A DNA stretch of 64,000 bases. Source: an uncultured Gammaproteobacteria bacterium. GTDB lineage: Bacteria; Pseudomonadota; Gammaproteobacteria; Pseudomonadales; Pseudohongiellaceae. The stretch spans positions 1 through 64,000 of the forward strand of contig CAILUG010000008.1 in NCBI GenBank assembly GCA_903837345.1. Reading direction: 5' to 3'. The translations under genes were made by a program, and so were the position numbers. Positions 1 through 64,000 of the stretch are shown piece after piece. Position 1 is the first letter of the stretch, and every line of letters begins with the position of its first letter. A model generated the notes under the pieces. That model ran no database searches. It saw only the letters and a program-made list of their open reading frames with translations, and was not told the DNA's origin.

Positions 1-26
1 CTGCGAATTTCGACAATAATATCCAT
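1..26 (-). CDS. 5' end of an unidentified minus-strand gene (runs off window)
   Basis: An ATG at 26 on the minus strand is preceded at good spacing by a GGAGT ribosome-binding sequence (complement of about 34-38) and opens a frame reading MDIIVEIR before the window ends. Eight codons are too few to name a product. The start signal is the only evidence that this is a real gene, which would be divergent from the pirin fragment. Confidence 0.4.
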
Positions 27-77
27 GTAATACACTCCAGATACCTCCGGCTAAAACGCCAGAGGATGACACACGGA

Positions 78-106
78 GGTGGAAACTATTGGACGCTGTT
101 TCCACC
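78..106. repeat. perfect 9-bp inverted repeat upstream of the pirin fragment
   Basis: GGTGGAAAC at 78-86 and GTTTCCACC at 98-106 form a perfect 9-bp stem with an 11-nt loop. No T-run follows on either strand, so it is not an obvious terminator. It lies between the minus-strand gene start at 26 and the pirin fragment at 170, and could be an operator or a scar of the deletion that removed the pirin N-terminus. Confidence 0.5.
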
Positions 107-169
107 CCTAATCTGGAAAGTTTTGCACGCTGATTAACAGCCCCCGCGTTCTATCACTACGGGGCATCA

Positions 170-610
170 GTGATTCCTCAACTGACCGACACCGGGGTGA
201 CCCTTACCCTGATTGCCGGCAGCGCCTTTGGCCTTGCCTCCCCGGTGCATACCGAAAGCGAAACTTTCTACGCCGACTTGTTGCTGCAACAGGGATTTCA
301 ACTGGCAATACCCGCCCACATTGAGGAGCGCGCCATTTATGTGATTGAAGGAAGCGTGAAGCTTGCCGGCGAAGTCTTTGATGCCGGGACCATGATAGTG
401 CTAAAGCCGGGTAGCGAGATGATGATATCAGCCAAGAGCAACAGTCATTGTGTAATCCTTGGGGGTGCACCCTTGCCAGGTCAACGACATCTTTACTGGA
501 ACTTCGTATCCAGTCGCAAGGAGCGCATCGAACAGGCCAAGGATGACTGGCGAGCGGGCCGCTTTGCGAAAATAACCGGTGATGACGAATTCATTCCTTT
601 GCCTGAGTGA
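170..610 (+). pseudogene. truncated pirin-family protein (C-terminal cupin half only)
   Basis: The 146 residues match the C-terminal half of bacterial pirins: the VTLTLIAGSAFG and SPV segment, then a cupin strand pattern with ERAIYVIEGSV, and the typical tail LYWNFVSSRKERIEQAKDDW. Full pirins are about 280-300 residues with two cupin folds, and the metal-binding N-terminal half is absent. In-frame codons just upstream of the GTG (about 134-169) still read like pirin linker sequence (APAFYHYGASVIPQL) but are closed by a TGA at 131-133, with no usable start between. I infer a decayed gene. A translated single-domain product starting at GTG 170 is possible; GGGG at 161-164 is only a weak ribosome-binding site. 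Confidence 0.7.
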
Positions 611-614
611 GTCG

Positions 615-648
615 AGCTGCTCGCGAGCAATCAATGCGGCGAGCAGCT
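615..648. terminator. hairpin between convergent pirin fragment and SPFH gene
   Basis: AGCTGCTCGC at 615-624 pairs perfectly with GCGAGCAGCT at 639-648 across a 14-nt loop. It sits between the stops of two convergent frames (610 and 665), where a bidirectional terminator is expected. Only a short T-run follows on the plus strand. Confidence 0.5.
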
Positions 649-664
649 TTGGATCAGCAAGCTG

Positions 665-1483
665 TTACTTCTTGGCAGCAACCGGATCGGCATGATTCAA
701 ATTGATAAAGGGCGTATTGCCGCCACTGACCTGTGGCAATACCCCATTCCACTTTTCAATGGCTTTCAGTTGCACATATTCGGCACCGCCCTGCTCCTTG
801 ATGGCCTGCGCCTGGATTTGGATGGTTTTGGCTTCCGCTTCAGCCATCGCTATTTTCTGCTGCGCTTCAACCCGGATCCGGTCCAGGTCATTCTTGGCCT
901 TCAAGGCATTCTGCTCAGCCGTTTGTTTGGCTTCGATGGCGGAGTCAAACGAACTTGAAAATGCGAAATTGGTGATCTGGATATCTTCCACGTTGATGTT
1001 GTAGGCACTCAGTGAATCGCGCAAGCCGGTGGCGATTTCCGTCTTGACGTCTTCACGCTTGACCAGCAAATCTTCGGCAGAGAAACGTGCCACCACCGCC
1101 TTCACCACTTCCTGGATGCGCGGATCTATGACTTTCTGCTCCACTTCCAGTCCGATACGCGTATAGGTATCTGCCAGCGAGTCGCCGTTGAGGTGGTAGT
1201 TCAACGCCACTTCGGTGGCGACTGACTGCAAGTCACGGGTGCCGGCATTCACCGGCGCATGGGCTTTACGGGTGCGCACATCGACAATGCGCACTTCCTC
1301 AATCATCGGCAATTTGAAATGCAGCCCGTCGGTTTGCACGCTTTGCACCTGACCAAAGCGAAACACGATGGCGCGCTCACCTGAAGTCACTGTGTAAAAG
1401 CTGCTCCACGACACAATGATGGCAATGACAGCAATGACGCCCGTAACGAATTTGGCTGGCGAAACGGCAATATTCTGTTGCAT
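665..1483 (-). CDS. SPFH/prohibitin-family membrane protein
   Basis: A 272-residue protein with one N-terminal transmembrane segment (about residues 11-30) followed by an SPFH/band-7 domain (about 31-200, with SGERAIVFRFGQV) and an Ala/Glu/Lys-rich coiled coil (about 185-235, AEAEAKTIQIQAQAIKEQ). This is the architecture of bacterial prohibitin homologues, which oligomerise at the inner membrane and often modulate FtsH-type proteolysis. It is distinct from the hflK/hflC pair at 26.5-28.6 kb. The start is supported by GAGGAG about 7 nt upstream of ATG 1483. It appears monocistronic, with the ice-binding gene upstream separated by a strong terminator. Confidence 0.88.
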   Translation of the reverse strand: MQQNIAVSPAKFVTGVIAVIAIIVSWSSFYTVTSGERAIVFRFGQVQSVQTDGLHFKLPMIEEVRIVDVRTRKAHAPVNAGTRDLQSVATEVALNYHLNGDSLADTYTRIGLEVEQKVIDPRIQEVVKAVVARFSAEDLLVKREDVKTEIATGLRDSLSAYNINVEDIQITNFAFSSSFDSAIEAKQTAEQNALKAKNDLDRIRVEAQQKIAMAEAEAKTIQIQAQAIKEQGGAEYVQLKAIEKWNGVLPQVSGGNTPFINLNHADPVAAKK

Positions 1484-1543
1484 GGCAAATCTCCTCTGTT
1501 CTTTTTGACAATCAATCCGGTTGCAGGCTTCAGAAATGAAAAA

Positions 1544-1580
1544 GCCGCCGGTTGGCCACTACTCGTGGCCAACCGGCGGC
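1544..1580 (-). terminator. strong rho-independent terminator of the ice-binding gene
   Basis: GCCGCCGGTTGGCCAC at 1544-1559 and its exact complement at 1565-1580 make a 16-bp GC-rich stem with a 5-nt loop. On the minus strand it is followed by TTTTTC. It lies 22 bp past the stop of the gene ending at 1602. Confidence 0.88.
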
Positions 1581-1601
1581 TGATACTCTCACACAAATGG
1601 A

Positions 1602-2729
1602 TTACAGAGCAGGTTTTGTCACAGTAGCGTGATCGAGTGTCACTCTGGTCTGGGCCAGCGCCCTGCCATTCAGCGTGGCACCAGTCTGCAGAATGATCGC
1701 GCTCTGCGAAAGAATGTTGCCCTGGAAAATGGCGCCTGACTCAATGGTTACATCGCCCGCAGCCTGCCAGAAAATATTCTGGGCCAGCGCACCGCCGGCG
1801 AGAGTGACGTGCTTGCTGGCGCCGAGGTCGAGGTTGCCCGACATCTGGAAAATCCACACATCGTTGGGGCCACCGGAAATGGTGACATCGGCAGGTATCG
1901 TGACTGAGCTGCCCCATTTGTAAAGACCGGGAGCCAGTGTCAAACCACCGATATTGCCAGCACCCAGATTAAGAAAATCAGGCGTAGGACGCCCGGCTGC
2001 ATCAGTGTAGGCGGCTTCCATATTCAGGACTGCAGTAGTCAGATTGGTATTGGTCGGCGGATTCATGTCGGCGCCGTACAGACTGCCGGTCACTTGAGGT
2101 GAGGTGGCAGAAAGGGTTCCCACCATTGTCAGCGAAAAGCCGGTAATGAATGAGGTGGCGGCCGGACTCAAACCGATATTGCCGGTAACAACGGATGCCG
2201 GCACCGATGAAACTGCCGTTTTCGCCACTATCGCGTAATTGGTAGCGGCACCCAGCAGCACTGTTGGCGGACCAGCCACTACTGAATTGGCCGTGACAGT
2301 GTAGACCAGGGAATAGCGGGAATTGGCCAGCATGTCACTTTCGGTCAGGCCATAACCCACATAAAGGTGACCACCAATCATGCTGGTCAGATTGGCACTT
2401 TGCACCACCACTGCAGTCCCGCTGGCGAGCGCGCGGGTAGCATAGACCGGCACTGTGCCACTTTTATATAACAGCCAGCTGGTGCCATTGTTGAAATACC
2501 ATACATTGTTCAGCAGAAAGCCGACGTAGTAATTGCCTGTTTTGCCTGCATCAGCGTCTGCGATATTGGCAGTAACAGAGATAGTCTGGTTGCCGGTTGC
2601 GCCACTGGCTGCTGCTGAAAAGCTGGCAGTTGTAGCTGCCTGGGTAACATCGGCAAATGCAATCATCAACACCAGCAGCAAAATATCAAGCCAGGTGCCT
2701 TCTTTTATATATTCCAGGAATTTTTTCAT
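1602..2729 (-). CDS. secreted ice-binding-like protein (DUF3494) with an N-terminal accessory domain
   Basis: The C-terminal part (about residue 150 to the end) has the hallmarks of the DUF3494 type-I ice-binding fold: NYAIVAKTAVSSVP, SVVTGNIGLSP, APGLYKW, GGPNDVWIFQMSGNLDL, then the repeated beta-helix strands AQNIFWQAAG, VTIESGAIFQGNILSQ and ATLNGRALAQTRVTLD. Such proteins bind ice or inhibit recrystallisation outside the cell, though some family members may act as adhesins. Residues about 35-145 form a separate domain of NYYVGFLLNNVWYFNNG type, seen in other surface proteins. A hydrophobic stretch near residues 12-28 is the export signal. I prefer ATG 2729 to the GTG at 2741 because GGAG lies 6 nt upstream of it. 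Product is 375 residues. Confidence 0.88.
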   Translation of the reverse strand: MKKFLEYIKEGTWLDILLLVLMIAFADVTQAATTASFSAAASGATGNQTISVTANIADADAGKTGNYYVGFLLNNVWYFNNGTSWLLYKSGTVPVYATRALASGTAVVVQSANLTSMIGGHLYVGYGLTESDMLANSRYSLVYTVTANSVVAGPPTVLLGAATNYAIVAKTAVSSVPASVVTGNIGLSPAATSFITGFSLTMVGTLSATSPQVTGSLYGADMNPPTNTNLTTAVLNMEAAYTDAAGRPTPDFLNLGAGNIGGLTLAPGLYKWGSSVTIPADVTISGGPNDVWIFQMSGNLDLGASKHVTLAGGALAQNIFWQAAGDVTIESGAIFQGNILSQSAIILQTGATLNGRALAQTRVTLDHATVTKPAL

Positions 2730-2872
2730 TGGGGACTCCACATCGCAAGCCTGTTGGCCAGTACGTGCAAAGTACGGAAGAGATGGTTATGGTTCTGTCT
2801 GCCTGCGCACATAGAGGTGGTGCAGGCAAGACAGCACAAACGGACGTCAACAAAATCGGAGGCTATGGCTGC

Positions 2873-3916
2873 TCAATGTGACAATTTGACGATGCGATTT
2901 CCCTGGAACGCTCCTATATAAACATTGCGGCCCACCTGAATCGCCACCGAAACGCCATTGATAAGCGCCTTGCCTTTGGAATCGTAAACCACCGTGACTT
3001 TCAAAGTGGCCGGATCTATCTCGGCAACACCGAAGCCCTGGATACAAGGGTTGGCCGAATCGGCCGGACAATTGCCGGATACACCATTGATGCCGGCAGC
3101 CAGAATTTTGCCATCCGGTGTCCAGGTAAGGTTGTCCGGCATGAAAGTGAATTTGGCTTTACCTACCTCCTTCTTGTTCACCAGATCGTATTTGTGGAAA
3201 TCGCGGGTGGTCCAGCCGGTGATATAGGCATAGCGACCATCGGCAGAAACCACCACGCCATTGGGGTAGCCAATGTCGGAACCCGGCAAAACTTCTTCGC
3301 CGGTTGCAGCACTCCAGCGACCGACATTACCGGTGGGCTGGCCACCAAACAGGTCTTCACCTTCTTTTTGTATGGCCTGCGGACGCGTGGCCACGAAACC
3401 ACCATCAGGCAGTGCAGCCACATCGTTATAAGGTTTTTGTGCGATCACACATCCGCGCCATACCAGCTTCCATGCTTTGCCCTCCGGCAGCACTTCATAC
3501 ATTTCCATTGATTCACGTACGTTGTGATTGACGACCAACAACTGCCACTCACCGGTTGTACGTTTTGAAAACGACAAGCCGTGCGGACCCACCTTGTCAC
3601 CCAGCGACTCCTTGCAGCCCGGCTCACCCCACTTCTCACGTTTTTCAGCGTACAAAGGTGCGGCAGTGAATTTCTGTGTCGCCAGCTCGAACAAATCGAG
3701 CGGGGAATCGTCGCCCTTGCCGAATTTCGCGACGATCAGGAACTTGCCATCGGGGGTTGGCTCCAGGTCTTCCGGCGCACGGGTGCCGCAGATGATTTCG
3801 GCATCGCCTTGCTTGCCACACTCCAGCATCTTCGGCTGCTGCGAGCCTGGCTGCGCGTGAATGGCCAATGGCAACAACATCAATGAAACTGCCAGAGAGA
3901 GTGGTATCCGCATCAT
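2873..3916 (-). CDS. exported SMP-30/strictosidine-synthase-like beta-propeller protein
   Basis: From Met at 3916 the protein opens with a classic signal peptide (MMRIPLSLAVSLMLLPLAIHAQ), cut after HAQ. The mature part shows propeller blade repeats such as EDLEPTPDGKFLIVAKF, NDVAALPDGGFVATR, PNGVVVSADGRYAYITGW and DNLTWTPDGKILAAG, as in SMP-30/gluconolactonase and strictosidine-synthase-like six-blade proteins. A lactonase or sugar/lipid hydrolase role is usual for relatives, but no catalytic set was verified. A TTG at 3925, closer to the AGGGG sequence, is an alternative start. Paired Cys residues (CGKQGDAEIIC and CPADSANPC) suit periplasmic disulfides. Confidence 0.72.
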   Translation of the reverse strand: MMRIPLSLAVSLMLLPLAIHAQPGSQQPKMLECGKQGDAEIICGTRAPEDLEPTPDGKFLIVAKFGKGDDSPLDLFELATQKFTAAPLYAEKREKWGEPGCKESLGDKVGPHGLSFSKRTTGEWQLLVVNHNVRESMEMYEVLPEGKAWKLVWRGCVIAQKPYNDVAALPDGGFVATRPQAIQKEGEDLFGGQPTGNVGRWSAATGEEVLPGSDIGYPNGVVVSADGRYAYITGWTTRDFHKYDLVNKKEVGKAKFTFMPDNLTWTPDGKILAAGINGVSGNCPADSANPCIQGFGVAEIDPATLKVTVVYDSKGKALINGVSVAIQVGRNVYIGAFQGNRIVKLSH

Positions 3917-4000
3917 GGTTTTCAATTTCTTGTCCCCTGTGAAAATGGAATGGACCCGTACAATATTCTGCAACCTTTGCTCTTGCCGAGCCGACTTGCG

Positions 4001-4501
4001 TCAATCCGTCTGCTGCATCTGGTTTGCAAGCCGGGACGCTAGCGAGCAACTGTTCATTTCCAGCTCGATTTCCTTGTCGATGTAGGAACCTGACATTGCA
4101 TTATTGTGTTCAAGCCACTGGTTGTAACTGCCAAGCGAAGCCTTGACCTTGGCAAGGATGGTGCCGGACACCTCTGTCACATCTGCATCCACTCCGGTCG
4201 ATTGTTTGCTCAGTTTTGAGTCAATGAGCACATTGCGCTGCACAAATCTCAGTGCTTCGTCCTTGAAGTGTTGTGATTTTTCTGCAGAAAGATCAGTGGC
4301 CAGCCCGGCAAACATCATGTTGAGTGCGGTACAGCGGGTCATCACGGCTGACATGCGCACAGGATCGGCTTCACCTATGCTGCCGACCAGCAACTCGGCG
4401 ATCGGCGTCCAGCCTGGTTTCTGTGCCAGCACCGGCGACGAGCCTGAGAGAAGCACAAGGAATGCTGCCAAAGAAAGTGTCAGTGCACGCGGTGTGGTCA
4501 C
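4001..4501 (-). CDS. hypothetical exported helical protein
   Basis: From a GTG at 4501 the frame encodes 166 residues with an export signal (about residues 5-26, LTLSLAAFLVLLSGSSPVLAQ) and a helical mature part with three Cys. I recognise no family. An ATG at 4600 (MTCAEKIPVV) is an alternative start but puts the signal peptide more than 30 residues in. The frame stays open to 4858, but that part is antisense to the convincing small gene at 4664-4792, so the extension is unlikely. No strong ribosome-binding site is visible at either start. Confidence 0.55.
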   Translation of the reverse strand: MTTPRALTLSLAAFLVLLSGSSPVLAQKPGWTPIAELLVGSIGEADPVRMSAVMTRCTALNMMFAGLATDLSAEKSQHFKDEALRFVQRNVLIDSKLSKQSTGVDADVTEVSGTILAKVKASLGSYNQWLEHNNAMSGSYIDKEIELEMNSCSLASRLANQMQQTD

Positions 4502-4663
4502 GAGGGCAGATTCCGGATTGTCTTCCTGAAGTGTAGAACATAAATCCCCGGGAGTCAGTGCAGTTCCTCCAACAACTGGAATCTTTTCGGCACAAGTCAT
4601 GGTACGGTAGGCTGCACGTGACGCCATCCCGAAGTCTGGATTACCACCACCGGAGTAATCACC

Positions 4664-4792
4664 ATGAGCAAAGAACAAAGAGCCAAAAAAGACGTCAAGA
4701 AAAAGCCCTTGCTGAACCAGAAAGAAAAGAAAGCCGCCAAGCGGGAAAAGAATTCCGGCAAAGCCGGTTTTATGGATCCGACCAGGAAATAG
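4664..4792 (+). CDS. small lysine-rich hypothetical protein (42 aa)
   Basis: ATG 4664 is preceded by GGAG with 8-nt spacing and opens a 42-codon frame ending in TAG. The product is very basic: about a third of its residues are Lys (MSKEQRAKKDVKKKPLLN, then QKEKKAAKREK) and it ends in GFMDPTRK. Similar short Lys/Ala-rich proteins of unknown function are common in gammaproteobacteria. It runs antiparallel to the open but probably non-coding upstream part of the neighbouring minus-strand frame. The good start context and typical composition favour this strand. Function unknown; nucleic-acid binding is a guess from charge. Confidence 0.65.
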   Translation: MSKEQRAKKDVKKKPLLNQKEKKAAKREKNSGKAGFMDPTRK

Positions 4793-4871
4793 CTGTTGCT
4801 GGGTGGGCATGGCGCTGTGGGTAATGGCAAGCTCAACTGCATAGCCGGGCTGATCCACGATTGACTTACAG

Positions 4872-6641
4872 TCATTTCAATTTCAAAAATGCCCCAAGGC
4901 TGCTGATGCTGCCGGATTTGTTGGTCACCTTGACCCGGTATTCACCGACATCGTTCGCACTCATTGAATTGATCCGCAGAGCCGGACTTGTTTCGCCCTC
5001 TACCGGTTTGCCGTCTTTGTACCATTGATAGGCAGGCTCTGGCACAGCGGCCACAATCACTCGCAAGGCTATGGGTTTCCCCGCGTCAACGGTTGCTGAT
5101 TGGGTCTGGGCCAGCATGATGGGCGCCATGGCCGGAGCCCAGCTGCCGAGCACATAGGCAGGGTTGCGGTAGTTGGCTATGGTTTCCGCATCCCGGTCTT
5201 TGTCCAGTTGGCGTGAAGCCGGATGGCGCAAGCGGGCATCCAGCGGTTTTCTGTCAATGCCAACGCGGCTGTTGTATTCCCAGAAATGTACATTGGATGT
5301 GTCGCCGCCGATCTCGCCCCAGCCGGCCGGCGCTATGCCGATCAGTGTGCTGTCCAGCAGGACTGCTTCAGCATAGGGATAGCTCTTGTCACCATTGGTG
5401 GGCGCGCGCGCCAGCACGGCGGGTTTATCGCCCCTGGTGATAAACAGGCAGTTAACAAACACATTGCCATGGTTTTCATCCGTGTTGCGCACCCACATAA
5501 ACGGGCCCTGCGAACTCAGCTCGCAATTGTTGAAGAACGCCGGGCCGCGCCCGAGGATGGTGTCGCCGTCTCCCACGATGTTGCAATCGCTGAAATAGGC
5601 CGAACCATTGGTTTGCAACGCATCGCCGGAGCCCACCACTGTAATGTTGCTGACAATGATTTTCTCGCCGTTGAGCAGCAGGCCTTCGGCCTGGCCAGAG
5701 CCGGTGGTCCTGATCGTGAAGTTCACCAGCTTGATGTTGCTGGAGTTGTCCACCGCAAACGCGGCACGGCGTGAAGGAAACGAACCCGACACTTCATTGG
5801 TCTTGAGGTTGGGCGGGTGCGGATTGAAGATTTCATTGTTGTTGTAATACACCATCACCTTGTTCCTGTTCTCGCCCAGCAAAGTCAGGTTGGACTTGTT
5901 GCGAAAGTAGACGATTTCTTCATAGAGGCCGTTCCTGATGAAGATGGTGACAGGCTGGGGATCATGGTCAGGCACAAAATCGATGGCGCCCTGCACTGTA
6001 TTGAAATCACCGGTGCCATCAGCATTGACTACCAGCGTTTTTTCGCTGGCACCTGGCGGCTGCCTTTTGGTGGTGAAGCGCCAGCTGGTTTTGTCGGCCA
6101 CTGCATAAGCCTTGTTGCCGGCAGCCAGTACACCCTGATCGATTTGCACGTAATAGGTTTTGTCGTATTGCAGCAGATTGTTGTGGGGATAGATCGTGGC
6201 TTTGTTGTCGTGAATGATGACCGGGTAAAAATGGAAGCCATCGGAAAAACCGCCGATGATGGTCAGCTGATACCGGCCGGAAGCCGGCAATGCCTTGCCT
6301 GACGGCGTGCCGGGTTTGGTGTTGGCGTTGGTAAGATGAGCACCAGCATAGTCATAAGGCTCAGTGGTATAGACTGCATCCGGTGATGGAGTCGTTGTGG
6401 TTGGTCCGGGCGGGATGCCGAGATTGAGCATGTCCACCAGCTGGTCGTCTGCCGCATCGTAAATACGAATCTGTCCGGATGTTCCGGCCACCGGCGCAGT
6501 TGGAAAGGTCAGCTCAAGATGGGTGTCGGGATTTACATCCACGGCATTATTGGCAGGGAACATCACAATGTCTTGCTGTGCTGCACTGAACCCGGAGATC
6601 AACAGCAGCAAACACACAGCGGGCACGCATAGTTTTTTCAT
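4872..6641 (-). CDS. exported pectinesterase-like (CE8) beta-helix protein with Ig-like domains
   Basis: 589 residues. A signal peptide (1-21) is followed by an N-terminal Ig-like domain (about 25-195, NNAVDVNPDTHLELTF), a pectin methylesterase-type beta-helix (about 200-500, TLVVNADGTGDFNTVQGAID and IRNGLYEEIVYF) and a C-terminal Ig-like domain (about 510-589, YQWYKDGKPVEGE). CE8 enzymes demethylate pectin. Here the Gln of QAEGLLL and the two Asp positions (SGDAL, DGDTILG) are kept, but the LGRPW-type Arg motif reads LIGIAPAGWGEI, so the catalytic Arg appears absent. It may have altered specificity or act only as a binding protein. AGGA lies 8 nt before the ATG. Confidence 0.8.
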   Translation of the reverse strand: MKKLCVPAVCLLLLISGFSAAQQDIVMFPANNAVDVNPDTHLELTFPTAPVAGTSGQIRIYDAADDQLVDMLNLGIPPGPTTTTPSPDAVYTTEPYDYAGAHLTNANTKPGTPSGKALPASGRYQLTIIGGFSDGFHFYPVIIHDNKATIYPHNNLLQYDKTYYVQIDQGVLAAGNKAYAVADKTSWRFTTKRQPPGASEKTLVVNADGTGDFNTVQGAIDFVPDHDPQPVTIFIRNGLYEEIVYFRNKSNLTLLGENRNKVMVYYNNNEIFNPHPPNLKTNEVSGSFPSRRAAFAVDNSSNIKLVNFTIRTTGSGQAEGLLLNGEKIIVSNITVVGSGDALQTNGSAYFSDCNIVGDGDTILGRGPAFFNNCELSSQGPFMWVRNTDENHGNVFVNCLFITRGDKPAVLARAPTNGDKSYPYAEAVLLDSTLIGIAPAGWGEIGGDTSNVHFWEYNSRVGIDRKPLDARLRHPASRQLDKDRDAETIANYRNPAYVLGSWAPAMAPIMLAQTQSATVDAGKPIALRVIVAAVPEPAYQWYKDGKPVEGETSPALRINSMSANDVGEYRVKVTNKSGSISSLGAFLKLK

Positions 6642-6662
6642 GACCGTGATCCTTGCAGGCAG

Positions 6663-7376
6663 CTACCAGTCTTTATTGCCGGGCAGCAGGCCGGCCAGTT
6701 CCTGTTCGGTAAGATTGCGCCAGCCACCCAGCTTCAATTTGCCCAGCTGCACATTGATTATGCGGATGCGGCGCAGCTCGGTGACTTTGTAACCCAGCGC
6801 TTCGCACATCAGGCGGATCTGGCGATTCAGCCCTTGCGTGAGAGTGATGCGGAAACCGTATTTGGCGAGGCGCGACACTTTGCAGGGCTTGGTCAGCTGG
6901 TGGTGGATGCGCACCCCGCGCGCCATGATGCGCAGGAAATCATCGGTCACCGCCTTGTTGACTCCCACCAGATATTCCTTCTCGTGATTGTTTTCGGACC
7001 GCAATATCTGGTTGACAATGTCGCCGTTGCTGGTGAGCAGGATCAGCCCTTCCGAATCCTTGTCAAGACGACCGATCGGGAAGATGCGTTCCTGATGATC
7101 GACGAAATCGATGATATTGCCCTTGATGCCCTGATCGGTGGTACAGGTAATGCCTACCGGCTTGTTGAGCGCAATGTAAACGTGTTTACGCTTGTTGTTG
7201 ATGGTGGCCTTGAGCCTGATCTCTTCGCCATCAATGTGAACCGTCATGCCCTCGAGCCACTTGGCGCCGGTGACAGCCACTTCGCCATTGAGAGTCACAC
7301 GGCCAGCGGTGATCAGATCGTCTGCTTCACGGCGTGAACAGAACCCGGCTTCACTGATATATTTGTTGAGACGCAT
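6663..7376 (-). CDS. rluF: 23S rRNA pseudouridine synthase RluF
   Basis: 237 residues: an N-terminal S4 RNA-binding domain (MRLNKYISEAGFCSRREAD) and an RsuA/RluF-type catalytic domain with the active-site block FPIGRLDKDSEGL, whose Asp is the nucleophile. HEKEYLV and QGLNRQIRLMCEALGY match E. coli RluF closely; that enzyme converts U2604 of 23S rRNA to pseudouridine. It lacks the long basic tail of E. coli RluF. The start is 3 bp past the dbpA stop, implying co-transcription and probable translational coupling, so two ribosome-assembly factors acting on the same rRNA are made together. Confidence 0.93.
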   Translation of the reverse strand: MRLNKYISEAGFCSRREADDLITAGRVTLNGEVAVTGAKWLEGMTVHIDGEEIRLKATINNKRKHVYIALNKPVGITCTTDQGIKGNIIDFVDHQERIFPIGRLDKDSEGLILLTSNGDIVNQILRSENNHEKEYLVGVNKAVTDDFLRIMARGVRIHHQLTKPCKVSRLAKYGFRITLTQGLNRQIRLMCEALGYKVTELRRIRIINVQLGKLKLGGWRNLTEQELAGLLPGNKDW

Positions 7377-7379
7377 GCG

Positions 7380-8750
7380 TTACAACTTTCGGAGACGGAA
7401 GTTACGGCCCTTGATTTTACCGGCTCGCAGCTTTTCGATGACCTTGTCGATGGTCTTGCCGGCCACCGCCACATAGGCGCGGGTGGCGAACACATCGATC
7501 TTGCCTACCTGATCAGCAGTCAGGCCGCCTTCACCGGTCAGTGCGCCCACGATGTCGCCAGGGCGCAGTTTGTCCTGGCGGCCGGCATCGATCATCAGCG
7601 TGCGCATGGCTGGCGCCGGCAATGATTTGTTCTGGGGCGAAGGCAGTCGCGACCAGTTGGCATCGCCATCACCCAGCGCTTCAATGCGCGCCAACCGGCC
7701 CATTTCAATCGGCGCCACCAGGCTGAGCACCAGACCGGTCTCGCCGGCCCGGCCGGTGCGGCCCACACGATGGGTATGCACATCGGCGTCATTTGACAAT
7801 TCATAGGCAATCACCAGCGGCAGCGCCTTGATGTCGAGTCCGCGGGCGGCGACATCGGTGGCCACCAGCACGCGGCAGCTGCCATTGGCAAACTGCACCA
7901 GTACTTCTTCGCGTTCGCGCTGTTCGAGATCGCCGTTGAGATTCAGCACCGGAATGCCGCGCTTCCACAGAAAGTCGGTGAGGTCTTTCGCATCAATCTT
8001 GGTGTTGCAGAAGATCAGGCAACTGTCGGCCTGCTGCTCCAGCAACAAGGCCAGCACAGCGTCCGGTTTGGCACTGGTTTCCACTTTGTAGAAACGTTGC
8101 TCAATCACGCTGGCATCGTGCTGCGCTTCCACAGTGACTTCAGCCGGATTGCGCTGGAACTGCTGACTGAGTGCGCGGATCTGTTTCGGAAAAGTCGCCG
8201 AAAACAGCCAGGTATTGCGGGTGTCCGGCGTGTGCCTGAGGATGTTGCCGACATCTTCCAGAAAACCCATGTCAAGCATGCGATCGGCTTCGTCCAGCAC
8301 CACGCTTTGCAAGCCGGCAAATTGCAGTTCGCCCAGATTCAGCAATTCCTGGATACGGCCCGGCGTGCCCACCACGATATGCGGTTCATGTTTCAGCGAG
8401 GCCAGTTGCGGACGGATCGAGATGCCACCACATAGCGTAACCACTTTCACATTGGGAATGAAACGTGCCAGCGCGCGGATTTCCTTGCTGACCTGATCGG
8501 CCAGTTCACGTGTGGGACACAGCACCAGGCCTTGCAGCTGCACCTGTTCGCTTTGCAGCCGCGCCAGCATCGCCAATGCAAATGCTGCAGTTTTGCCGCT
8601 GCCGGTTTTGGCCTGTGCCTGCACATCCTGGCCCTGCAGCATCAGCGGCAGCGCGCCAGCCTGCACTGGCGTCATCCCGGTATAGCCTAAAACTTCAACT
8701 GCTTGCAGCAGGCTCGGGGGTAATGCTGGTAAATCGGAAAATTTGCTCAT
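7380..8750 (-). CDS. dbpA: DEAD-box ATP-dependent RNA helicase DbpA
   Basis: From Met at 8750 the product is 456 residues, the usual DbpA length. It has Q-motif YTGMTPVQ, Walker A AKTGSGKT, the DEAD box VLDEADRMLDMGF, SAT motif III and HRVGRTGRAG motif VI. The C-terminal DbpA RNA-binding domain (about 385-456, RPGDIVGALTGEGGL and AYVAVAGKTIDKVI, basic end GRNFRLRKL) targets hairpin 92 of 23S rRNA during large-subunit maturation. The frame is open further upstream to 8831 but would then overlap the preceding gene, and homology begins at MSKFSDLPALPP. It is followed directly by rluF. Confidence 0.95.
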   Translation of the reverse strand: MSKFSDLPALPPSLLQAVEVLGYTGMTPVQAGALPLMLQGQDVQAQAKTGSGKTAAFALAMLARLQSEQVQLQGLVLCPTRELADQVSKEIRALARFIPNVKVVTLCGGISIRPQLASLKHEPHIVVGTPGRIQELLNLGELQFAGLQSVVLDEADRMLDMGFLEDVGNILRHTPDTRNTWLFSATFPKQIRALSQQFQRNPAEVTVEAQHDASVIEQRFYKVETSAKPDAVLALLLEQQADSCLIFCNTKIDAKDLTDFLWKRGIPVLNLNGDLEQREREEVLVQFANGSCRVLVATDVAARGLDIKALPLVIAYELSNDADVHTHRVGRTGRAGETGLVLSLVAPIEMGRLARIEALGDGDANWSRLPSPQNKSLPAPAMRTLMIDAGRQDKLRPGDIVGALTGEGGLTADQVGKIDVFATRAYVAVAGKTIDKVIEKLRAGKIKGRNFRLRKL

Positions 8751-8785
8751 GCGGCATTGTCGCATGGGAGCGCCGCAGTTCCGAC

Positions 8786-9805
8786 TTATTTGAACTGGAG
8801 GTAGCCAATGCGATTGCCCTCGGTGAACCACAGCTTGTCGGTCAAATGCACTGGGGTCTGACGATCAGCACCAGCGGTGAGGCCAACTGCGCGCGCTGGC
8901 CCTTCAGCAATCGGGAATTCCTTGATATCGCCGGCGGGTGTGACGCGGCCGAGCGTGTTGTTCTTGCTGTACCACACGCTGCCATCAGGGCCGACAGCCA
9001 CGTTGATCGCAGTCGGCTGCGCACTGGGCAGCGGATATTCCTTGATTTCACCGTTCAAGTTGATGCGGGCAATGCGATTGCCGTCTGGCTTGAGGCCATC
9101 CATGGTGCCCGAGAGTTCGAGAAACCACATGGCGCCATCGCTGCCGGCAGTGATGTCGCCGGGGCCGCCATTTTCGCGCGGCAGCGGAAATTCGGTGAAG
9201 ACACCGGTCGGCGTGAGGCGAGCCACCTTGCTGGCCTTGAACTCGGATACCCAGATATTGCCATCAGCCCCGGCCGCCAGGGCCCGCGGTCCGGCGTCCC
9301 TGGTGGGGATCTGGAATTCAGTGATCTCGCCCCTGGGTGTGATACGGCCCACCTTGCCGCCCGCGAATTCGCCGAACCAGATATTGCCATCGCTGCCGAG
9401 CGCTATCGCGCGCGGCTGGCTGTCGGGCGTGGGGATGGACCATTCAGTGATGGTGCCGTCTTTGGTGATGCGTGCCATGCGATTGCCGGTGTGTTCCGAG
9501 AACCACATGTTGCCATCGCTGCCGAGCGAGATGATGCGCGGCCCGCTCTGGGCATTCGGCAACGGAAATTCCTGGTAACCCGTCAAATCCTGATTGATGC
9601 GGCCGATGGCATTGGCACTGCTGAGCGTGAACCACACTACACCATCGGGCGCGATCGCCAACGTGGTAGGGCCGCTATTGGGCTTGGGCAACGTAAATGA
9701 ATGCACCACGCCATCGGTGTTGCGCACGGCTTCGGCGCCAATCAAACCAAAGGTGGCCAGGCTCAGCAAGGCCAGCAGCAGTGCGCGTGCTTTCGGATGT
9801 GTCAT
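8786..9805 (-). CDS. exported Vgb-like seven-blade beta-propeller protein
   Basis: From ATG 9805 (GGGGAG just upstream) the protein is 339 residues with a signal peptide (about 1-25, LLLALLSLATFGLIGAEA). It then has at least six repeats of the type GSDGNIWFGEF..GRITPRGEITEFQIP, spaced about 42 residues. This is the repeat of the virginiamycin B lyase/NHL-like family. Most chromosomal relatives are not resistance enzymes, and the catalytic His/Glu set of true Vgb could not be confirmed, so I call it a periplasmic propeller of unknown ligand. It lies 26 bp after the cytochrome lipoprotein gene and 35 bp before dbpA, probably in one transcript with the cytochrome. Confidence 0.75.
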   Translation of the reverse strand: MTHPKARALLLALLSLATFGLIGAEAVRNTDGVVHSFTLPKPNSGPTTLAIAPDGVVWFTLSSANAIGRINQDLTGYQEFPLPNAQSGPRIISLGSDGNMWFSEHTGNRMARITKDGTITEWSIPTPDSQPRAIALGSDGNIWFGEFAGGKVGRITPRGEITEFQIPTRDAGPRALAAGADGNIWVSEFKASKVARLTPTGVFTEFPLPRENGGPGDITAGSDGAMWFLELSGTMDGLKPDGNRIARINLNGEIKEYPLPSAQPTAINVAVGPDGSVWYSKNNTLGRVTPAGDIKEFPIAEGPARAVGLTAGADRQTPVHLTDKLWFTEGNRIGYLQFK

Positions 9806-9831
9806 GGGGCTCCCCAGTTGAATTTTATTTG

Positions 9832-10500
9832 TTACTGCATGCCACGCCGCTGCGGCCGGTACCAGAACTCGGCATGACAAGCTTCACAGGCCTGGTTGAG
9901 CAGCACGCCATCTTCAAGGTAGGCATCGAGATCATGCTTTTCAATATCATCAATCAAACGCTGTGTGGTTGTTTGCATGTGCTGGGCATTCTCCCGCCAA
10001 AGGTCGATATTCTGCTTTCGCAACTGTTCGATCTCGGCCGCTGAGTACTGGTAAGCCGGGGTCTTGTCCTCCCCGTCATGTGCAATTTTCAGTGCTGGCA
10101 AGGTCACTGTGCCCGCCACTTTCAGCAATGCAGCCGCCTTGTTGCGCAGCGCAGCCCAGTCAGCATCAGTCGTGGGCTCGGTATTGGTCTCGCCTTTCTC
10201 CGTCACTGAGTAGCTCACTGCTTCCCATATCGCCTTGGCGGAAGGTTCGATGGTGTCTTTCATCAGATCCGAGACGGTGATGGTTGGCAGGAACGCGGCA
10301 GGTACAGCAGGCGGGGCAGTTAATGGCGGGATGGCAGGTTCGGGTTGTGCAGGGGTTGCGGGAGCCGTTGCAACAGCTGGTATGGCAGCAGGTGCCGGGG
10401 CAACCGCAGTTTTGTCAGTCTGCGTTTGCGGAGCTGGGGAACAGGCAGTGACCGCAAACAATGTGGTCAGTACTATCAAGAAGAAGGTTGCGCTGTTCAT
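9832..10500 (-). CDS. lipoprotein with a C-terminal c-type haem site
   Basis: 222 residues. The N-terminus ends in a lipobox (FAVTAC, Cys20), followed by a Pro/Ala-rich linker (about 25-70) typical of tethered periplasmic lipoproteins. A helical domain follows, with a CEACH haem-binding motif at 205-209 and EFWYRP after it. Haem near the C-terminus of a four-helix domain recalls cytochrome c'-like folds. The partner is unknown; the downstream propeller gene starts 26 bp later, which suggests a shared exported process. Electron transfer to that protein would be inference only. Confidence 0.78.
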   Translation of the reverse strand: MNSATFFLIVLTTLFAVTACSPAPQTQTDKTAVAPAPAAIPAVATAPATPAQPEPAIPPLTAPPAVPAAFLPTITVSDLMKDTIEPSAKAIWEAVSYSVTEKGETNTEPTTDADWAALRNKAAALLKVAGTVTLPALKIAHDGEDKTPAYQYSAAEIEQLRKQNIDLWRENAQHMQTTTQRLIDDIEKHDLDAYLEDGVLLNQACEACHAEFWYRPQRRGMQ

Positions 10501-10715
10501 TGGATAGAGTGTGTTCGGTAGCCCGGAGCAAGTGGCCGTATTCTAGGCAAGCTGACCGGCCGAGTCCCAACTATTCTGTTATGCATCTATGGCAGAAATA
10601 TGCCCGAAGTTGCAGGTACCAACCTTGAAACAAAATCCATTTAAAGCAATTTGATTGTACTATCCGCCGGGACAATCCCTGTGCAGGAGCATTCATTGCC
10701 TGCAAAGTTCATTCA

Positions 10716-11510
10716 ATGACATCTCGCCCACGCTCCGCTTCACCCCGCATCGCCGCCTGGCATTGGGCGCTACCCCTCATTGCGGGGGCGGTGACAGCGC
10801 CTTTGTGGCTCGGCTGGTTTGAACCGTCCTTGTTCCTTTTTCTGAACCGGCAACTGATGGTGGTGCCCGGCATCGTGTGGGCCCTGTTCTCGCTGCTGGG
10901 TACGGGCTGGACCCTGTATGCACTGTCCTCATCCCTGCTTTGGCGATCGCCCCACATCATTGCGGCCTCGCTATGCGCTGCGCCACTGGCTGCGATGCTG
11001 ACCCGCATCGGCAAGATCCTGGCCAACCACCCGCGCCCGCTGGAAGTGCTTGGCTCGCAGAGTGTGCATGTCATTGGGCCGCCGCTGTTTATGGAATCCA
11101 TGCCATCAGGTCATACGGTCACGGCTTTTACCGCCGCCACCTCCATCTATTTCTCGCTTCCACCACAGCATCGGCTCCGCTTTCTTTGGCTCTTCGTGCT
11201 GGCTTCAGGGGTCGGGCTGTCGCGAATTGCCGTTGGCGCGCACTGGCCAGGGGACGTGGCGGCAGGCGCAGTACTTGGCATCTTCTGCGGATTGAGTGGC
11301 GTCTGGCTGTGCGGCTTTATCAAGGAGCAGCATTTGCAGCCACAGAGTTGGCTGATGCGCGGCGTGGCAGTCTTCGGCGTGTATTGTCTTTATGTTTTGG
11401 CGACTGACGATATGGGCTTTGCAATCAACAAACCCTTCCAGTATGTACTTGCCGTCTTCCTTGGAGGCTGCTTGCTGGTGTTCATCAGGCGAAGCCTGCA
11501 GCATCGCTGA
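10716..11510 (+). CDS. PAP2-family membrane phosphatase
   Basis: 264 residues with about six hydrophobic segments. The three PAP2 phosphatase motifs are intact: KILANHPRP (KxxxxxxRP), SMPSGHT and SRIAVGAHWPGD (SRxxxxxHxxxD). These form the catalytic His/His/Asp set used by undecaprenyl-pyrophosphate and lipid phosphatases at the periplasmic face of the inner membrane. Substrate cannot be told from sequence; undecaprenyl pyrophosphate or lipid A/phosphatidylglycerophosphate are the usual options. It stands alone, with the tRNA-derived repeat starting just past its stop. Confidence 0.88.
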   Translation: MTSRPRSASPRIAAWHWALPLIAGAVTAPLWLGWFEPSLFLFLNRQLMVVPGIVWALFSLLGTGWTLYALSSSLLWRSPHIIAASLCAAPLAAMLTRIGKILANHPRPLEVLGSQSVHVIGPPLFMESMPSGHTVTAFTAATSIYFSLPPQHRLRFLWLFVLASGVGLSRIAVGAHWPGDVAAGAVLGIFCGLSGVWLCGFIKEQHLQPQSWLMRGVAVFGVYCLYVLATDDMGFAINKPFQYVLAVFLGGCLLVFIRRSLQHR

Positions 11511-11516
11511 ATATTC

Positions 11517-11547
11517 ATGAATTGGCGCACCCGGAGGGACTCGAATC
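11517..11547 (-). repeat. duplicated 3' end of tRNA-Arg(UCG), att-like direct repeat copy 1
   Basis: Thirty-one bases here match 12291-12321 at 29 positions. The second copy covers the 3' CCA, acceptor and T-arm of the intact tRNA-Arg at 12297-12373. The fragment begins 6 bp after the PAP2 stop. A displaced tRNA 3' end on the far side of a small accessory module is what site-specific integration into a tRNA gene leaves behind. Confidence 0.8.
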
Positions 11548-11605
11548 GCGCCGACACTTTAGGCAGCTGATAACGTTATGGTCGCTATTGGGCTATGGAA
11601 CAGCT

Positions 11606-11959
11606 TCAGAAAGATTTATTTGATTTTTTTTGCAGCTCCAGCGCTCGCTTCAGAAGCTCATCAATGCTCTTGTGTGAATACGAGCGGCTTCTATGAGTTG
11701 CTGCAAGCAAACAGAGAATCACTACCTCGCCATCAATGATCTGGCAGAGTAATCGGTAATCGCCCGCTCTGTATTTCCAAAACCCGACAAGGTTGCCTCT
11801 GAGTGGCTCTCCCCTTTCCCTGGGATCGCTGCATTCAGCCTGCAACTTGTCGATATATTTCTTGATGCGTAATTGAGCCGGCTTGCCTAGTTTCCTGAGG
11901 TCGTCGGCAAACCCCTCATCGTACTTTATCTGCCAGCCCGAGCTCCTTCCATAGTTCAT
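11606..11959 (-). CDS. RelE/ParE-family toxin
   Basis: 117 residues with the RelE-type pattern: WQIKYDEGFADDLRKLGKPAQLRIKKYIDKL at the N-terminus (paired helices), LRGNLVGFWKYRAGDYRLLCQI in the central sheet and HRSRSY near the C-terminus. RelE toxins are mRNA endoribonucleases acting at the ribosome; ParE relatives instead poison gyrase. The kept Lys/Arg-rich RxGDYRLL region favours a RelE-like mRNase. ATG 11959 has AAGAGG 7 nt upstream and lies inside the antitoxin gene (44-bp overlap), a common coupling in such modules. Confidence 0.9.
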   Translation of the reverse strand: MNYGRSSGWQIKYDEGFADDLRKLGKPAQLRIKKYIDKLQAECSDPRERGEPLRGNLVGFWKYRAGDYRLLCQIIDGEVVILCLLAATHRSRSYSHKSIDELLKRALELQKKSNKSF

Positions 11960-12143
11960 TGATTGGCCTCTTGCCGCGCTTGGCTTTCACGCGCTCCATC
12001 AACACAGCCATTTCTTCAAGCTCTTCCAGCCTTGCAAGCACAGCATCGCGCAGCACCTGGCTCTGATTCAGCCCAAGCTGGTTCACAACCTCATCCAAGC
12101 GGGTTTTAACGTCGTCTTCCAATCTAAATGTGAGCACACCCAT
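11916..12143 (-). CDS. RelB-type ribbon-helix-helix antitoxin
   Basis: From ATG 12143 (AGGAGG with 5-nt spacing) the product is 75 residues. The N-terminal ribbon-helix-helix DNA-binding domain (MGVLTFRLEDDVKTRLDEV, then NQSQVLRDAV) dimerises and binds the operator. The acidic/basic C-terminal tail (MERVKAKRGKRPINELWKEL) should wrap the toxin. It precedes and overlaps the toxin gene. A near-consensus promoter with a palindrome lies about 45-70 bp upstream, as expected for autoregulation. The frame remains open to 12215, but that extension contains the promoter. Confidence 0.9.
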   Translation of the reverse strand: MGVLTFRLEDDVKTRLDEVVNQLGLNQSQVLRDAVLARLEELEEMAVLMERVKAKRGKRPINELWKELGLADKVR

Positions 12144-12184
12144 GGATTCCTCCTGTGCAGGCACCGATACTGGTCTTTCTTTTT

Positions 12185-12215
12185 GTATTATATGTAATAT
12201 TTGTAATACAAGCAA
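12185..12215 (-). promoter_or_regulatory. toxin-antitoxin promoter with palindromic operator
   Basis: On the minus strand, TTGCTT (complement of 12210-12215) and TATAAT (complement of 12187-12192) are separated by exactly 17 bp. GTATTA at 12185-12190 and TAATAC at 12204-12209 form an inverted repeat across the -10 and spacer, well placed for an RHH antitoxin operator. The region is strikingly AT-rich compared with its neighbours. Confidence 0.65.
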
Positions 12216-12296
12216 AGAAGGATTCTGAGCTTAAAAAAGGAAAACTCGTCTTTTGGCTGGTACGATTTATGAGGGAAAGGCCGAGACTAAATGAAT

Positions 12297-12373
12297 TGGC
12301 GCGCCCGGAGGGACTCGAACCCCCGACCAACTGGTTCGAAGCCAGTTACTCTATCCAGCTGAGCTACGAGCGC
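12297..12373 (-). tRNA. tRNA-Arg (anticodon UCG)
   Basis: The minus strand folds as a 77-nt tRNA: acceptor GCGCTCG pairing with CGGGCGC, D-arm with AGCTCAGCTGGATAGAG, anticodon stem ACTGG/CCAGT around loop CTTCGAA (anticodon TCG), T-arm with GGTTCGAGTC, and an encoded CCA. It reads CGA codons. Its 3' end is the second copy of the direct repeat that bounds the toxin-antitoxin module. Confidence 0.95.
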
Positions 12374-12436
12374 GGAAAAGGTGATGGTGTGCAGCAGAAC
12401 TGCTGCCGGTAGATTACGTGAAATCTTCGAAGAATG

Positions 12437-12460
12437 CCCGAGGGAATTGATTCGCGCTGC
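12437..12460 (-). repeat. tRNA-tail repeat, copy A
   Basis: This 24-bp segment (CCCGAGGGAATTGATTCGCG and the next 4 bases) matches 12613-12636 at 22 positions. Its first part resembles the 3' acceptor/T-arm of the neighbouring tRNA-Arg(CCG), after which it diverges into GATTCGCGCT. It sits just beyond the 3' end of that intact tRNA. Confidence 0.6.
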
Positions 12461-12467
12461 AAGTGTG

Positions 12468-12544
12468 TGGCGCGCCCGAGGGGATTCGAACCTCTGACCT
12501 TTGCCTCCGGAGGGCAACGCTCTATCCAGCTGAGCTACGGGCGC
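12468..12544 (-). tRNA. tRNA-Arg (anticodon CCG)
   Basis: Complete 77-nt tRNA on the minus strand: acceptor GCGCCCG/CGGGCGC, D-arm AGCTCAGCTGGATAGAG, anticodon stem TTGCC/GGCAA with loop CTCCGGA (anticodon CCG), T-loop GGTTCGAATC and encoded CCA. It reads CGG codons. A damaged copy sharing 60 identical bases lies about 200 bp upstream on the same strand. Confidence 0.95.
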
Positions 12545-12608
12545 ATATTCCAAACACTATGGAGCAACTTCCAATATCGCCTCATCCAGCACAGGCCCTC
12601 TGCCGAGG

Positions 12609-12751
12609 GCCGCCCGAGGGGATTGATTCGCGCTACGCGCTCACCCTGCGGGCGCCTTGCAGGCGTCCTGCGCGCGACTAATGTCGCGCTTGTCGAACCT
12701 CTGACCTTTGCCTCCGGAGGGCAACGCTCTATCCAGCTGAGCTACGGGCGC
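12609..12751 (-). pseudogene. tRNA-Arg(CCG) pseudogene split by a ~69-bp hairpin-rich insert
   Basis: Bases 12693-12752 are identical to 12486-12545, so the acceptor 5' strand, D-arm, anticodon arm and part of the T-arm of tRNA-Arg(CCG) are intact here. The rest of the T-arm and acceptor 3' strand reappear at about 12609-12624, separated by roughly 69 bp. The insert is GC-rich and self-complementary, for example GCGCGAC/GTCGCGC flanking TAAT (about 12671-12688) and CGCCT/AGGCG. The encoded CCA is lost. The transcript cannot form a normal tRNA unless the insert is removed; no intron class of this size is known to me for such a site. Confidence 0.75.
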
Positions 12752-12899
12752 AAATTGGGGACTTCACAACAACGGCGGCATGATACCCAAGCAAGGGCTG
12801 AATTACACGTCGGTGCTATTTTCGGGTTTTTTACATGCTCCGGGGGCGGGCTTCGCGTAGAATTGCGCCCCTTTCAGCCCGGCCTTCCGCACCACTCCC

Positions 12900-14183
12900 A
12901 TGTCTGAACCAGCCACCACGCCAGCCCCGGCGCATCCTCACCGCATGCCCAAGGGATTTGAGTCGCTTGCCAATGTACCGTTCCGCTGGATGATCGGCGC
13001 GGTGCTGTGCTTCATGCTCGGCATGCAGGGCCAGTTGCTGGTGCGCTCACTGCTGGCGTGGGAACTCACCAGGAGCACGCTTGCGCTGGGTTATGTGAAC
13101 CTGGTGGTGGCGGTGCCGATGGTGCTGATGTCGTTTGTGGCCGGTGCCATTGTTGACCGGGTAGAGCGCAAACGCCTGCTGATCATTACCCAGACCATGA
13201 TTGCGGCCAACGAGTTGTTGCTGCTGGTGCTGGTGCTGCTGCACATGCTGACCTTCCCGGTGTTGTTGCTGAGCTCGTTTATCATGGGCGTGCTGTTTCC
13301 GTTCGTGATGCCAACCCGCGCGGCGATGATCTTCGGCATGGTGGGCCGCGAGCTGCTGGGCAATGCGATGGCGCTGCAAAGCGCGATCATGAATGTGGGA
13401 CGCTTCATTGGTCCGGCCATGATGGGCATGCTGATTCCGTGGCTGTCGCTGCCGGGGGCCTACGCGGTAGCGATTGGCCTGCATCTGGTGGCCACCATCA
13501 CCACCTTCAAGTTGCCGCGCTCGAAGTCCGACCAGAAATCGAAAAAATCCCTGCTGGCCGACATGGGCTATACCTTCACCTATATCGGCCAGCACCGGCC
13601 CATCATGCTGGTGATCCTGTTCGGCATTCCGCCGCTGCTGTTGACACTGCCGGTGCACAGCATGCTGGTGGTGTTTGCCACCGACGTGTGGAAAGTCGGC
13701 GAGAGCGGGCTCGGCATGCTGATGGCGATGGTGGGCGCAGGCGGCATTACCGGCGCGCTGGTCGTGGCACGCCTCAGCAGCGGCAAAAGCCGAACCCGCT
13801 GGATGATGAGCTCTGCAGTGCTGTTCGGCCTGTTCCTGGCCGCGTTCAGCCTGAGCCCGGTGTTCTGGCTGGCGCTGATCCTGTTGTTGTTTGCCAATAT
13901 GATGGCCGACATGCAGCAAACCATGAACACCACCATTGTGCAGCTGTTGGCGCACAACGAAGTGCGCGGCCGCATGTCGAGCATGCTGATGCTGTCGCTG
14001 GGACTGACACCGCTGGGCGTATTGCCGGTGGCGTTCGCTGCCGAGCATTTCGGTGTGCCCCGCACGATTTTCGGCGCCTGCCTGATTCTGCTGCTGACCG
14101 TGGCGCTGTTCTATACGCTGAGCCCGACACTGCGCAAGCTGGATGCCAAGATGGCGGCTGAAGCCCACTTCGAAACGCTATGA
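12900..14183 (+). CDS. MFS transporter (MFS_3-like, first of a pair)
   Basis: 427 residues with about 12 hydrophobic helices and an MFS signature after helix 2 (GAIVDRVERKRLLI). The profile resembles the MFS_3/EntS-like exporters, generally drug or siderophore efflux proteins of the inner membrane. The direction and substrate cannot be read from sequence. Its TGA overlaps the ATG of the next MFS gene by 4 bp (ATGA), so the two are co-translated, possibly as partners or after a duplication. Codon use is GC-rich like the core genes, giving long spurious antisense frames. Confidence 0.85.
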   Translation: MSEPATTPAPAHPHRMPKGFESLANVPFRWMIGAVLCFMLGMQGQLLVRSLLAWELTRSTLALGYVNLVVAVPMVLMSFVAGAIVDRVERKRLLIITQTMIAANELLLLVLVLLHMLTFPVLLLSSFIMGVLFPFVMPTRAAMIFGMVGRELLGNAMALQSAIMNVGRFIGPAMMGMLIPWLSLPGAYAVAIGLHLVATITTFKLPRSKSDQKSKKSLLADMGYTFTYIGQHRPIMLVILFGIPPLLLTLPVHSMLVVFATDVWKVGESGLGMLMAMVGAGGITGALVVARLSSGKSRTRWMMSSAVLFGLFLAAFSLSPVFWLALILLLFANMMADMQQTMNTTIVQLLAHNEVRGRMSSMLMLSLGLTPLGVLPVAFAAEHFGVPRTIFGACLILLLTVALFYTLSPTLRKLDAKMAAEAHFETL

Positions 14184-15772
14184 ACCAGACCGCCCCTGCC
14201 AAAAGCCAGTCCTTGTGGTCGCCACTTGTGAATCCGGTATTCCGCTGGCTGTGGCTGGCCACGCTCGCTTCCAATATCGGCTCATGGATGCATGATGCCG
14301 GTGCCGGCTGGCTGATCACTTCGCTCACTGATTCGGCGGTAGTGGTGGCGCTGATGCAAACGGCGACCTCACTGCCGGCCTTTTTCATTCTGCTGCCGTC
14401 AGGCGCACTGTCTGACATTTTTGATCGTCGCCTCTATTTGATGGTTGCCAACATCGGCATGGCGATAGTGGCCGTCACGATAGCAGTGCTGACGCTGACC
14501 CACCTGATCACGGCATGGAGCCTGCTGACGCTGACCCTGCTGCTTGGTGCCGGCATGGCGATGATCATGCCCACCTGGCAGGGCATCATTCCGGAAGTGG
14601 TGCAACGCAGCGAAATGCAGAATGCGATTGGCCTCAACACCCTCGGCATGAACATGTCACGCGTGATTGGTGCGCTGATAGCCGGGCAAATCCTGCGGCT
14701 AAGCGGCAGCGGCGTGGTATTTGTCTGCAACGCCCTCAGCTTCCTGTTCATCATTGTAGTGCTGTGGAAGTGGAAGCGGGTGCCGCCGCCGGTGACCTTG
14801 CCGCCGGAAAAATTTCTCTCTGCTGTCAGGACCGGCTTGCGTTTTGCTTGGCATTCACCGGCACTGAAGGCCACAATTATCCGCAGCGTGGGCTTCTATT
14901 TCTTTGCGTGCGTGATGTGGGCCCTGCTGCCCTTGATCGCCCGTGATCTGCTGAAAGGCGACTCCACCACTTTTTCAAATCTGTATGCAGCCATCAGCAC
15001 CGGCGCCATCATCAGCGGTTTTTTGCAGCCGACACTGCGTAAATTCATGAACACCGATCAATTGCTGACGGCGGCAGCGTTGGTGTTTGGTTGCGGCATC
15101 AGTCTCACTGCGCTGGTGCCGGTGCACATGCTGGCATTGTTGACGCTGGCCTTGTGCGGCGCCGCCTGGATCACAGTGATGACCTGCGCACAGATGTCGG
15201 CACAAACGGCTCTGCCCGCGTGGGTGCGTTCACGCGGCATCGCCATCTTCCAGATGTTTTTCATGGGCTCGCTGGCAATAGGGCCAGTGGTGTGGGGCAG
15301 CGTTACCGAGCTCTCATCGATCCGTGCGGCACTGTTAACTGCCGCCGTAGGTGTAGTAGTTGCCACACTCTATACCCGGCGCTGGCCGGTCAGCGGCAAT
15401 GCCCTGCTTGATCACACCCCTTCCGGGCATTGGGAAAAACCCGAGCCCGTGCTCGACGTGCGCCATGAACAGGGTCCGGTAATGATCAGCGTGCGGTATC
15501 AGGTCGGGAACGGGCAAATACCGGCTTTTCTGTCAGAAATGCGGCTGCTGGGCCATGTACGTCGCCGTGATGGCGCCACGTTCTGGCAGGTTTTTGAGGA
15601 CGCTGCCAGCCCTGGCCTGTTTGTGGAAACCTATGTGCTCAACACCTGGCTTGATCATCTGCGTCAGCATGAGAGAATTACCCGGCATGACGCACAGATC
15701 CAGGCCAGAATCCTGGATTTGCTGGTGACCGGGACTGCGCCGGTCGTAAACCGTTACATCAGCCCGCTCTGA
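14180..15772 (+). CDS. MFS transporter (MFS_3) with a C-terminal soluble domain
   Basis: 530 residues. About 400 form 12 membrane helices with the MFS_3 pattern (FRWLWLATLASNIGSWMHD at the start, SGALSDIFDRRLYLM after helix 2). The last 110-120 residues are soluble and carry a short alpha/beta unit (VMISVRYQVG, FWQVFEDAASPGLFVETYVL, WLDHLRQHERIT) resembling antibiotic-biosynthesis-monooxygenase-like ferredoxin folds, known as a tail in this MFS subgroup. Its role there is unknown; ligand sensing or heme/small-molecule binding are guesses. It overlaps the preceding MFS gene by 4 bp. Confidence 0.85.
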   Translation: MNQTAPAKSQSLWSPLVNPVFRWLWLATLASNIGSWMHDAGAGWLITSLTDSAVVVALMQTATSLPAFFILLPSGALSDIFDRRLYLMVANIGMAIVAVTIAVLTLTHLITAWSLLTLTLLLGAGMAMIMPTWQGIIPEVVQRSEMQNAIGLNTLGMNMSRVIGALIAGQILRLSGSGVVFVCNALSFLFIIVVLWKWKRVPPPVTLPPEKFLSAVRTGLRFAWHSPALKATIIRSVGFYFFACVMWALLPLIARDLLKGDSTTFSNLYAAISTGAIISGFLQPTLRKFMNTDQLLTAAALVFGCGISLTALVPVHMLALLTLALCGAAWITVMTCAQMSAQTALPAWVRSRGIAIFQMFFMGSLAIGPVVWGSVTELSSIRAALLTAAVGVVVATLYTRRWPVSGNALLDHTPSGHWEKPEPVLDVRHEQGPVMISVRYQVGNGQIPAFLSEMRLLGHVRRRDGATFWQVFEDAASPGLFVETYVLNTWLDHLRQHERITRHDAQIQARILDLLVTGTAPVVNRYISPL

Positions 15773-15808
15773 ACCTTATCAACCAGTACCGATTTGTCCG
15801 AGATTACA

Positions 15809-17521
15809 ATGAGCAACACCACCCGTTCTGTCGCCTCCAATTACCTGCAAGCACTGCTCGACCGTGGCATTGACTATGTATTTGCCAACGCCGGCACTGA
15901 TACGGCTCCGGTGATTGAAGCGCTGGTGGCCGCGAAGAAAGCCGGTATCAAGACGCCGGAATTCCTGACTATTCCGCATGAAAACGTGGCGATTTCGATG
16001 GCACAGGGTTATTTTCTTGCCACCGGCAAACCTGCGGCAGTGATGGTGCACGTAACGGTGGGCACTGCCAATGCGCTGTGTGGCCTCATGAATGCTGCGC
16101 GCGATCAGGCCCCGATTCTGCTCACTGCCGGACGCACACCCAGCACCGAAACCGGCCACATCGGCTCACGCAATGCCAGCATTCACTGGGGGCAGGACAG
16201 TTTCGACCAGGGCGGCAGCGTGCGTGAATGGGTAAAGTGGGATTACGAGCTGCGCCCGGGGCAGCCGCCGGAAGAAATAGTCGGCCGTGCACTCGATATC
16301 GCGATGAGCGAACCCAAAGGCCCGGTCTATCTGTGCATGCCGCGCGAAGTTCTGGGCGATCTTACCGACAAGCAAATTCCGAAACCGCGTGCGCGCGAGC
16401 TGGGCGCGCTGCCGGCAACTCCATCTGCAAGCGGCATCAAGCAAGCCGCACAGTGGCTGAGTGAAGCCAGATTCCCGCTGATCATTACTTCCAGCAGCGG
16501 GCGTGATCCGGCCAACGTGGCCCGTTTGTCCCGCATTGCCGAAACCTACGGCATCGGCGTGGCAATGCCCGGCGAACCCGGTGCCCGCGAACTCAACATT
16601 CCAACGCAACATCCGATGTTCCTCGGGATTCATCCCGCCGCCGCCATAGCGCAGGCAGATGCCGTGCTCGCGCTCGATTGCGAAGTGCCGTGGTGGCCGA
16701 GCAAGGTAAGCCCGCTGCCCACTGCCAAACTCATACACATTGCGCCCGATCCGCTGTTTGCACGCTATCCGGTGCGCGGCTTCCAGATGGATCTGGCCAT
16801 CGCCGGCTCATCTTCACAGGCGCTGGAAATGCTGGAGCAGGAACTGCATATCGCGTGTGCAGCAAATCCGGCTGCGGTCGCGGCACGCCAGCACCAGTTC
16901 AAAACCCTTTCCGGCGAACGCAATCGCAAACAGTCGGCACTGGTGCAATCAATGCAGGATCGCAAGCCGCTGCATCCGGCATGGATCGCACATTGCCTGA
17001 ACCAGGTGATTGATGACGACACCATCATCGTCAACGAGATGGGCGTGCCCATGGAATTTCTCGATCTGAAAATACCGCGCTCGTATCTGTCGAGCAGCCT
17101 GGCCGGCGGTCTTGGTTTCGGCCTGGGTGCGGCGGTGGGTGCCAAACTGGGTGCCAAACACAAAAAAGTGATTCTTGTTGTCGGCGATGGTTCCTACATG
17201 TTCGGCTGCCCTACTGCAGCTCATCACTCGGCACGCATGCACGGCCTGCCCACCACCACGCTGGTGATGAACAACGCGCGCTGGAACGCTGTGCATCGCT
17301 CCACGCTGGGCATGTACCCCGACGGCCTGGCCGCCAAAGAGGACATGATGCCGCTGGTATCGCTCGGCGATTCACCCGCCTATGACGGCATCATGCAGGC
17401 CTGTGGTGGTTATGGTGAGAAAGTCGACAACCCGGCCGAGCTTGTCGCAGCCCTGCAGCGTTGCCTGGCTGCCAATGCCAAGGGTCAATCCGCGCTGCTC
17501 AACCTGATAACCGGCGATTAA
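15809..17521 (+). CDS. thiamine-diphosphate enzyme, acetolactate synthase/benzoylformate decarboxylase type
   Basis: 570 residues from ATG 15809 (a TTG at 15794 is possible). The order is Pyr domain (with activating Glu in PHENVAISMAQGYF), central domain and PP domain with the ThDP/Mg site GDGSYMFGCPTAAHH..NNARWNAV. Members cleave or form bonds next to a carbonyl group: acetolactate synthase, oxalyl-CoA, benzoylformate or sulfopyruvate decarboxylases. No small regulatory ilvN-like subunit adjoins and the sequence diverges from IlvB, so an amino-acid synthesis role is unlikely. Placement directly after two MFS exporters may mean a catabolic operon. Substrate unknown. Confidence 0.85.
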   Translation: MSNTTRSVASNYLQALLDRGIDYVFANAGTDTAPVIEALVAAKKAGIKTPEFLTIPHENVAISMAQGYFLATGKPAAVMVHVTVGTANALCGLMNAARDQAPILLTAGRTPSTETGHIGSRNASIHWGQDSFDQGGSVREWVKWDYELRPGQPPEEIVGRALDIAMSEPKGPVYLCMPREVLGDLTDKQIPKPRARELGALPATPSASGIKQAAQWLSEARFPLIITSSSGRDPANVARLSRIAETYGIGVAMPGEPGARELNIPTQHPMFLGIHPAAAIAQADAVLALDCEVPWWPSKVSPLPTAKLIHIAPDPLFARYPVRGFQMDLAIAGSSSQALEMLEQELHIACAANPAAVAARQHQFKTLSGERNRKQSALVQSMQDRKPLHPAWIAHCLNQVIDDDTIIVNEMGVPMEFLDLKIPRSYLSSSLAGGLGFGLGAAVGAKLGAKHKKVILVVGDGSYMFGCPTAAHHSARMHGLPTTTLVMNNARWNAVHRSTLGMYPDGLAAKEDMMPLVSLGDSPAYDGIMQACGGYGEKVDNPAELVAALQRCLAANAKGQSALLNLITGD

Positions 17522-17545
17522 CCGGTTCAGCTCCGGTAATTTTGT
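17521..17545 (+). terminator. possible terminator after the ThDP enzyme
   Basis: ACCGG at 17521-17525 pairs with CCGGT at 17533-17537, followed by AATTTTGTT. The stem is short, so this is tentative. Confidence 0.4.
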
Positions 17546-17787
17546 TACCCCTCTGTGAAGACACTCGCTTGGTCGGCCTGTAAACCGGCTGTGTCACTGT
17601 GCAGAAAGCAAGGACAGTGAAACTCCGCACTGGTTTCGGGCTTGTCAATATGGCAGGCACCACCCTGAGTCACTATAATCCGCGGCCCGACCCTCGCTCA
17701 CAGCACCGGGTTGACTGCCTCAATGTGTCAAAGCTCTGGTACTTAACGTTAGATTGTTTCAACTTTTTACTGAGACCTAGGATCAAC

Positions 17788-17994
17788 ATGGCTACTCCTG
17801 CAAAAAACACCAAATCCAAACCGGTTATCGCCGCGAACAACGACTTCTCCGCTGAATCCCTCGAAGCCCAGACTGCCAAGTTTCTTGCCAGTGGCGGCAA
17901 AGTCCAGCAGATCCCGCTGGGCGTAAGTGGTCAGGTCGCAACTTCCGGTCCTCGTCATATCACGCTGGGCAAACGTCATCTGCAAACACAATAA
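17788..17994 (+). CDS. small protein with a FLxxGGKVQxI C-terminal motif (68 aa)
   Basis: ATG 17788 is preceded by TAGGA at about 7-nt spacing and starts a 68-codon frame. A Lys/Ser/Ala-rich, probably disordered N-terminus (MATPAKNTKSKPVIAANN) leads to a short helix-like block QTAKFLASGGKVQQIPLG and a basic tail. FLxxGGKVQxI resembles the C-terminal motif of SutA, the RNA-polymerase-associated regulator of Pseudomonas, but the acidic SutA N-terminus is missing. I therefore propose only a distant relation. A TATAAT box occurs at 17674-17679 and a good terminator follows at 18037, so it is probably a single-gene transcript. The frame is open from 17599 but the upstream part lacks support. Confidence 0.78.
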   Translation: MATPAKNTKSKPVIAANNDFSAESLEAQTAKFLASGGKVQQIPLGVSGQVATSGPRHITLGKRHLQTQ

Positions 17995-18036
17995 CCCGGC
18001 TTTTATCGTAGTTTTCGCTGCTTAATGCTGCTTTGA

Positions 18037-18062
18037 CCCTGCCCTCCGGCGGGGTTTGTTTT
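18037..18062 (+). terminator. rho-independent terminator after the 68-aa gene
   Basis: CCCTGCC (18037-18043) and GGCGGGG (18048-18054) form a 7-bp stem with a CTCC loop, followed by TTTGTTTT. It separates the small gene from nnrD and overlaps a possible TTG start at 18061, arguing for the later ATG of nnrD. Confidence 0.8.
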
Positions 18063-18081
18063 GTCTGGGGATTCCCTGCCT

Positions 18082-18939
18082 ATGATCCCGCTCCTTGAAA
18101 TGGACATGCTCCTTGCCTTGTTGGCGCCACGCGGACGTGCGAGCCACAAAGGCGATTTTGGCCACGTTCTGGTGGTGGGCGGGGACGAAGGCTTCGGTGG
18201 AGCAGCGCTGCTGGCTGCCGAAGCGGCAGCCCGCTGTGGTGCCGGGCTCACATCGGTTGCCACCCATCCCGCACACGCAGCTGCTTTTCTGGCCCGTCGC
18301 CCGGAATTGATGGTGAAAGCCCTCACTGACCCTGCCCAGCTTGCCCCTTTGATCGACCGCGCCACCGTGTTGGTGCTTGGCCCGGGTTTGGGACAAAGCA
18401 TCTGGTCACGCAGCTGTTTTCTGGCTGCGCTTTCCCAAGCCCAGGCCCAACAGAAACCCATTGTGCTGGATGCTGATGGTCTGAATCTGCTTAGCCATAA
18501 TAATACCAAGCAAATTCAAAGCATTTACCAGAAGTGGATACTTACACCCCATCCGGGGGAAGCAGGTCGGTTACTGGGCAAACCCACCAGTGATATCCAG
18601 GCCAACCGTGAAGATGCCATCCGCCAGTTGCAGCAGCGCTTCGGCGGGGCGGTAATTCTCAAAGGCCAGGGCTCACTGGTATGTACCGGCCAGAGTCCGC
18701 GGCAAAGACTGGAGCAATGTCAGCACGGCAATCCGGGCATGGCCAGTGGCGGCATGGGCGATGTACTGAGCGGGGTCTGTGGGGCACTGTTGGCCCAGGG
18801 CTTTGATCTTGCCACCAGCGCCCGCCTGGCGATGTGCGCGCATAGCAAGGCAGCCGACCTCGCTGCCGCTGATCACGGCGAACGCGGGCTGCTCGCCAGC
18901 GATTTGTTCCCATGGCTGCGACGCTTGCTCAACCCATGA
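18082..18939 (+). CDS. nnrD: ADP-dependent NAD(P)H-hydrate dehydratase (stand-alone NnrD)
   Basis: From ATG 18082 the product is 285 residues with the carbohydrate-kinase-like fold of the YjeF C-terminal domain: KGDFGHVLVVGGDEGFGGAALLA, LGPGLGQ, LDADGLNLL, TPHPGEAGRLL and the catalytic NPGMASGGMGDVLSG. It repairs hydrated NAD(P)H using ADP. In most gammaproteobacteria this domain is fused behind the NnrE epimerase in one protein of about 500 residues. Here the N-terminal epimerase half is absent and the preceding DNA is a terminator and another gene. It heads the tsaE-amiB-mutL block and overlaps tsaE by 4 bp. Confidence 0.9.
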   Translation: MIPLLEMDMLLALLAPRGRASHKGDFGHVLVVGGDEGFGGAALLAAEAAARCGAGLTSVATHPAHAAAFLARRPELMVKALTDPAQLAPLIDRATVLVLGPGLGQSIWSRSCFLAALSQAQAQQKPIVLDADGLNLLSHNNTKQIQSIYQKWILTPHPGEAGRLLGKPTSDIQANREDAIRQLQQRFGGAVILKGQGSLVCTGQSPRQRLEQCQHGNPGMASGGMGDVLSGVCGALLAQGFDLATSARLAMCAHSKAADLAAADHGERGLLASDLFPWLRRLLNP

Positions 18940-19403
18940 ATTCCCGTGTTTTTCTGCCGGATGAGGCTGCCACACTGGCCTTCGGCCGCACCCTTGCTGA
19001 AGTCTGTGGTGGCCGCGGCTTGATCACATTGCAGGGCAATCTGGGCAGCGGCAAAACCACGCTCAGCCGAGCTGTAATTCAGGCGCTTGGGCATAAAGGC
19101 GCTGTAAAAAGCCCAACCTACACGTTGGTGGAACCCTATGAGCTCCCAAAGGGCCGCGTGCTGCACTACGATCTTTATCGGCTCAACGATCCGGAAGAAC
19201 TGCATTTTCTCGGCATGCGCGACTTTATAGGCCCCGACACGCTGACGCTGGTGGAGTGGCCTGAACGCGGCCTGGGCTGGTTGCCGCAGGCTGATCTGGC
19301 GATTACCCTCCAGGTCGTCAACAGGAGCCGTGAATTGACCTGGCAGGCCGGCACCAGTCGCGGCCAGACCATCAGCCAGACCCTCGCAGACCGCTATCCA
19401 TAG
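18936..19403 (+). CDS. tsaE: tRNA threonylcarbamoyladenosine biosynthesis ATPase TsaE
   Basis: 155 residues from ATG 18936, which overlaps the nnrD stop (ATGA). The P-loop LQGNLGSGKTTLSR, the SPTYTLVEPYEL segment with HYDLYRL, and VEWPERGLGWLP are diagnostic. TsaE is the ATPase that resets the TsaB-TsaD complex making t6A37 in ANN-reading tRNAs. The overlap and synteny (yjeF-tsaE-amiB-mutL-miaA-hfq) match E. coli and Pseudomonas. An upstream in-frame ATG at 18912 would add 8 residues inside nnrD and is less likely. Confidence 0.95.
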   Translation: MNSRVFLPDEAATLAFGRTLAEVCGGRGLITLQGNLGSGKTTLSRAVIQALGHKGAVKSPTYTLVEPYELPKGRVLHYDLYRLNDPEELHFLGMRDFIGPDTLTLVEWPERGLGWLPQADLAITLQVVNRSRELTWQAGTSRGQTISQTLADRYP

Positions 19404-19514
19404 CCCCTCCAGCTGGCCCAAAATCCAAAGTTACGGGCAAAAGCTGGAACTATTTCTAGATTTATTCCTCAACTAATTGTAAATTATGGAATTATTGGGA
19501 GGAATAACTTCGAA

Positions 19515-20888
19515 ATGAAGGCATTCTATTTGGCATTGCTGTGGATCTGCGCCTTCGGTGGCAGCATACAGCCTGCTATGGCCGCGAAAGTGCTGGGTGT
19601 GCGCAGCTATCGGGCGCCTGATTACACACGCCTGGTATTCGATCTGGATGCACCTCTGCAATACCAGCTGGAAAACAGGTTCGACCCCCATCGACTGGTC
19701 ATCAGTCTCAAGCAAGCCACCCTGGTCGGCAAACTCGACAAGCTGTCACTGACCGGTACTCCCATCACCGCCATCAACAGCAAGAAAGCCGGCGAACATG
19801 ATCTGCAGCTGGAACTGGCACTGAACGGCCAGGTGGAGCCGCGCAGTTTCACACTGGCAAAAAACGAGCAATACAGTGACCGCCTCGTGATTGATCTTTA
19901 CGACGTGGTGCTTAAACCCAATGGCACTGCCGACACGGATTACATTGATTCCATCACGGCGATTACCAACAGCATCGACAAAGGCGGCAAGCGGGACATT
20001 GTGGTCGCTGTCTCAGCCGGTCATGGTGGCGATGACCCGGGCGCCATTGGCTTCAAACGACTGCAGGAAAAACAGGTGACCATGGCGATTTCCCGCGAAG
20101 TGGCTGCATTGATCGACAAACAGCCCGGGTATAGCGCTGTACTGGTGCGTGATGGTGATTACTACATCGGATTGCGCCAGCATATGAAAATCGCCCATGA
20201 CCATCACGCCGACCTGTTCATCGAGATTCATGCCGATGCGGCCGACAACAAGAGCGCGCGCGGTGCCACCGTGTATGCGTTGTCCACGCGCGGTGCCACC
20301 AATGAGCAAGCACGCCGGTTGGCCGACAAGGAAAACAGCGCTGACCTGATCGGTGGTGTCGGTTCAGGCAGTTACGACAGCAATGATCCTGTGCTGGCCA
20401 GTGTGCTGCTTGATCTGAGCATGAATGCGAGCGTGGGCACCAGTCTTGAGATCGGACACACACTGACCAAATCACTGGACCCGGTTGCTCGCCTGCATAG
20501 TCGCAATGTGGAACAAGCGGCGTTTGTGGTTTTGAAATCGGCAGATATTCCTTCACTGCTGGTGGAATCGGGTTACATCACCAATCCCGAGGATGCCCAA
20601 AACCTGGATTCACCTGCATGGCGCAAGCAGTTCGCCGGAGCGCTGGTAGATGGCATCACCCATTGGTTCGGCAACAGTCCGCCGCACGGCACGCTGATCG
20701 CTTGGCAGAAAGACCATGACAAGGCACCTGCCAAACCGGTCTTCAAGCAACACAAGATTGCGCACGGCGAAACGCTGTCGGATATTGCCTCGACTTACTC
20801 GGTTTCACTGGAAGTGATTCGCACTGCCAATCAGTTAAAGAGTGATAACATTAAGACTGGTCAGGTTCTCAAGATACCAGCGTCGTAA
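19515..20888 (+). CDS. amiB: N-acetylmuramoyl-L-alanine amidase AmiB-type (AMIN-Amidase_3-LysM)
   Basis: 457 residues: signal peptide (1-23), AMIN domain (about 25-125, targeting to the septum), a linker, Amidase_3 catalytic domain (about 160-385) and a C-terminal LysM (about 412-456, HKIAHGETLSDIASTYSV). Zinc ligands fit SAGHGGDDPGAIG, the EKQVTMAIS Glu and FIEIHADAA, with catalytic LLVESGYITN. The usual D/P before AGHGG is Ser here. It cleaves stem peptides from glycan to split daughter cells, normally under EnvC/NlpD control. GGAGG is present but 12 nt before the ATG, a long spacing. It lies directly before mutL, as in Pseudomonas. Confidence 0.93.
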   Translation: MKAFYLALLWICAFGGSIQPAMAAKVLGVRSYRAPDYTRLVFDLDAPLQYQLENRFDPHRLVISLKQATLVGKLDKLSLTGTPITAINSKKAGEHDLQLELALNGQVEPRSFTLAKNEQYSDRLVIDLYDVVLKPNGTADTDYIDSITAITNSIDKGGKRDIVVAVSAGHGGDDPGAIGFKRLQEKQVTMAISREVAALIDKQPGYSAVLVRDGDYYIGLRQHMKIAHDHHADLFIEIHADAADNKSARGATVYALSTRGATNEQARRLADKENSADLIGGVGSGSYDSNDPVLASVLLDLSMNASVGTSLEIGHTLTKSLDPVARLHSRNVEQAAFVVLKSADIPSLLVESGYITNPEDAQNLDSPAWRKQFAGALVDGITHWFGNSPPHGTLIAWQKDHDKAPAKPVFKQHKIAHGETLSDIASTYSVSLEVIRTANQLKSDNIKTGQVLKIPAS

Positions 20889-22739
20889 GTGTCCATTCCC
20901 TCCTCTGCCGCCCGCATCCATGTGCTCAGCCCGCGTCTGTGTAACCAGATTGCGGCCGGTGAAGTGGTCGAACGTCCCGCCTCGGTTGTAAAGGAATTGC
21001 TGGAAAACAGCCTCGATGCCGGTGCAGACCGCATCGAAATCGATCTTGAGCAGGGCGGCGTCAAACTGGTGCGCGTGCGTGACAATGGCGGCGGCATCGA
21101 CAAGGATGACCTGCCGCTGGCACTGAGCCGTCATGCCACCAGCAAGATCACCACCCTCGAAGATCTCGAGGCCATAGCCAGCCTTGGATTCCGCGGTGAA
21201 GCGCTGGCCAGCATCAGTTCGGTATCGCGGCTGTCACTGGTTTCCCGTACTGCCGCAGCCCATTCTGCATGGCAGGTGCAGGCCGAAGGTCGCGACATGG
21301 CCACCACACTCACACCGGCTGCGCACCCGGTGGGTACCTGTGTCGAAGTGAGGGATCTGTTTTTCAACACACCGGCGCGGCGCAAATTCCTGCGCACTGA
21401 ACAAACCGAATTCCAGCGCATCGAAGACATGGTGAAACGCGTGGCACTCAGCCGCTTCGGCGTCAGCTTCACAATCCAGCACAACCAGCGCGTCATACAT
21501 CGTTTTGAAAAATCGGAAACCGAAAGCGAGAAGACACGACGAGTCGCACAAGTTTGTGGCCCGGCCTTCATCGAAAATGCCGTGCACATTGATTTCGAGA
21601 ACAACGGGCTGCGTCTGTCGGGCTGGGTGTCGTTACCGACTTTTTCGCGCAGCCAGCAGGATCTGCAATATTTCTACGTGAACGGCCGCGTGATCCGCGA
21701 CAAGCTGGTGGCACATGCGATCAAGCAGGCTTATCGCGATGTATTGTTTGAAGGTCGCCATGCGGCATTTGTGCTTTATCTTGAGCTTGATCCGGCGCTG
21801 GTTGATGTCAACGTACATCCGACCAAGCATGAAGTGCGTTTCCGTGACGGCCGCCTCATACATGATTTCCTGTTCAGCGCCTTGCATCGTGCACTCGCGG
21901 ATGTGAGGCCGGCTGACCAGTTACCCCCGGATGATGCATCACGATTTTCCGAATTCACCAACACCCTGCAATTGAGTGAACAGACCCGCATGCCGCTGTT
22001 TTCACCCGGTGTTGTGGCCTACAACAGCAGAACCAACACCGATCCGGTGACACCCCGGCAAGTGCATGACCAACTCAACAGCTACAGCAGTTTCCGCAGT
22101 GGTTATTCGCCGCAGAATTCCGAGACTTCGCCTGTCAGCAGCAATGACGACGACATGCCGCCGCTCGGCTATGCCATCGCCCAGCTGCATGGCATCTATG
22201 TGCTGGCACAGAATGCGCAGGGGCTGATCATCGTTGACATGCATGCTGCCCACGAACGCATGACGTACGAGCACATGAAACTGGCTGCAGACGCCGAAGG
22301 CATTCGCTCACAACCACTGCTGGTGCCACTGGCCGTGGCAGTGAGTGAAGCTGAAGCGGATTGTGCGGAGGAACAACAGGAATATCTCGGCAGACTTGGT
22401 TTGATCGTGGAACGGTTGGGGCCGGAAACGCTGAGTGTGCGGCAAATCCCGGCGATTTTGCGCAATGCCAACGTCGAGCAATTGCTGCGCGATGTGCTGT
22501 CGGATTTGCGGGAACATGGCAGTTCTGACCGTTTGCAGACAGTGCGTGATGAACTGCTTTCCACGATGGCGTGCCACGGCTCGGTGCGTGCCAATCGCCA
22601 GTTGTCGATACCGGAAATGAATGCGCTGCTGCGTGACATGGAACTTACCGAACGCGGCGGCCAGTGCAATCACGGCCGCCCGACCTGGCGGCTGGTGAGC
22701 ATTGCCGAGCTGGACAAATCGTTCAAACGAGGGCAGTAA
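20889..22739 (+). CDS. mutL: DNA mismatch repair protein MutL
   Basis: 616 residues starting at GTG right after the amiB stop. The GHKL ATPase region ([39 protein letters not shown]) fills the first 330 residues, followed by a Ser/Pro-rich linker and a C-terminal dimerisation domain (about 425-616). The latter keeps [24 protein letters not shown] and CNHGRPTW, corresponding to the metal-binding motifs of endonuclease-type MutL (DQHA(X)2E(X)4E and CPHGRP). So this MutL probably nicks DNA itself, as in MutH-less bacteria. The 3' end overlaps the convergent murI by 17 bp. Confidence 0.95.
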
Positions 22740-23511
22740 CTGCTGCCGACTCCGGCCAGTAACGTGCCAGCAAGCGCTGCTGCACTGCCAGATCACCGCT
22801 GCTGACAAAGCTTACAGGATGCGATGCAGGCGTCAGGGAGTTGAGCCCGTGAGTGAGCAATCTGCGTTGCAATTCCTTCGCCACGGCGGTGCCTGCATCC
22901 ACGATCTTCATGTCAGGCCCTGCCACTTTGGCGATCTGTGAACGAATCAGTGAATAATGTGTGCACCCAAGCACAAGGGTATCTGCTCCCTTGTTTTGCA
23001 TGGGCTTGATAAAGGATTCCAGCAAAGCCAGCACAGCTGCTTCATCAATTTGAGGCTGTTCAATCAACTCCACCAGACCAGTACCGGCCCGCGTCAGGAT
23101 TTGTGTCTGACCACTGAAGCGGCTTTGCAGGGTGAGGAATTTGTCACTGGCGATGGTGCCGCTGGTAGCCAGGACGCCCACCACACCGGAGAGACTTTGT
23201 TCTGCAGCGGGTTTTATTGCAGGTTCCACCCCGATCAGCGGAATTGCATAGCGTTCGCGCAGAACGGCTATCGCTGCAGCGGTGGCGGTGTTGCAGGCAA
23301 CCACTACCGCCTTGACCTGCCGATGAGCCAGGTATTGCATGATGTGCAGACTGCGCTGCCGGATGAATTCCTCTCCCTTTGGTCCATAGGGGGCGTGGGC
23401 TGAATCGGCCACATAGATCAGGTCTTCGTCTGGCAACAACTGCCGGATACTGTGTAGGATGGAAAGCCCACCAATCCCTGAATCAAATACGCCTATGGGT
23501 GCTGCCGACAT
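22723..23511 (-). CDS. murI: glutamate racemase
   Basis: 262 residues with the two catalytic cysteines in [10 protein letters not shown] and LVLGCTHY, and the substrate loop [14 protein letters not shown] at the N-terminus. It makes D-glutamate for peptidoglycan in the cytoplasm. The gene is inverted between mutL and miaA, which are usually adjacent in this group, and its stop lies inside mutL. It is transcribed divergently from miaA, with about 63 bp between the two starts. Confidence 0.95.
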
Positions 23512-23574
23512 GCGCCGAGTTCAATGCAGAAAAGATGACCGGCATTCTACCAGTGTGCTCGCAGGAACTGCTGC

Positions 23575-24567
23575 ATGGGTGACGACAGCTTGAGCGCATC
23601 AGGTGCACTGCCTCCAGCCATTTGCCTGATGGGCCCCACTGCTTGTGGCAAAACCCGTATTGCAGTGGAACTGGCACAGAATGGGCCGTTCGAGATCATC
23701 AGTGTCGACTCGGCCCTGGTTTACAAAGGGCTCGACATCGGCTCCGGCAAACCCGACTCCGCCACACTGGCACGCGCGCCCCATCGGCTCATCAACATAC
23801 GCGATCCGTCACAGCCCTATTCGGCTGCTGAATTCCGGGCTGATGCAATCCGCGAGATGAATGACATCGTGGCGAGAGGGAAATTGCCACTGCTGGTCGG
23901 CGGCACCATGTTGTACTTCAAGGTGTTGCGGGATGGCCTGGCTGCCATGCCTTCAGCCACCCCGGTCATCCGCCAACGCATTCTTGATCTGGCCACGGCC
24001 GAAGGCTGGACTGCTGTACACGCACGTTTGCAGCAGGTGGATCCGCAGGCGGCAGCCCGCATCCACCCCAATGATCCCCAGCGGCTGCAACGAGCACTGG
24101 AAGTCTATGAAGCCACCGGAGTCCCGCTTTCGGCATTGCATGCGGCGCGGCCTTTGGGCCAGACAGCGGATCTGCCTTGCGAACTGGTATTCGTCGCGAT
24201 GCTGCCCGCACAGCGTGCACAACTGCACCAGAAAATCAGTGACAGGTTCCACGCCATGCTTGCGGCCGGCCTCATCGAAGAGGTGGCCGCACTAAAGCAG
24301 CGCAGCGATTTGCATGCTGATTTGCCATCAATCCGCAGCGTCGGCTATCGGCAAGTGTGGGAATATCTGGATGGCATTACTGATTATGACACCATGATTG
24401 GCAAAGGCATCGCCGCCACCCGTCAACTCGCCAAACGCCAGCTGACCTGGCTGAGGAGCTGGCCAGCGCTGCACGAACTGACTTGTTCGCTGGAGGTTGA
24501 AGTTGAAGATGAAACTATTGTGAAGAATTACTTGAAAAATCGCACTGCCGCCGCCATTTACTGGTAG
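23575..24567 (+). CDS. miaA: tRNA dimethylallyltransferase
   Basis: 330 residues with P-loop [16 protein letters not shown], the [16 protein letters not shown] region (the usual QVY reads ALVY), the [15 protein letters not shown] motif and [18 protein letters not shown]. It adds the dimethylallyl group to A37 of tRNAs reading UNN codons. It lies upstream of hfq as in most gammaproteobacteria, but with a 233-bp gap that contains hfq's own AT-rich leader. Confidence 0.95.
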
Positions 24568-24573
24568 CAGGGA

Positions 24574-24608
24574 AAGTGTAAGCTCTATAATGCACTTCTG
24601 ATTTTTTT
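24574..24608 (+). terminator. possible terminator or attenuator after miaA
   Basis: AAGTGT (24574-24579) can pair with GCACTT (24592-24597), followed by CTGATTTTTTT. The stem is only 6 bp with a G-U pair. A TATAAT at 24586-24591 within the loop could instead be a -10 box for hfq. Confidence 0.3.
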
Positions 24609-24800
24609 GGGCAAGATTGCAACCTTCACAGCAGGATGTTGTCTGTGTGTTGTGAATTATCAGTTGCCTGCTTTTGGTTCAGGATTGGCTCAGGGTCATT
24701 TGCAGATCGTCCGGGTCGGGCAATATTCCCATGCAATCCGGATTTTTTAACTTAAAATTGTTTTTTTACCCACAATAATTACTTGGAACAGGAGTTAAAC

Positions 24801-25082
24801 ATGTCAAAAGGGCATTCGTTACAAGACCCTTTTCTGAACGTGCTGCGCAAGGAAAAGGTTCCCGTTGCTATTTATCTCGTCAGCGGCATCAAGCTGCAGG
24901 GACAGATAGAGTCATTTGACCAATTTGTCATCGTTCTCAAGAACACCGTCAACCAGATGGTCTACAAGCATGCGATTTCAACCGTGGTGCCTGCCCGTCA
25001 GGTTCGTGTCCCGATGCTGGCCGGCTCAGACGCCAATGGCGGCATGGGTGCGGAAGACGATGGTACCGGCAACAATTTCTAG
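24801..25082 (+). CDS. hfq: RNA chaperone Hfq
   Basis: 93 residues from ATG 24801, with AGGAG about 7 nt upstream. The Sm1 and Sm2 motifs are canonical: [34 protein letters not shown] and [13 protein letters not shown]. The acidic/Gly-rich C-terminal tail is short (about 20 residues), nearer Pseudomonas than E. coli. It pairs small RNAs with mRNAs. The upstream 200 bp is AT-rich with several T-tracts and probably carries a dedicated promoter. hflX begins 34 bp downstream. Confidence 0.97.
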
Positions 25083-25116
25083 ATGACTGCTGTAATTCCA
25101 CTCTGTCGGGTAACCC

Positions 25117-26469
25117 GTGTTTTTTGAACGCCCCGACAGCGGTGAGATTGCGATACTCGTACACGTCGGCTTTGATCCCGTCCGGGAAGCAGCCGACATA
25201 CGCGAATTCGAAGAGCTGGCCTTGTCGGCTGGCGCCAGCCCGGCGACGCTGATTACCGCCTCTGCCCGCACCACCACGCCCCGCTTTTATGTGGGCACCG
25301 GCAAAGTGGAAGAAATCGCTGCGGCTATTGCATTGCACAACGCCGAAATTGTGCTGTTCAACAACACGCTTTCCCCCAGCCAGGAACGCAATCTCGAAAA
25401 AGAGCTCAAATGCCGGGTGCTCGACCGTACCGGCCTGATTCTCGACATCTTCGCCCAGCGCGCGCGCAGCCACGAAGGCAAGCTGCAAGTGGAGCTGGCC
25501 CAGCTGAAACACGCCTCAACCCGGCTGGTACGCGGCTGGACTCACCTTGATCGCCAGAAAGGCGGCATCGGTTTGCGGGGCGCCGGTGAAACCCAGCTGG
25601 AAATTGACCAGCGTCTGATCGGCGTGCGCATCACTTCCCTGAAGAAAAACCTGGAAAAAGTACGTTCCCAGCGTGATCAGGGCCGACGCGCACGCAAACG
25701 CGCTGAAATCCCCACCATCTCGCTGGTGGGCTATACCAACGCCGGCAAATCCTCGCTGTTCAACCGCCTGTGTGGAGATACCACCTACGTCGCCAACCAG
25801 TTGTTTGCCACGCTGGATTCCACGTTGCGCAAACTTGCCATCCCCAACTTCGGCCCGGCCATTCTGGCGGATACCGTGGGCTTCATACGGCAACTGCCCC
25901 ACCAGCTGGTGGATGCTTTTCGGGCCACTCTGGAAGAAACGGTTGAAGCCAGGCTGTTGCTGCACGTCGTGGATTGCCACGACGACGAACGCCAGATCTT
26001 CATCGAAGAGGTCAACAAGGTGCTTGCTGAAATCGGTGCCGACGAGGTTCCCACCTTGCTGGTGTTCAACAAGGTAGACCTGCTGGGCGACCAGCACGCC
26101 GGCATTGATCGCGACGAAAGTGGCAAACCCTGCCGAGTCTGGGTTTCCGCCCACACAGGCGCCGGCATCACGGAACTGTTGGCCGCGATCGCGGAACTGC
26201 TCAGCGATGATTACCTCACCCCCACCCTGACCCTGGGTTCGGCCCAGGGCCGCTTGCGGTCGCGCTTCTACCAACTGGGGGCGGTGCTTGGTGAAAACAG
26301 CGATGCAGAAGGCAACACCATTCTGCAGTTGCGGCTGCCACGGGGCGAATTTTTGCGACTGCTGGCCGAAGCCGGCCTGGATCCCACCCCCTGGCTGCCG
26401 GTGCCGGTCTTGCCCCAGCCGGAAAACCTCCTCCCCGCCAGTGCCACGATCCCTGATCCGGCGGTGTAA
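25117..26469 (+). CDS. hflX: ribosome-associated GTPase HflX
   Basis: 450 residues from a GTG start. The N-terminal HflX domain has FYVGTGKVEEIAAA, NNTLSPSQERNLE and the RGAGETQLEIDQRLI segment before the G domain. The G motifs are GYTNAGKSSLFNRL (G1), DTVGFIRQLPHQLV (G3) and FNKVDLL (G4). HflX splits stalled or stress-damaged ribosomes. It lies in the conserved hfq-hflX-hflK-hflC order. The C-terminal extension ends in a Pro-rich stretch. Confidence 0.96.
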   Translation: MFFERPDSGEIAILVHVGFDPVREAADIREFEELALSAGASPATLITASARTTTPRFYVGTGKVEEIAAAIALHNAEIVLFNNTLSPSQERNLEKELKCRVLDRTGLILDIFAQRARSHEGKLQVELAQLKHASTRLVRGWTHLDRQKGGIGLRGAGETQLEIDQRLIGVRITSLKKNLEKVRSQRDQGRRARKRAEIPTISLVGYTNAGKSSLFNRLCGDTTYVANQLFATLDSTLRKLAIPNFGPAILADTVGFIRQLPHQLVDAFRATLEETVEARLLLHVVDCHDDERQIFIEEVNKVLAEIGADEVPTLLVFNKVDLLGDQHAGIDRDESGKPCRVWVSAHTGAGITELLAAIAELLSDDYLTPTLTLGSAQGRLRSRFYQLGAVLGENSDAEGNTILQLRLPRGEFLRLLAEAGLDPTPWLPVPVLPQPENLLPASATIPDPAV

Positions 26470-26562
26470 TTGCAGGGGGATTCCGCTAGAATCCCGCCCC
26501 GGTTCACGTCACCCGAACCCGCCCTTCATCACCTCATTTTTAGCATAGCCAACGGAGCGAGC

Positions 26563-27708
26563 ATGGCCTGGAACGAACCCGACAATAACGATCGCAAAAA
26601 CGATCCTTGGGGCTCGCGACCCGGTAAAAAGGATCAGGGTCCGCCCGATCTCGACCAGATCTTCCGTGAGTTCGTGCGCAAACTGGGCAGTCTGTTTGGC
26701 GGCCCCAAACGCGGTCCCGGCGACAATGCCAACATTGCCACAATAGTAGCCGTTGCTGTGCTGGTATTGGCGGCTGTGGTCTATGGCTTTATCGGTTTCT
26801 ATACCGTCAATGAACAGGAGCGCGGTGTTGTGCTGCGGCTTGGTCGCGTGCAGGCCAACGTGGTGGAACCGGGTTGGCACTGGAATCCGCCGCTGATCGA
26901 CTCCGTCAACATCATCAATGTCACGCGTGTGTATGACGAGCGTTTCAAAAACACCATGCTGACGGAAGACGACAACATCGTCGATATCTCGATGACTGTG
27001 CAGTATGTGATCACCGATCCCCGCAGTTATTTCCTCAAGGTCGAAAAACCCGTGGTCAGCCTGCAGCAGGCGGCAGAATCCGCGCTGCGACATGTGGTGG
27101 GAAGTTCGCGCATGGATGACGTGATCAATACCGGTCGTGAACTGCTGGCGCAGGATACGCGAGTGCGACTGCAGGCCTATCTCGACAAATACGGCACCGG
27201 CATCCTGGTAAACCAGCTCAACATCGCACAATCACAACCGCCGCAGCAGGTGCGCGCAGCCTTTGATGATGTGATCAAGGCCAGCGAAGACAAACAGTCC
27301 ATCCAGAATGATGCCCGCCGTTATGCCAGCCAGGTGGTGCCGGAAGCACGCGGCACCGCATTGCGCCAGATCGAAGAGGCCAATGCCTACAAGCAGAAAG
27401 TGATTGCCCGGGCCCAGGGTGATGCCCAGCGTTTCAACCAGTTGCTGGTGGAATACCAGAAATCGCCCAAGGTGACGCGCGAGCGCATGTATCTGGATGC
27501 GATGCAGGACATCTACAGCAAGAATCCGAAAGTCATGGTCGATGTGAAAGGCGGCAACAACATGATGTATCTGCCGCTTGAACAACTGCTGAAACAGGCA
27601 CGTCGACCCGGTGAACCGGATTCCGTCACCACCAGTCTTCCCAGCCCCACGACATTCACGGTGACACCCCCCACACGCACATCATCCGGACGCGAGGCAG
27701 GCCGCTAA
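26563..27708 (+). CDS. hflK: FtsH regulator HflK (SPFH protein)
   Basis: 381 residues from ATG 26563 (GGAG about 7 nt upstream). A Gly/Pro/Asp-rich cytoplasmic head (MAWNEPDNNDRKNDPWGSR) is followed by one transmembrane helix (about 65-90) and an SPFH domain (NEQERGVVLRLGRVQ) with a coiled-coil tail. HflK with HflC forms a large cage around the FtsH protease. Its TAA shares one base with the hflC ATG (TAATG), implying coupled translation. The frame is open upstream to 26470 without support. Confidence 0.95.
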   Translation: MAWNEPDNNDRKNDPWGSRPGKKDQGPPDLDQIFREFVRKLGSLFGGPKRGPGDNANIATIVAVAVLVLAAVVYGFIGFYTVNEQERGVVLRLGRVQANVVEPGWHWNPPLIDSVNIINVTRVYDERFKNTMLTEDDNIVDISMTVQYVITDPRSYFLKVEKPVVSLQQAAESALRHVVGSSRMDDVINTGRELLAQDTRVRLQAYLDKYGTGILVNQLNIAQSQPPQQVRAAFDDVIKASEDKQSIQNDARRYASQVVPEARGTALRQIEEANAYKQKVIARAQGDAQRFNQLLVEYQKSPKVTRERMYLDAMQDIYSKNPKVMVDVKGGNNMMYLPLEQLLKQARRPGEPDSVTTSLPSPTTFTVTPPTRTSSGREAGR

Positions 27709-28577
27709 TGAAACCTTCTGGCTTTATTCCCCTGATTGCGCTGGCAGTGTTGCTGATTCTCACTTCCAACTGCCTGTTTGTGGTACGTGAATTTGATCGT
27801 GCCGTGGTGCTGACTTTTGGTGAAGTCACCAACAGCGATGTGGCGCCCGGGCTGCATTTCAAAATCCCCGGCATGCATGTAGTGCGCATATTCGACGGCC
27901 GCATCAAGACCCTTGATGCAGATACCGAGAGCTATCTCACCTCCGAGAAAAACTATCTTGAAGTGGATTCCTACGCCAAATGGCGCATCTCCAATACAGC
28001 CTTGTATTACACTGCCACCTCAGGCGATGAAGCCATTGCCAACAATCTGCTGGCCCAGCGCATCAATACCGGCTTGCGCAACGAGTTCGGTTCACGCACC
28101 AAGCATGAAGTGGTATCAGGTGAGCGTGACCAGTTGATGACTGACATCACTGCCTCGCTGAATCGCATCACCCAGCAGCAGCTTGGCATTGAAGTGGTGG
28201 ACATACGCGTCAAGAAAATCGATCTGCCCGACCAGGTGAGCGAAAACGTCTATAACCGCATGGCCTCCGGACGCCAGCAGGAAGCGCAGGAATTGCGCTC
28301 CACCGGTCGTGAACAGGCCGAAGGCATACGCGCAGATGCTGATCGCCAGAAGATCGTGATCGAAGCAGAGGCCTATCGTGATGCCGAACGCATTCGTGGT
28401 GAAGGCGATGCACTGGCGGCAATGACTTATTCTGCCGCCTACAGCAAGGATCCCGAGTTCTATGAATTTACCCGCAGCATGAGTGCGTATCGCGAGACCT
28501 TCGCCAACAGTGATTTGATGGTACTCAGTCCTGACAGCGAGTTCTTCAAATACCTCAAACAAAGCAAAGCACCCTGA
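27708..28577 (+). CDS. hflC: FtsH regulator HflC (SPFH protein)
   Basis: 289 residues: an N-terminal membrane anchor (about 5-24), SPFH domain (VREFDRAVVLTFGEV) and the HflC signature region MASGRQQEAQELRSTGREQAEGIRADADRQ, ending in AYRETFANSDLMVLSPDSEFFKYL. Partner of HflK in the cage that restrains FtsH. It is a paralogue of the prohibitin-like protein at 665-1483 but clearly in the HflC subgroup. hisZ follows 7 bp downstream. Confidence 0.96.
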   Translation: MKPSGFIPLIALAVLLILTSNCLFVVREFDRAVVLTFGEVTNSDVAPGLHFKIPGMHVVRIFDGRIKTLDADTESYLTSEKNYLEVDSYAKWRISNTALYYTATSGDEAIANNLLAQRINTGLRNEFGSRTKHEVVSGERDQLMTDITASLNRITQQQLGIEVVDIRVKKIDLPDQVSENVYNRMASGRQQEAQELRSTGREQAEGIRADADRQKIVIEAEAYRDAERIRGEGDALAAMTYSAAYSKDPEFYEFTRSMSAYRETFANSDLMVLSPDSEFFKYLKQSKAP

Positions 28578-28584
28578 GCCAGCC

Positions 28585-31156
<2,572 letters not shown>

Positions 31157-31223
31157 TTCATCAACAATTGATTCACAAACAGGTGCCACCATACGTAGTG
31201 ACACTGACCAAAGGGGGAAATGC

Positions 31224-31976
31224 ATGAAGAAGATGTCCGTCTTGAAACATCTGGCGCTCGGTGCAGGCCTTTGCCTGGCTGCCGCAATCGCCAGCGCAGC
31301 CACTAGCCCGCCTGATTTTACCGGTGTGTGGACCAATGGTCCTCCCGCACCAGGTGCTGGTGCGCCAAGAGCCAGAGGGGCGCCACAGCCCCCCTTGCCC
31401 ATGCTGCCGCAGGCCAAGGCCCGGGTTGATGCCTATCAATCACTGGTGGCTGAAAGCGGCGCCAGCCCCGGCGGTTCCTGCCTCGGCACCGGCATGCCGG
31501 GTTCGATGACCGGCTCCGGCGGTTATCCGATGGAAATCATCCAGCGGCCCGACCAGATCACCATTATCTATGAAGCCCACGGTGAGCTCCGCCACGTCTA
31601 TTTCGGTGACCGCAACGCCAAGCAGGAAGATCGTGTGCCCGGTCGCGATGGCTACTCATCCGGCCATTGGGAAGGTGACACACTGGTAGTGGAAACCGAC
31701 AATCTGGCGGATCAGGTGGATCAGCGTTATGCCCACTCGGAAAACGCAACCATTGTGGAGCGCTACCACCTCAATGGCATCGACGACAAAGGTCGGCGTA
31801 TACTCACAGCCGAAATGACGATGACTGATCCGGCTTTCTACAGCGAGCCAGTGAAGTTCACCAAGAACTGGGCACAAGTTCCGAACGGGCGCTTGTTGCC
31901 TTATGAATGTGCCGAAGAAATCTGGAGTGAACGTTTGTCCGAGCTGGCCAAAAAAGCCGGCGTCAAACTACCCTGA
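31224..31976 (+). CDS. exported WEGDTLVV-domain protein of unknown function
   Basis: 250 residues with a signal peptide (about 1-26, cut after ASA), a Pro/Gly/Ala-rich segment (about 40-65) and a domain with PDFTGVW at its start and the marker GHWEGDTLVVETDNL near residue 155. AAGGGGGAA precedes the ATG. The same marker (GKWEGDTLVVDTIGF) occurs in the C-terminal domain of the protein at 41543-42691. Proteins of this kind are frequent in environmental proteobacteria but I know no assigned function. It is followed 22 bp later by a DUF6152 gene, and the two domains are fused in the later gene, so the products probably act together in the periplasm. Confidence 0.8.
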   Translation: MKKMSVLKHLALGAGLCLAAAIASAATSPPDFTGVWTNGPPAPGAGAPRARGAPQPPLPMLPQAKARVDAYQSLVAESGASPGGSCLGTGMPGSMTGSGGYPMEIIQRPDQITIIYEAHGELRHVYFGDRNAKQEDRVPGRDGYSSGHWEGDTLVVETDNLADQVDQRYAHSENATIVERYHLNGIDDKGRRILTAEMTMTDPAFYSEPVKFTKNWAQVPNGRLLPYECAEEIWSERLSELAKKAGVKLP

Positions 31977-31998
31977 TCCCAAACCCGGAGTCCATACC

Positions 31999-32424
31999 AT
32001 GAAATTGAATACATTGATTGCCAGCACTGCTCTGCTTTTCGGCCTTGCCTGCTCCAGTGCACAGGCTCATCACTCTGCAGTGCAATATGATTTTTCCAAA
32101 CAGTCCGCAGTAACTGGCGTAGTGAAGGAATTCAGTGCCAAGAACCCGCATCTGCTGATCACACTGGAAGTCACCAATGACAAAGGACCACATCTGGTGC
32201 AGTTCGAAGGCCACAGCCTTAACAACATGTACCGCGATGGTTATCGCAAAGGCATGGTGAACATCGGCGACAAGGTCACCGTCAACACCGCACCGCTGAA
32301 ATCCGGTGTGGAAGGCGGATACGTTGTGTCAGTAGTAACTGCCAAGAACGAATTCTTCGGCATGCGCAGCACATCGGCACAGGATGCTGCCAAGGCGCAG
32401 GCTGCGGCTGAAGGCAAGAAATAA
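31999..32424 (+). CDS. exported DUF6152-family protein
   Basis: 141 residues from ATG 31999, with GGAG 8 nt upstream. Signal peptide (1-23, cut after AQA), then the family hallmark HHSAVQYDFSKQSAVTGVVKEFSAKNPH, LVQFEGHSLNNMYRDG and GDKVTVNTAPLKSG. The small beta-rich fold with an N-terminal His pair could bind metal, but that is a guess. It is the second gene of a pair with the WEGDTLVV protein. The in-frame extension to 31903 overlaps the previous gene and is not supported. Confidence 0.85.
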   Translation: MKLNTLIASTALLFGLACSSAQAHHSAVQYDFSKQSAVTGVVKEFSAKNPHLLITLEVTNDKGPHLVQFEGHSLNNMYRDGYRKGMVNIGDKVTVNTAPLKSGVEGGYVVSVVTAKNEFFGMRSTSAQDAAKAQAAAEGKK

Positions 32425-32437
32425 GACTGTCCCTCCC

Positions 32438-32467
32438 GCAAATCGCCGGCTTATGCCGGCGATTTGC
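32438..32467. repeat. perfect 13-bp hairpin just before the phosphoethanolamine transferase gene
   Basis: GCAAATCGCCGGC at 32438-32450 pairs exactly with 32455-32467 across a TTAT loop. No T-run follows on the plus strand. It lies 13 bp past the DUF6152 stop and 16 bp before the next ATG, so it could terminate or attenuate transcription, or limit translation of the downstream gene. Confidence 0.75.
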
Positions 32468-32483
32468 TATCTGAGGGTCGCGC

Positions 32484-34106
32484 ATGCTGAAGTTCCTCAA
32501 GCAATTTCTCGCATCCCGCATCGGCATCCACCAGCTGATCCTGCTGCTGGCCGCTGTTTTTACCCTGCTGTTCAACCACAGCTTCTTCAGCAATCTTTAC
32601 ACGCTCTATGGCAGCTCATTGCACGGCTGGGGCTTCATGCTCTCGCTGGGGCTGTTGCTGTTTGCACTGAATGTGCTGTTGTTGTGTGTATCCTGCTTCC
32701 GGTTCACTACCAAAGTGGTGCTGACAATACTGCTGACCGGCGGTGCGGCAGCATCCTATTACATGGACCGTTTCAGCGTTGTAGTCGACAGCACGATGCT
32801 TACCAATGTTTTGCAAACCAACACGCGCGAAGCAAAAGACCTGCTGACCTTTGCGTTGATAGCAGAGCTGGTGCTGCTCGGCTTTGTGCCTGCCTGTTGG
32901 CTGTGGCGCACCAGCATCAGTTATTGCCGCTGGACGCTCGAATTGCGCAACCGTTTGCTGCTGGTAATCGGCAGCCTGGTGCTGGCGCTGGTCAGCGCAG
33001 TGCCCTTCACTGCCGATTACGCCAGTTTTCTGCGCGAACAAAAATTGCTGCGTTATTACACCAATCCGGTCACTTTCGTTTATAGCGCGGTGAGTCTGGT
33101 GCATGAAAAACTTGCCAGGCATGCGAGTGGTCCGCGCATTCAGGTTGGCGTCAACGCCCACAAGGCCGCCAATGCCAGCCGTCGCAATCTGGTAATACTG
33201 GTGGTGGGTGAAACAGCACGCGCTGACCACTTCTCGTTGTACGGCTATGAACGCGATACCAATCCCTTGCTGGCCAGGGAAGCTGTGGTGTTTTTTTCCA
33301 GGATCACTTCATGCGGCACTTCCACCGCCTATTCCGTGCCTTGCATGTTTTCGGTGTCCGGCCGCAAGAATTTTGATCTGGAAGCAGCGGCCCACACCGA
33401 AAATCTGCTTGATGTATTGCAACATGCCGGCGTGTCAGTGCTGTGGCGTGACAACAACTCCGATTCGAAGGGTGTAGCGCAAGCAGTGGAATTCCAGGAT
33501 TTCCGTACCAGTGCCGCCAATTCCCGCTGTGACGATGTGGAGTGCCGGGACGTCGGCCTGCTGGACGGACTTGATCAATGGATTGCTGCCCATCCCGCTG
33601 GCGATCTTGCCGTTGTCCTGCACCAGATGGGCAATCACGGCCCTGCCTACTACAAACGCTATCCGCCCGAGTTTGAAAAATTCCGGCCGGCCTGCACCAG
33701 CAACCAGCTGGAATCCTGCTCACAACAGGAAATCATCAACAGTTACGATAATGCCCTGCTTTACACCGATTTCTTCCTGTCACAGGTAATCGATTTTCTC
33801 AAAACCCACGACGGGAATTTTGATACCGCACTGCTCTACGAGAGCGATCACGGCGAATCGCTCGGTGAAAAAGGGCTTTACCTGCATGGCGCGCCATTCC
33901 TGCTTGCACCGGAAGCACAGACCCACATAGGTGCACTGATGTGGTTTGGCGCCAATTACCCCGTCAACAGGGAGCTGCTGAAGCAGCGGGCCATGGCTGC
34001 CGGCAGCCATGATGACTATTTCCACACCGTGCTGGGCTTGCTGGACATCCAGACTCCTGAGTACGATCCCGGCAAGGATTGGCTGAATGGTGCGCACAAC
34101 CCCTGA
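32484..34106 (+). CDS. eptA: phosphoethanolamine transferase, EptA/MCR family
   Basis: 540 residues: about five transmembrane helices in the first 175, then a periplasmic sulfatase-fold domain. VVGETARADHFSLYGY carries the metal Glu243, and SCGTSTAYSVPCMFS carries Thr279, the position that takes the phosphoethanolamine in EptA and MCR. YESDHGESLGEKGLYLHGAP supplies further zinc ligands. Extra Cys pairs (CDDVEC, CTSNQLESC) match the family's disulfides. It should modify lipid A phosphates, a change that lowers polymyxin binding. There are no insertion sequences nearby, so it looks like a resident gene. A potassium channel gene follows 20 bp later. Confidence 0.92.
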   Translation: MLKFLKQFLASRIGIHQLILLLAAVFTLLFNHSFFSNLYTLYGSSLHGWGFMLSLGLLLFALNVLLLCVSCFRFTTKVVLTILLTGGAAASYYMDRFSVVVDSTMLTNVLQTNTREAKDLLTFALIAELVLLGFVPACWLWRTSISYCRWTLELRNRLLLVIGSLVLALVSAVPFTADYASFLREQKLLRYYTNPVTFVYSAVSLVHEKLARHASGPRIQVGVNAHKAANASRRNLVILVVGETARADHFSLYGYERDTNPLLAREAVVFFSRITSCGTSTAYSVPCMFSVSGRKNFDLEAAAHTENLLDVLQHAGVSVLWRDNNSDSKGVAQAVEFQDFRTSAANSRCDDVECRDVGLLDGLDQWIAAHPAGDLAVVLHQMGNHGPAYYKRYPPEFEKFRPACTSNQLESCSQQEIINSYDNALLYTDFFLSQVIDFLKTHDGNFDTALLYESDHGESLGEKGLYLHGAPFLLAPEAQTHIGALMWFGANYPVNRELLKQRAMAAGSHDDYFHTVLGLLDIQTPEYDPGKDWLNGAHNP

Positions 34107-34126
34107 CGCTCGCAAGGAGCCAGACC

Positions 34127-34552
34127 ATGCTGTTTCTCTATCTGATCAACATTGTAGTGGTAATGGTGGTTGTAACGGTTCATTACGAATTTCTTTATTA
34201 CGCCACCAGGTTGATCCCGAAAATGGGGATCAAGCCACGCTTGCGCATACTGTTTGGCGTGGGCACAGGCTTGTTTGCGCACACAGTTGAAGTATGGATC
34301 TTTGCGGTAGTCTATTTTCTGCTGGTACAGGATGGCCGCTGGGGCGGCATGGAAGGCAATTTCACCGGCACGTTTCTCGACTGTGTGTATTTCTCGTTCA
34401 CCACCTTCAGCACGCTGGGCTTTGGCGACATCCATCCGGTGGGTGATATCCGCTACATCACCGGCATTTCATCACTTACCGGCATGGTGCTGGTGTCATG
34501 GACTGCCTCATTCCTCTACATTGAAATGCAGAGGTTGTGGAAACCGGTTTAA
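34127..34552 (+). CDS. two-TM potassium-channel-like protein
   Basis: 141 residues from ATG 34127, with AGGAG about 8 nt before. Hydrophobic segments lie near residues 1-22, 45-70 and 110-132, and between the last two is a pore loop FTTFSTLGFGDIHP, a selectivity filter of T(V/L)G(Y/F)GD type. This is the Ion_trans_2 layout (M1-P-M2) preceded by an extra helix, without a cytoplasmic RCK or cyclic-nucleotide domain. It should form a homotetrameric cation channel in the inner membrane. It is close behind eptA and may be co-transcribed. Confidence 0.88.
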   Translation: MLFLYLINIVVVMVVVTVHYEFLYYATRLIPKMGIKPRLRILFGVGTGLFAHTVEVWIFAVVYFLLVQDGRWGGMEGNFTGTFLDCVYFSFTTFSTLGFGDIHPVGDIRYITGISSLTGMVLVSWTASFLYIEMQRLWKPV

Positions 34553-34582
34553 ACTGCGCCAACCCCATTCACAACAACCAGC

Positions 34583-34690
34583 ATGACAATCATGAAAATC
34601 CGTTATGGCATGGTCGGCGGTGGCGAGTGCCGAGCGCGATCAATGGATGCCATTCCCTGCAGTATGAGTGGTTCAGCAAGTGGCAGATGA
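34583..34690 (+). pseudogene. 5' remnant of a Gfo/Idh/MocA-family oxidoreductase
   Basis: The frame from ATG 34583 reads MTIMKIRYGMVGGGE, the typical Rossmann start of Gfo/Idh/MocA dehydrogenases (usually continuing GAFIGAVHR). After about codon 15 the similarity stops and the frame closes at 34690. No other part of the gene was seen, so most of it appears deleted. The fragment sits between the channel gene and a minus-strand adenylate-forming enzyme. Confidence 0.6.
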
Positions 34691-34750
34691 GTGCCTTCGG
34701 ACTGAATCTGAGAGCCTTGGGGAGAGATAGGCTGTGAGCTAAACAAATAA

Positions 34751-36106
34751 CTATTTGCTCCGCGTATCAACGATCAATTGAAACTTGCGCGTCACCGGAT
34801 TCACGGGCAGATCATTGGTTTCAAGCACTTCGAAGTTCACATTGTCCAACTGTTTGGCAGCAAGGATTTCGCGCAGGCGTGCTGCCACTGCCGCGAGTGC
34901 GGCTGCTTTCTGTTCGGGCTGCAACTGGTTGTCGAGGCACACCATGAAGCGGAACGAGGTATCACCCAGCAGATGCAGCTGGAACCGCGTGACGCCAGTA
35001 ACGAAGATTTCATTGATGGTGTGCGGGCTGATGAAATCCTTCGCACCATTGCGATTGATGAACACCGGTTGCAATTCATTGCGACCTATCAGGTTCTCAA
35101 TGACGAGATAAGGTGTGTGCCCATGGTTTTGCACTGGTCGCAAGGTGTCTGACATGCGATAGCGGATCAGTGGCAGCGTGCGATTGAACAAATTGGTGAT
35201 CACCGAGTGGTCTTCGTAAAACTCGAAGATGAGATCGTCATCGTACAATACGATCTGCTCACTGCCAGGCGCTGCGCCTCCCATGCCCAGATGTTCACTG
35301 CAGCCATAGCCGTTCATCACGCCGGCACCAAAGGCTTGTTGCAACACTTCCTTGTCGCCTCTGGTGGTGGCCTCGCCGGCGCAGCCGATCATTTGCGGTG
35401 AAATATGCAAGGCACCTTCACGCTGCTTTTCAGCCAGTATTTTCAGCGCGGTGGTATAACCGAACAGCATATCCGGCTGGAATTCATTGAGGCCTTCGAT
35501 GACACGCGGCAACGGGCTGTTAACCTCGAACAGTTTGATGCGCACGAACAAACTTGCCAGTCCGCGTGACAGCATGCTGAACAAGGTCACGCCGGCATAA
35601 TGGCCATCAGTGGCCCCGAAGTATGCCAGTCGGAAACGGCCCCGGTTCTTGCGTTTGGTAGCGGGCCGCTGCCGCTGGTTTCGCCGCCCCATGCCAAGGC
35701 CGCGCACCATATCCTCCGGGGCATAGACAAAATAGCCGACTTCACCTGAGGAACCCGAGGTGTGAATTACGGTATAGCGATCAAGATAAAGTTCGGTGGG
35801 GTCTTTCGAGCGGGTGAGGAAATCGGCGATGGCGGCCTTGGTGACGCGTGGATCAGTGGAAATCGCATCGAAGTTTGCCATCAGCAGCGACTTGGTGAGC
35901 ACCGGAAATTGTTCAGGCAGAGCGGTGACCGGATCAATGCCGCGCTCCCTGATGATGTTGCGGTAATAAGGTGAATGCAGGTTGACGTGGGCCACCAGCT
36001 CCCGGAATTTGGCGAGCCGTACCGCCTCGAATTCCGTGCGGGCAAGTGTGGCGTTATGTCGCAGTTCCCGCGCTTTGGCGAGGCGGAGTCGCAGCAGCTT
36101 GAACAA
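34751..36106 (-). CDS. phenylacetate-CoA ligase-like adenylate-forming protein (PaaK/CapK type)
   Basis: 451 residues. HTSGSSGEVGYFVY is the ATP phosphate-binding loop, and FGYTTALKILAEK, GYGCSEHLGMGG and NLFNRTLPLIRYRMSD are the core adenylation motifs, in a PaaK-like but divergent sequence. Such proteins activate aromatic or fatty acids as CoA esters, while CapK relatives act in polysaccharide assembly. The adjacent divergent GT39-like gene leaves both options open. No clear operon partner on this strand. The start at 36106 lies 154 bp from the divergent gene, so a two-way promoter is likely there. Confidence 0.78.
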   Translation of the reverse strand: MFKLLRLRLAKARELRHNATLARTEFEAVRLAKFRELVAHVNLHSPYYRNIIRERGIDPVTALPEQFPVLTKSLLMANFDAISTDPRVTKAAIADFLTRSKDPTELYLDRYTVIHTSGSSGEVGYFVYAPEDMVRGLGMGRRNQRQRPATKRKNRGRFRLAYFGATDGHYAGVTLFSMLSRGLASLFVRIKLFEVNSPLPRVIEGLNEFQPDMLFGYTTALKILAEKQREGALHISPQMIGCAGEATTRGDKEVLQQAFGAGVMNGYGCSEHLGMGGAAPGSEQIVLYDDDLIFEFYEDHSVITNLFNRTLPLIRYRMSDTLRPVQNHGHTPYLVIENLIGRNELQPVFINRNGAKDFISPHTINEIFVTGVTRFQLHLLGDTSFRFMVCLDNQLQPEQKAAALAAVAARLREILAAKQLDNVNFEVLETNDLPVNPVTRKFQLIVDTRSK

Positions 36107-36260
36107 GCATTACCCCTGATTCTTGTTATTGTGGAACGGGATAATCTAGCACTTGCCATCATTGGAGAAAACCGGCAAAGACCCCCAACGCCGGTCATTT
36201 CAGCAACAACAATTCCGCCGGGGCTGTTAGTATCCGGAAAATTCATCAAGGTCGGCAAAA

Positions 36261-37775
36261 GTGAACTGGAAGAAGTGTTTCACAATTGATTCCATCCATT
36301 GGTGGGTGTTGATGCTGTTTGGCATCAGCCTGGTCGCCACCGATCAATGGTTCAGCATTCTGGAGGATGAGGCCACCATTCTGGACCTGGCGAGCTCGCC
36401 CGCGAGTGACACGCTGCACCTGTTCTGGTCCGGAGTGGGCCAGCATGAACATCCCCCTCTGTCGGATCTCCTGCTGCATTACTGGTTGCCGCTGGGCAAT
36501 AGTTACGCATGGTCCTTCCGCTTGTTTTCGATCTGCTTCTATCTCGCCGGCATTGCCCTGTTGCGGTTGTGTGCGCGGAGACTGGGTGGAAAATCAGCCG
36601 CCATTGCCCTGGTTTTGATCACCGTGCTGTGGCCGTTCGGGTTCCATTTCGGAAGACTGGTTGGCTGGTATGGACCCTGTTTTTTTCTCGTGTGCGCCCT
36701 CACACTGGCTTACCTGCGCTTTCTCGATTCGCCAGCAGTTCCGAACAGCATGTTGCTGTTCACTGCCGCGCTTGCACTGGTCTACACCAACTACTTTGGC
36801 TGGGCCGTGCTGGGATGTTTGCTGATCGACAGTTTTGTGCGGCACTACCGCCGGCAACCTGTGAATTTCCGCACCCTCCTTGTGATTGGAGCAGGTCTTG
36901 TCCTGGCCTATACACCCTTGTGGACAGTATTCATCAATGAAATCCGCAATGGTGTCTCGCCCTCTTCATTGGTTCAAAACATCCTCTATGGCGGCTTCAA
37001 TTTCTATTCCCTGTTTGTCAGTGAGTCGGTGGCTCCCTGGTTCTGGGCGCTGAGTATTCCGGCAGGAATCGCCATCCTGGCTCTCCTCGTACTCAGCCTC
37101 CGCTATGGCCCTCCAGTGGCGCGAGTTTTCCTGCTGTACTTCCTGGCTCTCTTCGCTGCCATGATGCTCGCCGGGATCAGCGGGACCAAGCGAATGCTGA
37201 TGATTTCTCCGTGGCTGTTGCTGGCAGTCAGCGTGGCAGTTGCCCAGGCAGGTCAGCGTTATGTACGGGTCGCCATGGCGGGTTTGCTGGTTCTGCTTGG
37301 CTCGCTCGGATGGTTCGGAATTATTGCCAGATCGCATTACTCTGCTCCCCATTTTATCGAGCCTTGGGCAAAAATGGCCAAGGACGCAAAAACCGCTCTT
37401 GATGCGGGCGCCAGGATAGTGAGCAATAGTCCGTCGTTTTTCTTCTATCTCACCCAACTGCAGCGGTGTGCTGATTCGGGTACCTGCCCGCCATTCCAGG
37501 GAGTATTGCCGGCCACGATTACCCATCCGCAAATATTCAGTGTAGAGCAGTGGCAACCAGAAGATTTCACGGGAGCCCCGGTTTTGTTCGTCGAAGGAGT
37601 AAACAAGGACAGTGCAGAGCAGACAGCCATGCTGCTGCAATGGCTGCAAGGCCAGTGTCACCTGGATCAGCATGAGGCGATGCTTGCTGACACCGGATAT
37701 GCGTGGAAGCTTCGTTTGTTCCCCGACAGCGGACAGATCCCTTTCCGGATCCAGACCTATCGTTTCTCCTGCTGA
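36261..37775 (+). CDS. GT39-like (PMT_2) membrane glycosyltransferase
   Basis: 504 residues from a GTG start (AAGG about 9 nt before). About 10 transmembrane helices. The first periplasmic loop has the acidic pair ILEDEATILDL and the HEHPPLSDLLLHYW motif, as in GT-C enzymes of the PMT/ArnT type that use polyprenyl-phosphate sugars. A soluble C-terminal domain (about 370-504) includes paired Cys (CADSGTC). The acceptor is unknown: lipid A, protein or a glycolipid. It is divergent from the PaaK-like gene. Confidence 0.8.
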   Translation: MNWKKCFTIDSIHWWVLMLFGISLVATDQWFSILEDEATILDLASSPASDTLHLFWSGVGQHEHPPLSDLLLHYWLPLGNSYAWSFRLFSICFYLAGIALLRLCARRLGGKSAAIALVLITVLWPFGFHFGRLVGWYGPCFFLVCALTLAYLRFLDSPAVPNSMLLFTAALALVYTNYFGWAVLGCLLIDSFVRHYRRQPVNFRTLLVIGAGLVLAYTPLWTVFINEIRNGVSPSSLVQNILYGGFNFYSLFVSESVAPWFWALSIPAGIAILALLVLSLRYGPPVARVFLLYFLALFAAMMLAGISGTKRMLMISPWLLLAVSVAVAQAGQRYVRVAMAGLLVLLGSLGWFGIIARSHYSAPHFIEPWAKMAKDAKTALDAGARIVSNSPSFFFYLTQLQRCADSGTCPPFQGVLPATITHPQIFSVEQWQPEDFTGAPVLFVEGVNKDSAEQTAMLLQWLQGQCHLDQHEAMLADTGYAWKLRLFPDSGQIPFRIQTYRFSC

Positions 37776-37870
37776 GGTTGACAGTGTATTTTTTGATTTG
37801 GGAAACAATGACAGACTCGACCGCCTGACCTGTTGTACATTTTGCTGATTCAAAATTCGCCGGAGCATTC

Positions 37871-38803
37871 ATGCAACGAAGAAAACTGTTACAGCTGCTG
37901 GCAGTCACTGCCGCCGCACCCTGGGTGCGTGCTGCCAATGCCGAACTCGTGGTGGCCGTCAACCAGACCACCATCGAAAGTGCGCCTTTCTTCATCCGGA
38001 ACATCCCGGGTATTCGGGTGGTACCGGTGGCGAATGGGCGTGCTGCATCGGCGCTGCTGGTGAGCGGCATGGCAGATGCAGCCACTGGTTCCGAAACCCA
38101 GGCCTTGCTGAATTCCGTGGCACAACCCGATCTGCGAATCGTGCTGACTCTCGCCGAATGCCATTATCGCATGGTGGCGCGCCGCAGCGCCGGCATCCAT
38201 GGCATCATCGATCTGCGTGGCAAACGCGTGGCGCAAACACCGGGCACATCGTCCATTTATTTTCTGGTAGACATGTTGCGTCTGGTGGGGCTCAGCATCG
38301 ACGACATTACACTGGTGACGATGGAAGGCCCTGACATGCCGGCGGCACTCGCCAACAAACAGATCGATGCGATGGCGATGTGGGAACCCCACGCCCAGAA
38401 TGCCATTGATCTGCTCGGCGCAGATTACATGATACTGATGCACCCAAGTGCGTATTTCGAACGTTTCAACCTCAACACCACTACCGGGGTTCTGAACAAT
38501 CCTGAACGACGTGCAGTGCTGGTATCTGCAGTAAAAGCCATCAGGGAGGTTTCGCACCAACTGGAACTGGCGCCGGCACCGTTCCTGCCCGTGCTGTCGC
38601 AAGCCATCAATACTCCGGTGAAAACCATTGAAAGTGTCTGGTCACAGTTCACGTTTCCTGCCCGACTCAACCAAACCGCGCTGCAGGAGATTCTCGTCAA
38701 AATGGAGCCCTGGGCTGCAGAAGTGGCGAAGCGCAACATACGCACACCGGATGTGCTGGCCAGGATGATAGACGCCAGCATCGCAAAAGAAGCTGGACTC
38801 TAG
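37871..38803 (+). CDS. orphan NMT1/THI5-like (SsuA/TauA-type) substrate-binding protein
   Basis: 310 residues with a cleavable signal peptide (about 1-24, with QRRKLL giving a weak Tat-like look). The body shows the type-II periplasmic binding pattern: ADAATGSETQALLNS, DLRGKRVAQTPGTSSIYFLVDML, VTMEGPDMPAALANKQIDAMAMWEPH. Relatives deliver sulfonates, nitrate, thiamine precursors or aromatic acids to ABC importers. No permease or ATPase gene adjoins, so it either borrows a transporter or serves as a sensor. Its stop overlaps that of the convergent lipase gene by 4 bp. Confidence 0.82.
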   Translation: MQRRKLLQLLAVTAAAPWVRAANAELVVAVNQTTIESAPFFIRNIPGIRVVPVANGRAASALLVSGMADAATGSETQALLNSVAQPDLRIVLTLAECHYRMVARRSAGIHGIIDLRGKRVAQTPGTSSIYFLVDMLRLVGLSIDDITLVTMEGPDMPAALANKQIDAMAMWEPHAQNAIDLLGADYMILMHPSAYFERFNLNTTTGVLNNPERRAVLVSAVKAIREVSHQLELAPAPFLPVLSQAINTPVKTIESVWSQFTFPARLNQTALQEILVKMEPWAAEVAKRNIRTPDVLARMIDASIAKEAGL

Positions 38804-39567
38804 TTGTTCAAACGCTCTGCCAGCGCCAGATAGCGTTCAATATGGCCTTCCGGTGGCCGCACCGCCGCTGCCACCGCTCCCAGCCCGAATGAATTGGTCG
38901 GCCAGCCAATGGCGCCGCCATGATCAACCGGCCATTCCGCTATTGGCGCCCGCGGCGGACGACAGGCCGAACTGCGGGACACCACACCATCATTTTCACC
39001 TGACAAATTGCCGATCGCGCGTGACAACGCAAAAAATGGCGAGGAATTCCAGACCAGACTGCCAGGGTTGCAGACTACTTCCATGTAGTGCACGCCTGCG
39101 CAGTCCGGATCCTGCAGCACCGTGCGGGTTGCCAAATCAGGAATGGCACCGGTGTTTTCACCGAGAGCATCTATCCACCAGAATGGAATAGCTGCGCGCA
39201 GCGAGTGGGTTTTGTCCAGCACAGCATCAGCTACCGGCGAGCCAAGATGCGGAGTGGCAATGGTGATGAGCTGTTTGATGCGGCTGCCGATGAAACGGTG
39301 TTTGTTGATGACGCGGCGTGCATCCAGCCCGCCCATGCTGTGGGCTATCACTGCCATTTCAAATTCACCGGGCCACTGCGCAGCAAGAGCATTGGCCAGC
39401 TGCTCGCTGCGGCGTTCCAGTGAACCCAGCGGATCAACACTGGGTGCAAAAACACTATGCCCACGCTCCGACAATGCCTTGGCCACGCCATTGAAATAAT
39501 TGATACCAATGGCAAACGGGGTTTCTCCAAACCCCAGGATTCCGTGGGCCAATACAATGTGTGCCAT
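38800..39567 (-). CDS. alpha/beta-hydrolase of the triacylglycerol-lipase type
   Basis: 255 residues. HGILGFG at 8-14 forms the oxyanion-hole region, and AHSMGG (Ser77) replaces the usual GHSxGG elbow; A-H-S-x-G is seen in several lipases. SGENDGVV and PVDHGGAIGW are likely to hold the catalytic Asp and His. There is no signal peptide, unlike secreted LipA-type lipases, so it is cytoplasmic or exported by another route. About 100 bp separate it from the tannase-like gene upstream on the same strand. Confidence 0.82.
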   Translation of the reverse strand: MAHIVLAHGILGFGETPFAIGINYFNGVAKALSERGHSVFAPSVDPLGSLERRSEQLANALAAQWPGEFEMAVIAHSMGGLDARRVINKHRFIGSRIKQLITIATPHLGSPVADAVLDKTHSLRAAIPFWWIDALGENTGAIPDLATRTVLQDPDCAGVHYMEVVCNPGSLVWNSSPFFALSRAIGNLSGENDGVVSRSSACRPPRAPIAEWPVDHGGAIGWPTNSFGLGAVAAAVRPPEGHIERYLALAERLNN

Positions 39568-39665
39568 GTTTGCGCTAATCCTGAATCACAACCTGTGCGG
39601 CGAAAATTTGGCTGGAGTGCATCAACGCACACCTGAAACCGGCACTGATACACCTGATCCTGCTG

Positions 39666-41363
39666 TCAATTGCCGCAGCTGAAACTCGCCGCCTGATTGA
39701 TATCCCCCTTGCCGTCGTAATGCGGCCAGGCCGGATACTGGCACACGGGTCGTGTGCGACCTGCTGTGTCCTTGCTGGCATCTGTCGCCAGCAAGTCACC
39801 GGGCGCCACGCCTTTTTCCACCCAGTTTTCCAGCGCTTCCAGCGATGAAACCCGTGCGTTGAACACACCGGTAACATGGCCCATGCCGGGAATGGTGTAG
39901 AACTTCAGGAATGAACCAAGCGCTGCATCGTCGTAACGCGTCTTCAGCCGGTTGTAATACTGGACGGAGCTGTAGGGTGAAATGAAATCATCGACCAGGC
40001 CGTGGAACCAGATCAGCTTGCCGCCGCGTTTCTGGTATGCATCAAGATCAATACTGTTGGCGCTGATGCGCGACACCACATCCTTGATGCGATCCTGGAA
40101 CGCTTTGGGATCGAATTTTTCATACACATTCAAATCCGGATCCTGCGCAATCGCCAGTCCGAGCGTGGCTGCACCTGGCGCATATTGCAATGCTTTCAGC
40201 GGACTGTCGGCACCCAGAATATCGAGACCACCATCGCGAAAAGTGGAGCCGGCGAACGGTGTCCACTTCGGAAATGCAGCAGAGCCTTTGTCGTCGGGAA
40301 AAATCGGGAAGCCGACTTCGTAGGGCTTGTCGATTTCATTGAGCGCCTTGATCTGCGCATCCGACAAACAGTCATCGCCGGTATCAGCACCTTTGGCACA
40401 GCGGACCGGATTGGCATTGGTCAATAATCTGAGCGGGGCATTTTCGGTTTCGCAGGCGGCCAGATTGCTGATGATGCCGTCATTGGCTCCATCCAGTTTG
40501 TCGCACCGCTCATAGACTTTTGCCACCAGCGCCCTGGCCTTGGCCGGATTGATCCAGCTCTTGCCGCCGTTACCCTGCAGGGCCTTGGCGTAATTCCACG
40601 CCGACAAATGCAGCATCACCACATTGTGGGCGGGATAGCCTGCCACTACACCATCGTAATCATCCGGATAGCGCTGCATGGCATCGAAGCCTTCATGCCC
40701 GCCCTGGGAGCCGCCGATGAAATAGCTGTGCTCCGGCTTGCTGCCGTAACGGGCCTGCACCAGTTGCAGTGCTACGTCGCGGGTTTTCTTGATCTGCATA
40801 TGGCCGTAATTTTCCAGCGCTTCTGCGTTCAGGTAAAACTTGCCGTCAAAGCCGCCGGAACTCTGGTGGCCGGAATCACTACCGAGGGTTACATAGCCGC
40901 GTTTGAGAGGAGTGGTTTCGGCATCGGGTTGTTTGGCGTAGTGACCAAGGCCGTTAACCAGGGTGCCATTAAGCCCGCCACCACCGAATTGCAGGGTTTT
41001 ATGGTTCCATTCGCTGGGCAGATTCACTTCAAAGTTGATATCAGGAGCTGAACTGTCGACCGGATGGATGGCTCCCAACACCTTGCAGAATTCACCATTG
41101 AGGTTTTTGGGTGCGTCATTCGCAACAAGTTCAGCCGAAGTAATGGTGGCACCGGTAGTAGGTTCGCCGATAACCGTGGCAGCTATGCTCATCCCTGTGA
41201 GCTTCTGGCACAAATCTGCGGGTGTCACCAGAGCAGCAGGTGCCGCTGCCTGCTTGTCCGGTTGTTGACTACAGCCGGCCAGCAGCAGCACCAGACCGGC
41301 AGACAACCAGCCCATGTTGCGATTGATTATGGAACAGCTGAACAAGCTCTTGTTGTTATGCAT
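39666..41363 (-). CDS. tannase/feruloyl-esterase-family lipoprotein without the catalytic disulfide
   Basis: From ATG 41363 (AGGGGG closely upstream) the product is 565 residues. A lipobox (LVLLLAGC) anchors it in a membrane. The tannase-family fold is clear: LQFGGGGLNGTLVNG, RGYVTLGSDSGHQ, YFIGGSQGGHEGFDAMQRYPDDYDGVVAGYPA, LIWFHGLVDDFISP and YTIPGMGH. Ser (GGSQGG), Asp (LVDDFISP) and His (GMGHV) are kept. The two Cys of the family's CS-D-HC motif, which link Ser and His regions, are both replaced (Gly and Val). It likely hydrolyses aromatic esters at the cell surface. The open frame to 41615 upstream is not supported. Confidence 0.85.
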   Translation of the reverse strand: MHNNKSLFSCSIINRNMGWLSAGLVLLLAGCSQQPDKQAAAPAALVTPADLCQKLTGMSIAATVIGEPTTGATITSAELVANDAPKNLNGEFCKVLGAIHPVDSSAPDINFEVNLPSEWNHKTLQFGGGGLNGTLVNGLGHYAKQPDAETTPLKRGYVTLGSDSGHQSSGGFDGKFYLNAEALENYGHMQIKKTRDVALQLVQARYGSKPEHSYFIGGSQGGHEGFDAMQRYPDDYDGVVAGYPAHNVVMLHLSAWNYAKALQGNGGKSWINPAKARALVAKVYERCDKLDGANDGIISNLAACETENAPLRLLTNANPVRCAKGADTGDDCLSDAQIKALNEIDKPYEVGFPIFPDDKGSAAFPKWTPFAGSTFRDGGLDILGADSPLKALQYAPGAATLGLAIAQDPDLNVYEKFDPKAFQDRIKDVVSRISANSIDLDAYQKRGGKLIWFHGLVDDFISPYSSVQYYNRLKTRYDDAALGSFLKFYTIPGMGHVTGVFNARVSSLEALENWVEKGVAPGDLLATDASKDTAGRTRPVCQYPAWPHYDGKGDINQAASFSCGN

Positions 41364-41542
41364 ATGGCCCCCTCTGCGAATGTTGTCGGCCGAGGTTACC
41401 GCATCCCCCATATCCAACACTAGCGGCACCCTGAATGAGAAAAAACCATGAACTTGGGCCTTTGCAGCAGCAGGCTGGCTGCCATATTGCGGTGGGCTCT
41501 TTATACTGCGGAGGTTACAGCATATTTCCAAGGGGAACCCGA

Positions 41543-42691
41543 ATGCACATGTCTCACACTTTGAAATTGTCGGCACTTGCCGGTGCACTGGCACTGGGCT
41601 GCGCCATGCCTGCACAGGCCCATCACGGTTTCGGCCTGTTTCAGCTGGATATCAACAAGGAATGGTCGGGCACCCTCACCCAGATGGAACTGGTGAATCC
41701 GCATTCCTACATGAGTTTCGAAGTGAAAGGCCCCGACGGCAAGCCTTTCGCAATGCGCTGCGAAATGCGCGCTGCCACCCTTATCAAGCGCTCGGGCTGG
41801 TCCACAGACCAATTCAAACCCGGCGCCCATGTGGAAATCAAAGGCCACCCGCACCGCGATGATCCGCATGCCTGTTACCTGGAAAGCTTCACACTCAATG
41901 GCTCTACCGAAGTGAACCGCAATGACCAGTTCACTACCAAGACCCCGGTCGATACCTCCAAGCGTCCGCTGCATCTGGCAGATGGCCAGCTCAATATCAG
42001 CGGGGACTGGGCCGTGGAACAGCTGGTACTGACAGTACCCCCCAGCGGTGGCAACGGTTCCATGATACCCAAAAGCATGCGGGAAGATTTTGCCAGTGGA
42101 AAACTTACCATGGCACAAATCCAGGCCACACAGCCGCCAAGACCCAAAGTCGTTTATACGGAAAAGGGTCAGGAAGCCGCCAAGGCCTTCAATAACCGCT
42201 CACCGGAAGACAACCCATGGTTTGCCTGCAAACCAACCAGCCTGATCCGCGACTGGACCTCTGACTGGCCGATCAACCAGTTCAAGCAGAGCACCACTGC
42301 CCAGGGCGAGAAAGTCATCGATATCACCTATGGCCTGTATAACTTCAAACGCCAGATCCATATAAACGGCACCCATCCAGCCAAGCTGACACCAAGCTAC
42401 GCCGGCCACTCCATCGGCAAATGGGAAGGCGATACGCTGGTGGTGGATACCATCGGGTTTGCCGCAGGCGTGCTGTCGCCACCAACCCGTAACAGTGACC
42501 AGTTGCACATGGTGGAACGTTTCTCTCTCGATACCAGCAAGATGGCGCTGAAACGTGAATATTCGGCGACCGACCCGGTATATCTGGCAGAACCTTATGC
42601 CAGCTACGATGTCATGTATCTTTCGGACGTGCCGTTTGAAGCACAGACCTGCAAGGAAATGACGCCGGAATTCATGCAAAAGAAACCCTGA
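41543..42691 (+). CDS. exported DUF6152-WEGDTLVV fusion protein
   Basis: From ATG 41543 (AGGGGA upstream) the product is 382 residues. A signal peptide (about 1-26, cut after AQA) is followed by a DUF6152 domain (about 27-140: HHGFGLFQLDINKEWSGTL, NPHSYMSFEVKG, HVEIKGHPHRDDPHACYL). A C-terminal domain (about 150-382) begins LNISGDW and carries GKWEGDTLVVDTIGF. Both domains exist as separate adjacent genes at 31224-32424, in reverse order. A PQQ dehydrogenase gene starts 111 bp later. Function unknown; a periplasmic role is inferred from the signal peptide. Confidence 0.85.
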   Translation: MHMSHTLKLSALAGALALGCAMPAQAHHGFGLFQLDINKEWSGTLTQMELVNPHSYMSFEVKGPDGKPFAMRCEMRAATLIKRSGWSTDQFKPGAHVEIKGHPHRDDPHACYLESFTLNGSTEVNRNDQFTTKTPVDTSKRPLHLADGQLNISGDWAVEQLVLTVPPSGGNGSMIPKSMREDFASGKLTMAQIQATQPPRPKVVYTEKGQEAAKAFNNRSPEDNPWFACKPTSLIRDWTSDWPINQFKQSTTAQGEKVIDITYGLYNFKRQIHINGTHPAKLTPSYAGHSIGKWEGDTLVVDTIGFAAGVLSPPTRNSDQLHMVERFSLDTSKMALKREYSATDPVYLAEPYASYDVMYLSDVPFEAQTCKEMTPEFMQKKP

Positions 42692-42802
42692 GTTTCCGTC
42701 TCCACCCCTTAAGCTGACCCAGGACCATCCTGCCACTACGTGGCGGGACGGCCTTGGGGTAGTATTGCGCGCCACAACCATAAGAACAGGGGGATTCCAT
42801 CC

Positions 42803-44968
42803 ATGACAACAGCAACAAAAAAATCAGTGCTGCTGCTCGCAGTAATCAGCGGCCTGCTACAACTCGGCGCCTGCTCGCAAGACAAGCCCGCCGCACCTGC
42901 TGCCAGCACGACTGCAGCAACCCAACCCGCCACCGCCATGCCTGATGATGCCGCTCTCAAGGGGGCAAGCAGCAATGATGGCAAGGAATGGCTGAGCTAT
43001 GGCCGAGACTATGCGGAAACCCGTTTCAGTCCGCTCAAGCAGATCACTGCCGACAACGTCAAAGACCTGGGCCTGGCCTGGTCATTTGATACCGATTCTT
43101 TCCGTGGTCTTGAAGGCACGCCTCTGGTGAGCAACGGCATCATCTACGCGTCCCGGCCCTGGAGCAGCGTGTTTGCACTTGATGCCCGCACCGGCAAGAA
43201 ACTGTGGGACTACGATCCGCAAGTGGACAAAAGCATGGGCTGGAAGGCCTGTTGCGACGTAGTCAACCGCGGCGTGGCCCTGTATGAAGGCAAAGTTTAT
43301 GTGGGCGCCCTCGATGGTCGCCTGATTGCACTCGATGCGCTTACCGGCGCGCAGCTGTGGCAAGTACAGACCACTGACCCTAAAGAGTCCTACACCATTA
43401 CCGGCGCACCGCGAGTGGTGGATGGCATGGTACTGATCGGTCAAGGTGGTGCTGAAATGGCCACACGTGGCTACCTTACTGCCTACGATGCCAACACCGG
43501 CGAACAGAAATGGCGGTTCTGGGTAGTACCCGGCAACCCCGCCAATGGTTTTGAAAATCCGGACATGGAAAAAGCGGCCACCACCTGGAGCGGAAAGTGG
43601 TGGGAACTGGGTGGAGGTGGCAATCCGTGGGATACCATCGTTTACGATCCCGAAGCCCGCCTGCTGTATGTCGGCACCGGCAACGGCTCACCCTGGAGTC
43701 ATCAGATACGCAGCGAAGGCAAAGGTGACAACCTGTATCTCTCGTCCATCGTGGCACTCAATATCGATGACGGTCGCGTCAAATGGTATTACCAACCCAC
43801 CCCGGCCGAAAACTGGGATTACGACGCCACCCAACCCTTGATGCTGAATGAGTTCACCATCAATGGCCTGCCGCACAAAGTCATCATGCAGGCGTCGAAG
43901 AACGGCTTCTTTTACGTGCTTGATCGCCTGACTGGAAAATTGCTGACGGCGGATCCTTTTGCCGAAATCACCTGGTCTTCCGGTATCGATCTGGAAACAG
44001 GCCGACCGAAGGAGACACCTGAAGGCCGCTATACCAACGCCGTCTCGATGGTAATGCCAGGGCCGACTGGCGCCCACAACTGGCATCCCATGTCCTTCAA
44101 CCCCGCCACTGGTCTGGTCTATCTGCCGACCATACAAGGCTCCAGTTTTCCTTACTCGCAGGAAAAGGGCTTTGTCCACAAACCCGGCACCTGGAACCTC
44201 GGCATCAATACCGGCACCATGGCAGATATCCCGATGCGGCCCAAAAGTGATTACACCCCTGGCACGGGGCCGAAAACCCGTACACCCGGCGCCCTGCTGG
44301 CATGGGACCCAATCAAACGCGAACCGCGCTGGGTGGTGGATTATCCATTCGCGATTGATGGCGGCACACTGACCACTGCCGGCAACCTGGTATTCCAGGG
44401 CGGCGCCGACGGCAAGCTGCGCAGCTTCACCGCCGACAAAGGCGAGCTGGTATGGGAAGTGGATCTGGGCGTTGGCATCATGGCGCCGCCGATCACTTTC
44501 GAACTGGATGGCAAACAGTATTTGTCGGTGCTGGTCGGCTGGGGTGGCTCGTCCGGACTGATAGGCCCGAGCAATACCGGCCAATACAAACCGGTGGGCC
44601 GTCTGTGGACCTTTGTGCTGGGTGGCGACAAGAACATCGTGCCTGTCAAAGGTCAGCCTCTGCCTGAACTCACCGCCATTGCTTTCGACAACAACAAGAA
44701 AGTGCTGGCACAAGGCGAAAATGTCTACAGCAAACATTGCATGTTGTGTCATGGCGCCGGCGCCGTTTCCGGCGGTACGCTGGCGGATCTGCGTTACGCG
44801 GCTCCGGCTACCTACGACAACATTCTCAACATTGTGCGGCATGGTGCCTATGCCAGCAGTATGGGCATGCCCAACCTTGGCGAGTGGGTGACTGACGACG
44901 AAGTGAATGCCACCAAAAACTGGCTGCTGTCGCTCAGGGCAGACTTGATGAAGCCCGGGAAAAAATAA
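42803..44968 (+). CDS. PQQ-dependent alcohol dehydrogenase with C-terminal cytochrome c (quinohaemoprotein)
   Basis: From ATG 42803 the product is 721 residues, the length of type-II quinohaemoprotein alcohol dehydrogenases. A lipobox-like site (LLQLGAC) suggests lipid anchoring. The eight-blade propeller shows W-motifs (GLAWSFDTDSFRGLEGTP, DARTGKKLWDYDPQ), the vicinal Cys pair in GWKACCDVVNRG that contacts PQQ, and NWHPMSFNPATGLVYLP. The C-terminal haem domain has CMLCH with a distal GMPNLGEW Met. It oxidises alcohols in the periplasm. No pqq synthesis genes or associated cytochrome gene lie in the window. A terminator follows. Confidence 0.93.
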   Translation: MTTATKKSVLLLAVISGLLQLGACSQDKPAAPAASTTAATQPATAMPDDAALKGASSNDGKEWLSYGRDYAETRFSPLKQITADNVKDLGLAWSFDTDSFRGLEGTPLVSNGIIYASRPWSSVFALDARTGKKLWDYDPQVDKSMGWKACCDVVNRGVALYEGKVYVGALDGRLIALDALTGAQLWQVQTTDPKESYTITGAPRVVDGMVLIGQGGAEMATRGYLTAYDANTGEQKWRFWVVPGNPANGFENPDMEKAATTWSGKWWELGGGGNPWDTIVYDPEARLLYVGTGNGSPWSHQIRSEGKGDNLYLSSIVALNIDDGRVKWYYQPTPAENWDYDATQPLMLNEFTINGLPHKVIMQASKNGFFYVLDRLTGKLLTADPFAEITWSSGIDLETGRPKETPEGRYTNAVSMVMPGPTGAHNWHPMSFNPATGLVYLPTIQGSSFPYSQEKGFVHKPGTWNLGINTGTMADIPMRPKSDYTPGTGPKTRTPGALLAWDPIKREPRWVVDYPFAIDGGTLTTAGNLVFQGGADGKLRSFTADKGELVWEVDLGVGIMAPPITFELDGKQYLSVLVGWGGSSGLIGPSNTGQYKPVGRLWTFVLGGDKNIVPVKGQPLPELTAIAFDNNKKVLAQGENVYSKHCMLCHGAGAVSGGTLADLRYAAPATYDNILNIVRHGAYASSMGMPNLGEWVTDDEVNATKNWLLSLRADLMKPGKK

Positions 44969-44989
44969 TGTCAGCATGGCAGTAATACG

Positions 44990-45022
44990 CAAACCCCGGC
45001 TTCATGCCGGGGTTTGTATTTT
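44990..45022 (+). terminator. rho-independent terminator of the PQQ dehydrogenase
   Basis: CAAACCCCGGC (44990-45000) pairs with GCCGGGGTTTG (45006-45016) around TTCAT, followed by TATTTT. Located 21 bp past the stop at 44968. Confidence 0.85.
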
Positions 45023-45088
45023 GGGGCCAGGATTTATCGCCATATTCGGCAAAGGCTTGCATGCAGAAAACGGCAGGTGTAGCTTCGT

Positions 45089-45115
45089 GACTAATAATTA
45101 ACGGACTAATTAATT
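45089..45115 (+). promoter_or_regulatory. AT-rich repeats before the tetR gene, possible operator
   Basis: GACTAAT occurs at 45089-45095 and 45104-45110, each followed by TAATT-type sequence, immediately upstream of the ATG. A TetR-family repressor often controls its own operon from such a site. No strong ribosome-binding site is visible, so the exact arrangement is uncertain. Confidence 0.35.
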
Positions 45116-45754
45116 ATGGCAATCAGCAAAAAACCTGGCAAATCCAGGCCCCGCCCCGGGCGCCCGACCCTGCTGCAAGGGATCGACGCCAGAGCTGCCA
45201 TCATTGAAGCTGCCTGCCTGCTGTTTGCCCGGCATGGCATCAAGGGCAGCAGCAACAAGCTGATTGCCGCCAATGCCGGCGTAACGGCAGCCATGATTCC
45301 CTATTATTTCAGCAACCGCGCTGCACTCTACACCGCGGTGCTGGAAGCCTGTTTCACTCCCCTCTGCGCAGGTCTGCCGGAAATAAAGTCACTGCCGCAG
45401 CTGGTGCATTATTTTCACCAGCACCTGAGCTCACGGCCGTGGCTGCCCCTGCTGATGATTCGTGAAGTGCTCACACCGGGCGGGCTGTTGCTGCCACTGT
45501 TCCTGAAGAAATTTGCTCCGCAGGTTTTCGGCTGTTTCAGGCAAGTGCTGACCCGACAAGTACAGCCGCTCAAGCTGCGCAAAAATTTTGACATCGACCG
45601 TCATGTGGTTTTGCTGATGGGCATGATGGTGTACCCGTTCATGTCGATGGGCGTGGCGCAGAACCTGACTGGTCGCAAGTTCGACAACAACATGCTGGCA
45701 GGCTTCCGCGATGACGCCCTCAAACTGTTCCTGAAGGGCATCACTGCGGGTTAA
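45116..45754 (+). CDS. TetR-family repressor of the adjacent exporter
   Basis: 212 residues. After a basic N-terminus (KKPGKSRPRPGRP) comes the TetR HTH: AAIIEAACLLFARHGIKGSSNKLIAANAGVTAAMIPYYFSNRAALYTAVLEA. The C-terminal ligand domain resembles the CecR/YbiH group. It is 12 bp upstream of an HlyD-family gene and then an ABC pair, the same order as E. coli cecR-ybhGFSR. That system is regulated by its TetR protein and linked to antibiotic and metal export. Confidence 0.88.
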   Translation: MAISKKPGKSRPRPGRPTLLQGIDARAAIIEAACLLFARHGIKGSSNKLIAANAGVTAAMIPYYFSNRAALYTAVLEACFTPLCAGLPEIKSLPQLVHYFHQHLSSRPWLPLLMIREVLTPGGLLLPLFLKKFAPQVFGCFRQVLTRQVQPLKLRKNFDIDRHVVLLMGMMVYPFMSMGVAQNLTGRKFDNNMLAGFRDDALKLFLKGITAG

Positions 45755-45766
45755 CACGAGGTTTAC

Positions 45767-46741
45767 ATGGGCAAATTGAAAATATTGCTGCCGTTGCTGG
45801 TGCTGGGACTGCTTGCATACGGCGGCTTTCGCGCATTTGAAAACAAATCCGCCAACGATGTGCGCGTGGCGCTGGGCACCCTGGAACGCGACCGCGTGAC
45901 ATTGTCTGCCACCTCACCCGAGATCATCACCAGTCAACCGGTGGCCCAGGGCACCCATGTGGAAGCAGGCACCTTGCTGGTCCAGCTGGACACCACCCTG
46001 CAGCAAGCCACCATCCGCAAGCTTGAAGCCGATATTGCCCAGCAGGAAGCCAATCTTGCCAAACTGCATCATGGCGCCCGCAATGAAGAAATCCGTTCGG
46101 CTGTTGCAAGAGCCGATACGGCACGTATCACACTCGCCGAGAGCCAGCGCAATTATGATCGCATCGACGCCGTTGCCAAACAGCAATTGGCTTCGCGCGC
46201 TGACATGGAAACTGCCGCCAGCCGCCGCGATGGCGACCAATCAAGATTACAGGATGCCGATGCACAGCTGGCGCTGCTGAAGGCCGGCACCCGCAGCGAA
46301 GACATTATGCAGGCTGAAGCACAACTGGCTTCCACACGTGCGCTGCTTGCAACCGAGCAACAGAAGCTGGCCAATCTGTCTGTCACCGCCACGGTGTCCG
46401 GAATACTCGACACCTTGTCCTGGAAAACCGGGGAGCGTGTGAGTGCGGGAGCGCAAGTTGCGGTGTTGCTGGTCGATAACGCACTTTATGCCCGCGTCTA
46501 TATTCCCGAACCCAGCCGCGCTGCCATCAATCCCGGCACCAAACTGCCTGTGCACGTTGATGGCGCCAGTGCTGTGTATCAAGGCACTGTGCGCTGGATT
46601 TCACGCGAGCCTGCCTTTACGCCCTATTACGCGCTCAATGGATCAGAGCGCAGCCGTCTGGTCTATCTGGCCGAAGTAACCATGCCCGCCGAAGCCGGCA
46701 ATCTCCCTGCCGGTCTGCCGGCCCAGGTGGAGCTGCCCTGA
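45767..46741 (+). CDS. HlyD-family periplasmic adaptor (YbhG-like)
   Basis: 324 residues with an N-terminal membrane anchor (about 5-22). A split biotinyl/lipoyl domain (QPVAQGTHVEAGTLLVQLDTTLQQA ... LSVTATVSGILDTLSWKTGERVSAGAQV) flanks a long alpha-hairpin coiled coil (about 80-200, EANLAKLHHGARNEEIRSAVARADTA). This bridges an inner-membrane ABC exporter to an outer-membrane channel. The TGA overlaps the ATG of the ABC gene by one base. No TolC gene is in the window. Confidence 0.9.
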   Translation: MGKLKILLPLLVLGLLAYGGFRAFENKSANDVRVALGTLERDRVTLSATSPEIITSQPVAQGTHVEAGTLLVQLDTTLQQATIRKLEADIAQQEANLAKLHHGARNEEIRSAVARADTARITLAESQRNYDRIDAVAKQQLASRADMETAASRRDGDQSRLQDADAQLALLKAGTRSEDIMQAEAQLASTRALLATEQQKLANLSVTATVSGILDTLSWKTGERVSAGAQVAVLLVDNALYARVYIPEPSRAAINPGTKLPVHVDGASAVYQGTVRWISREPAFTPYYALNGSERSRLVYLAEVTMPAEAGNLPAGLPAQVELP

Positions 46742-47664
46742 TGCAGTTTGCCATTGAAGCCCATGGATTGACGCGCCGTTTTGGCACTTATACCGCCGTC
46801 GACAAACTGGACCTGTGCATTCCCAGGGGATCCATCTATGGCTTTCTCGGGCCCAATGGTTCAGGCAAATCCACTTCCATCAGACTGCTGACCGGCTTGC
46901 TGACGCCGGATGCCGGCACCATCAATATTCTCGGACTGGATCTGCCGAGACAGACTGAATTGCTGCGCACCCGCATCGGTTACATGACGCAGCGCTTCTC
47001 GTTGTTCAGCGATCTGACCTTGATCGAGAATCTGCAGTTCATTGCCCGCATCTACAGTCTCAATCGCAAGCTTATCAAATCGCGCATCGCAGAACTGCTT
47101 GAACGCTATGACCTGGCTGACCGTGGCCATCTGCTGGCTGACTCACTCAGCGGCGGGCAGAAGCAGCGGCTGGCACTGGCAGCTGCCACCATACATCAAC
47201 CTGAGCTGCTGTTTCTGGACGAGCCCACCTCTGCTGTCGATCCGGAAAACCGCCGCGACTTCTGGGAAAAGCTGTTTGATCTCTCCGATGCCGGCACCAC
47301 CATCCTGGTTTCCACCCATTACATGGATGAAGCCGAGCGTTGTCACTATCTTGCGATCATGTATGCAGGAGTGAAACGTGCAGACGATACGCCGCAAAAC
47401 CTGATGAACAACATGGGCGCCAACGTGGTGGAAATCAGCGGGCCCGGCCTTCGCCAACTCAAGCAGCTGCTGCTGTCGGTTCCTCATGTCATGTCGGTGG
47501 CCCAGCAAGGCGTGCAATTGCGGGTGCTGATGGACAAAGCGATGGCCGAACCAGTCGCCTACATCCGCTCTGCAACACCAGGACTGCAACCCCAGCATCA
47601 ATTGGCAGTAGTTCGCCCTTCGCTGGAAGATGTGTTTGTCACTTCAACCGGAGGCGGACACTGA
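46741..47664 (+). CDS. ABC exporter ATP-binding protein (single NBD)
   Basis: 307 residues: Walker A GPNGSGKST, Q-loop MTQRFSLFSDLTL, signature LSGGQKQRLALA, Walker B LLFLDEPTSAVD and the H-switch STHYMDEAE. The C-terminal extension (about 225-307) is typical of DRA-type exporters. In E. coli the matching YbhF carries two ATPase domains; here there is one, so the ATPase probably dimerises with itself. It is translationally coupled to the adaptor and the permease. Confidence 0.92.
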   Translation: MQFAIEAHGLTRRFGTYTAVDKLDLCIPRGSIYGFLGPNGSGKSTSIRLLTGLLTPDAGTINILGLDLPRQTELLRTRIGYMTQRFSLFSDLTLIENLQFIARIYSLNRKLIKSRIAELLERYDLADRGHLLADSLSGGQKQRLALAAATIHQPELLFLDEPTSAVDPENRRDFWEKLFDLSDAGTTILVSTHYMDEAERCHYLAIMYAGVKRADDTPQNLMNNMGANVVEISGPGLRQLKQLLLSVPHVMSVAQQGVQLRVLMDKAMAEPVAYIRSATPGLQPQHQLAVVRPSLEDVFVTSTGGGH

Positions 47665-48771
47665 ATGAAATTTCTGGGACGCATTGCCGCCATCACTCTC
47701 AAGGAATTCCGCCAGCTAAGCCGTGATCGCCTGACTTTCGGCATGGTGGTGATGATTCCGCTGATCCAGTTGCTGCTGTTTGGCTACGCCATCAACAACA
47801 ACATCCGCAATATCAACGTAGGCCTGGTTGACCAGGCACAATCGTTTGCTTCCCGCAGCATCATTGATGCGGTCAAAGCCACGCAGGTAGTGCAAGTGGT
47901 CGCCAGTTACAATTCCATCCAGGACGCAGAAGCCGCCATCACTGCCGGGCAGGTGCGTGCAGTGCTGGTATTGCCGCACGACCTGGAGCAGCGCGCCGCC
48001 AACAAAGCCAGCCAGCAACCCCTGGGTCAGTGGCTGATCGATGGTTCCGACAACATTGTTTCGTCGGCGCTATTGGGTTTGCGCAACATGCCGTTGCAGG
48101 AATTGCAGCGCAATTATTCCCAGCAAAACACTCCTTCTTTCGAAGCTGTGCTGTATTTCAATCCGGAGCGCCGTACCCCCGTCAACATCGTGCCTGGCTT
48201 GCTGGCAGTGATATTGACGATGACCATGATCCTGTTTACCGCCACTGCCATCGTGCGCGAAAAGGAGCGTGGCAACATCGAATTGCTGATCACCACACCG
48301 CTGCGCTCACTGGAGCTGATGCTGGGCAAGATCATTCCTTTCATCCTGATTGGCCTCACCCAGATGACCATCATTCTGTCACTTGGTCATTTCGTGTTTG
48401 ATGTGCCTATCAATGGACAGCCCGTGCAGATAGTTGGCGCCACCTTGCTGTTTATTTCTGCCAGCCTGACCCTGGGCCTCATCATTTCAACCATTGCCAA
48501 AACCCAGCTGCAAGCCATGCAGATGACAGTGTTCATCTTGCTGCCTTCCATCCTGTTGTCCGGCTTCCTGTTCCCATATGAAGGCATGCCGGCACCGGCT
48601 CGCTACATTGCAGAAGCACTGCCAGCTACACATTTTGTCCGCATGATCAGAGGGGTGGTATTGCGGGATGCCAGCTTGCTGAATATGCAGGCCGATACTG
48701 CATTTCTGGCGGGTTTCACCGTGATTGGCCTGCTGATCGCCACCCTGAAATTCAAGAAATCGCTGGATTAA
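47665..48771 (+). CDS. ABC-2 type exporter permease
   Basis: 368 residues: one N-terminal transmembrane helix (about 25-43), a large periplasmic domain (about 45-175) and five C-terminal helices with the ABC-2 pattern FTATAIVREKERGNIELLITTPLRSLELMLGKIIPF and MQMTVFILLPSILLSGFLFPYEGMP. The E. coli system has two permeases (YbhS, YbhR); this operon has only one, so a homodimer is implied. Starts immediately after the ATPase stop. Confidence 0.92.
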   Translation: MKFLGRIAAITLKEFRQLSRDRLTFGMVVMIPLIQLLLFGYAINNNIRNINVGLVDQAQSFASRSIIDAVKATQVVQVVASYNSIQDAEAAITAGQVRAVLVLPHDLEQRAANKASQQPLGQWLIDGSDNIVSSALLGLRNMPLQELQRNYSQQNTPSFEAVLYFNPERRTPVNIVPGLLAVILTMTMILFTATAIVREKERGNIELLITTPLRSLELMLGKIIPFILIGLTQMTIILSLGHFVFDVPINGQPVQIVGATLLFISASLTLGLIISTIAKTQLQAMQMTVFILLPSILLSGFLFPYEGMPAPARYIAEALPATHFVRMIRGVVLRDASLLNMQADTAFLAGFTVIGLLIATLKFKKSLD

Positions 48772-48796
48772 CACAGCGCCTGGCCCATACATAAAG

Positions 48797-48830
48797 AAAC
48801 CCGGCGATGCTTGGCAAGGCCGGGTTTTTT
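48797..48830. terminator. bidirectional terminator between exporter and TonB2 operons
   Basis: AAACCCGGC (48797-48805) pairs with GCCGGGTTT (48819-48827). On the plus strand the stem runs into TTTTTT and on the minus strand into TTTCTTTATG. It lies between convergent operons (stops at 48771 and 48844). Confidence 0.8.
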
Positions 48831-48843
48831 ATGAACATCTGGT

Positions 48844-50232
48844 TTATTGCTGCAGCTTTTTGGCCAGCAGACCTGAACTCTCTTCTTCCAGGACATGCAC
48901 AACTGTCTTGGACAAGGCCACCAGACCGGCATTGATGAACAACAGCGGTATCGCCACGCCCAGACCCATAACAGTTGCAATCATCGCCTGGCCAATACCT
49001 TCTGCCATAAGCTTGGGGTCGCTGGTGCCTGAAGCAGTAATACTCTGGAAGGTAAGGATCATGCCGATAACAGTACCGATCAATCCCAGCAAAGGACCAG
49101 CGGCCACAGCCAAACGCAGGAACGACTGGAAGCGCTCCAGTTTCGGAATTTCCTTCAAGACGGCTTCCGAAATGCGCAGCTCGACAACTTCCGGCAAACT
49201 GTTGTCGGAAGCATGACCATCCTTGCCATTGACCGCCAGCAACATGCGGCCCAAGGCATTGTTGCCCATTGGACTGGTTTTGCGTTTGAGCTGGGCAGTT
49301 ACTGCCATTTTGGCAAGAACCAGATAGAAGTACTGGAAGATCGAAACAAGTACACCAATGATGCCCACTCCAAGAATCACATAAACAACCACCTGGCCAT
49401 TCTTGATTCGTTCCCACATGCCGGGGCGTTCGACATACTGGGACAACAATGCGCCACGGGCCGGGTCAACATAGGAAGCAACATAGCCGGTTTCTGAAGT
49501 ACTTTTCAGGATTTCCGCTGCTGCCCTCATGTGCTCGCCGTCAAGCTGCCGTGACAATACCGACAATTTTTCCTTGGATGGCAGATAAACCAGGTATTTG
49601 TTGTCGCCAAAGGCCATGAAACGACCAACACGCACAACTTCGGTATCAACCGCAGCACCACCATCGGCAGGAATCACCTGGGCCGTATAGCGGGTCACTT
49701 CTCCACCAGCTTTCATCTCACCCAGCAGTTCGAGCCAGATTCTTTCCAGGTCGCTGATGTTGGGAAGTTTGGCAGCGCCAGCCATGTGGCGCAGGAACTC
49801 AACCCTGCCTTCCTGTCCCGGTTTTGCAGTCACCTGGGAGTTGTACAAGGACGCGCTCAAATCACTTAATGCATCACCTGCAACCTGACGGGTTACACCG
49901 AACAATTCACCCAGGTTGCCCTGGTTGACCTTCAGCAAATCATTCAGTTCTTTTATTTTCTTTTCATTTTCGGCGTAGGAAGCGTCCAGTCTGTGAGTGC
50001 GCGCCTCGGCAGCGCTCTTGTCAGCCTGCACCTTGGAGTTCAATTTGCGGATATCTTCCATTTCATTGCGGAAACGGGTTTCACGATCACGGGCGATCTG
50101 CTGCTCGGCCGTGCGTTCCGCACGGATTTTCGCCATCAAATCATCTGCGGTCTGCGCATTGGCAGTGGTTACGCCAAAGATGCAGACCAATGCGGCTGCA
50201 AGGACGCGTTTGGATGTTATTAATTGCAACAT
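48844..50232 (-). CDS. large ExbB/TtpC-like protein with exported N-terminal domain (copy 2)
   Basis: 462 residues: signal peptide (about 1-26), a coiled-coil periplasmic domain (about 30-120), a globular periplasmic part (about 120-270), then a MotA/TolQ/ExbB proton-channel domain with transmembrane helices near 285-305, 370-395 and 410-440. The channel core reads LRLAVAAGPLLGLIGTVIGMILTFQSI and GIGQAMIATVMGLGVAIPLLF. Vibrio TonB2 systems need such a protein (TtpC) beside ExbB/ExbD/TonB. It is a paralogue of the protein encoded at 53539-54915, with near-identical core motifs, and is the last gene of the cluster. Confidence 0.88.
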   Translation of the reverse strand: MLQLITSKRVLAAALVCIFGVTTANAQTADDLMAKIRAERTAEQQIARDRETRFRNEMEDIRKLNSKVQADKSAAEARTHRLDASYAENEKKIKELNDLLKVNQGNLGELFGVTRQVAGDALSDLSASLYNSQVTAKPGQEGRVEFLRHMAGAAKLPNISDLERIWLELLGEMKAGGEVTRYTAQVIPADGGAAVDTEVVRVGRFMAFGDNKYLVYLPSKEKLSVLSRQLDGEHMRAAAEILKSTSETGYVASYVDPARGALLSQYVERPGMWERIKNGQVVVYVILGVGIIGVLVSIFQYFYLVLAKMAVTAQLKRKTSPMGNNALGRMLLAVNGKDGHASDNSLPEVVELRISEAVLKEIPKLERFQSFLRLAVAAGPLLGLIGTVIGMILTFQSITASGTSDPKLMAEGIGQAMIATVMGLGVAIPLLFINAGLVALSKTVVHVLEEESSGLLAKKLQQ

Positions 50233-50259
50233 TCTATGGTTTTCCGATTCGGGAATTGA

Positions 50260-51513
50260 TCAGCGGATCTTGCTGTTGATCAGCTGGATGTAACTTTTTG
50301 CATTCTTGCCGTTAGGTGTATTGGCCGGGATTTTTTCCAGCACTGCTTTTGCCTCGGTATATTTTTTCTGGCTGAACAGGGCAATACCCAAATAATACTG
50401 CGTAAAAGGAACATCACGCACACCACCTTTTTCCAGTGCCTTTTGCAGCGCAGCTGCTGCAGGCTCCCACTGGGAAAGCTGGACATTCATCTCGCCTATA
50501 TTGAAATAGTCGACACCGCTTTCGGACAACTTTGCAGAATTCTCAAGTGCACCAATGGCTTTTTTGAACTCGCGCGCATTGCGATAGAAATCACTAAGCT
50601 TTTTCCATGCCTTCTGATCGGTGGGGATTTTCTTGTCCTCCATGGCTTTTTGCATGAAGGTCGCCGCACTGTAGGGCATCTCCTGGGCTGCCATCAGGTC
50701 AGCCAGACGCTGCAATTCGTTGGCTTCAGTGAGCAAGCCGGCATGATAGGCCAACTGCTGTATCACCAACGCATTCTTGTTGTCGTCCAGGTTGGTATAG
50801 ATGCCTGACAGCTGGGTCCAGTAGATCTTTTTGGCAGGGAAGCTGTTGACCAGGCGCTCCATGATCGGCAGTGCATCCTTGTAACGTTCCTTGTTCAGCA
50901 GCAGGGAGGCATTCAAACTCAACCACTCTTCGCGTGGCTTGTCAGACGATTCCACTGCTTTGCGGGAGTTAGGCAGCGCAGCGTCAAAATTTTCCATGTA
51001 GTTGTAACAAATGGCCAGCAGGTAATAAACGCTGCCATTGGGATTCTTGGCGGTTTTAAGCCAGTCTTCAATTGCGGCAGCACCTTCTTTCCATTTTTCC
51101 TGTTGTACCCATAGCTGGGCCAGCTGATAACGGTCGTTGGAAATTTCCACGTCATTCAAGCCGCCTGAAGCTATTGCTGCCTCCATATGTTTGCGGGCAC
51201 TGTCATATTTCTCTTCCTGGTAATCCAGGGTGAAAAATATCGTTTCGGCACGGCCTTTTTCATAGGGGCTCAATTTGTCCATCTTCAATTCAGCAAGCGC
51301 TGTCCTGGCTTGGGCATTCTGGTTCTTGGTGATGAAGTCATAAGCCGCAGTAAGGATTTTGGCGGTCTGGGCGCCTACCTCGTTGGCAGGCTGTTCCGAA
51401 TCCTTTTTCTTCGCTCTGGTGGTGCCCGCGCCTTGGGCCAGCGCATCCTGTGAAGTCAGCAATACAGTCAGAGACAGTATCAGCGCACCTTGCAACAATG
51501 ATTTGATATTCAT
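50260..51513 (-). CDS. exported TPR-repeat protein of the TonB2-like cluster
   Basis: 417 residues from ATG 51513 (GTG 51522 and ATG 51519 are in-frame alternatives just after the tonB stop). A signal peptide (about 1-25, SLLQGALILSLTVLLTSQDALAQ) is followed by tandem TPR-like helix pairs, for example YDSARKHMEAAIASGG, YYLLAICYNYMENFDAALPN and YYLGIALFSQKKYTEAKAVL. TPR proteins are standard partners in TonB2 clusters and probably scaffold the periplasmic complex. It lies between tonB and the second TtpC-like gene. Confidence 0.88.
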   Translation of the reverse strand: MNIKSLLQGALILSLTVLLTSQDALAQGAGTTRAKKKDSEQPANEVGAQTAKILTAAYDFITKNQNAQARTALAELKMDKLSPYEKGRAETIFFTLDYQEEKYDSARKHMEAAIASGGLNDVEISNDRYQLAQLWVQQEKWKEGAAAIEDWLKTAKNPNGSVYYLLAICYNYMENFDAALPNSRKAVESSDKPREEWLSLNASLLLNKERYKDALPIMERLVNSFPAKKIYWTQLSGIYTNLDDNKNALVIQQLAYHAGLLTEANELQRLADLMAAQEMPYSAATFMQKAMEDKKIPTDQKAWKKLSDFYRNAREFKKAIGALENSAKLSESGVDYFNIGEMNVQLSQWEPAAAALQKALEKGGVRDVPFTQYYLGIALFSQKKYTEAKAVLEKIPANTPNGKNAKSYIQLINSKIR

Positions 51514-51522
51514 GGTCATCAC

Positions 51523-52122
51523 TCAATTATCAAGCTGGAATCGCAACATGGTTTGGATACCTTTGCGAGAAACAGGCTGGCCATCTTCAACCTTGGGATT
51601 GTAACGCCAGCGAACAATGGCCTTGAGTGCCGCTTCTTCAAACAAGCCTTTCGGCATCGCATCCACCACAATCGCATCCGTAACACTGCCGGTTTCGGTG
51701 ATGGTGAACTGCACGGTTACCCAACCTTCCACACCACGGCTGAGCGCACGGGCCGGGTATTCAGGATTGATACGCACCAACGGCACCACGTCGCGGTCAT
51801 TGCCACCACTCAGCTTGAGGCCTTGCAAAGCCCCTTTCGTATCAATTTTTGGCGCCAGCGAAATGGAAATCTTGCCGACATCACCTGATGACGACGAGAT
51901 GCTCGGAATTTCCGGAGTGGGCGGCGGCGGCTCCCGCTCTACTTTTTGTTCACGGCGCGTGGCAGTTTCCGTGTCGCGCTTCATGCGGGTAAATTCAATG
52001 CGGGTTGCCTGACGCACTTCAACATTGAAAGTGACGGTGGTCAGCTTGTAGAGAACATAGAACATGCTGCCGTTAAGCAGCAAACCGAAAATAACAGCAA
52101 GCGGAAAACGCAAACCTGTCAT
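51523..52122 (-). CDS. tonB: TonB-family energy transducer (TonB2 type)
   Basis: 199 residues: an N-terminal membrane anchor (about 5-27), a short charged/Pro linker (VEREPPPPTPEIPS, much shorter than in TonB1) and the C-terminal TonB domain (about 120-199: RINPEYPARALSRGVEGWVTVQFTITETGSV, EAALKAIVRWRYNPKVEDG). It carries proton-motive energy to outer-membrane receptors. The start is 2 bp from the exbD stop. No TonB-dependent receptor gene is in the window, so it must serve receptors encoded elsewhere. Confidence 0.93.
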   Translation of the reverse strand: MTGLRFPLAVIFGLLLNGSMFYVLYKLTTVTFNVEVRQATRIEFTRMKRDTETATRREQKVEREPPPPTPEIPSISSSSGDVGKISISLAPKIDTKGALQGLKLSGGNDRDVVPLVRINPEYPARALSRGVEGWVTVQFTITETGSVTDAIVVDAMPKGLFEEAALKAIVRWRYNPKVEDGQPVSRKGIQTMLRFQLDN

Positions 52123-52124
52123 GA

Positions 52125-52538
52125 CTAACCTCCTGAAGGATTCGCTGCAATTGACACCTGCTTGATACCACCGGCCCGCACTTCGTCCATTACACGAGCC
52201 AGAATTTCGGCTTTGGACGCCTGGTCGGCGAGGATTACTGCGGTATCTTCAGGCCTTTCAACATGCAGTTTTTCGATTTGTGTCCGCACATCGCGGATAT
52301 CAACCGGTTTGCGTTCCATCCAGATTTCGCCGTTCTCGCGTATCGCAATCATGATGTTGCCGCTTTCACGGTGTTCCGCAGTAGTGGCATTGGGTTTGAT
52401 GACAGTAGTACCTGCTTCCTTGACGAAGGAGGTTGTGATGATGAAAAAGATGAGCAGGTTGAGTACGAAGTCGAGCATCGGCGCCAGGTCGATGCCGTGA
52501 TCTTCACTTTCGTGCTCACTGAATTGTTTGGATTTCAT
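52125..52538 (-). CDS. exbD: ExbD-family proton-channel subunit (second copy)
   Basis: 137 residues from ATG 52538 (GGAGG 5 nt upstream). One transmembrane helix carries the essential Asp: HGIDLAPMLDFVLNLLIFFIIT. The periplasmic domain (about 50-137) ends in RAGGIKQVSIAAN. It works with ExbB in energising TonB. Two ExbD genes in tandem, as here, are typical of TonB2-like loci. A frame upstream of 52538 adds 8 codons without support. Confidence 0.93.
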   Translation of the reverse strand: MKSKQFSEHESEDHGIDLAPMLDFVLNLLIFFIITTSFVKEAGTTVIKPNATTAEHRESGNIMIAIRENGEIWMERKPVDIRDVRTQIEKLHVERPEDTAVILADQASKAEILARVMDEVRAGGIKQVSIAANPSGG

Positions 52539-52614
52539 TTCCCCTCCATACCACCATGTCAATCACTGGGCGGGATGTATTTGCCTGTAATAAATTTTTT
52601 GCAGATCGCCCAGG

Positions 52615-53022
52615 TTAATTGGACGTGCTGAAAGTTATGTTATAGATACCTCCCAGGCGAACCTGGTCTACAACGCTCATGATTACGCCGGTCTGCGCCT
52701 TTTTGTCTGCAATGACGAGAACGCCGATATCCGACTTCAGCGCTTTTTCCCGCTCTACGTTGGCACGCACTGCCCGCACATCGACCAGACGGTTGTTGAA
52801 AAAGACTTCACTGGTTTCCAATACCTGCAACTGAATGCTGCTGCCTTCCGAATCAGACTGGTTCATCTGGGTTGGACGGTTTACATCCAGACCCACTTCC
52901 TTGACGAAAATCGCAGTGATGATGAAGAAAATCAGCAGGTTCAGTACGAAATCCAGCATCGGTGCCAGATCTATACCATGGGATGATTCATGCACTTCTG
53001 AACTGTGTCGTCGCATTCTCAT
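52615..53022 (-). CDS. exbD: ExbD-family proton-channel subunit (first copy)
   Basis: 135 residues with the same membrane motif HGIDLAPMLDFVLNLLIFFIIT as the next gene, then a divergent periplasmic domain (NNRLVDVRAVRANVEREKAL, VDQVRLGGIYNITFSTS). The start is 2 bp after the exbB stop. The near-identical helix against a diverged tail indicates an old tandem duplication with selection on the proton path. Confidence 0.93.
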   Translation of the reverse strand: MRMRRHSSEVHESSHGIDLAPMLDFVLNLLIFFIITAIFVKEVGLDVNRPTQMNQSDSEGSSIQLQVLETSEVFFNNRLVDVRAVRANVEREKALKSDIGVLVIADKKAQTGVIMSVVDQVRLGGIYNITFSTSN

Positions 53023-53024
53023 AA

Positions 53025-53546
53025 TCAGAAACTCAATTTGTCGGACAACAGTTCTGTTTCACGACGGGCACGGGTACGGAAGTAATGAACCGGGTAAAGC
53101 CCGGAAATACTTACCGCCAAACCGGTCATCGTACAGACCATCGCATGGGATACCCCACTGGCCATCGTGCGGGCATCCGCAGAACCACGCAGGGTCATCG
53201 AATCGAATACTTCCAGCATCCCGCTGACCGTACCCACCAGGCCCAACAATGGTGACAACGGCACCAATACCTGCATCATCGGGAAGCTGCTGGTCATCGC
53301 AGCATTGGCTTTCGAAATCAGCATCTGGCGAATCTGGCGCGCGCACCAGGAAGTATGGTCTTTTCTGGCATTCCACTGATCGGTGAGCTTTCTGTTCAAC
53401 TTCGGCAATACGCTGAAAAAGAACAGGTAGCGCTCCAGAATGATTGCCCACATCAGCACGCCCGAGTAAAAGATCAGCCCAACAAAGGGGCCGCCCTGAT
53501 TAATCAGGTAGCTGACGGCATGATAAAAGCCGTTGTTATCAAACAT
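53025..53546 (-). CDS. exbB: ExbB2/TolQ-type proton-channel protein
   Basis: 173 residues from ATG 53546, which overlaps the end of the preceding TtpC-like gene by 8 bp. Three transmembrane helices: GGPFVGLIFYSGVLMWAII, then LVPLSPLLGLVGTVSGMLEVF and GVSHAMVCTMTGLAVSISGLY. Length and core match ExbB2 of Vibrio TonB2 loci. The longer open frame to 53687 lies inside the neighbouring gene and is not real. Confidence 0.92.
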   Translation of the reverse strand: MFDNNGFYHAVSYLINQGGPFVGLIFYSGVLMWAIILERYLFFFSVLPKLNRKLTDQWNARKDHTSWCARQIRQMLISKANAAMTSSFPMMQVLVPLSPLLGLVGTVSGMLEVFDSMTLRGSADARTMASGVSHAMVCTMTGLAVSISGLYPVHYFRTRARRETELLSDKLSF

Positions 53547-54915
53547 TTTTGCGCTTCTCAATGTTTTCAGCCAGCATGCCTGTGCTCTGCTCATCCAGTA
53601 CTTGCACGATGGAACGTGACAAGGAATTGAGCAAGGCGCCAGCAAACAGCAATGGCACTGCCACCAACAGACCAAGCACCGTTGCAATCATGGCCTGACC
53701 GATACCGCCAGCCATAAGCTTGGGATCGCTGGAACCGGATTCGGTGATACTTTGGAAGGTCAGGATCATCCCCCACACCGTACCTACCAGACCCAACAAC
53801 GGACCTGAAGCCACAGCAAGGCGCAAGAACGGCTGGAAGCGCTCGAGTTTCGGCACTTCGCGCATGACGGCCTCGGAAATCCGCAGTTCTGCCACTTCGG
53901 CATTTTCTTCAATCTTGCTGGCATCACCCTTGAAGGAAAGCAATACACGACCCAGTGCATTGTCACGCTCCGGATGTTGCAGATTGCGCATCTGGGCAGT
54001 AACACCCATGCGGGCCATGATCAGGTAGGCCAACTGGTAAAGGAAGGCGAGGATGCCCAAGGCTCCCACAGTAATGATCACGTAACCGACTTCCTGGCCT
54101 TTCTGGACACGCTCAAGCAAGGTCGGGCTTTCAACATGCATGTTCATCAACACACCACGAGTGGAGTCTGCAACTGCACTGACATAGCCGCTGGAAGCGC
54201 CCTGCAATACAGCAGGATTGATCAGATCAGTTGGCTGACGACGCAACATGGTCAAACGCGACAAGGCCGGGATATAGGCCAGGTATTTGCCGTTGGCAGA
54301 AGCTGTGAAAGGACCGATGCGTGTGATGTCGGTAGTGATTGGCGAGCCATTGGCCTCAACCACTGCACCCTTGTAAGTTACTACTTCACCATCAGCTGTC
54401 ATTTCACGCTGGATTTCCAGCCACAAACGTTCGAGTTGGGCAGGTGTCAGCACCTTTTCTGCACCGGCTACTGATGCCAAAAACTTCTGGCGGTCATCGG
54501 CAAATTGTGCGGAAACCAGAGATTGTTTGACGTTGGTAGATACATCTCCCGCTATCTGGCGGGCCAAGCCGAATATTTCACTCAACCCGAGCTTTCTGGC
54601 TTTTTCCTGCAGCTCTTTATTGAGCTGGGTGATTTGCAGATCATTGTCGGAATATTTGCGGACTTTGGCATCAACCTGCTGCTGAACAGCTGCGCGGTTG
54701 GCGTTGGCCTGCTGCAAGGCACGCTGCTTGTCCGAATCGGACATCGCGTTGTATTCCTTGGAACGCTGCTGGTAAAGAGCAGCTTCTGCCGCACGGGGAG
54801 CGCGGGCCTGATTGAGTACATCACCCAATCCGGATTGCGCCTGAACACCCGCTGACAAACCTACTGAAGCCAGCAGTACCATTGCACTGCATGTATTGAT
54901 CAATTGCTTGTTCAT
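53539..54915 (-). CDS. large ExbB/TtpC-like protein with exported N-terminal domain (copy 1)
   Basis: 458 residues from ATG 54915 (a TTG at 54936 is also in frame). Signal peptide (about 1-27, cut after VQA), a coiled-coil periplasmic region (about 45-115), globular periplasmic domain to about 270, and a C-terminal MotA/TolQ/ExbB domain with LRLAVASGPLLGLVGTVWGMILTFQSI and GIGQAMIATVLGLLVAVPLLF. This is the TtpC-like subunit in its usual place before exbB2. A paralogue closes the same cluster at 48844. Confidence 0.9.
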   Translation of the reverse strand: MNKQLINTCSAMVLLASVGLSAGVQAQSGLGDVLNQARAPRAAEAALYQQRSKEYNAMSDSDKQRALQQANANRAAVQQQVDAKVRKYSDNDLQITQLNKELQEKARKLGLSEIFGLARQIAGDVSTNVKQSLVSAQFADDRQKFLASVAGAEKVLTPAQLERLWLEIQREMTADGEVVTYKGAVVEANGSPITTDITRIGPFTASANGKYLAYIPALSRLTMLRRQPTDLINPAVLQGASSGYVSAVADSTRGVLMNMHVESPTLLERVQKGQEVGYVIITVGALGILAFLYQLAYLIMARMGVTAQMRNLQHPERDNALGRVLLSFKGDASKIEENAEVAELRISEAVMREVPKLERFQPFLRLAVASGPLLGLVGTVWGMILTFQSITESGSSDPKLMAGGIGQAMIATVLGLLVAVPLLFAGALLNSLSRSIVQVLDEQSTGMLAENIEKRKNV

Positions 54916-54932
54916 TTCGCTCAACTCCAGCT

Positions 54933-55751
54933 TCAATTAGCGCGTTTTGGCGCAGGAACGGGTACCTGCAGCAGATCAGGCGCACCTTCTTGACGGGCAA
55001 CTGCCAAGGCTTTGCGAATGTTGTCTTTGTATTCGGGGGCTTTTACCCACTGCTTGGTCTGCGCATCCCAGTAACCGGTTTCGCTGCCATCAATTGTCTG
55101 GTACATCAGGGCAACCCTGCCGAGCCTGATGAACTGGACAGTAAGGGCATTGGCACCCTCGCCCATGGTGCCCTGATAGGCATCCAGGGATTTGCCGTAA
55201 TCCAGCTCGATCTGATAAGCCTCAAGTATGCGACGGTATTTTTCGGAGATCGTCACATCGGCACGACCCATGATGTCCACCAGGGTTTGCACACGCTTGG
55301 TGCGCTCTTCCAGCAGGAAAGGCACATCGGCCTGCACGAATTGGGAAAGGGTTTTCACCATGCGATCCATCAGTGGCAATACTTCGCGGCTGGTGGTCTC
55401 GATTTCAGTCAGCTGGGTCTGGATGGAAGCTTTTTCCTTGTCCTGGGCGTTGACCTGTTGTTGCAGCTGTTCGTTGTATTTGTTGAGGGAGTCAAGTTCA
55501 CCGAGGGCGTTGGCGTACTGGTTGTTCAGCTCAGCAGTCTGGTCCACCAGTTTGGTGATGGTCGTCTGTGTGGCTGCAGCTGCTGCGTTGTTTTCTGCCT
55601 GAGCCTTTACAACTGCGTCATTGACGGGCGCTTGCTGGGCCAATGCCTGTGCTGCGGGAAACAAAGCAACGAGCAGTGCTGTTTTCATCGCAGACTGAAT
55701 AGTCGCTTTTGTCTGCGAGCCCAATTTGATGGTGGGTAATTTGGTGAACAT
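54933..55751 (-). CDS. exported DUF3450 coiled-coil protein, first gene of the TonB2-like cluster
   Basis: 272 residues. A signal peptide ends near residue 38 (ALAQQA; the second Met, about residue 22, gives a more ordinary length). Then comes a long coiled coil (about 45-130, LNNQYANALGELDSLNKYNEQLQQQVNAQDKEKASIQ) and a C-terminal DUF3450 globular part (RILEAYQIELDYGKSLDAYQG, VALMYQTIDGSETGYWDAQTKQWV). DUF3450 proteins regularly head ExbB-ExbD-TonB2 operons and are probably periplasmic partners of the TtpC-like subunit. The next gene starts about 18 bp past its stop. Confidence 0.9.
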   Translation of the reverse strand: MFTKLPTIKLGSQTKATIQSAMKTALLVALFPAAQALAQQAPVNDAVVKAQAENNAAAAATQTTITKLVDQTAELNNQYANALGELDSLNKYNEQLQQQVNAQDKEKASIQTQLTEIETTSREVLPLMDRMVKTLSQFVQADVPFLLEERTKRVQTLVDIMGRADVTISEKYRRILEAYQIELDYGKSLDAYQGTMGEGANALTVQFIRLGRVALMYQTIDGSETGYWDAQTKQWVKAPEYKDNIRKALAVARQEGAPDLLQVPVPAPKRAN

Positions 55752-56327
55752 TGGATTTACTGTCTCCCCCTAATTATGAAGAATTATCCGAAAAAATAGC
55801 AAAAATTTCACTTTAGCCTTCAAGGCCAGGAAATGAAGTCCGCCGCGATGGTATTATGTTCTACTACGGATGTCGACAATCGGTAAAAAATCCCGGACAG
55901 TGAATTTTTCGGCAATAAACTTCCGACGCTTTCCAACGATCTTCCCGGTAAAGAGAAGAAAAAACCACTGCGGAACCCCTACCCAAACCATCTCCCCGTA
56001 GCAGTGAGAGAACACAAGCTAAAGCAGAGTAATACCTGGTCTCCAAATATAACCTTACCTTCATTTTGCTGCCAAGCCCCATTTCATCGAAAATGAAAAT
56101 AGTGTCCGTTGCAAATCACTATTGTGTCCGTGCCCGTTCAGAGAACTGCACTCCGACTTGTGCAAATAAATTTCACGCGTTCCAATTCCCCCTGAATCCG
56201 TCATCACCAGCGCAAATTGATGCATAATCGCCCACCGCAACTGCAGGCAAGCCAGTCTCACTGAATGCCGCACTTGCACAATCAAGGTGCAAGCTGCCCT
56301 TTCACACATGCCTGATACAGTCACTCG
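55752..56327. other. 576-bp divergent intergenic region
   Basis: No gene could be supported here; two minus-strand frames (55864-56082 and 56061-56324) have poor composition and no start signals. A possible promoter for the TonB2-like operon is TTGAAG (complement of 55818-55823) and TGCTAT (complement of 55796-55801) with 16-bp spacing. TAGTGTCCGTTGCA and TTGTGTCCGTGCCC form an imperfect direct repeat near 56100-56145. The size would allow a small RNA or a regulator binding region. Confidence 0.45.
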
Positions 56328-56975
56328 ATGAAATACCGGACTTTTTTGAAACTTGCCCTGTTATTGCTGCTGGGCTTGCTGATTGTTTTTGTCCTCTTGC
56401 ACAAAACCGAAATCATTGACCTGATCCAGACCAGCCTCAACAGCCTGGATCGCAATACTGCAGCAGTGGCGTACATAGGCATCTGCATAGTCACTGTCGT
56501 GGTAATGATTCCCATTTCAGTACTTATGGTATTCAGCGGAGCCTATTTCGGTTTATGGCTGGGTTTCGGGCTCAATCTGCTGGGATTCATCTGCGGTTCC
56601 ACCGCAGCATTCCTGATAGCCCGCTATCTGGCCCGTGACCATATCACCCGATTTTTGCCCGTCCCGGTTTTGCGTATTGTCCACAAATTGGGGGATTCAG
56701 GCTGGAAGACAGTGGCTGTGTTGCGAGCGGTCGGCATCGTGCCGGGCGTGCTGGTCAACTATGCGCTGGCCATAACTTCCATCCCGTTGAGGACATTCGT
56801 GTGGGCCTCGCTGGTATTCACCATCCCCAACGATTTCATTCTTACTTATGCAGGAGTGGCTGGCGCCGAGTTCATCAAAAACGGAGACCTCAGCAAATTG
56901 CTGATGGCGACAACCCTGTTTGCTGCCGCCTGTGTGCTTGGCTACGTGATGCGAAAACGCTTCCTGAAACAATAA
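56328..56975 (+). CDS. TVP38/TMEM64-family (VTT domain) membrane protein
   Basis: 215 residues with about six hydrophobic segments. The VTT core is clear: MIPISVLMVFSGAYFGLWLGFGLNLLGFICGSTAAFLIARYLARD, and a re-entrant G-rich loop LRAVGIVPGVLVNYALAITSIPLRTF. Members act as lipid scramblases or transporters at the inner membrane; the bacterial substrate is often unknown. It stands alone and converges on tex, whose stop lies 8 bp past its own. Confidence 0.88.
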   Translation: MKYRTFLKLALLLLLGLLIVFVLLHKTEIIDLIQTSLNSLDRNTAAVAYIGICIVTVVVMIPISVLMVFSGAYFGLWLGFGLNLLGFICGSTAAFLIARYLARDHITRFLPVPVLRIVHKLGDSGWKTVAVLRAVGIVPGVLVNYALAITSIPLRTFVWASLVFTIPNDFILTYAGVAGAEFIKNGDLSKLLMATTLFAAACVLGYVMRKRFLKQ

Positions 56976-56982
56976 GCAGCAA

Positions 56983-59307
56983 TCACTTCTGTTTCAGCGC
57001 ATCCTTCAGCAGACTGCCAAAACTGCCTACGGCGGCGGGACCGCTCTTCTTCTCGCTTCCTGTCTGGCCCTGGCCGGAATAGCTTTTGGTTCTGGTTGCT
57101 GCATTACGCCCTGCCGACTCGCCGCTGGCAGCAGCCGGAGGCAACGCATCCTCCAGCCGCATGGTCAGCGCTATGCGCTTTCTTTTGGCATCCACTTCCA
57201 GCACTTTCACCTTCACCACATCACCGGTTTTCACTACCGAGTGCGGATCTTTTACAAAGTTGCGGGACAAAGCCGAGATATGCACCAGGCCGTCCTGATG
57301 CACACCAATATCCACAAAAGCCCCGAAATTGGTGACATTGGTGATGGTGCCTTCCAGCACCATGCCGCTTTGCAGATCCTTGATCTCCTCCACACCTTCC
57401 TTCAATGAGGCGGACTTGAACTCAGGGCGCGGATCCCTGCCCGGCTTTTCCAGTTCCTTCAGGATATCCCTGACGGTAGGCAGGCCCACTTGCTCACTGA
57501 CATACCGCTCCGGCTGCAACGAACGCAAAAAAGCCGAGTCACCGATCAACTGCTGCAGGGACTTGTTGCTGTCCTTGATGATTTTTTCGACGACGCTGTA
57601 TGACTCCGGATGTACCGCTGAAGCGTCCAGCGGATTGCTGCCTTTCATGATGCGGAGAAATCCGGCTGCCTGTTCAAAACATTTCGGCCCGAGTCTCGGC
57701 ACATTCCTGAGCTCATCACGGCTTTTATAGGCTCCATGCTGGTTGCGGTAATTCACGATGCCGGAAGCAATCGACTGGGAAAGTCCCGACACCCTGCCCA
57801 ACAAGGCGGATGAAGCCATGTTTACATCCACACCCACTGCGTTCACACAATCTTCCACCACCGCATCCAGGCTGTGCCCCAGTTTCACCTGGCTCACATC
57901 ATGCTGGTACTGGCCCACACCTATCGACTTGGGGTCGATCTTCACCAGCTCCGCCAGCGGGTCCTGCAAACGGCGCGCTATCGAAATGGCGCCGCGGATC
58001 GAGACATCCAGCTCGGGGAATTCCTCACGTGCGATGTCGGAAGCCGAGTAAACCGAGGCTCCGGCTTCATTCACTACGGTTTTTTTCAGATTCAGTTCCG
58101 GGTGGCGTTTCATCAGGTCGCCAGCCAGCTTGTCGGTTTCGCGCGAAGCAGTGCCGTTGCCAATACTGATCAATTCAACTTTGTGCAATTTGCACACATG
58201 CGCGAGCAATGCGATGGATTCGTCCCACTGGTTGCGCGGCGCATGCGGATAGATGGTCAGGTTCTCCAGGTATTTGCCGGTGTTGTCTACAATCGCAACT
58301 TTCACTCCGGTACGCAAACCAGGGTCCAGGCCCAATATGGTAAGGCTGCCTGCCGGCGCTGCCAGCAGAATGGCCTTGAGATTGGCGGCAAAAACCTTGA
58401 TCGCCTCTTCCTCGCTTTGCTCGCGCAACTGCCCGAGCAAATCGGTTTCCATGCGCAGCAGCACTTTCACTTTCCAGGTCCAGCGCACGACTTCCTTCAA
58501 CCAGGCATCGGCAGCCCTCTTCTTGTCCTGGATGCCGAAATGGCTGGCAATGATTGCTTCACAGGGATCCGACTGGCCTTCTTCCACACCAACCACACCC
58601 AGGCTCACTTGCAGGAATCCTTCATTGCGGCCCCGGAAAACGGCCAGCGCCCTGTGTGAAGGCACTTTCTTCAGCAGTTCACTGTAGGCAAAGTAATCGC
58701 GGAATTTCTCGGCAGCCTCGGCTTTGCCCTCAACCACCTTGCTGCGCAATTCCCCCTGCTCCCACAGGAAGGTACGCAATTTGACAGCCAGCGCCGCATC
58801 ATCGCCAAAGCGCTCCATAAGAATGTACTTGGCACCTTCCAGAGCCGCCTTGACATCCGGCACCGCCTTGTCGGCATCAACGAAATTTGCGGCCACCTGT
58901 TCCGGAACCAGCGTCGGGTCGGCAAACAGCTGGTCCGCCAGCGGCTCCAGCCCTGCTTCAATGGCTATCATGCCCTTGGTGCGCCGTTTCGGTTTGAACG
59001 GAAGATAGATGTCTTCCAGCTCGGTTTTGGTAGAGGCTGCCAGCAGCTGCTTTTCCAGTTCCGGCGTCAGTTTCTGCTGCTCGGCAATGCTGGAAATGAT
59101 CGTGGCCCGCCTCTCTTCCATTTCACGCAGATAACGCAGCCGCACTTCCAGGTCACGCAACTGCAGATCATCAAGTCCGCCAGTGGCTTCCTTGCGGTAA
59201 CGGGAGATGAATGGAACCGTGGAGCCCTCATCCAGCAAGGCGATGGCTGCTTCCACTTGCGAGGATTTAACGGAAAGTTCTTGCGCGATCTGGGTAGCGA
59301 TATTCAT
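56983..59307 (-). CDS. tex: transcription accessory protein Tex
   Basis: 774 residues. The order is an N-terminal helical domain ([39 protein letters not shown]), a YqgF/RNase H-like domain ([17 protein letters not shown]), helix-hairpin-helix motifs ([34 protein letters not shown]) and a C-terminal S1 RNA-binding domain (about 650-720, [21 protein letters not shown]). A Gly/Ser/Lys-rich tail follows. Tex binds RNA and influences transcription and ribosome-linked processes. Monocistronic. Confidence 0.96.
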
Positions 59308-59400
59308 GCGGTGTTTCTACTTCAATTTGATCCGGACAAAGCGCCCAAGGCATTCGAAGCAAACGAACCTCGACCGCGCTAATTACCAGTTGGAGAAATT

Positions 59401-59469
59401 ATGGCAAGGACAAGGAGAGTGCGCCTGCGGCGTTCGAAGCAACTTCACAAGAACTGCGCCCATTACTAA
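59401..59469 (+). CDS. possible 22-aa Arg-rich peptide
   Basis: ATG 59401 has GGAG at 5-nt spacing and opens a 22-codon frame (MARTRRVRLRRSKQL start) that stops 19 bp before a strong bidirectional terminator hairpin. The start context is good but the frame is very short, has no known relative to me, and the hairpin can be explained by the convergent ligM-like gene. Two similar words (ATTCGAAGCAA, GTTCGAAGCAA) lie at about 59352 and 59432. Confidence 0.25.
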   Translation: MARTRRVRLRRSKQLHKNCAHY

Positions 59470-59488
59470 TCGAATACCACTACTCTTT

Positions 59489-59524
59489 CACGAAAAAGCC
59501 CGGCAAAGGCCGGGCTTTTTCGTG
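59489..59524. terminator. strong terminator of the ligM-like gene
   Basis: CACGAAAAAGCCCGGC (59489-59504) pairs with its exact complement at 59509-59524 around a 4-nt loop, a 16-bp stem with A/T-tracts on both arms. It works on the minus strand 15 bp past the stop at 59539, and also faces the plus strand. Confidence 0.85.
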
Positions 59525-59538
59525 TCCTTCATGAACAG

Positions 59539-61025
<1,487 letters not shown>

Positions 61026-61066
61026 CCTTAAATTTTGCAGGTCTAACACTTTGAATAAACGCAGCA

Positions 61067-61088
61067 ATCACCCGGTTGCCAGGGTGAT
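61067..61088. repeat. 7-bp inverted repeat between ligM-like and aldehyde dehydrogenase genes
   Basis: ATCACCC (61067-61073) and GGGTGAT (61082-61088) form a perfect inverted repeat with an 8-bp spacer. A second small hairpin, ACCCTG/CAGGGT at 61116-61133, follows and runs into TTTTT on the plus strand. Either may be regulatory or a weak terminator. Confidence 0.4.
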
Positions 61089-61150
61089 ACAGGCAAGGAT
61101 GCCGGGGCCAGTGCCACCCTGTTCACACAGGGTTTTTCCGGCCGCCAGGG

Positions 61151-62581
61151 TCAAGCTGCCGGGGAAAAACCCAGCATGGATTTGTATTCAAGAAACTCGG
61201 CAAAGGCCTCATCCCCGAACTCGCGACCGTTGCCGGACTGTTTGTAACCGCCAAAAGGTACATTGAGATCAAGCCCGGCATTGTTGAGACTGATATAGCC
61301 GGCCCGGATCTGCGCGGCAATTGCGCGGGCATGATCAAGGTTCTTGCTGTGCACGTAGCCGCCCAGTCCATAGTCGGTATCGTTGGCGATCTCGATTGCT
61401 TCTGCTTCGGTGTCGTAGCCAATGATGCTCAGCACCGGGCCGAAGATTTCCTCCCTGGCTATCTCCATGGAATTTTTTACATCGCGAAAGACCGTCGGCT
61501 TCACGAAATAACCTTGCTCCAGCCCTTCCGGCTTGCCAAGTCCGCCGGTGACCAGTTTGGCTCCCTGCTTTACTCCGCTCTCAACCAGCCGCTGGATTTT
61601 CTGCCACTGGGCTTCCGAGATGACCGGGCCCATCCTGCTGTCAGCCGCCGGATCACCGGGTTTCCAGCTTTCAGCCACTTCTTTGGCAATCACGCAGACC
61701 TGATCCATCAACTTGTTGGGTACCAGCATGCGGGTGGGTGCACGACAGCTTTGGCCTGAATTCATCATGACGCCATTGATGCCACCGGTGACTGCTGCCT
61801 TGAGATCGGCATCTTCCAGAATAATGTTGGGGCTCTTGCCTCCCAGTTCCTGACAAACCCGCTTGACGGTACGTGCCGCTGCCTGCGCCACCAGTATGCC
61901 GGCGCGCGTGGAACCGGTGATCGACACCATGTCGACTTTGGGATGCTCCGCGATGGCCTGACCCACTACCGGGCCTTCGCCCTGCACCAGATTGAATACA
62001 CCGGCCGGCACGCCGGCTGCATCGAGGATTTCAGCAAAAATCTGCGCTGAGAACGGCGCGATTTCAGAGGGCTTCAGCACCACAGTGCAACCGGCGGCAA
62101 GTGCAGGTGCAACTTTGGCGCAGATCTGGTGGATGGGCCAATTCCACGGGGTGATGAAACCACACACGCCAACAGGTTCGCGCACAACGCGACTGGTGCC
62201 ACGATCCGTTACAAATTCGAATTTTTCCAGAATGCCGACAGCGGTCTTGAAATGATTGACGCCGATAGCGGCTTGCGTGCCGTGCGCCAGCCACTTGGGC
62301 GCTCCCATCTCTTCCATGATGGCATCGCCGAGCTCGGGCACGCGTTTGGTGAACTCTTCGATGATGCGGTGCAAAACCACGAGGCGCTGCTCTTTGCTGG
62401 TATGCGACCACGATTTGAAAGCACGCGCGGCTGCAGTGACTGCTTTGTCAATATCAGCAGCGCTGCCAAGACTGATGTGGCCACAGACCCGGGCGGTTGC
62501 CGGATTGATCACATCAAGTTTGCGGGGAGCGACCGGGTCGACCCAGGCTCCGTCAATGTAGAACTTCAGATATTCGCGCAT
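61151..62581 (-). CDS. NAD(P)-dependent aldehyde dehydrogenase
   Basis: 476 residues, usual length for the ALDH superfamily. TPWNWPIHQICAKVAPALAAG with KPSEIAP (cofactor-binding Lys), SITGSTRAG, the general base Glu in ELGGKSPNI and nucleophile Cys in NSGQSCRAPTR are all present. It oxidises an aldehyde to the acid in the cytoplasm; substrate unknown. Formaldehyde- or vanillin-type substrates would fit the neighbouring ligM-like gene, but the 217-bp gap and palindromes suggest separate control. A possible -10 box TATACT is the complement of 62643-62648. Confidence 0.92.
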   Translation of the reverse strand: MREYLKFYIDGAWVDPVAPRKLDVINPATARVCGHISLGSAADIDKAVTAAARAFKSWSHTSKEQRLVVLHRIIEEFTKRVPELGDAIMEEMGAPKWLAHGTQAAIGVNHFKTAVGILEKFEFVTDRGTSRVVREPVGVCGFITPWNWPIHQICAKVAPALAAGCTVVLKPSEIAPFSAQIFAEILDAAGVPAGVFNLVQGEGPVVGQAIAEHPKVDMVSITGSTRAGILVAQAAARTVKRVCQELGGKSPNIILEDADLKAAVTGGINGVMMNSGQSCRAPTRMLVPNKLMDQVCVIAKEVAESWKPGDPAADSRMGPVISEAQWQKIQRLVESGVKQGAKLVTGGLGKPEGLEQGYFVKPTVFRDVKNSMEIAREEIFGPVLSIIGYDTEAEAIEIANDTDYGLGGYVHSKNLDHARAIAAQIRAGYISLNNAGLDLNVPFGGYKQSGNGREFGDEAFAEFLEYKSMLGFSPAA

Positions 62582-62704
62582 GCAGTTACTCGCTTCAGGC
62601 CCCGATAAAGCAGGGCGTCGATCAGCAGAAAAAGGGGTGACAAGTATAAACGCGGAAGCCGGGTTTTGCTTGTGTAACTCTGCGCATTAGGGAGCAGGCT
62701 ACGC

Positions 62705-63337
62705 TTATGACTGCAGAGGAGGCACCTGCCGCGACGCAACCATTTTCCGGAAATCTTCAGTGGAATTGACCTGGGGGAAAGCTTGCGACGGCACCGCACA
62801 GCCCAGGAAGCGGCACAACGGTTCCCAGCCCTGCGCCACTTCGTACACCAGCAAGCGGTCCGGGCCGAAAGCTGCTTTCACTGCGGCGTTATGATCGTGG
62901 AAGCGTTTGAGCATTTTTGCTTCGTCATGGTTGTCGGGATCCGCAGGCGACCAACCCACTGCTCCGATCACGTTGATCATGCCGGAATCGACAGTACCGA
63001 TGCTCTTGTGGTTTTCCGGCCGCAGGATCGTCTCCTGGGTAGAGGTAAACCACTTGCGGGCATCACGTTCGGTGAGCACCAGTTTGGCATCGGGGTAGTA
63101 GGCCGCCAGTTGCTGCCAGAAAGTGCAGCCGGGCGCGTCGGTGGTACTGCCCCAGCGGCCAAAGATCTGCGACCACTCGATGCGCTCACCAGCCGCCGCC
63201 TTGATCCACAACGGCCAGGAACCAGCATCCCCGAAAGCTTCGGTCATGTGGTAACAAGGGCCATAGCCCAGCATTTCCAGCGCCAGTTTCAACGACCAGG
63301 TGCCGGTACGCGGCATTCCCACTCCAATGACCTTCAT
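62705..63337 (-). CDS. sulfotransferase-family protein (Sulfotransfer_4 type)
   Basis: 210 residues. GMPRTGTWSLKLALEMLGYGPCYHM at the N-terminus is the 5'-phosphosulfate-binding loop typical of this bacterial family, and KLVLTERDARKWFTS supplies the 3'-phosphate-binding Arg/Ser region. It should transfer sulfate from PAPS to a small acceptor, but family members without shown activity are common. The start follows the argG stop by 45 bp on the same strand, so the two may be co-transcribed. Confidence 0.82.
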   Translation of the reverse strand: MKVIGVGMPRTGTWSLKLALEMLGYGPCYHMTEAFGDAGSWPLWIKAAAGERIEWSQIFGRWGSTTDAPGCTFWQQLAAYYPDAKLVLTERDARKWFTSTQETILRPENHKSIGTVDSGMINVIGAVGWSPADPDNHDEAKMLKRFHDHNAAVKAAFGPDRLLVYEVAQGWEPLCRFLGCAVPSQAFPQVNSTEDFRKMVASRQVPPLQS

Positions 63338-63382
63338 CTTTCACAATCCTCAATCAAGGCACCGGCCCGCATATTTGATTTT

Positions 63383-64000
<618 letters not shown>

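Follow-up and report, generated by a model that had tools for sequence, protein, structure and literature searches.

A broken extra copy of tRNA-Arg(CCG) carries an RtT-like structured repeat in its T-loop and stands upstream of the intact gene

The rtT RNA is an old and little studied RNA that is known mainly from tyrT of E. coli and from the Pasteurellaceae. In E. coli, according to PMC4986893 (citing Bosl & Kersten 1991), rtT is liberated from the transcript of a tRNA operon and has been linked to the stringent response. The same article assigns Arrc20 and Arrc21 of Actinobacillus pleuropneumoniae to RtT; these lie upstream of tRNA genes (Asn and Lys), and their expression was detected (PMC4986893). 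Some enterobacterial BIMEs have also been reported to resemble the rtT transcript (PMC2965389). The presence of RtT repeats near tRNAs is already known. Here we describe RtT-like repeats that are fused to the body of a tRNA, usually just upstream of an intact tRNA with the same anticodon, an arrangement that appears to be undescribed in the literature that we searched.

The locus lies in a 64,000-nucleotide stretch of DNA from an uncultured gammaproteobacterium, which we call the window. The feature is a broken extra copy of tRNA-Arg(CCG) with one RtT-like repeat unit in its T-loop. Its tRNA body (12693–12751, minus strand) holds the 5' strand of the acceptor stem, the D-arm, the anticodon arm, the 5' strand of the T-stem, and the TTCGA of the T-loop, where the copy breaks. 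These 59 nt are 100% identical to the intact gene (12486–12544), and if the flanks within the window are included, 12693–12756 and 12486–12549 are 98% identical over 64 nt. The inserted part (12625–12692, minus strand) is 68 nt long and GC-rich, with the hairpins GCGCGAC/GTCGCGC and CGCC/GGCG. After the insert, a truncated tRNA tail (AATCCCCTCGGGC; 12612–12624, minus strand) resumes for 13 nt and then departs from the intact acceptor end, and CCA is absent. A hairpin without a T-run follows (GGCCCTC-GGCA-GAGGGCC; 12594–12611, minus strand). The first-pass annotation of this DNA had reported sixty identical bases up to the T-arm, an insert of about 69 bp, and a 3' part that resumes behind it. 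The identity, the break in the T-arm, and the GC-rich, self-pairing insert all hold, with the two lengths corrected to 59 and 68 nt; what resumes is only those 13 nt, and the acceptor end and CCA are missing.

Behind the interrupted copy is the intact tRNA-Arg(CCG), the second gene of the putative transcript (12468–12544, minus strand; found by ARAGORN and Rfam), and then tRNA-Arg(TCG), the third gene of the cluster (12297–12373, minus strand; found by ARAGORN). These two intact tRNAs are the only ARAGORN calls in the window; the interrupted copy was not called, and with the Rfam tRNA model it scored 29.8 bits against a cut-off of 29. With its T-loop split and its acceptor 3' end lost, it does not have the complete T-arm and the acceptor stem with CCA, or room for it, of a functional tRNA gene. 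Behind the intact tRNA-Arg(CCG), GCGCGAATCAATTCCCTCGGGC (12436–12458, minus strand) is probably the decayed 3' end of another RtT-like unit: it is 96% identical to 12612–12634, it has a weak score (E = 0.61) with the covariance model described below (R1), and two related genomes (G005 and G009) have longer repeat remnants at the equivalent place.

Separately, 11517–11552 holds a 29-bp copy of the 3' end of tRNA-Arg(TCG) (97% identity), 0.75 kb downstream of that gene. Between the two, at 11606–12155, are a ParE-type toxin (11606–11959; Pfam E = 7e-11) and an RHH/CopG antitoxin. This stretch may be a small islet at the tRNA end, bounded by direct repeats; alternatively, the 3'-end copy may be the tail of a decayed RtT-like unit, with the toxin/antitoxin pair inserted between; the sequence that follows the copy resembles the end of a core.

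Placing the insert in a family took an IUPAC pattern and a covariance model, as blastn alone would suggest a near-unique insert. With the insert alone as the query against its own genome and genus, the only significant match was in G002, and in its own genome blastn found the insert itself, short chance-level pieces, and nothing else. The pattern (TTCGACAAGC-gap-GTGAGC-gap-GAATC) matched G002, G004, G013, and G051, as well as records from Alcanivorax, Alloalcanivorax, Thiogranum, and Chromatiales, and these matches are usually behind tRNA-Ser, -Gln, or -Arg. For example, close copies of the insert adjoin tRNA-Arg(TCG) in G004. (Many genome-wide pattern matches, in Chloroflexi, Streptomyces, and others, are due to chance and were left out of the analysis.) The units have the order inverse copy of the tRNA tail, GAACC-loop-GGTTC, GACAAGC, hairpin 1, GCAGGAC, and hairpin 2, followed by CCCC-G.A-GGGG, TGAG, hairpin 4, CGAATC, and a sense copy of the tRNA tail.

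Thirteen units, none of them from the window, G002, or E. coli, were used to build the covariance model R1. It matched the window insert with 64.6 bits (E = 7.2e-15 in 64 kb) and G002 with 25.3 bits. It also matched all four of the four repeat units of E. coli tyrT, which were not in the training set (E from 0.0036 to 0.13). E. coli was kept out of the seed: MAFFT misaligned hairpin 1, so RNAalifold gave no structure on the mixed alignment. In the other direction, the Rfam model for RtT (RF00391) matched G002 (41.9 bits, E = 1.2e-6), G026 (43.9 bits, E = 4.2e-7), and locus L090 (E = 3.9e-7), and its matches in relatives, which include two at 42.5 and 42.3 bits, span the full length of the model (1–130 of 130) at scores below the cut-off of 45. 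No RtT match was found by Rfam in the window even at E ≤ 10, and the 45-bit cut-off of RF00391 was reached in 0 of the 136 genomes of the window's family. The link to RtT therefore runs through intermediates, and since the curated cut-off was not reached, we name the element RtT-like rather than filing it in RF00391. By way of the R1 matches and the RF00391 matches in relatives, the window element has the core architecture and the sequence landmarks of RtT, and like an RtT unit it ends in the tail of the neighbouring tRNA (the 13-nt AATCCCCTCGGGC). Another RtT trait, tandem units downstream of an intact tRNA, occurs in relatives; in the window, the core is single and upstream, and downstream of the intact tRNA-Arg(CCG) there is a decayed remnant only.

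The RtT-like core of the window, which runs from TTCGACAAGC to GCGAATC (12625–12697, minus strand), was delimited by the R1 match, the fold, and the pattern matches in relatives; the conserved structure that holds the insert also uses the flanking TTCGA. The first-pass annotation had suggested predicting its fold. Folded alone, the core reaches -36.7 kcal/mol (z = -2.5), with a closing helix (GGTTC/GAATC) around four hairpins; the element ends in the copied tRNA tail. Hairpin 1 (GCGCGAC-ATTA-GTCGCGC; 12672–12689) and hairpin 4 (GCGC-GTA-GCGC; 12630–12640) are supported by both the R1 alignment and the fold, and correspond to the covarying helices 2 and 5. Hairpin 2 (CGCC-TGCAA-GGCG in the family consensus; 12653–12665) comes from the R1 alignment and is the covarying helix 3; for the window core, the single-sequence minimum free energy favours a competing local pairing, GCAGG/CCTGC. 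Hairpin 3 (CCC-GCA-GGG; 12644–12652), also from the R1 alignment and corresponding to helix 4, is followed by a conserved TGAG. All four are on the minus strand. Because the fold has a z of -2.5 and the core is matched by a model trained on other genomes, it is not a product of chance.

The core is a structure with strong covariation across 94 sequences. In the plain MAFFT alignment of the seed, 94.6% of cells were paired and there were 27 double changes, versus 9.5 in shuffles; in slid controls, 34–48% of cells were paired. In the model-fitted alignment (97 matches, of which 94 are distinct), which leans to the covariance model that it was aligned to, 96.8% of cells were paired, there were 468 double-change cells versus 129 in shuffles, and 19 of the 23 pairs had double changes (36–45% paired in slid controls).

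By R1, whose E-values are rough, matches were present in 74 of the 136 genomes of the window's family (E ≤ 0.01), in 70 of 370 genomes of the class, and in 29 of 397 genomes of the phylum (E ≤ 0.001 for both). We examined 180 matches with their flanks; these were drawn from the better-scoring ones and are not a random sample. Among them, 83 units lie 46–91 nt behind an intact tRNA on the same strand (Ser 42, Arg 36, Gln 4, Pro 1). The tail of these downstream units matches its own tRNA at 12.8/16, as compared to 8.5/16 for other isotypes, and the own tRNA is the better match for 79 of the 83. Many units are arranged in tandem. At L090 and L102, the downstream units come after long palindromes made of a tRNA tail, a terminator hairpin, and an inverted tRNA tail. 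The first-pass annotation had proposed a repeat that is tied to tRNA T-arms, and this was borne out when the genome and its relatives were searched, as copies stand beside other tRNAs in relatives. Its suggestion of a REP-like element fared worse. The window's genome has one recognisable copy by R1, and the units lie in tRNA operons with tRNA tails; this copy number contradicts a REP or BIME, which would have many dispersed intergenic copies. An attachment site for an integrative element is likewise unsupported, since the same core is found at many isotypes and no integrase was seen at the locus. Overall, the survey suggests that the structured core often accompanies tRNA genes throughout the Gammaproteobacteria, that it is strongly constrained as a structure, and that it always comes with the tail of its host tRNA.

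To detect fusions like the one in the window, the 90 nt ahead of each core were aligned to a library of tRNA bodies, and a score of at least 24 was required (the shuffled maximum was 14). Fusions were found for 23 of the 180 matches. Fourteen of these loci also have, on the same strand, an intact tRNA that shares the anticodon of the fusion, and the fusion is upstream of it in 13 of the 14; as some loci are not independent (Ser GGA in G051, G013, and G127; Cys in G081, G089, and G105), this corresponds to about nine lineages versus one. The exception, at L179 (Gln), is downstream. The 13 upstream fusions come from 13 genomes, the window's included, with the nearest intact copy 27–121 nt away, and represent eight anticodons (Ser GGA, TGA, and GCT; Arg CCG, ACG, TCG, and CCT; and Cys GCA). 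In all fusions, the junction is exactly at TTCGA (or TTCAA or TTTGA), and the full acceptor end survives in none. At six loci (the window, L167, L201, L187, L228, and L263), fusion body and intact gene are 100% identical, and several other bodies are decayed (for example, in G029 and G087). Within its genus, the window's genome is the only one with a fusion.

Two other loci have related arrangements. At L279 (G395:C101:1-2200), three tandem fusions of tRNA-Ser(GGA) to the core precede the intact tRNA and two units follow it, so that arrays stand on both sides. In G001 (locus L074), the 5' end of tRNA-Arg(CCG) recurs as a short second copy (CAGCTGAGCTACGGGCGC, plus strand) some 0.3 kb upstream of the intact tRNA-Arg(CCG); it has no clear core and is possibly a decayed fusion.

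In the window, the order is upstream region, fusion, intact tRNA-Arg(CCG), tRNA-Arg(TCG). The region upstream of the fusion (12753–12880, minus strand) is conserved and is the likely promoter region of the ancestral tRNA-Arg(CCG): the 150 nt ahead of the fusion align with the sequence that precedes the intact tRNA-Arg(CCG) in G005 and G009 at a score of 74–75, with shuffles reaching at most 20. What precedes the intact tRNA-Arg(CCG) of the window does not align with those upstream regions from G005 and G009. As the ancestral upstream region stands ahead of the fusion, the fusion occupies the ancestral first position, with the intact copy behind it. The conserved region includes TATCAT (12780–12785, minus strand), a possible -10 element. 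A simple scan found no sigma-70 consensus ahead of the fusion and no terminator-like site in the region, so the promoter is proposed from conservation. Given the place of the fusion behind the conserved region, the tRNA transcript probably has the fusion as its leader. The first-pass annotation mentioned neither this position, upstream of the intact gene and behind the ancestral region, nor the relation to RtT.

Some fusions may be old. A derived insertion close to the anticodon arm is common to the Ser(GGA) fusions of G051, G013, and G127. These genomes represent three genera, so this fusion probably predates their split. (The extra stretch, GCGG.ATGCAAGCACAC, is seen at L163, L164, and L166 and is absent from the intact tRNAs.) Of 40 informative comparisons, at sites where the intact tRNAs differ, 39 show the Ser(GGA) fusion agreeing with the tRNA of its own genome; the comparisons were made in pairs and do not count as independent. 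The picture is less clear for the Cys and Arg(TCG) sets. For Ser(GGA), this own-genome matching suggests gene conversion.

The explanation that we consider quite probable is that the insert represents the core of a structured RtT-like repeat that accompanies tRNA genes, and that it sits in the T-loop of tRNA-Arg(CCG) in place of the functional 3' end. Sequence comparison shows the family identity, the covarying structure, the link to tRNA tails, the recurrent upstream fusion, and the position behind the ancestral region. The fusion would be transcribed together with the tRNA genes and form the 5' leader of their precursor. Lacking the acceptor/CCA end, its RNA presumably could not mature into a tRNA; when the precursor is processed, the structured piece might stay in the leader or be freed from it, much as E. 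coli rtT is released.

As to origin, in downstream units the stretch between the TTCGA of the tRNA and the TTCGA of the core is largely palindromic (tail, terminator, inverted tail). In bacteria, palindromes flanked by short direct repeats are well known to be lost. We propose that a tRNA with its repeat unit was duplicated and that one copy lost the tail-spacer-inverted tail stretch, which would have been flanked by direct TTCGA repeats in the T-loop and at the start of the core; such a loss in one copy of a duplicated unit gives exactly such a fusion. Gene conversion, or recurrent formation of the fusion, could then keep the body matched to the intact gene. The first-pass annotation had offered, as one option, a recombination product with tRNA ends on both sides, tRNA sequence does flank the insert, and a recombination product is the best fit for this copy. 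The deletion origin leaves the near-constant upstream placement of the fusions unexplained, and this gives room for a function.

A functional leader could be maintained as a tRNA mimic that regulates its operon, for instance by binding tRNA enzymes or by steering processing; we regard this as a tentative possibility. It would account for the 13 of 14 loci with a fusion upstream of a tRNA with the same anticodon, for the insertion common to the three Ser(GGA) fusions, and for the placement behind the ancestral upstream region. However, fusions are sporadic and a small minority of the analysed matches, several bodies have decayed, and within the genus only the window's genome has one. Equally speculative is the broader proposal that tRNA::RtT fusions, as a class, are leader RNAs that mimic tRNAs, form recurrently, are kept matched to their own tRNA by gene conversion, and regulate the processing or the expression of the tRNA operon that they head.

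We think it rather unlikely that a small selfish repeat targets tRNA T-loops, or copies itself into them, at TTCGA^AATC, so that each fusion is a fresh insertion without any deletion. The exact junction in all fusions and the six identical bodies do look like recent insertion, and cores stand beside tRNAs of many isotypes. But no target duplication and no linked transposase were seen, the window's genome has just one clear copy, and insertion alone does not explain why every fusion has lost the acceptor 3' end. Also, the inverted and sense tails of downstream units are better explained by growth of arrays through tail recombination.

An assembly artefact or random recombination debris is very improbable. 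The assembly has 63 contigs and several fusions are at contig ends, but the same organisation is found in 12 other genomes, some of them near-complete (6 contigs for G486 and 4 for G081), and the conserved upstream region stands at the left flank. Least credible of all is splicing of an intron-like or split tRNA to yield a second functional tRNA-Arg(CCG): the body and the T-stem strands that flank the insert are intact, but here, as in the other fusions, the sequence behind the insert lacks the acceptor end and CCA, ARAGORN finds no gene, and, as the first-pass annotation had held, a known self-splicing intron can be rejected (no Rfam intron match, and an incomplete 3' exon, so that the gene would not be restored).

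The recurrent fusions upstream of tRNAs of the same anticodon offer a direct test case for whether these elements are selfish repeats or take part in tRNA regulation. For annotation, such copies should not be counted as extra tRNA genes.

Compared with known systems, the closest is the RtT RNA (RF00391, rttR). The repeats of E. coli tyrT have the same order, GGTTCGA, hairpins, GGCCCGAAGGG(T)GAG, hairpin, CGAAT, and tRNA tail, and as in the RtT-like family they have flanking inverted and sense tRNA tails and occur as tandem units behind the tRNA. In contrast to RtT RNA, the RtT-like family scores below the Rfam cut-off and is tied to Ser, Arg, Gln, Cys, and other tRNAs instead of Tyr. Like BIMEs and REPs, the window element consists of short GC-rich palindromes, but it is not dispersed in the genome, it is tied to tRNA tails, and it has a four-hairpin architecture. 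Arrc20 and Arrc21 share the position upstream of a tRNA gene; the passages of the article that were read describe no tRNA body fused to the repeat (PMC4986893). And whereas RtT in E. coli tyrT forms an array behind its gene, the window has a single core within a tRNA body, upstream of the gene.
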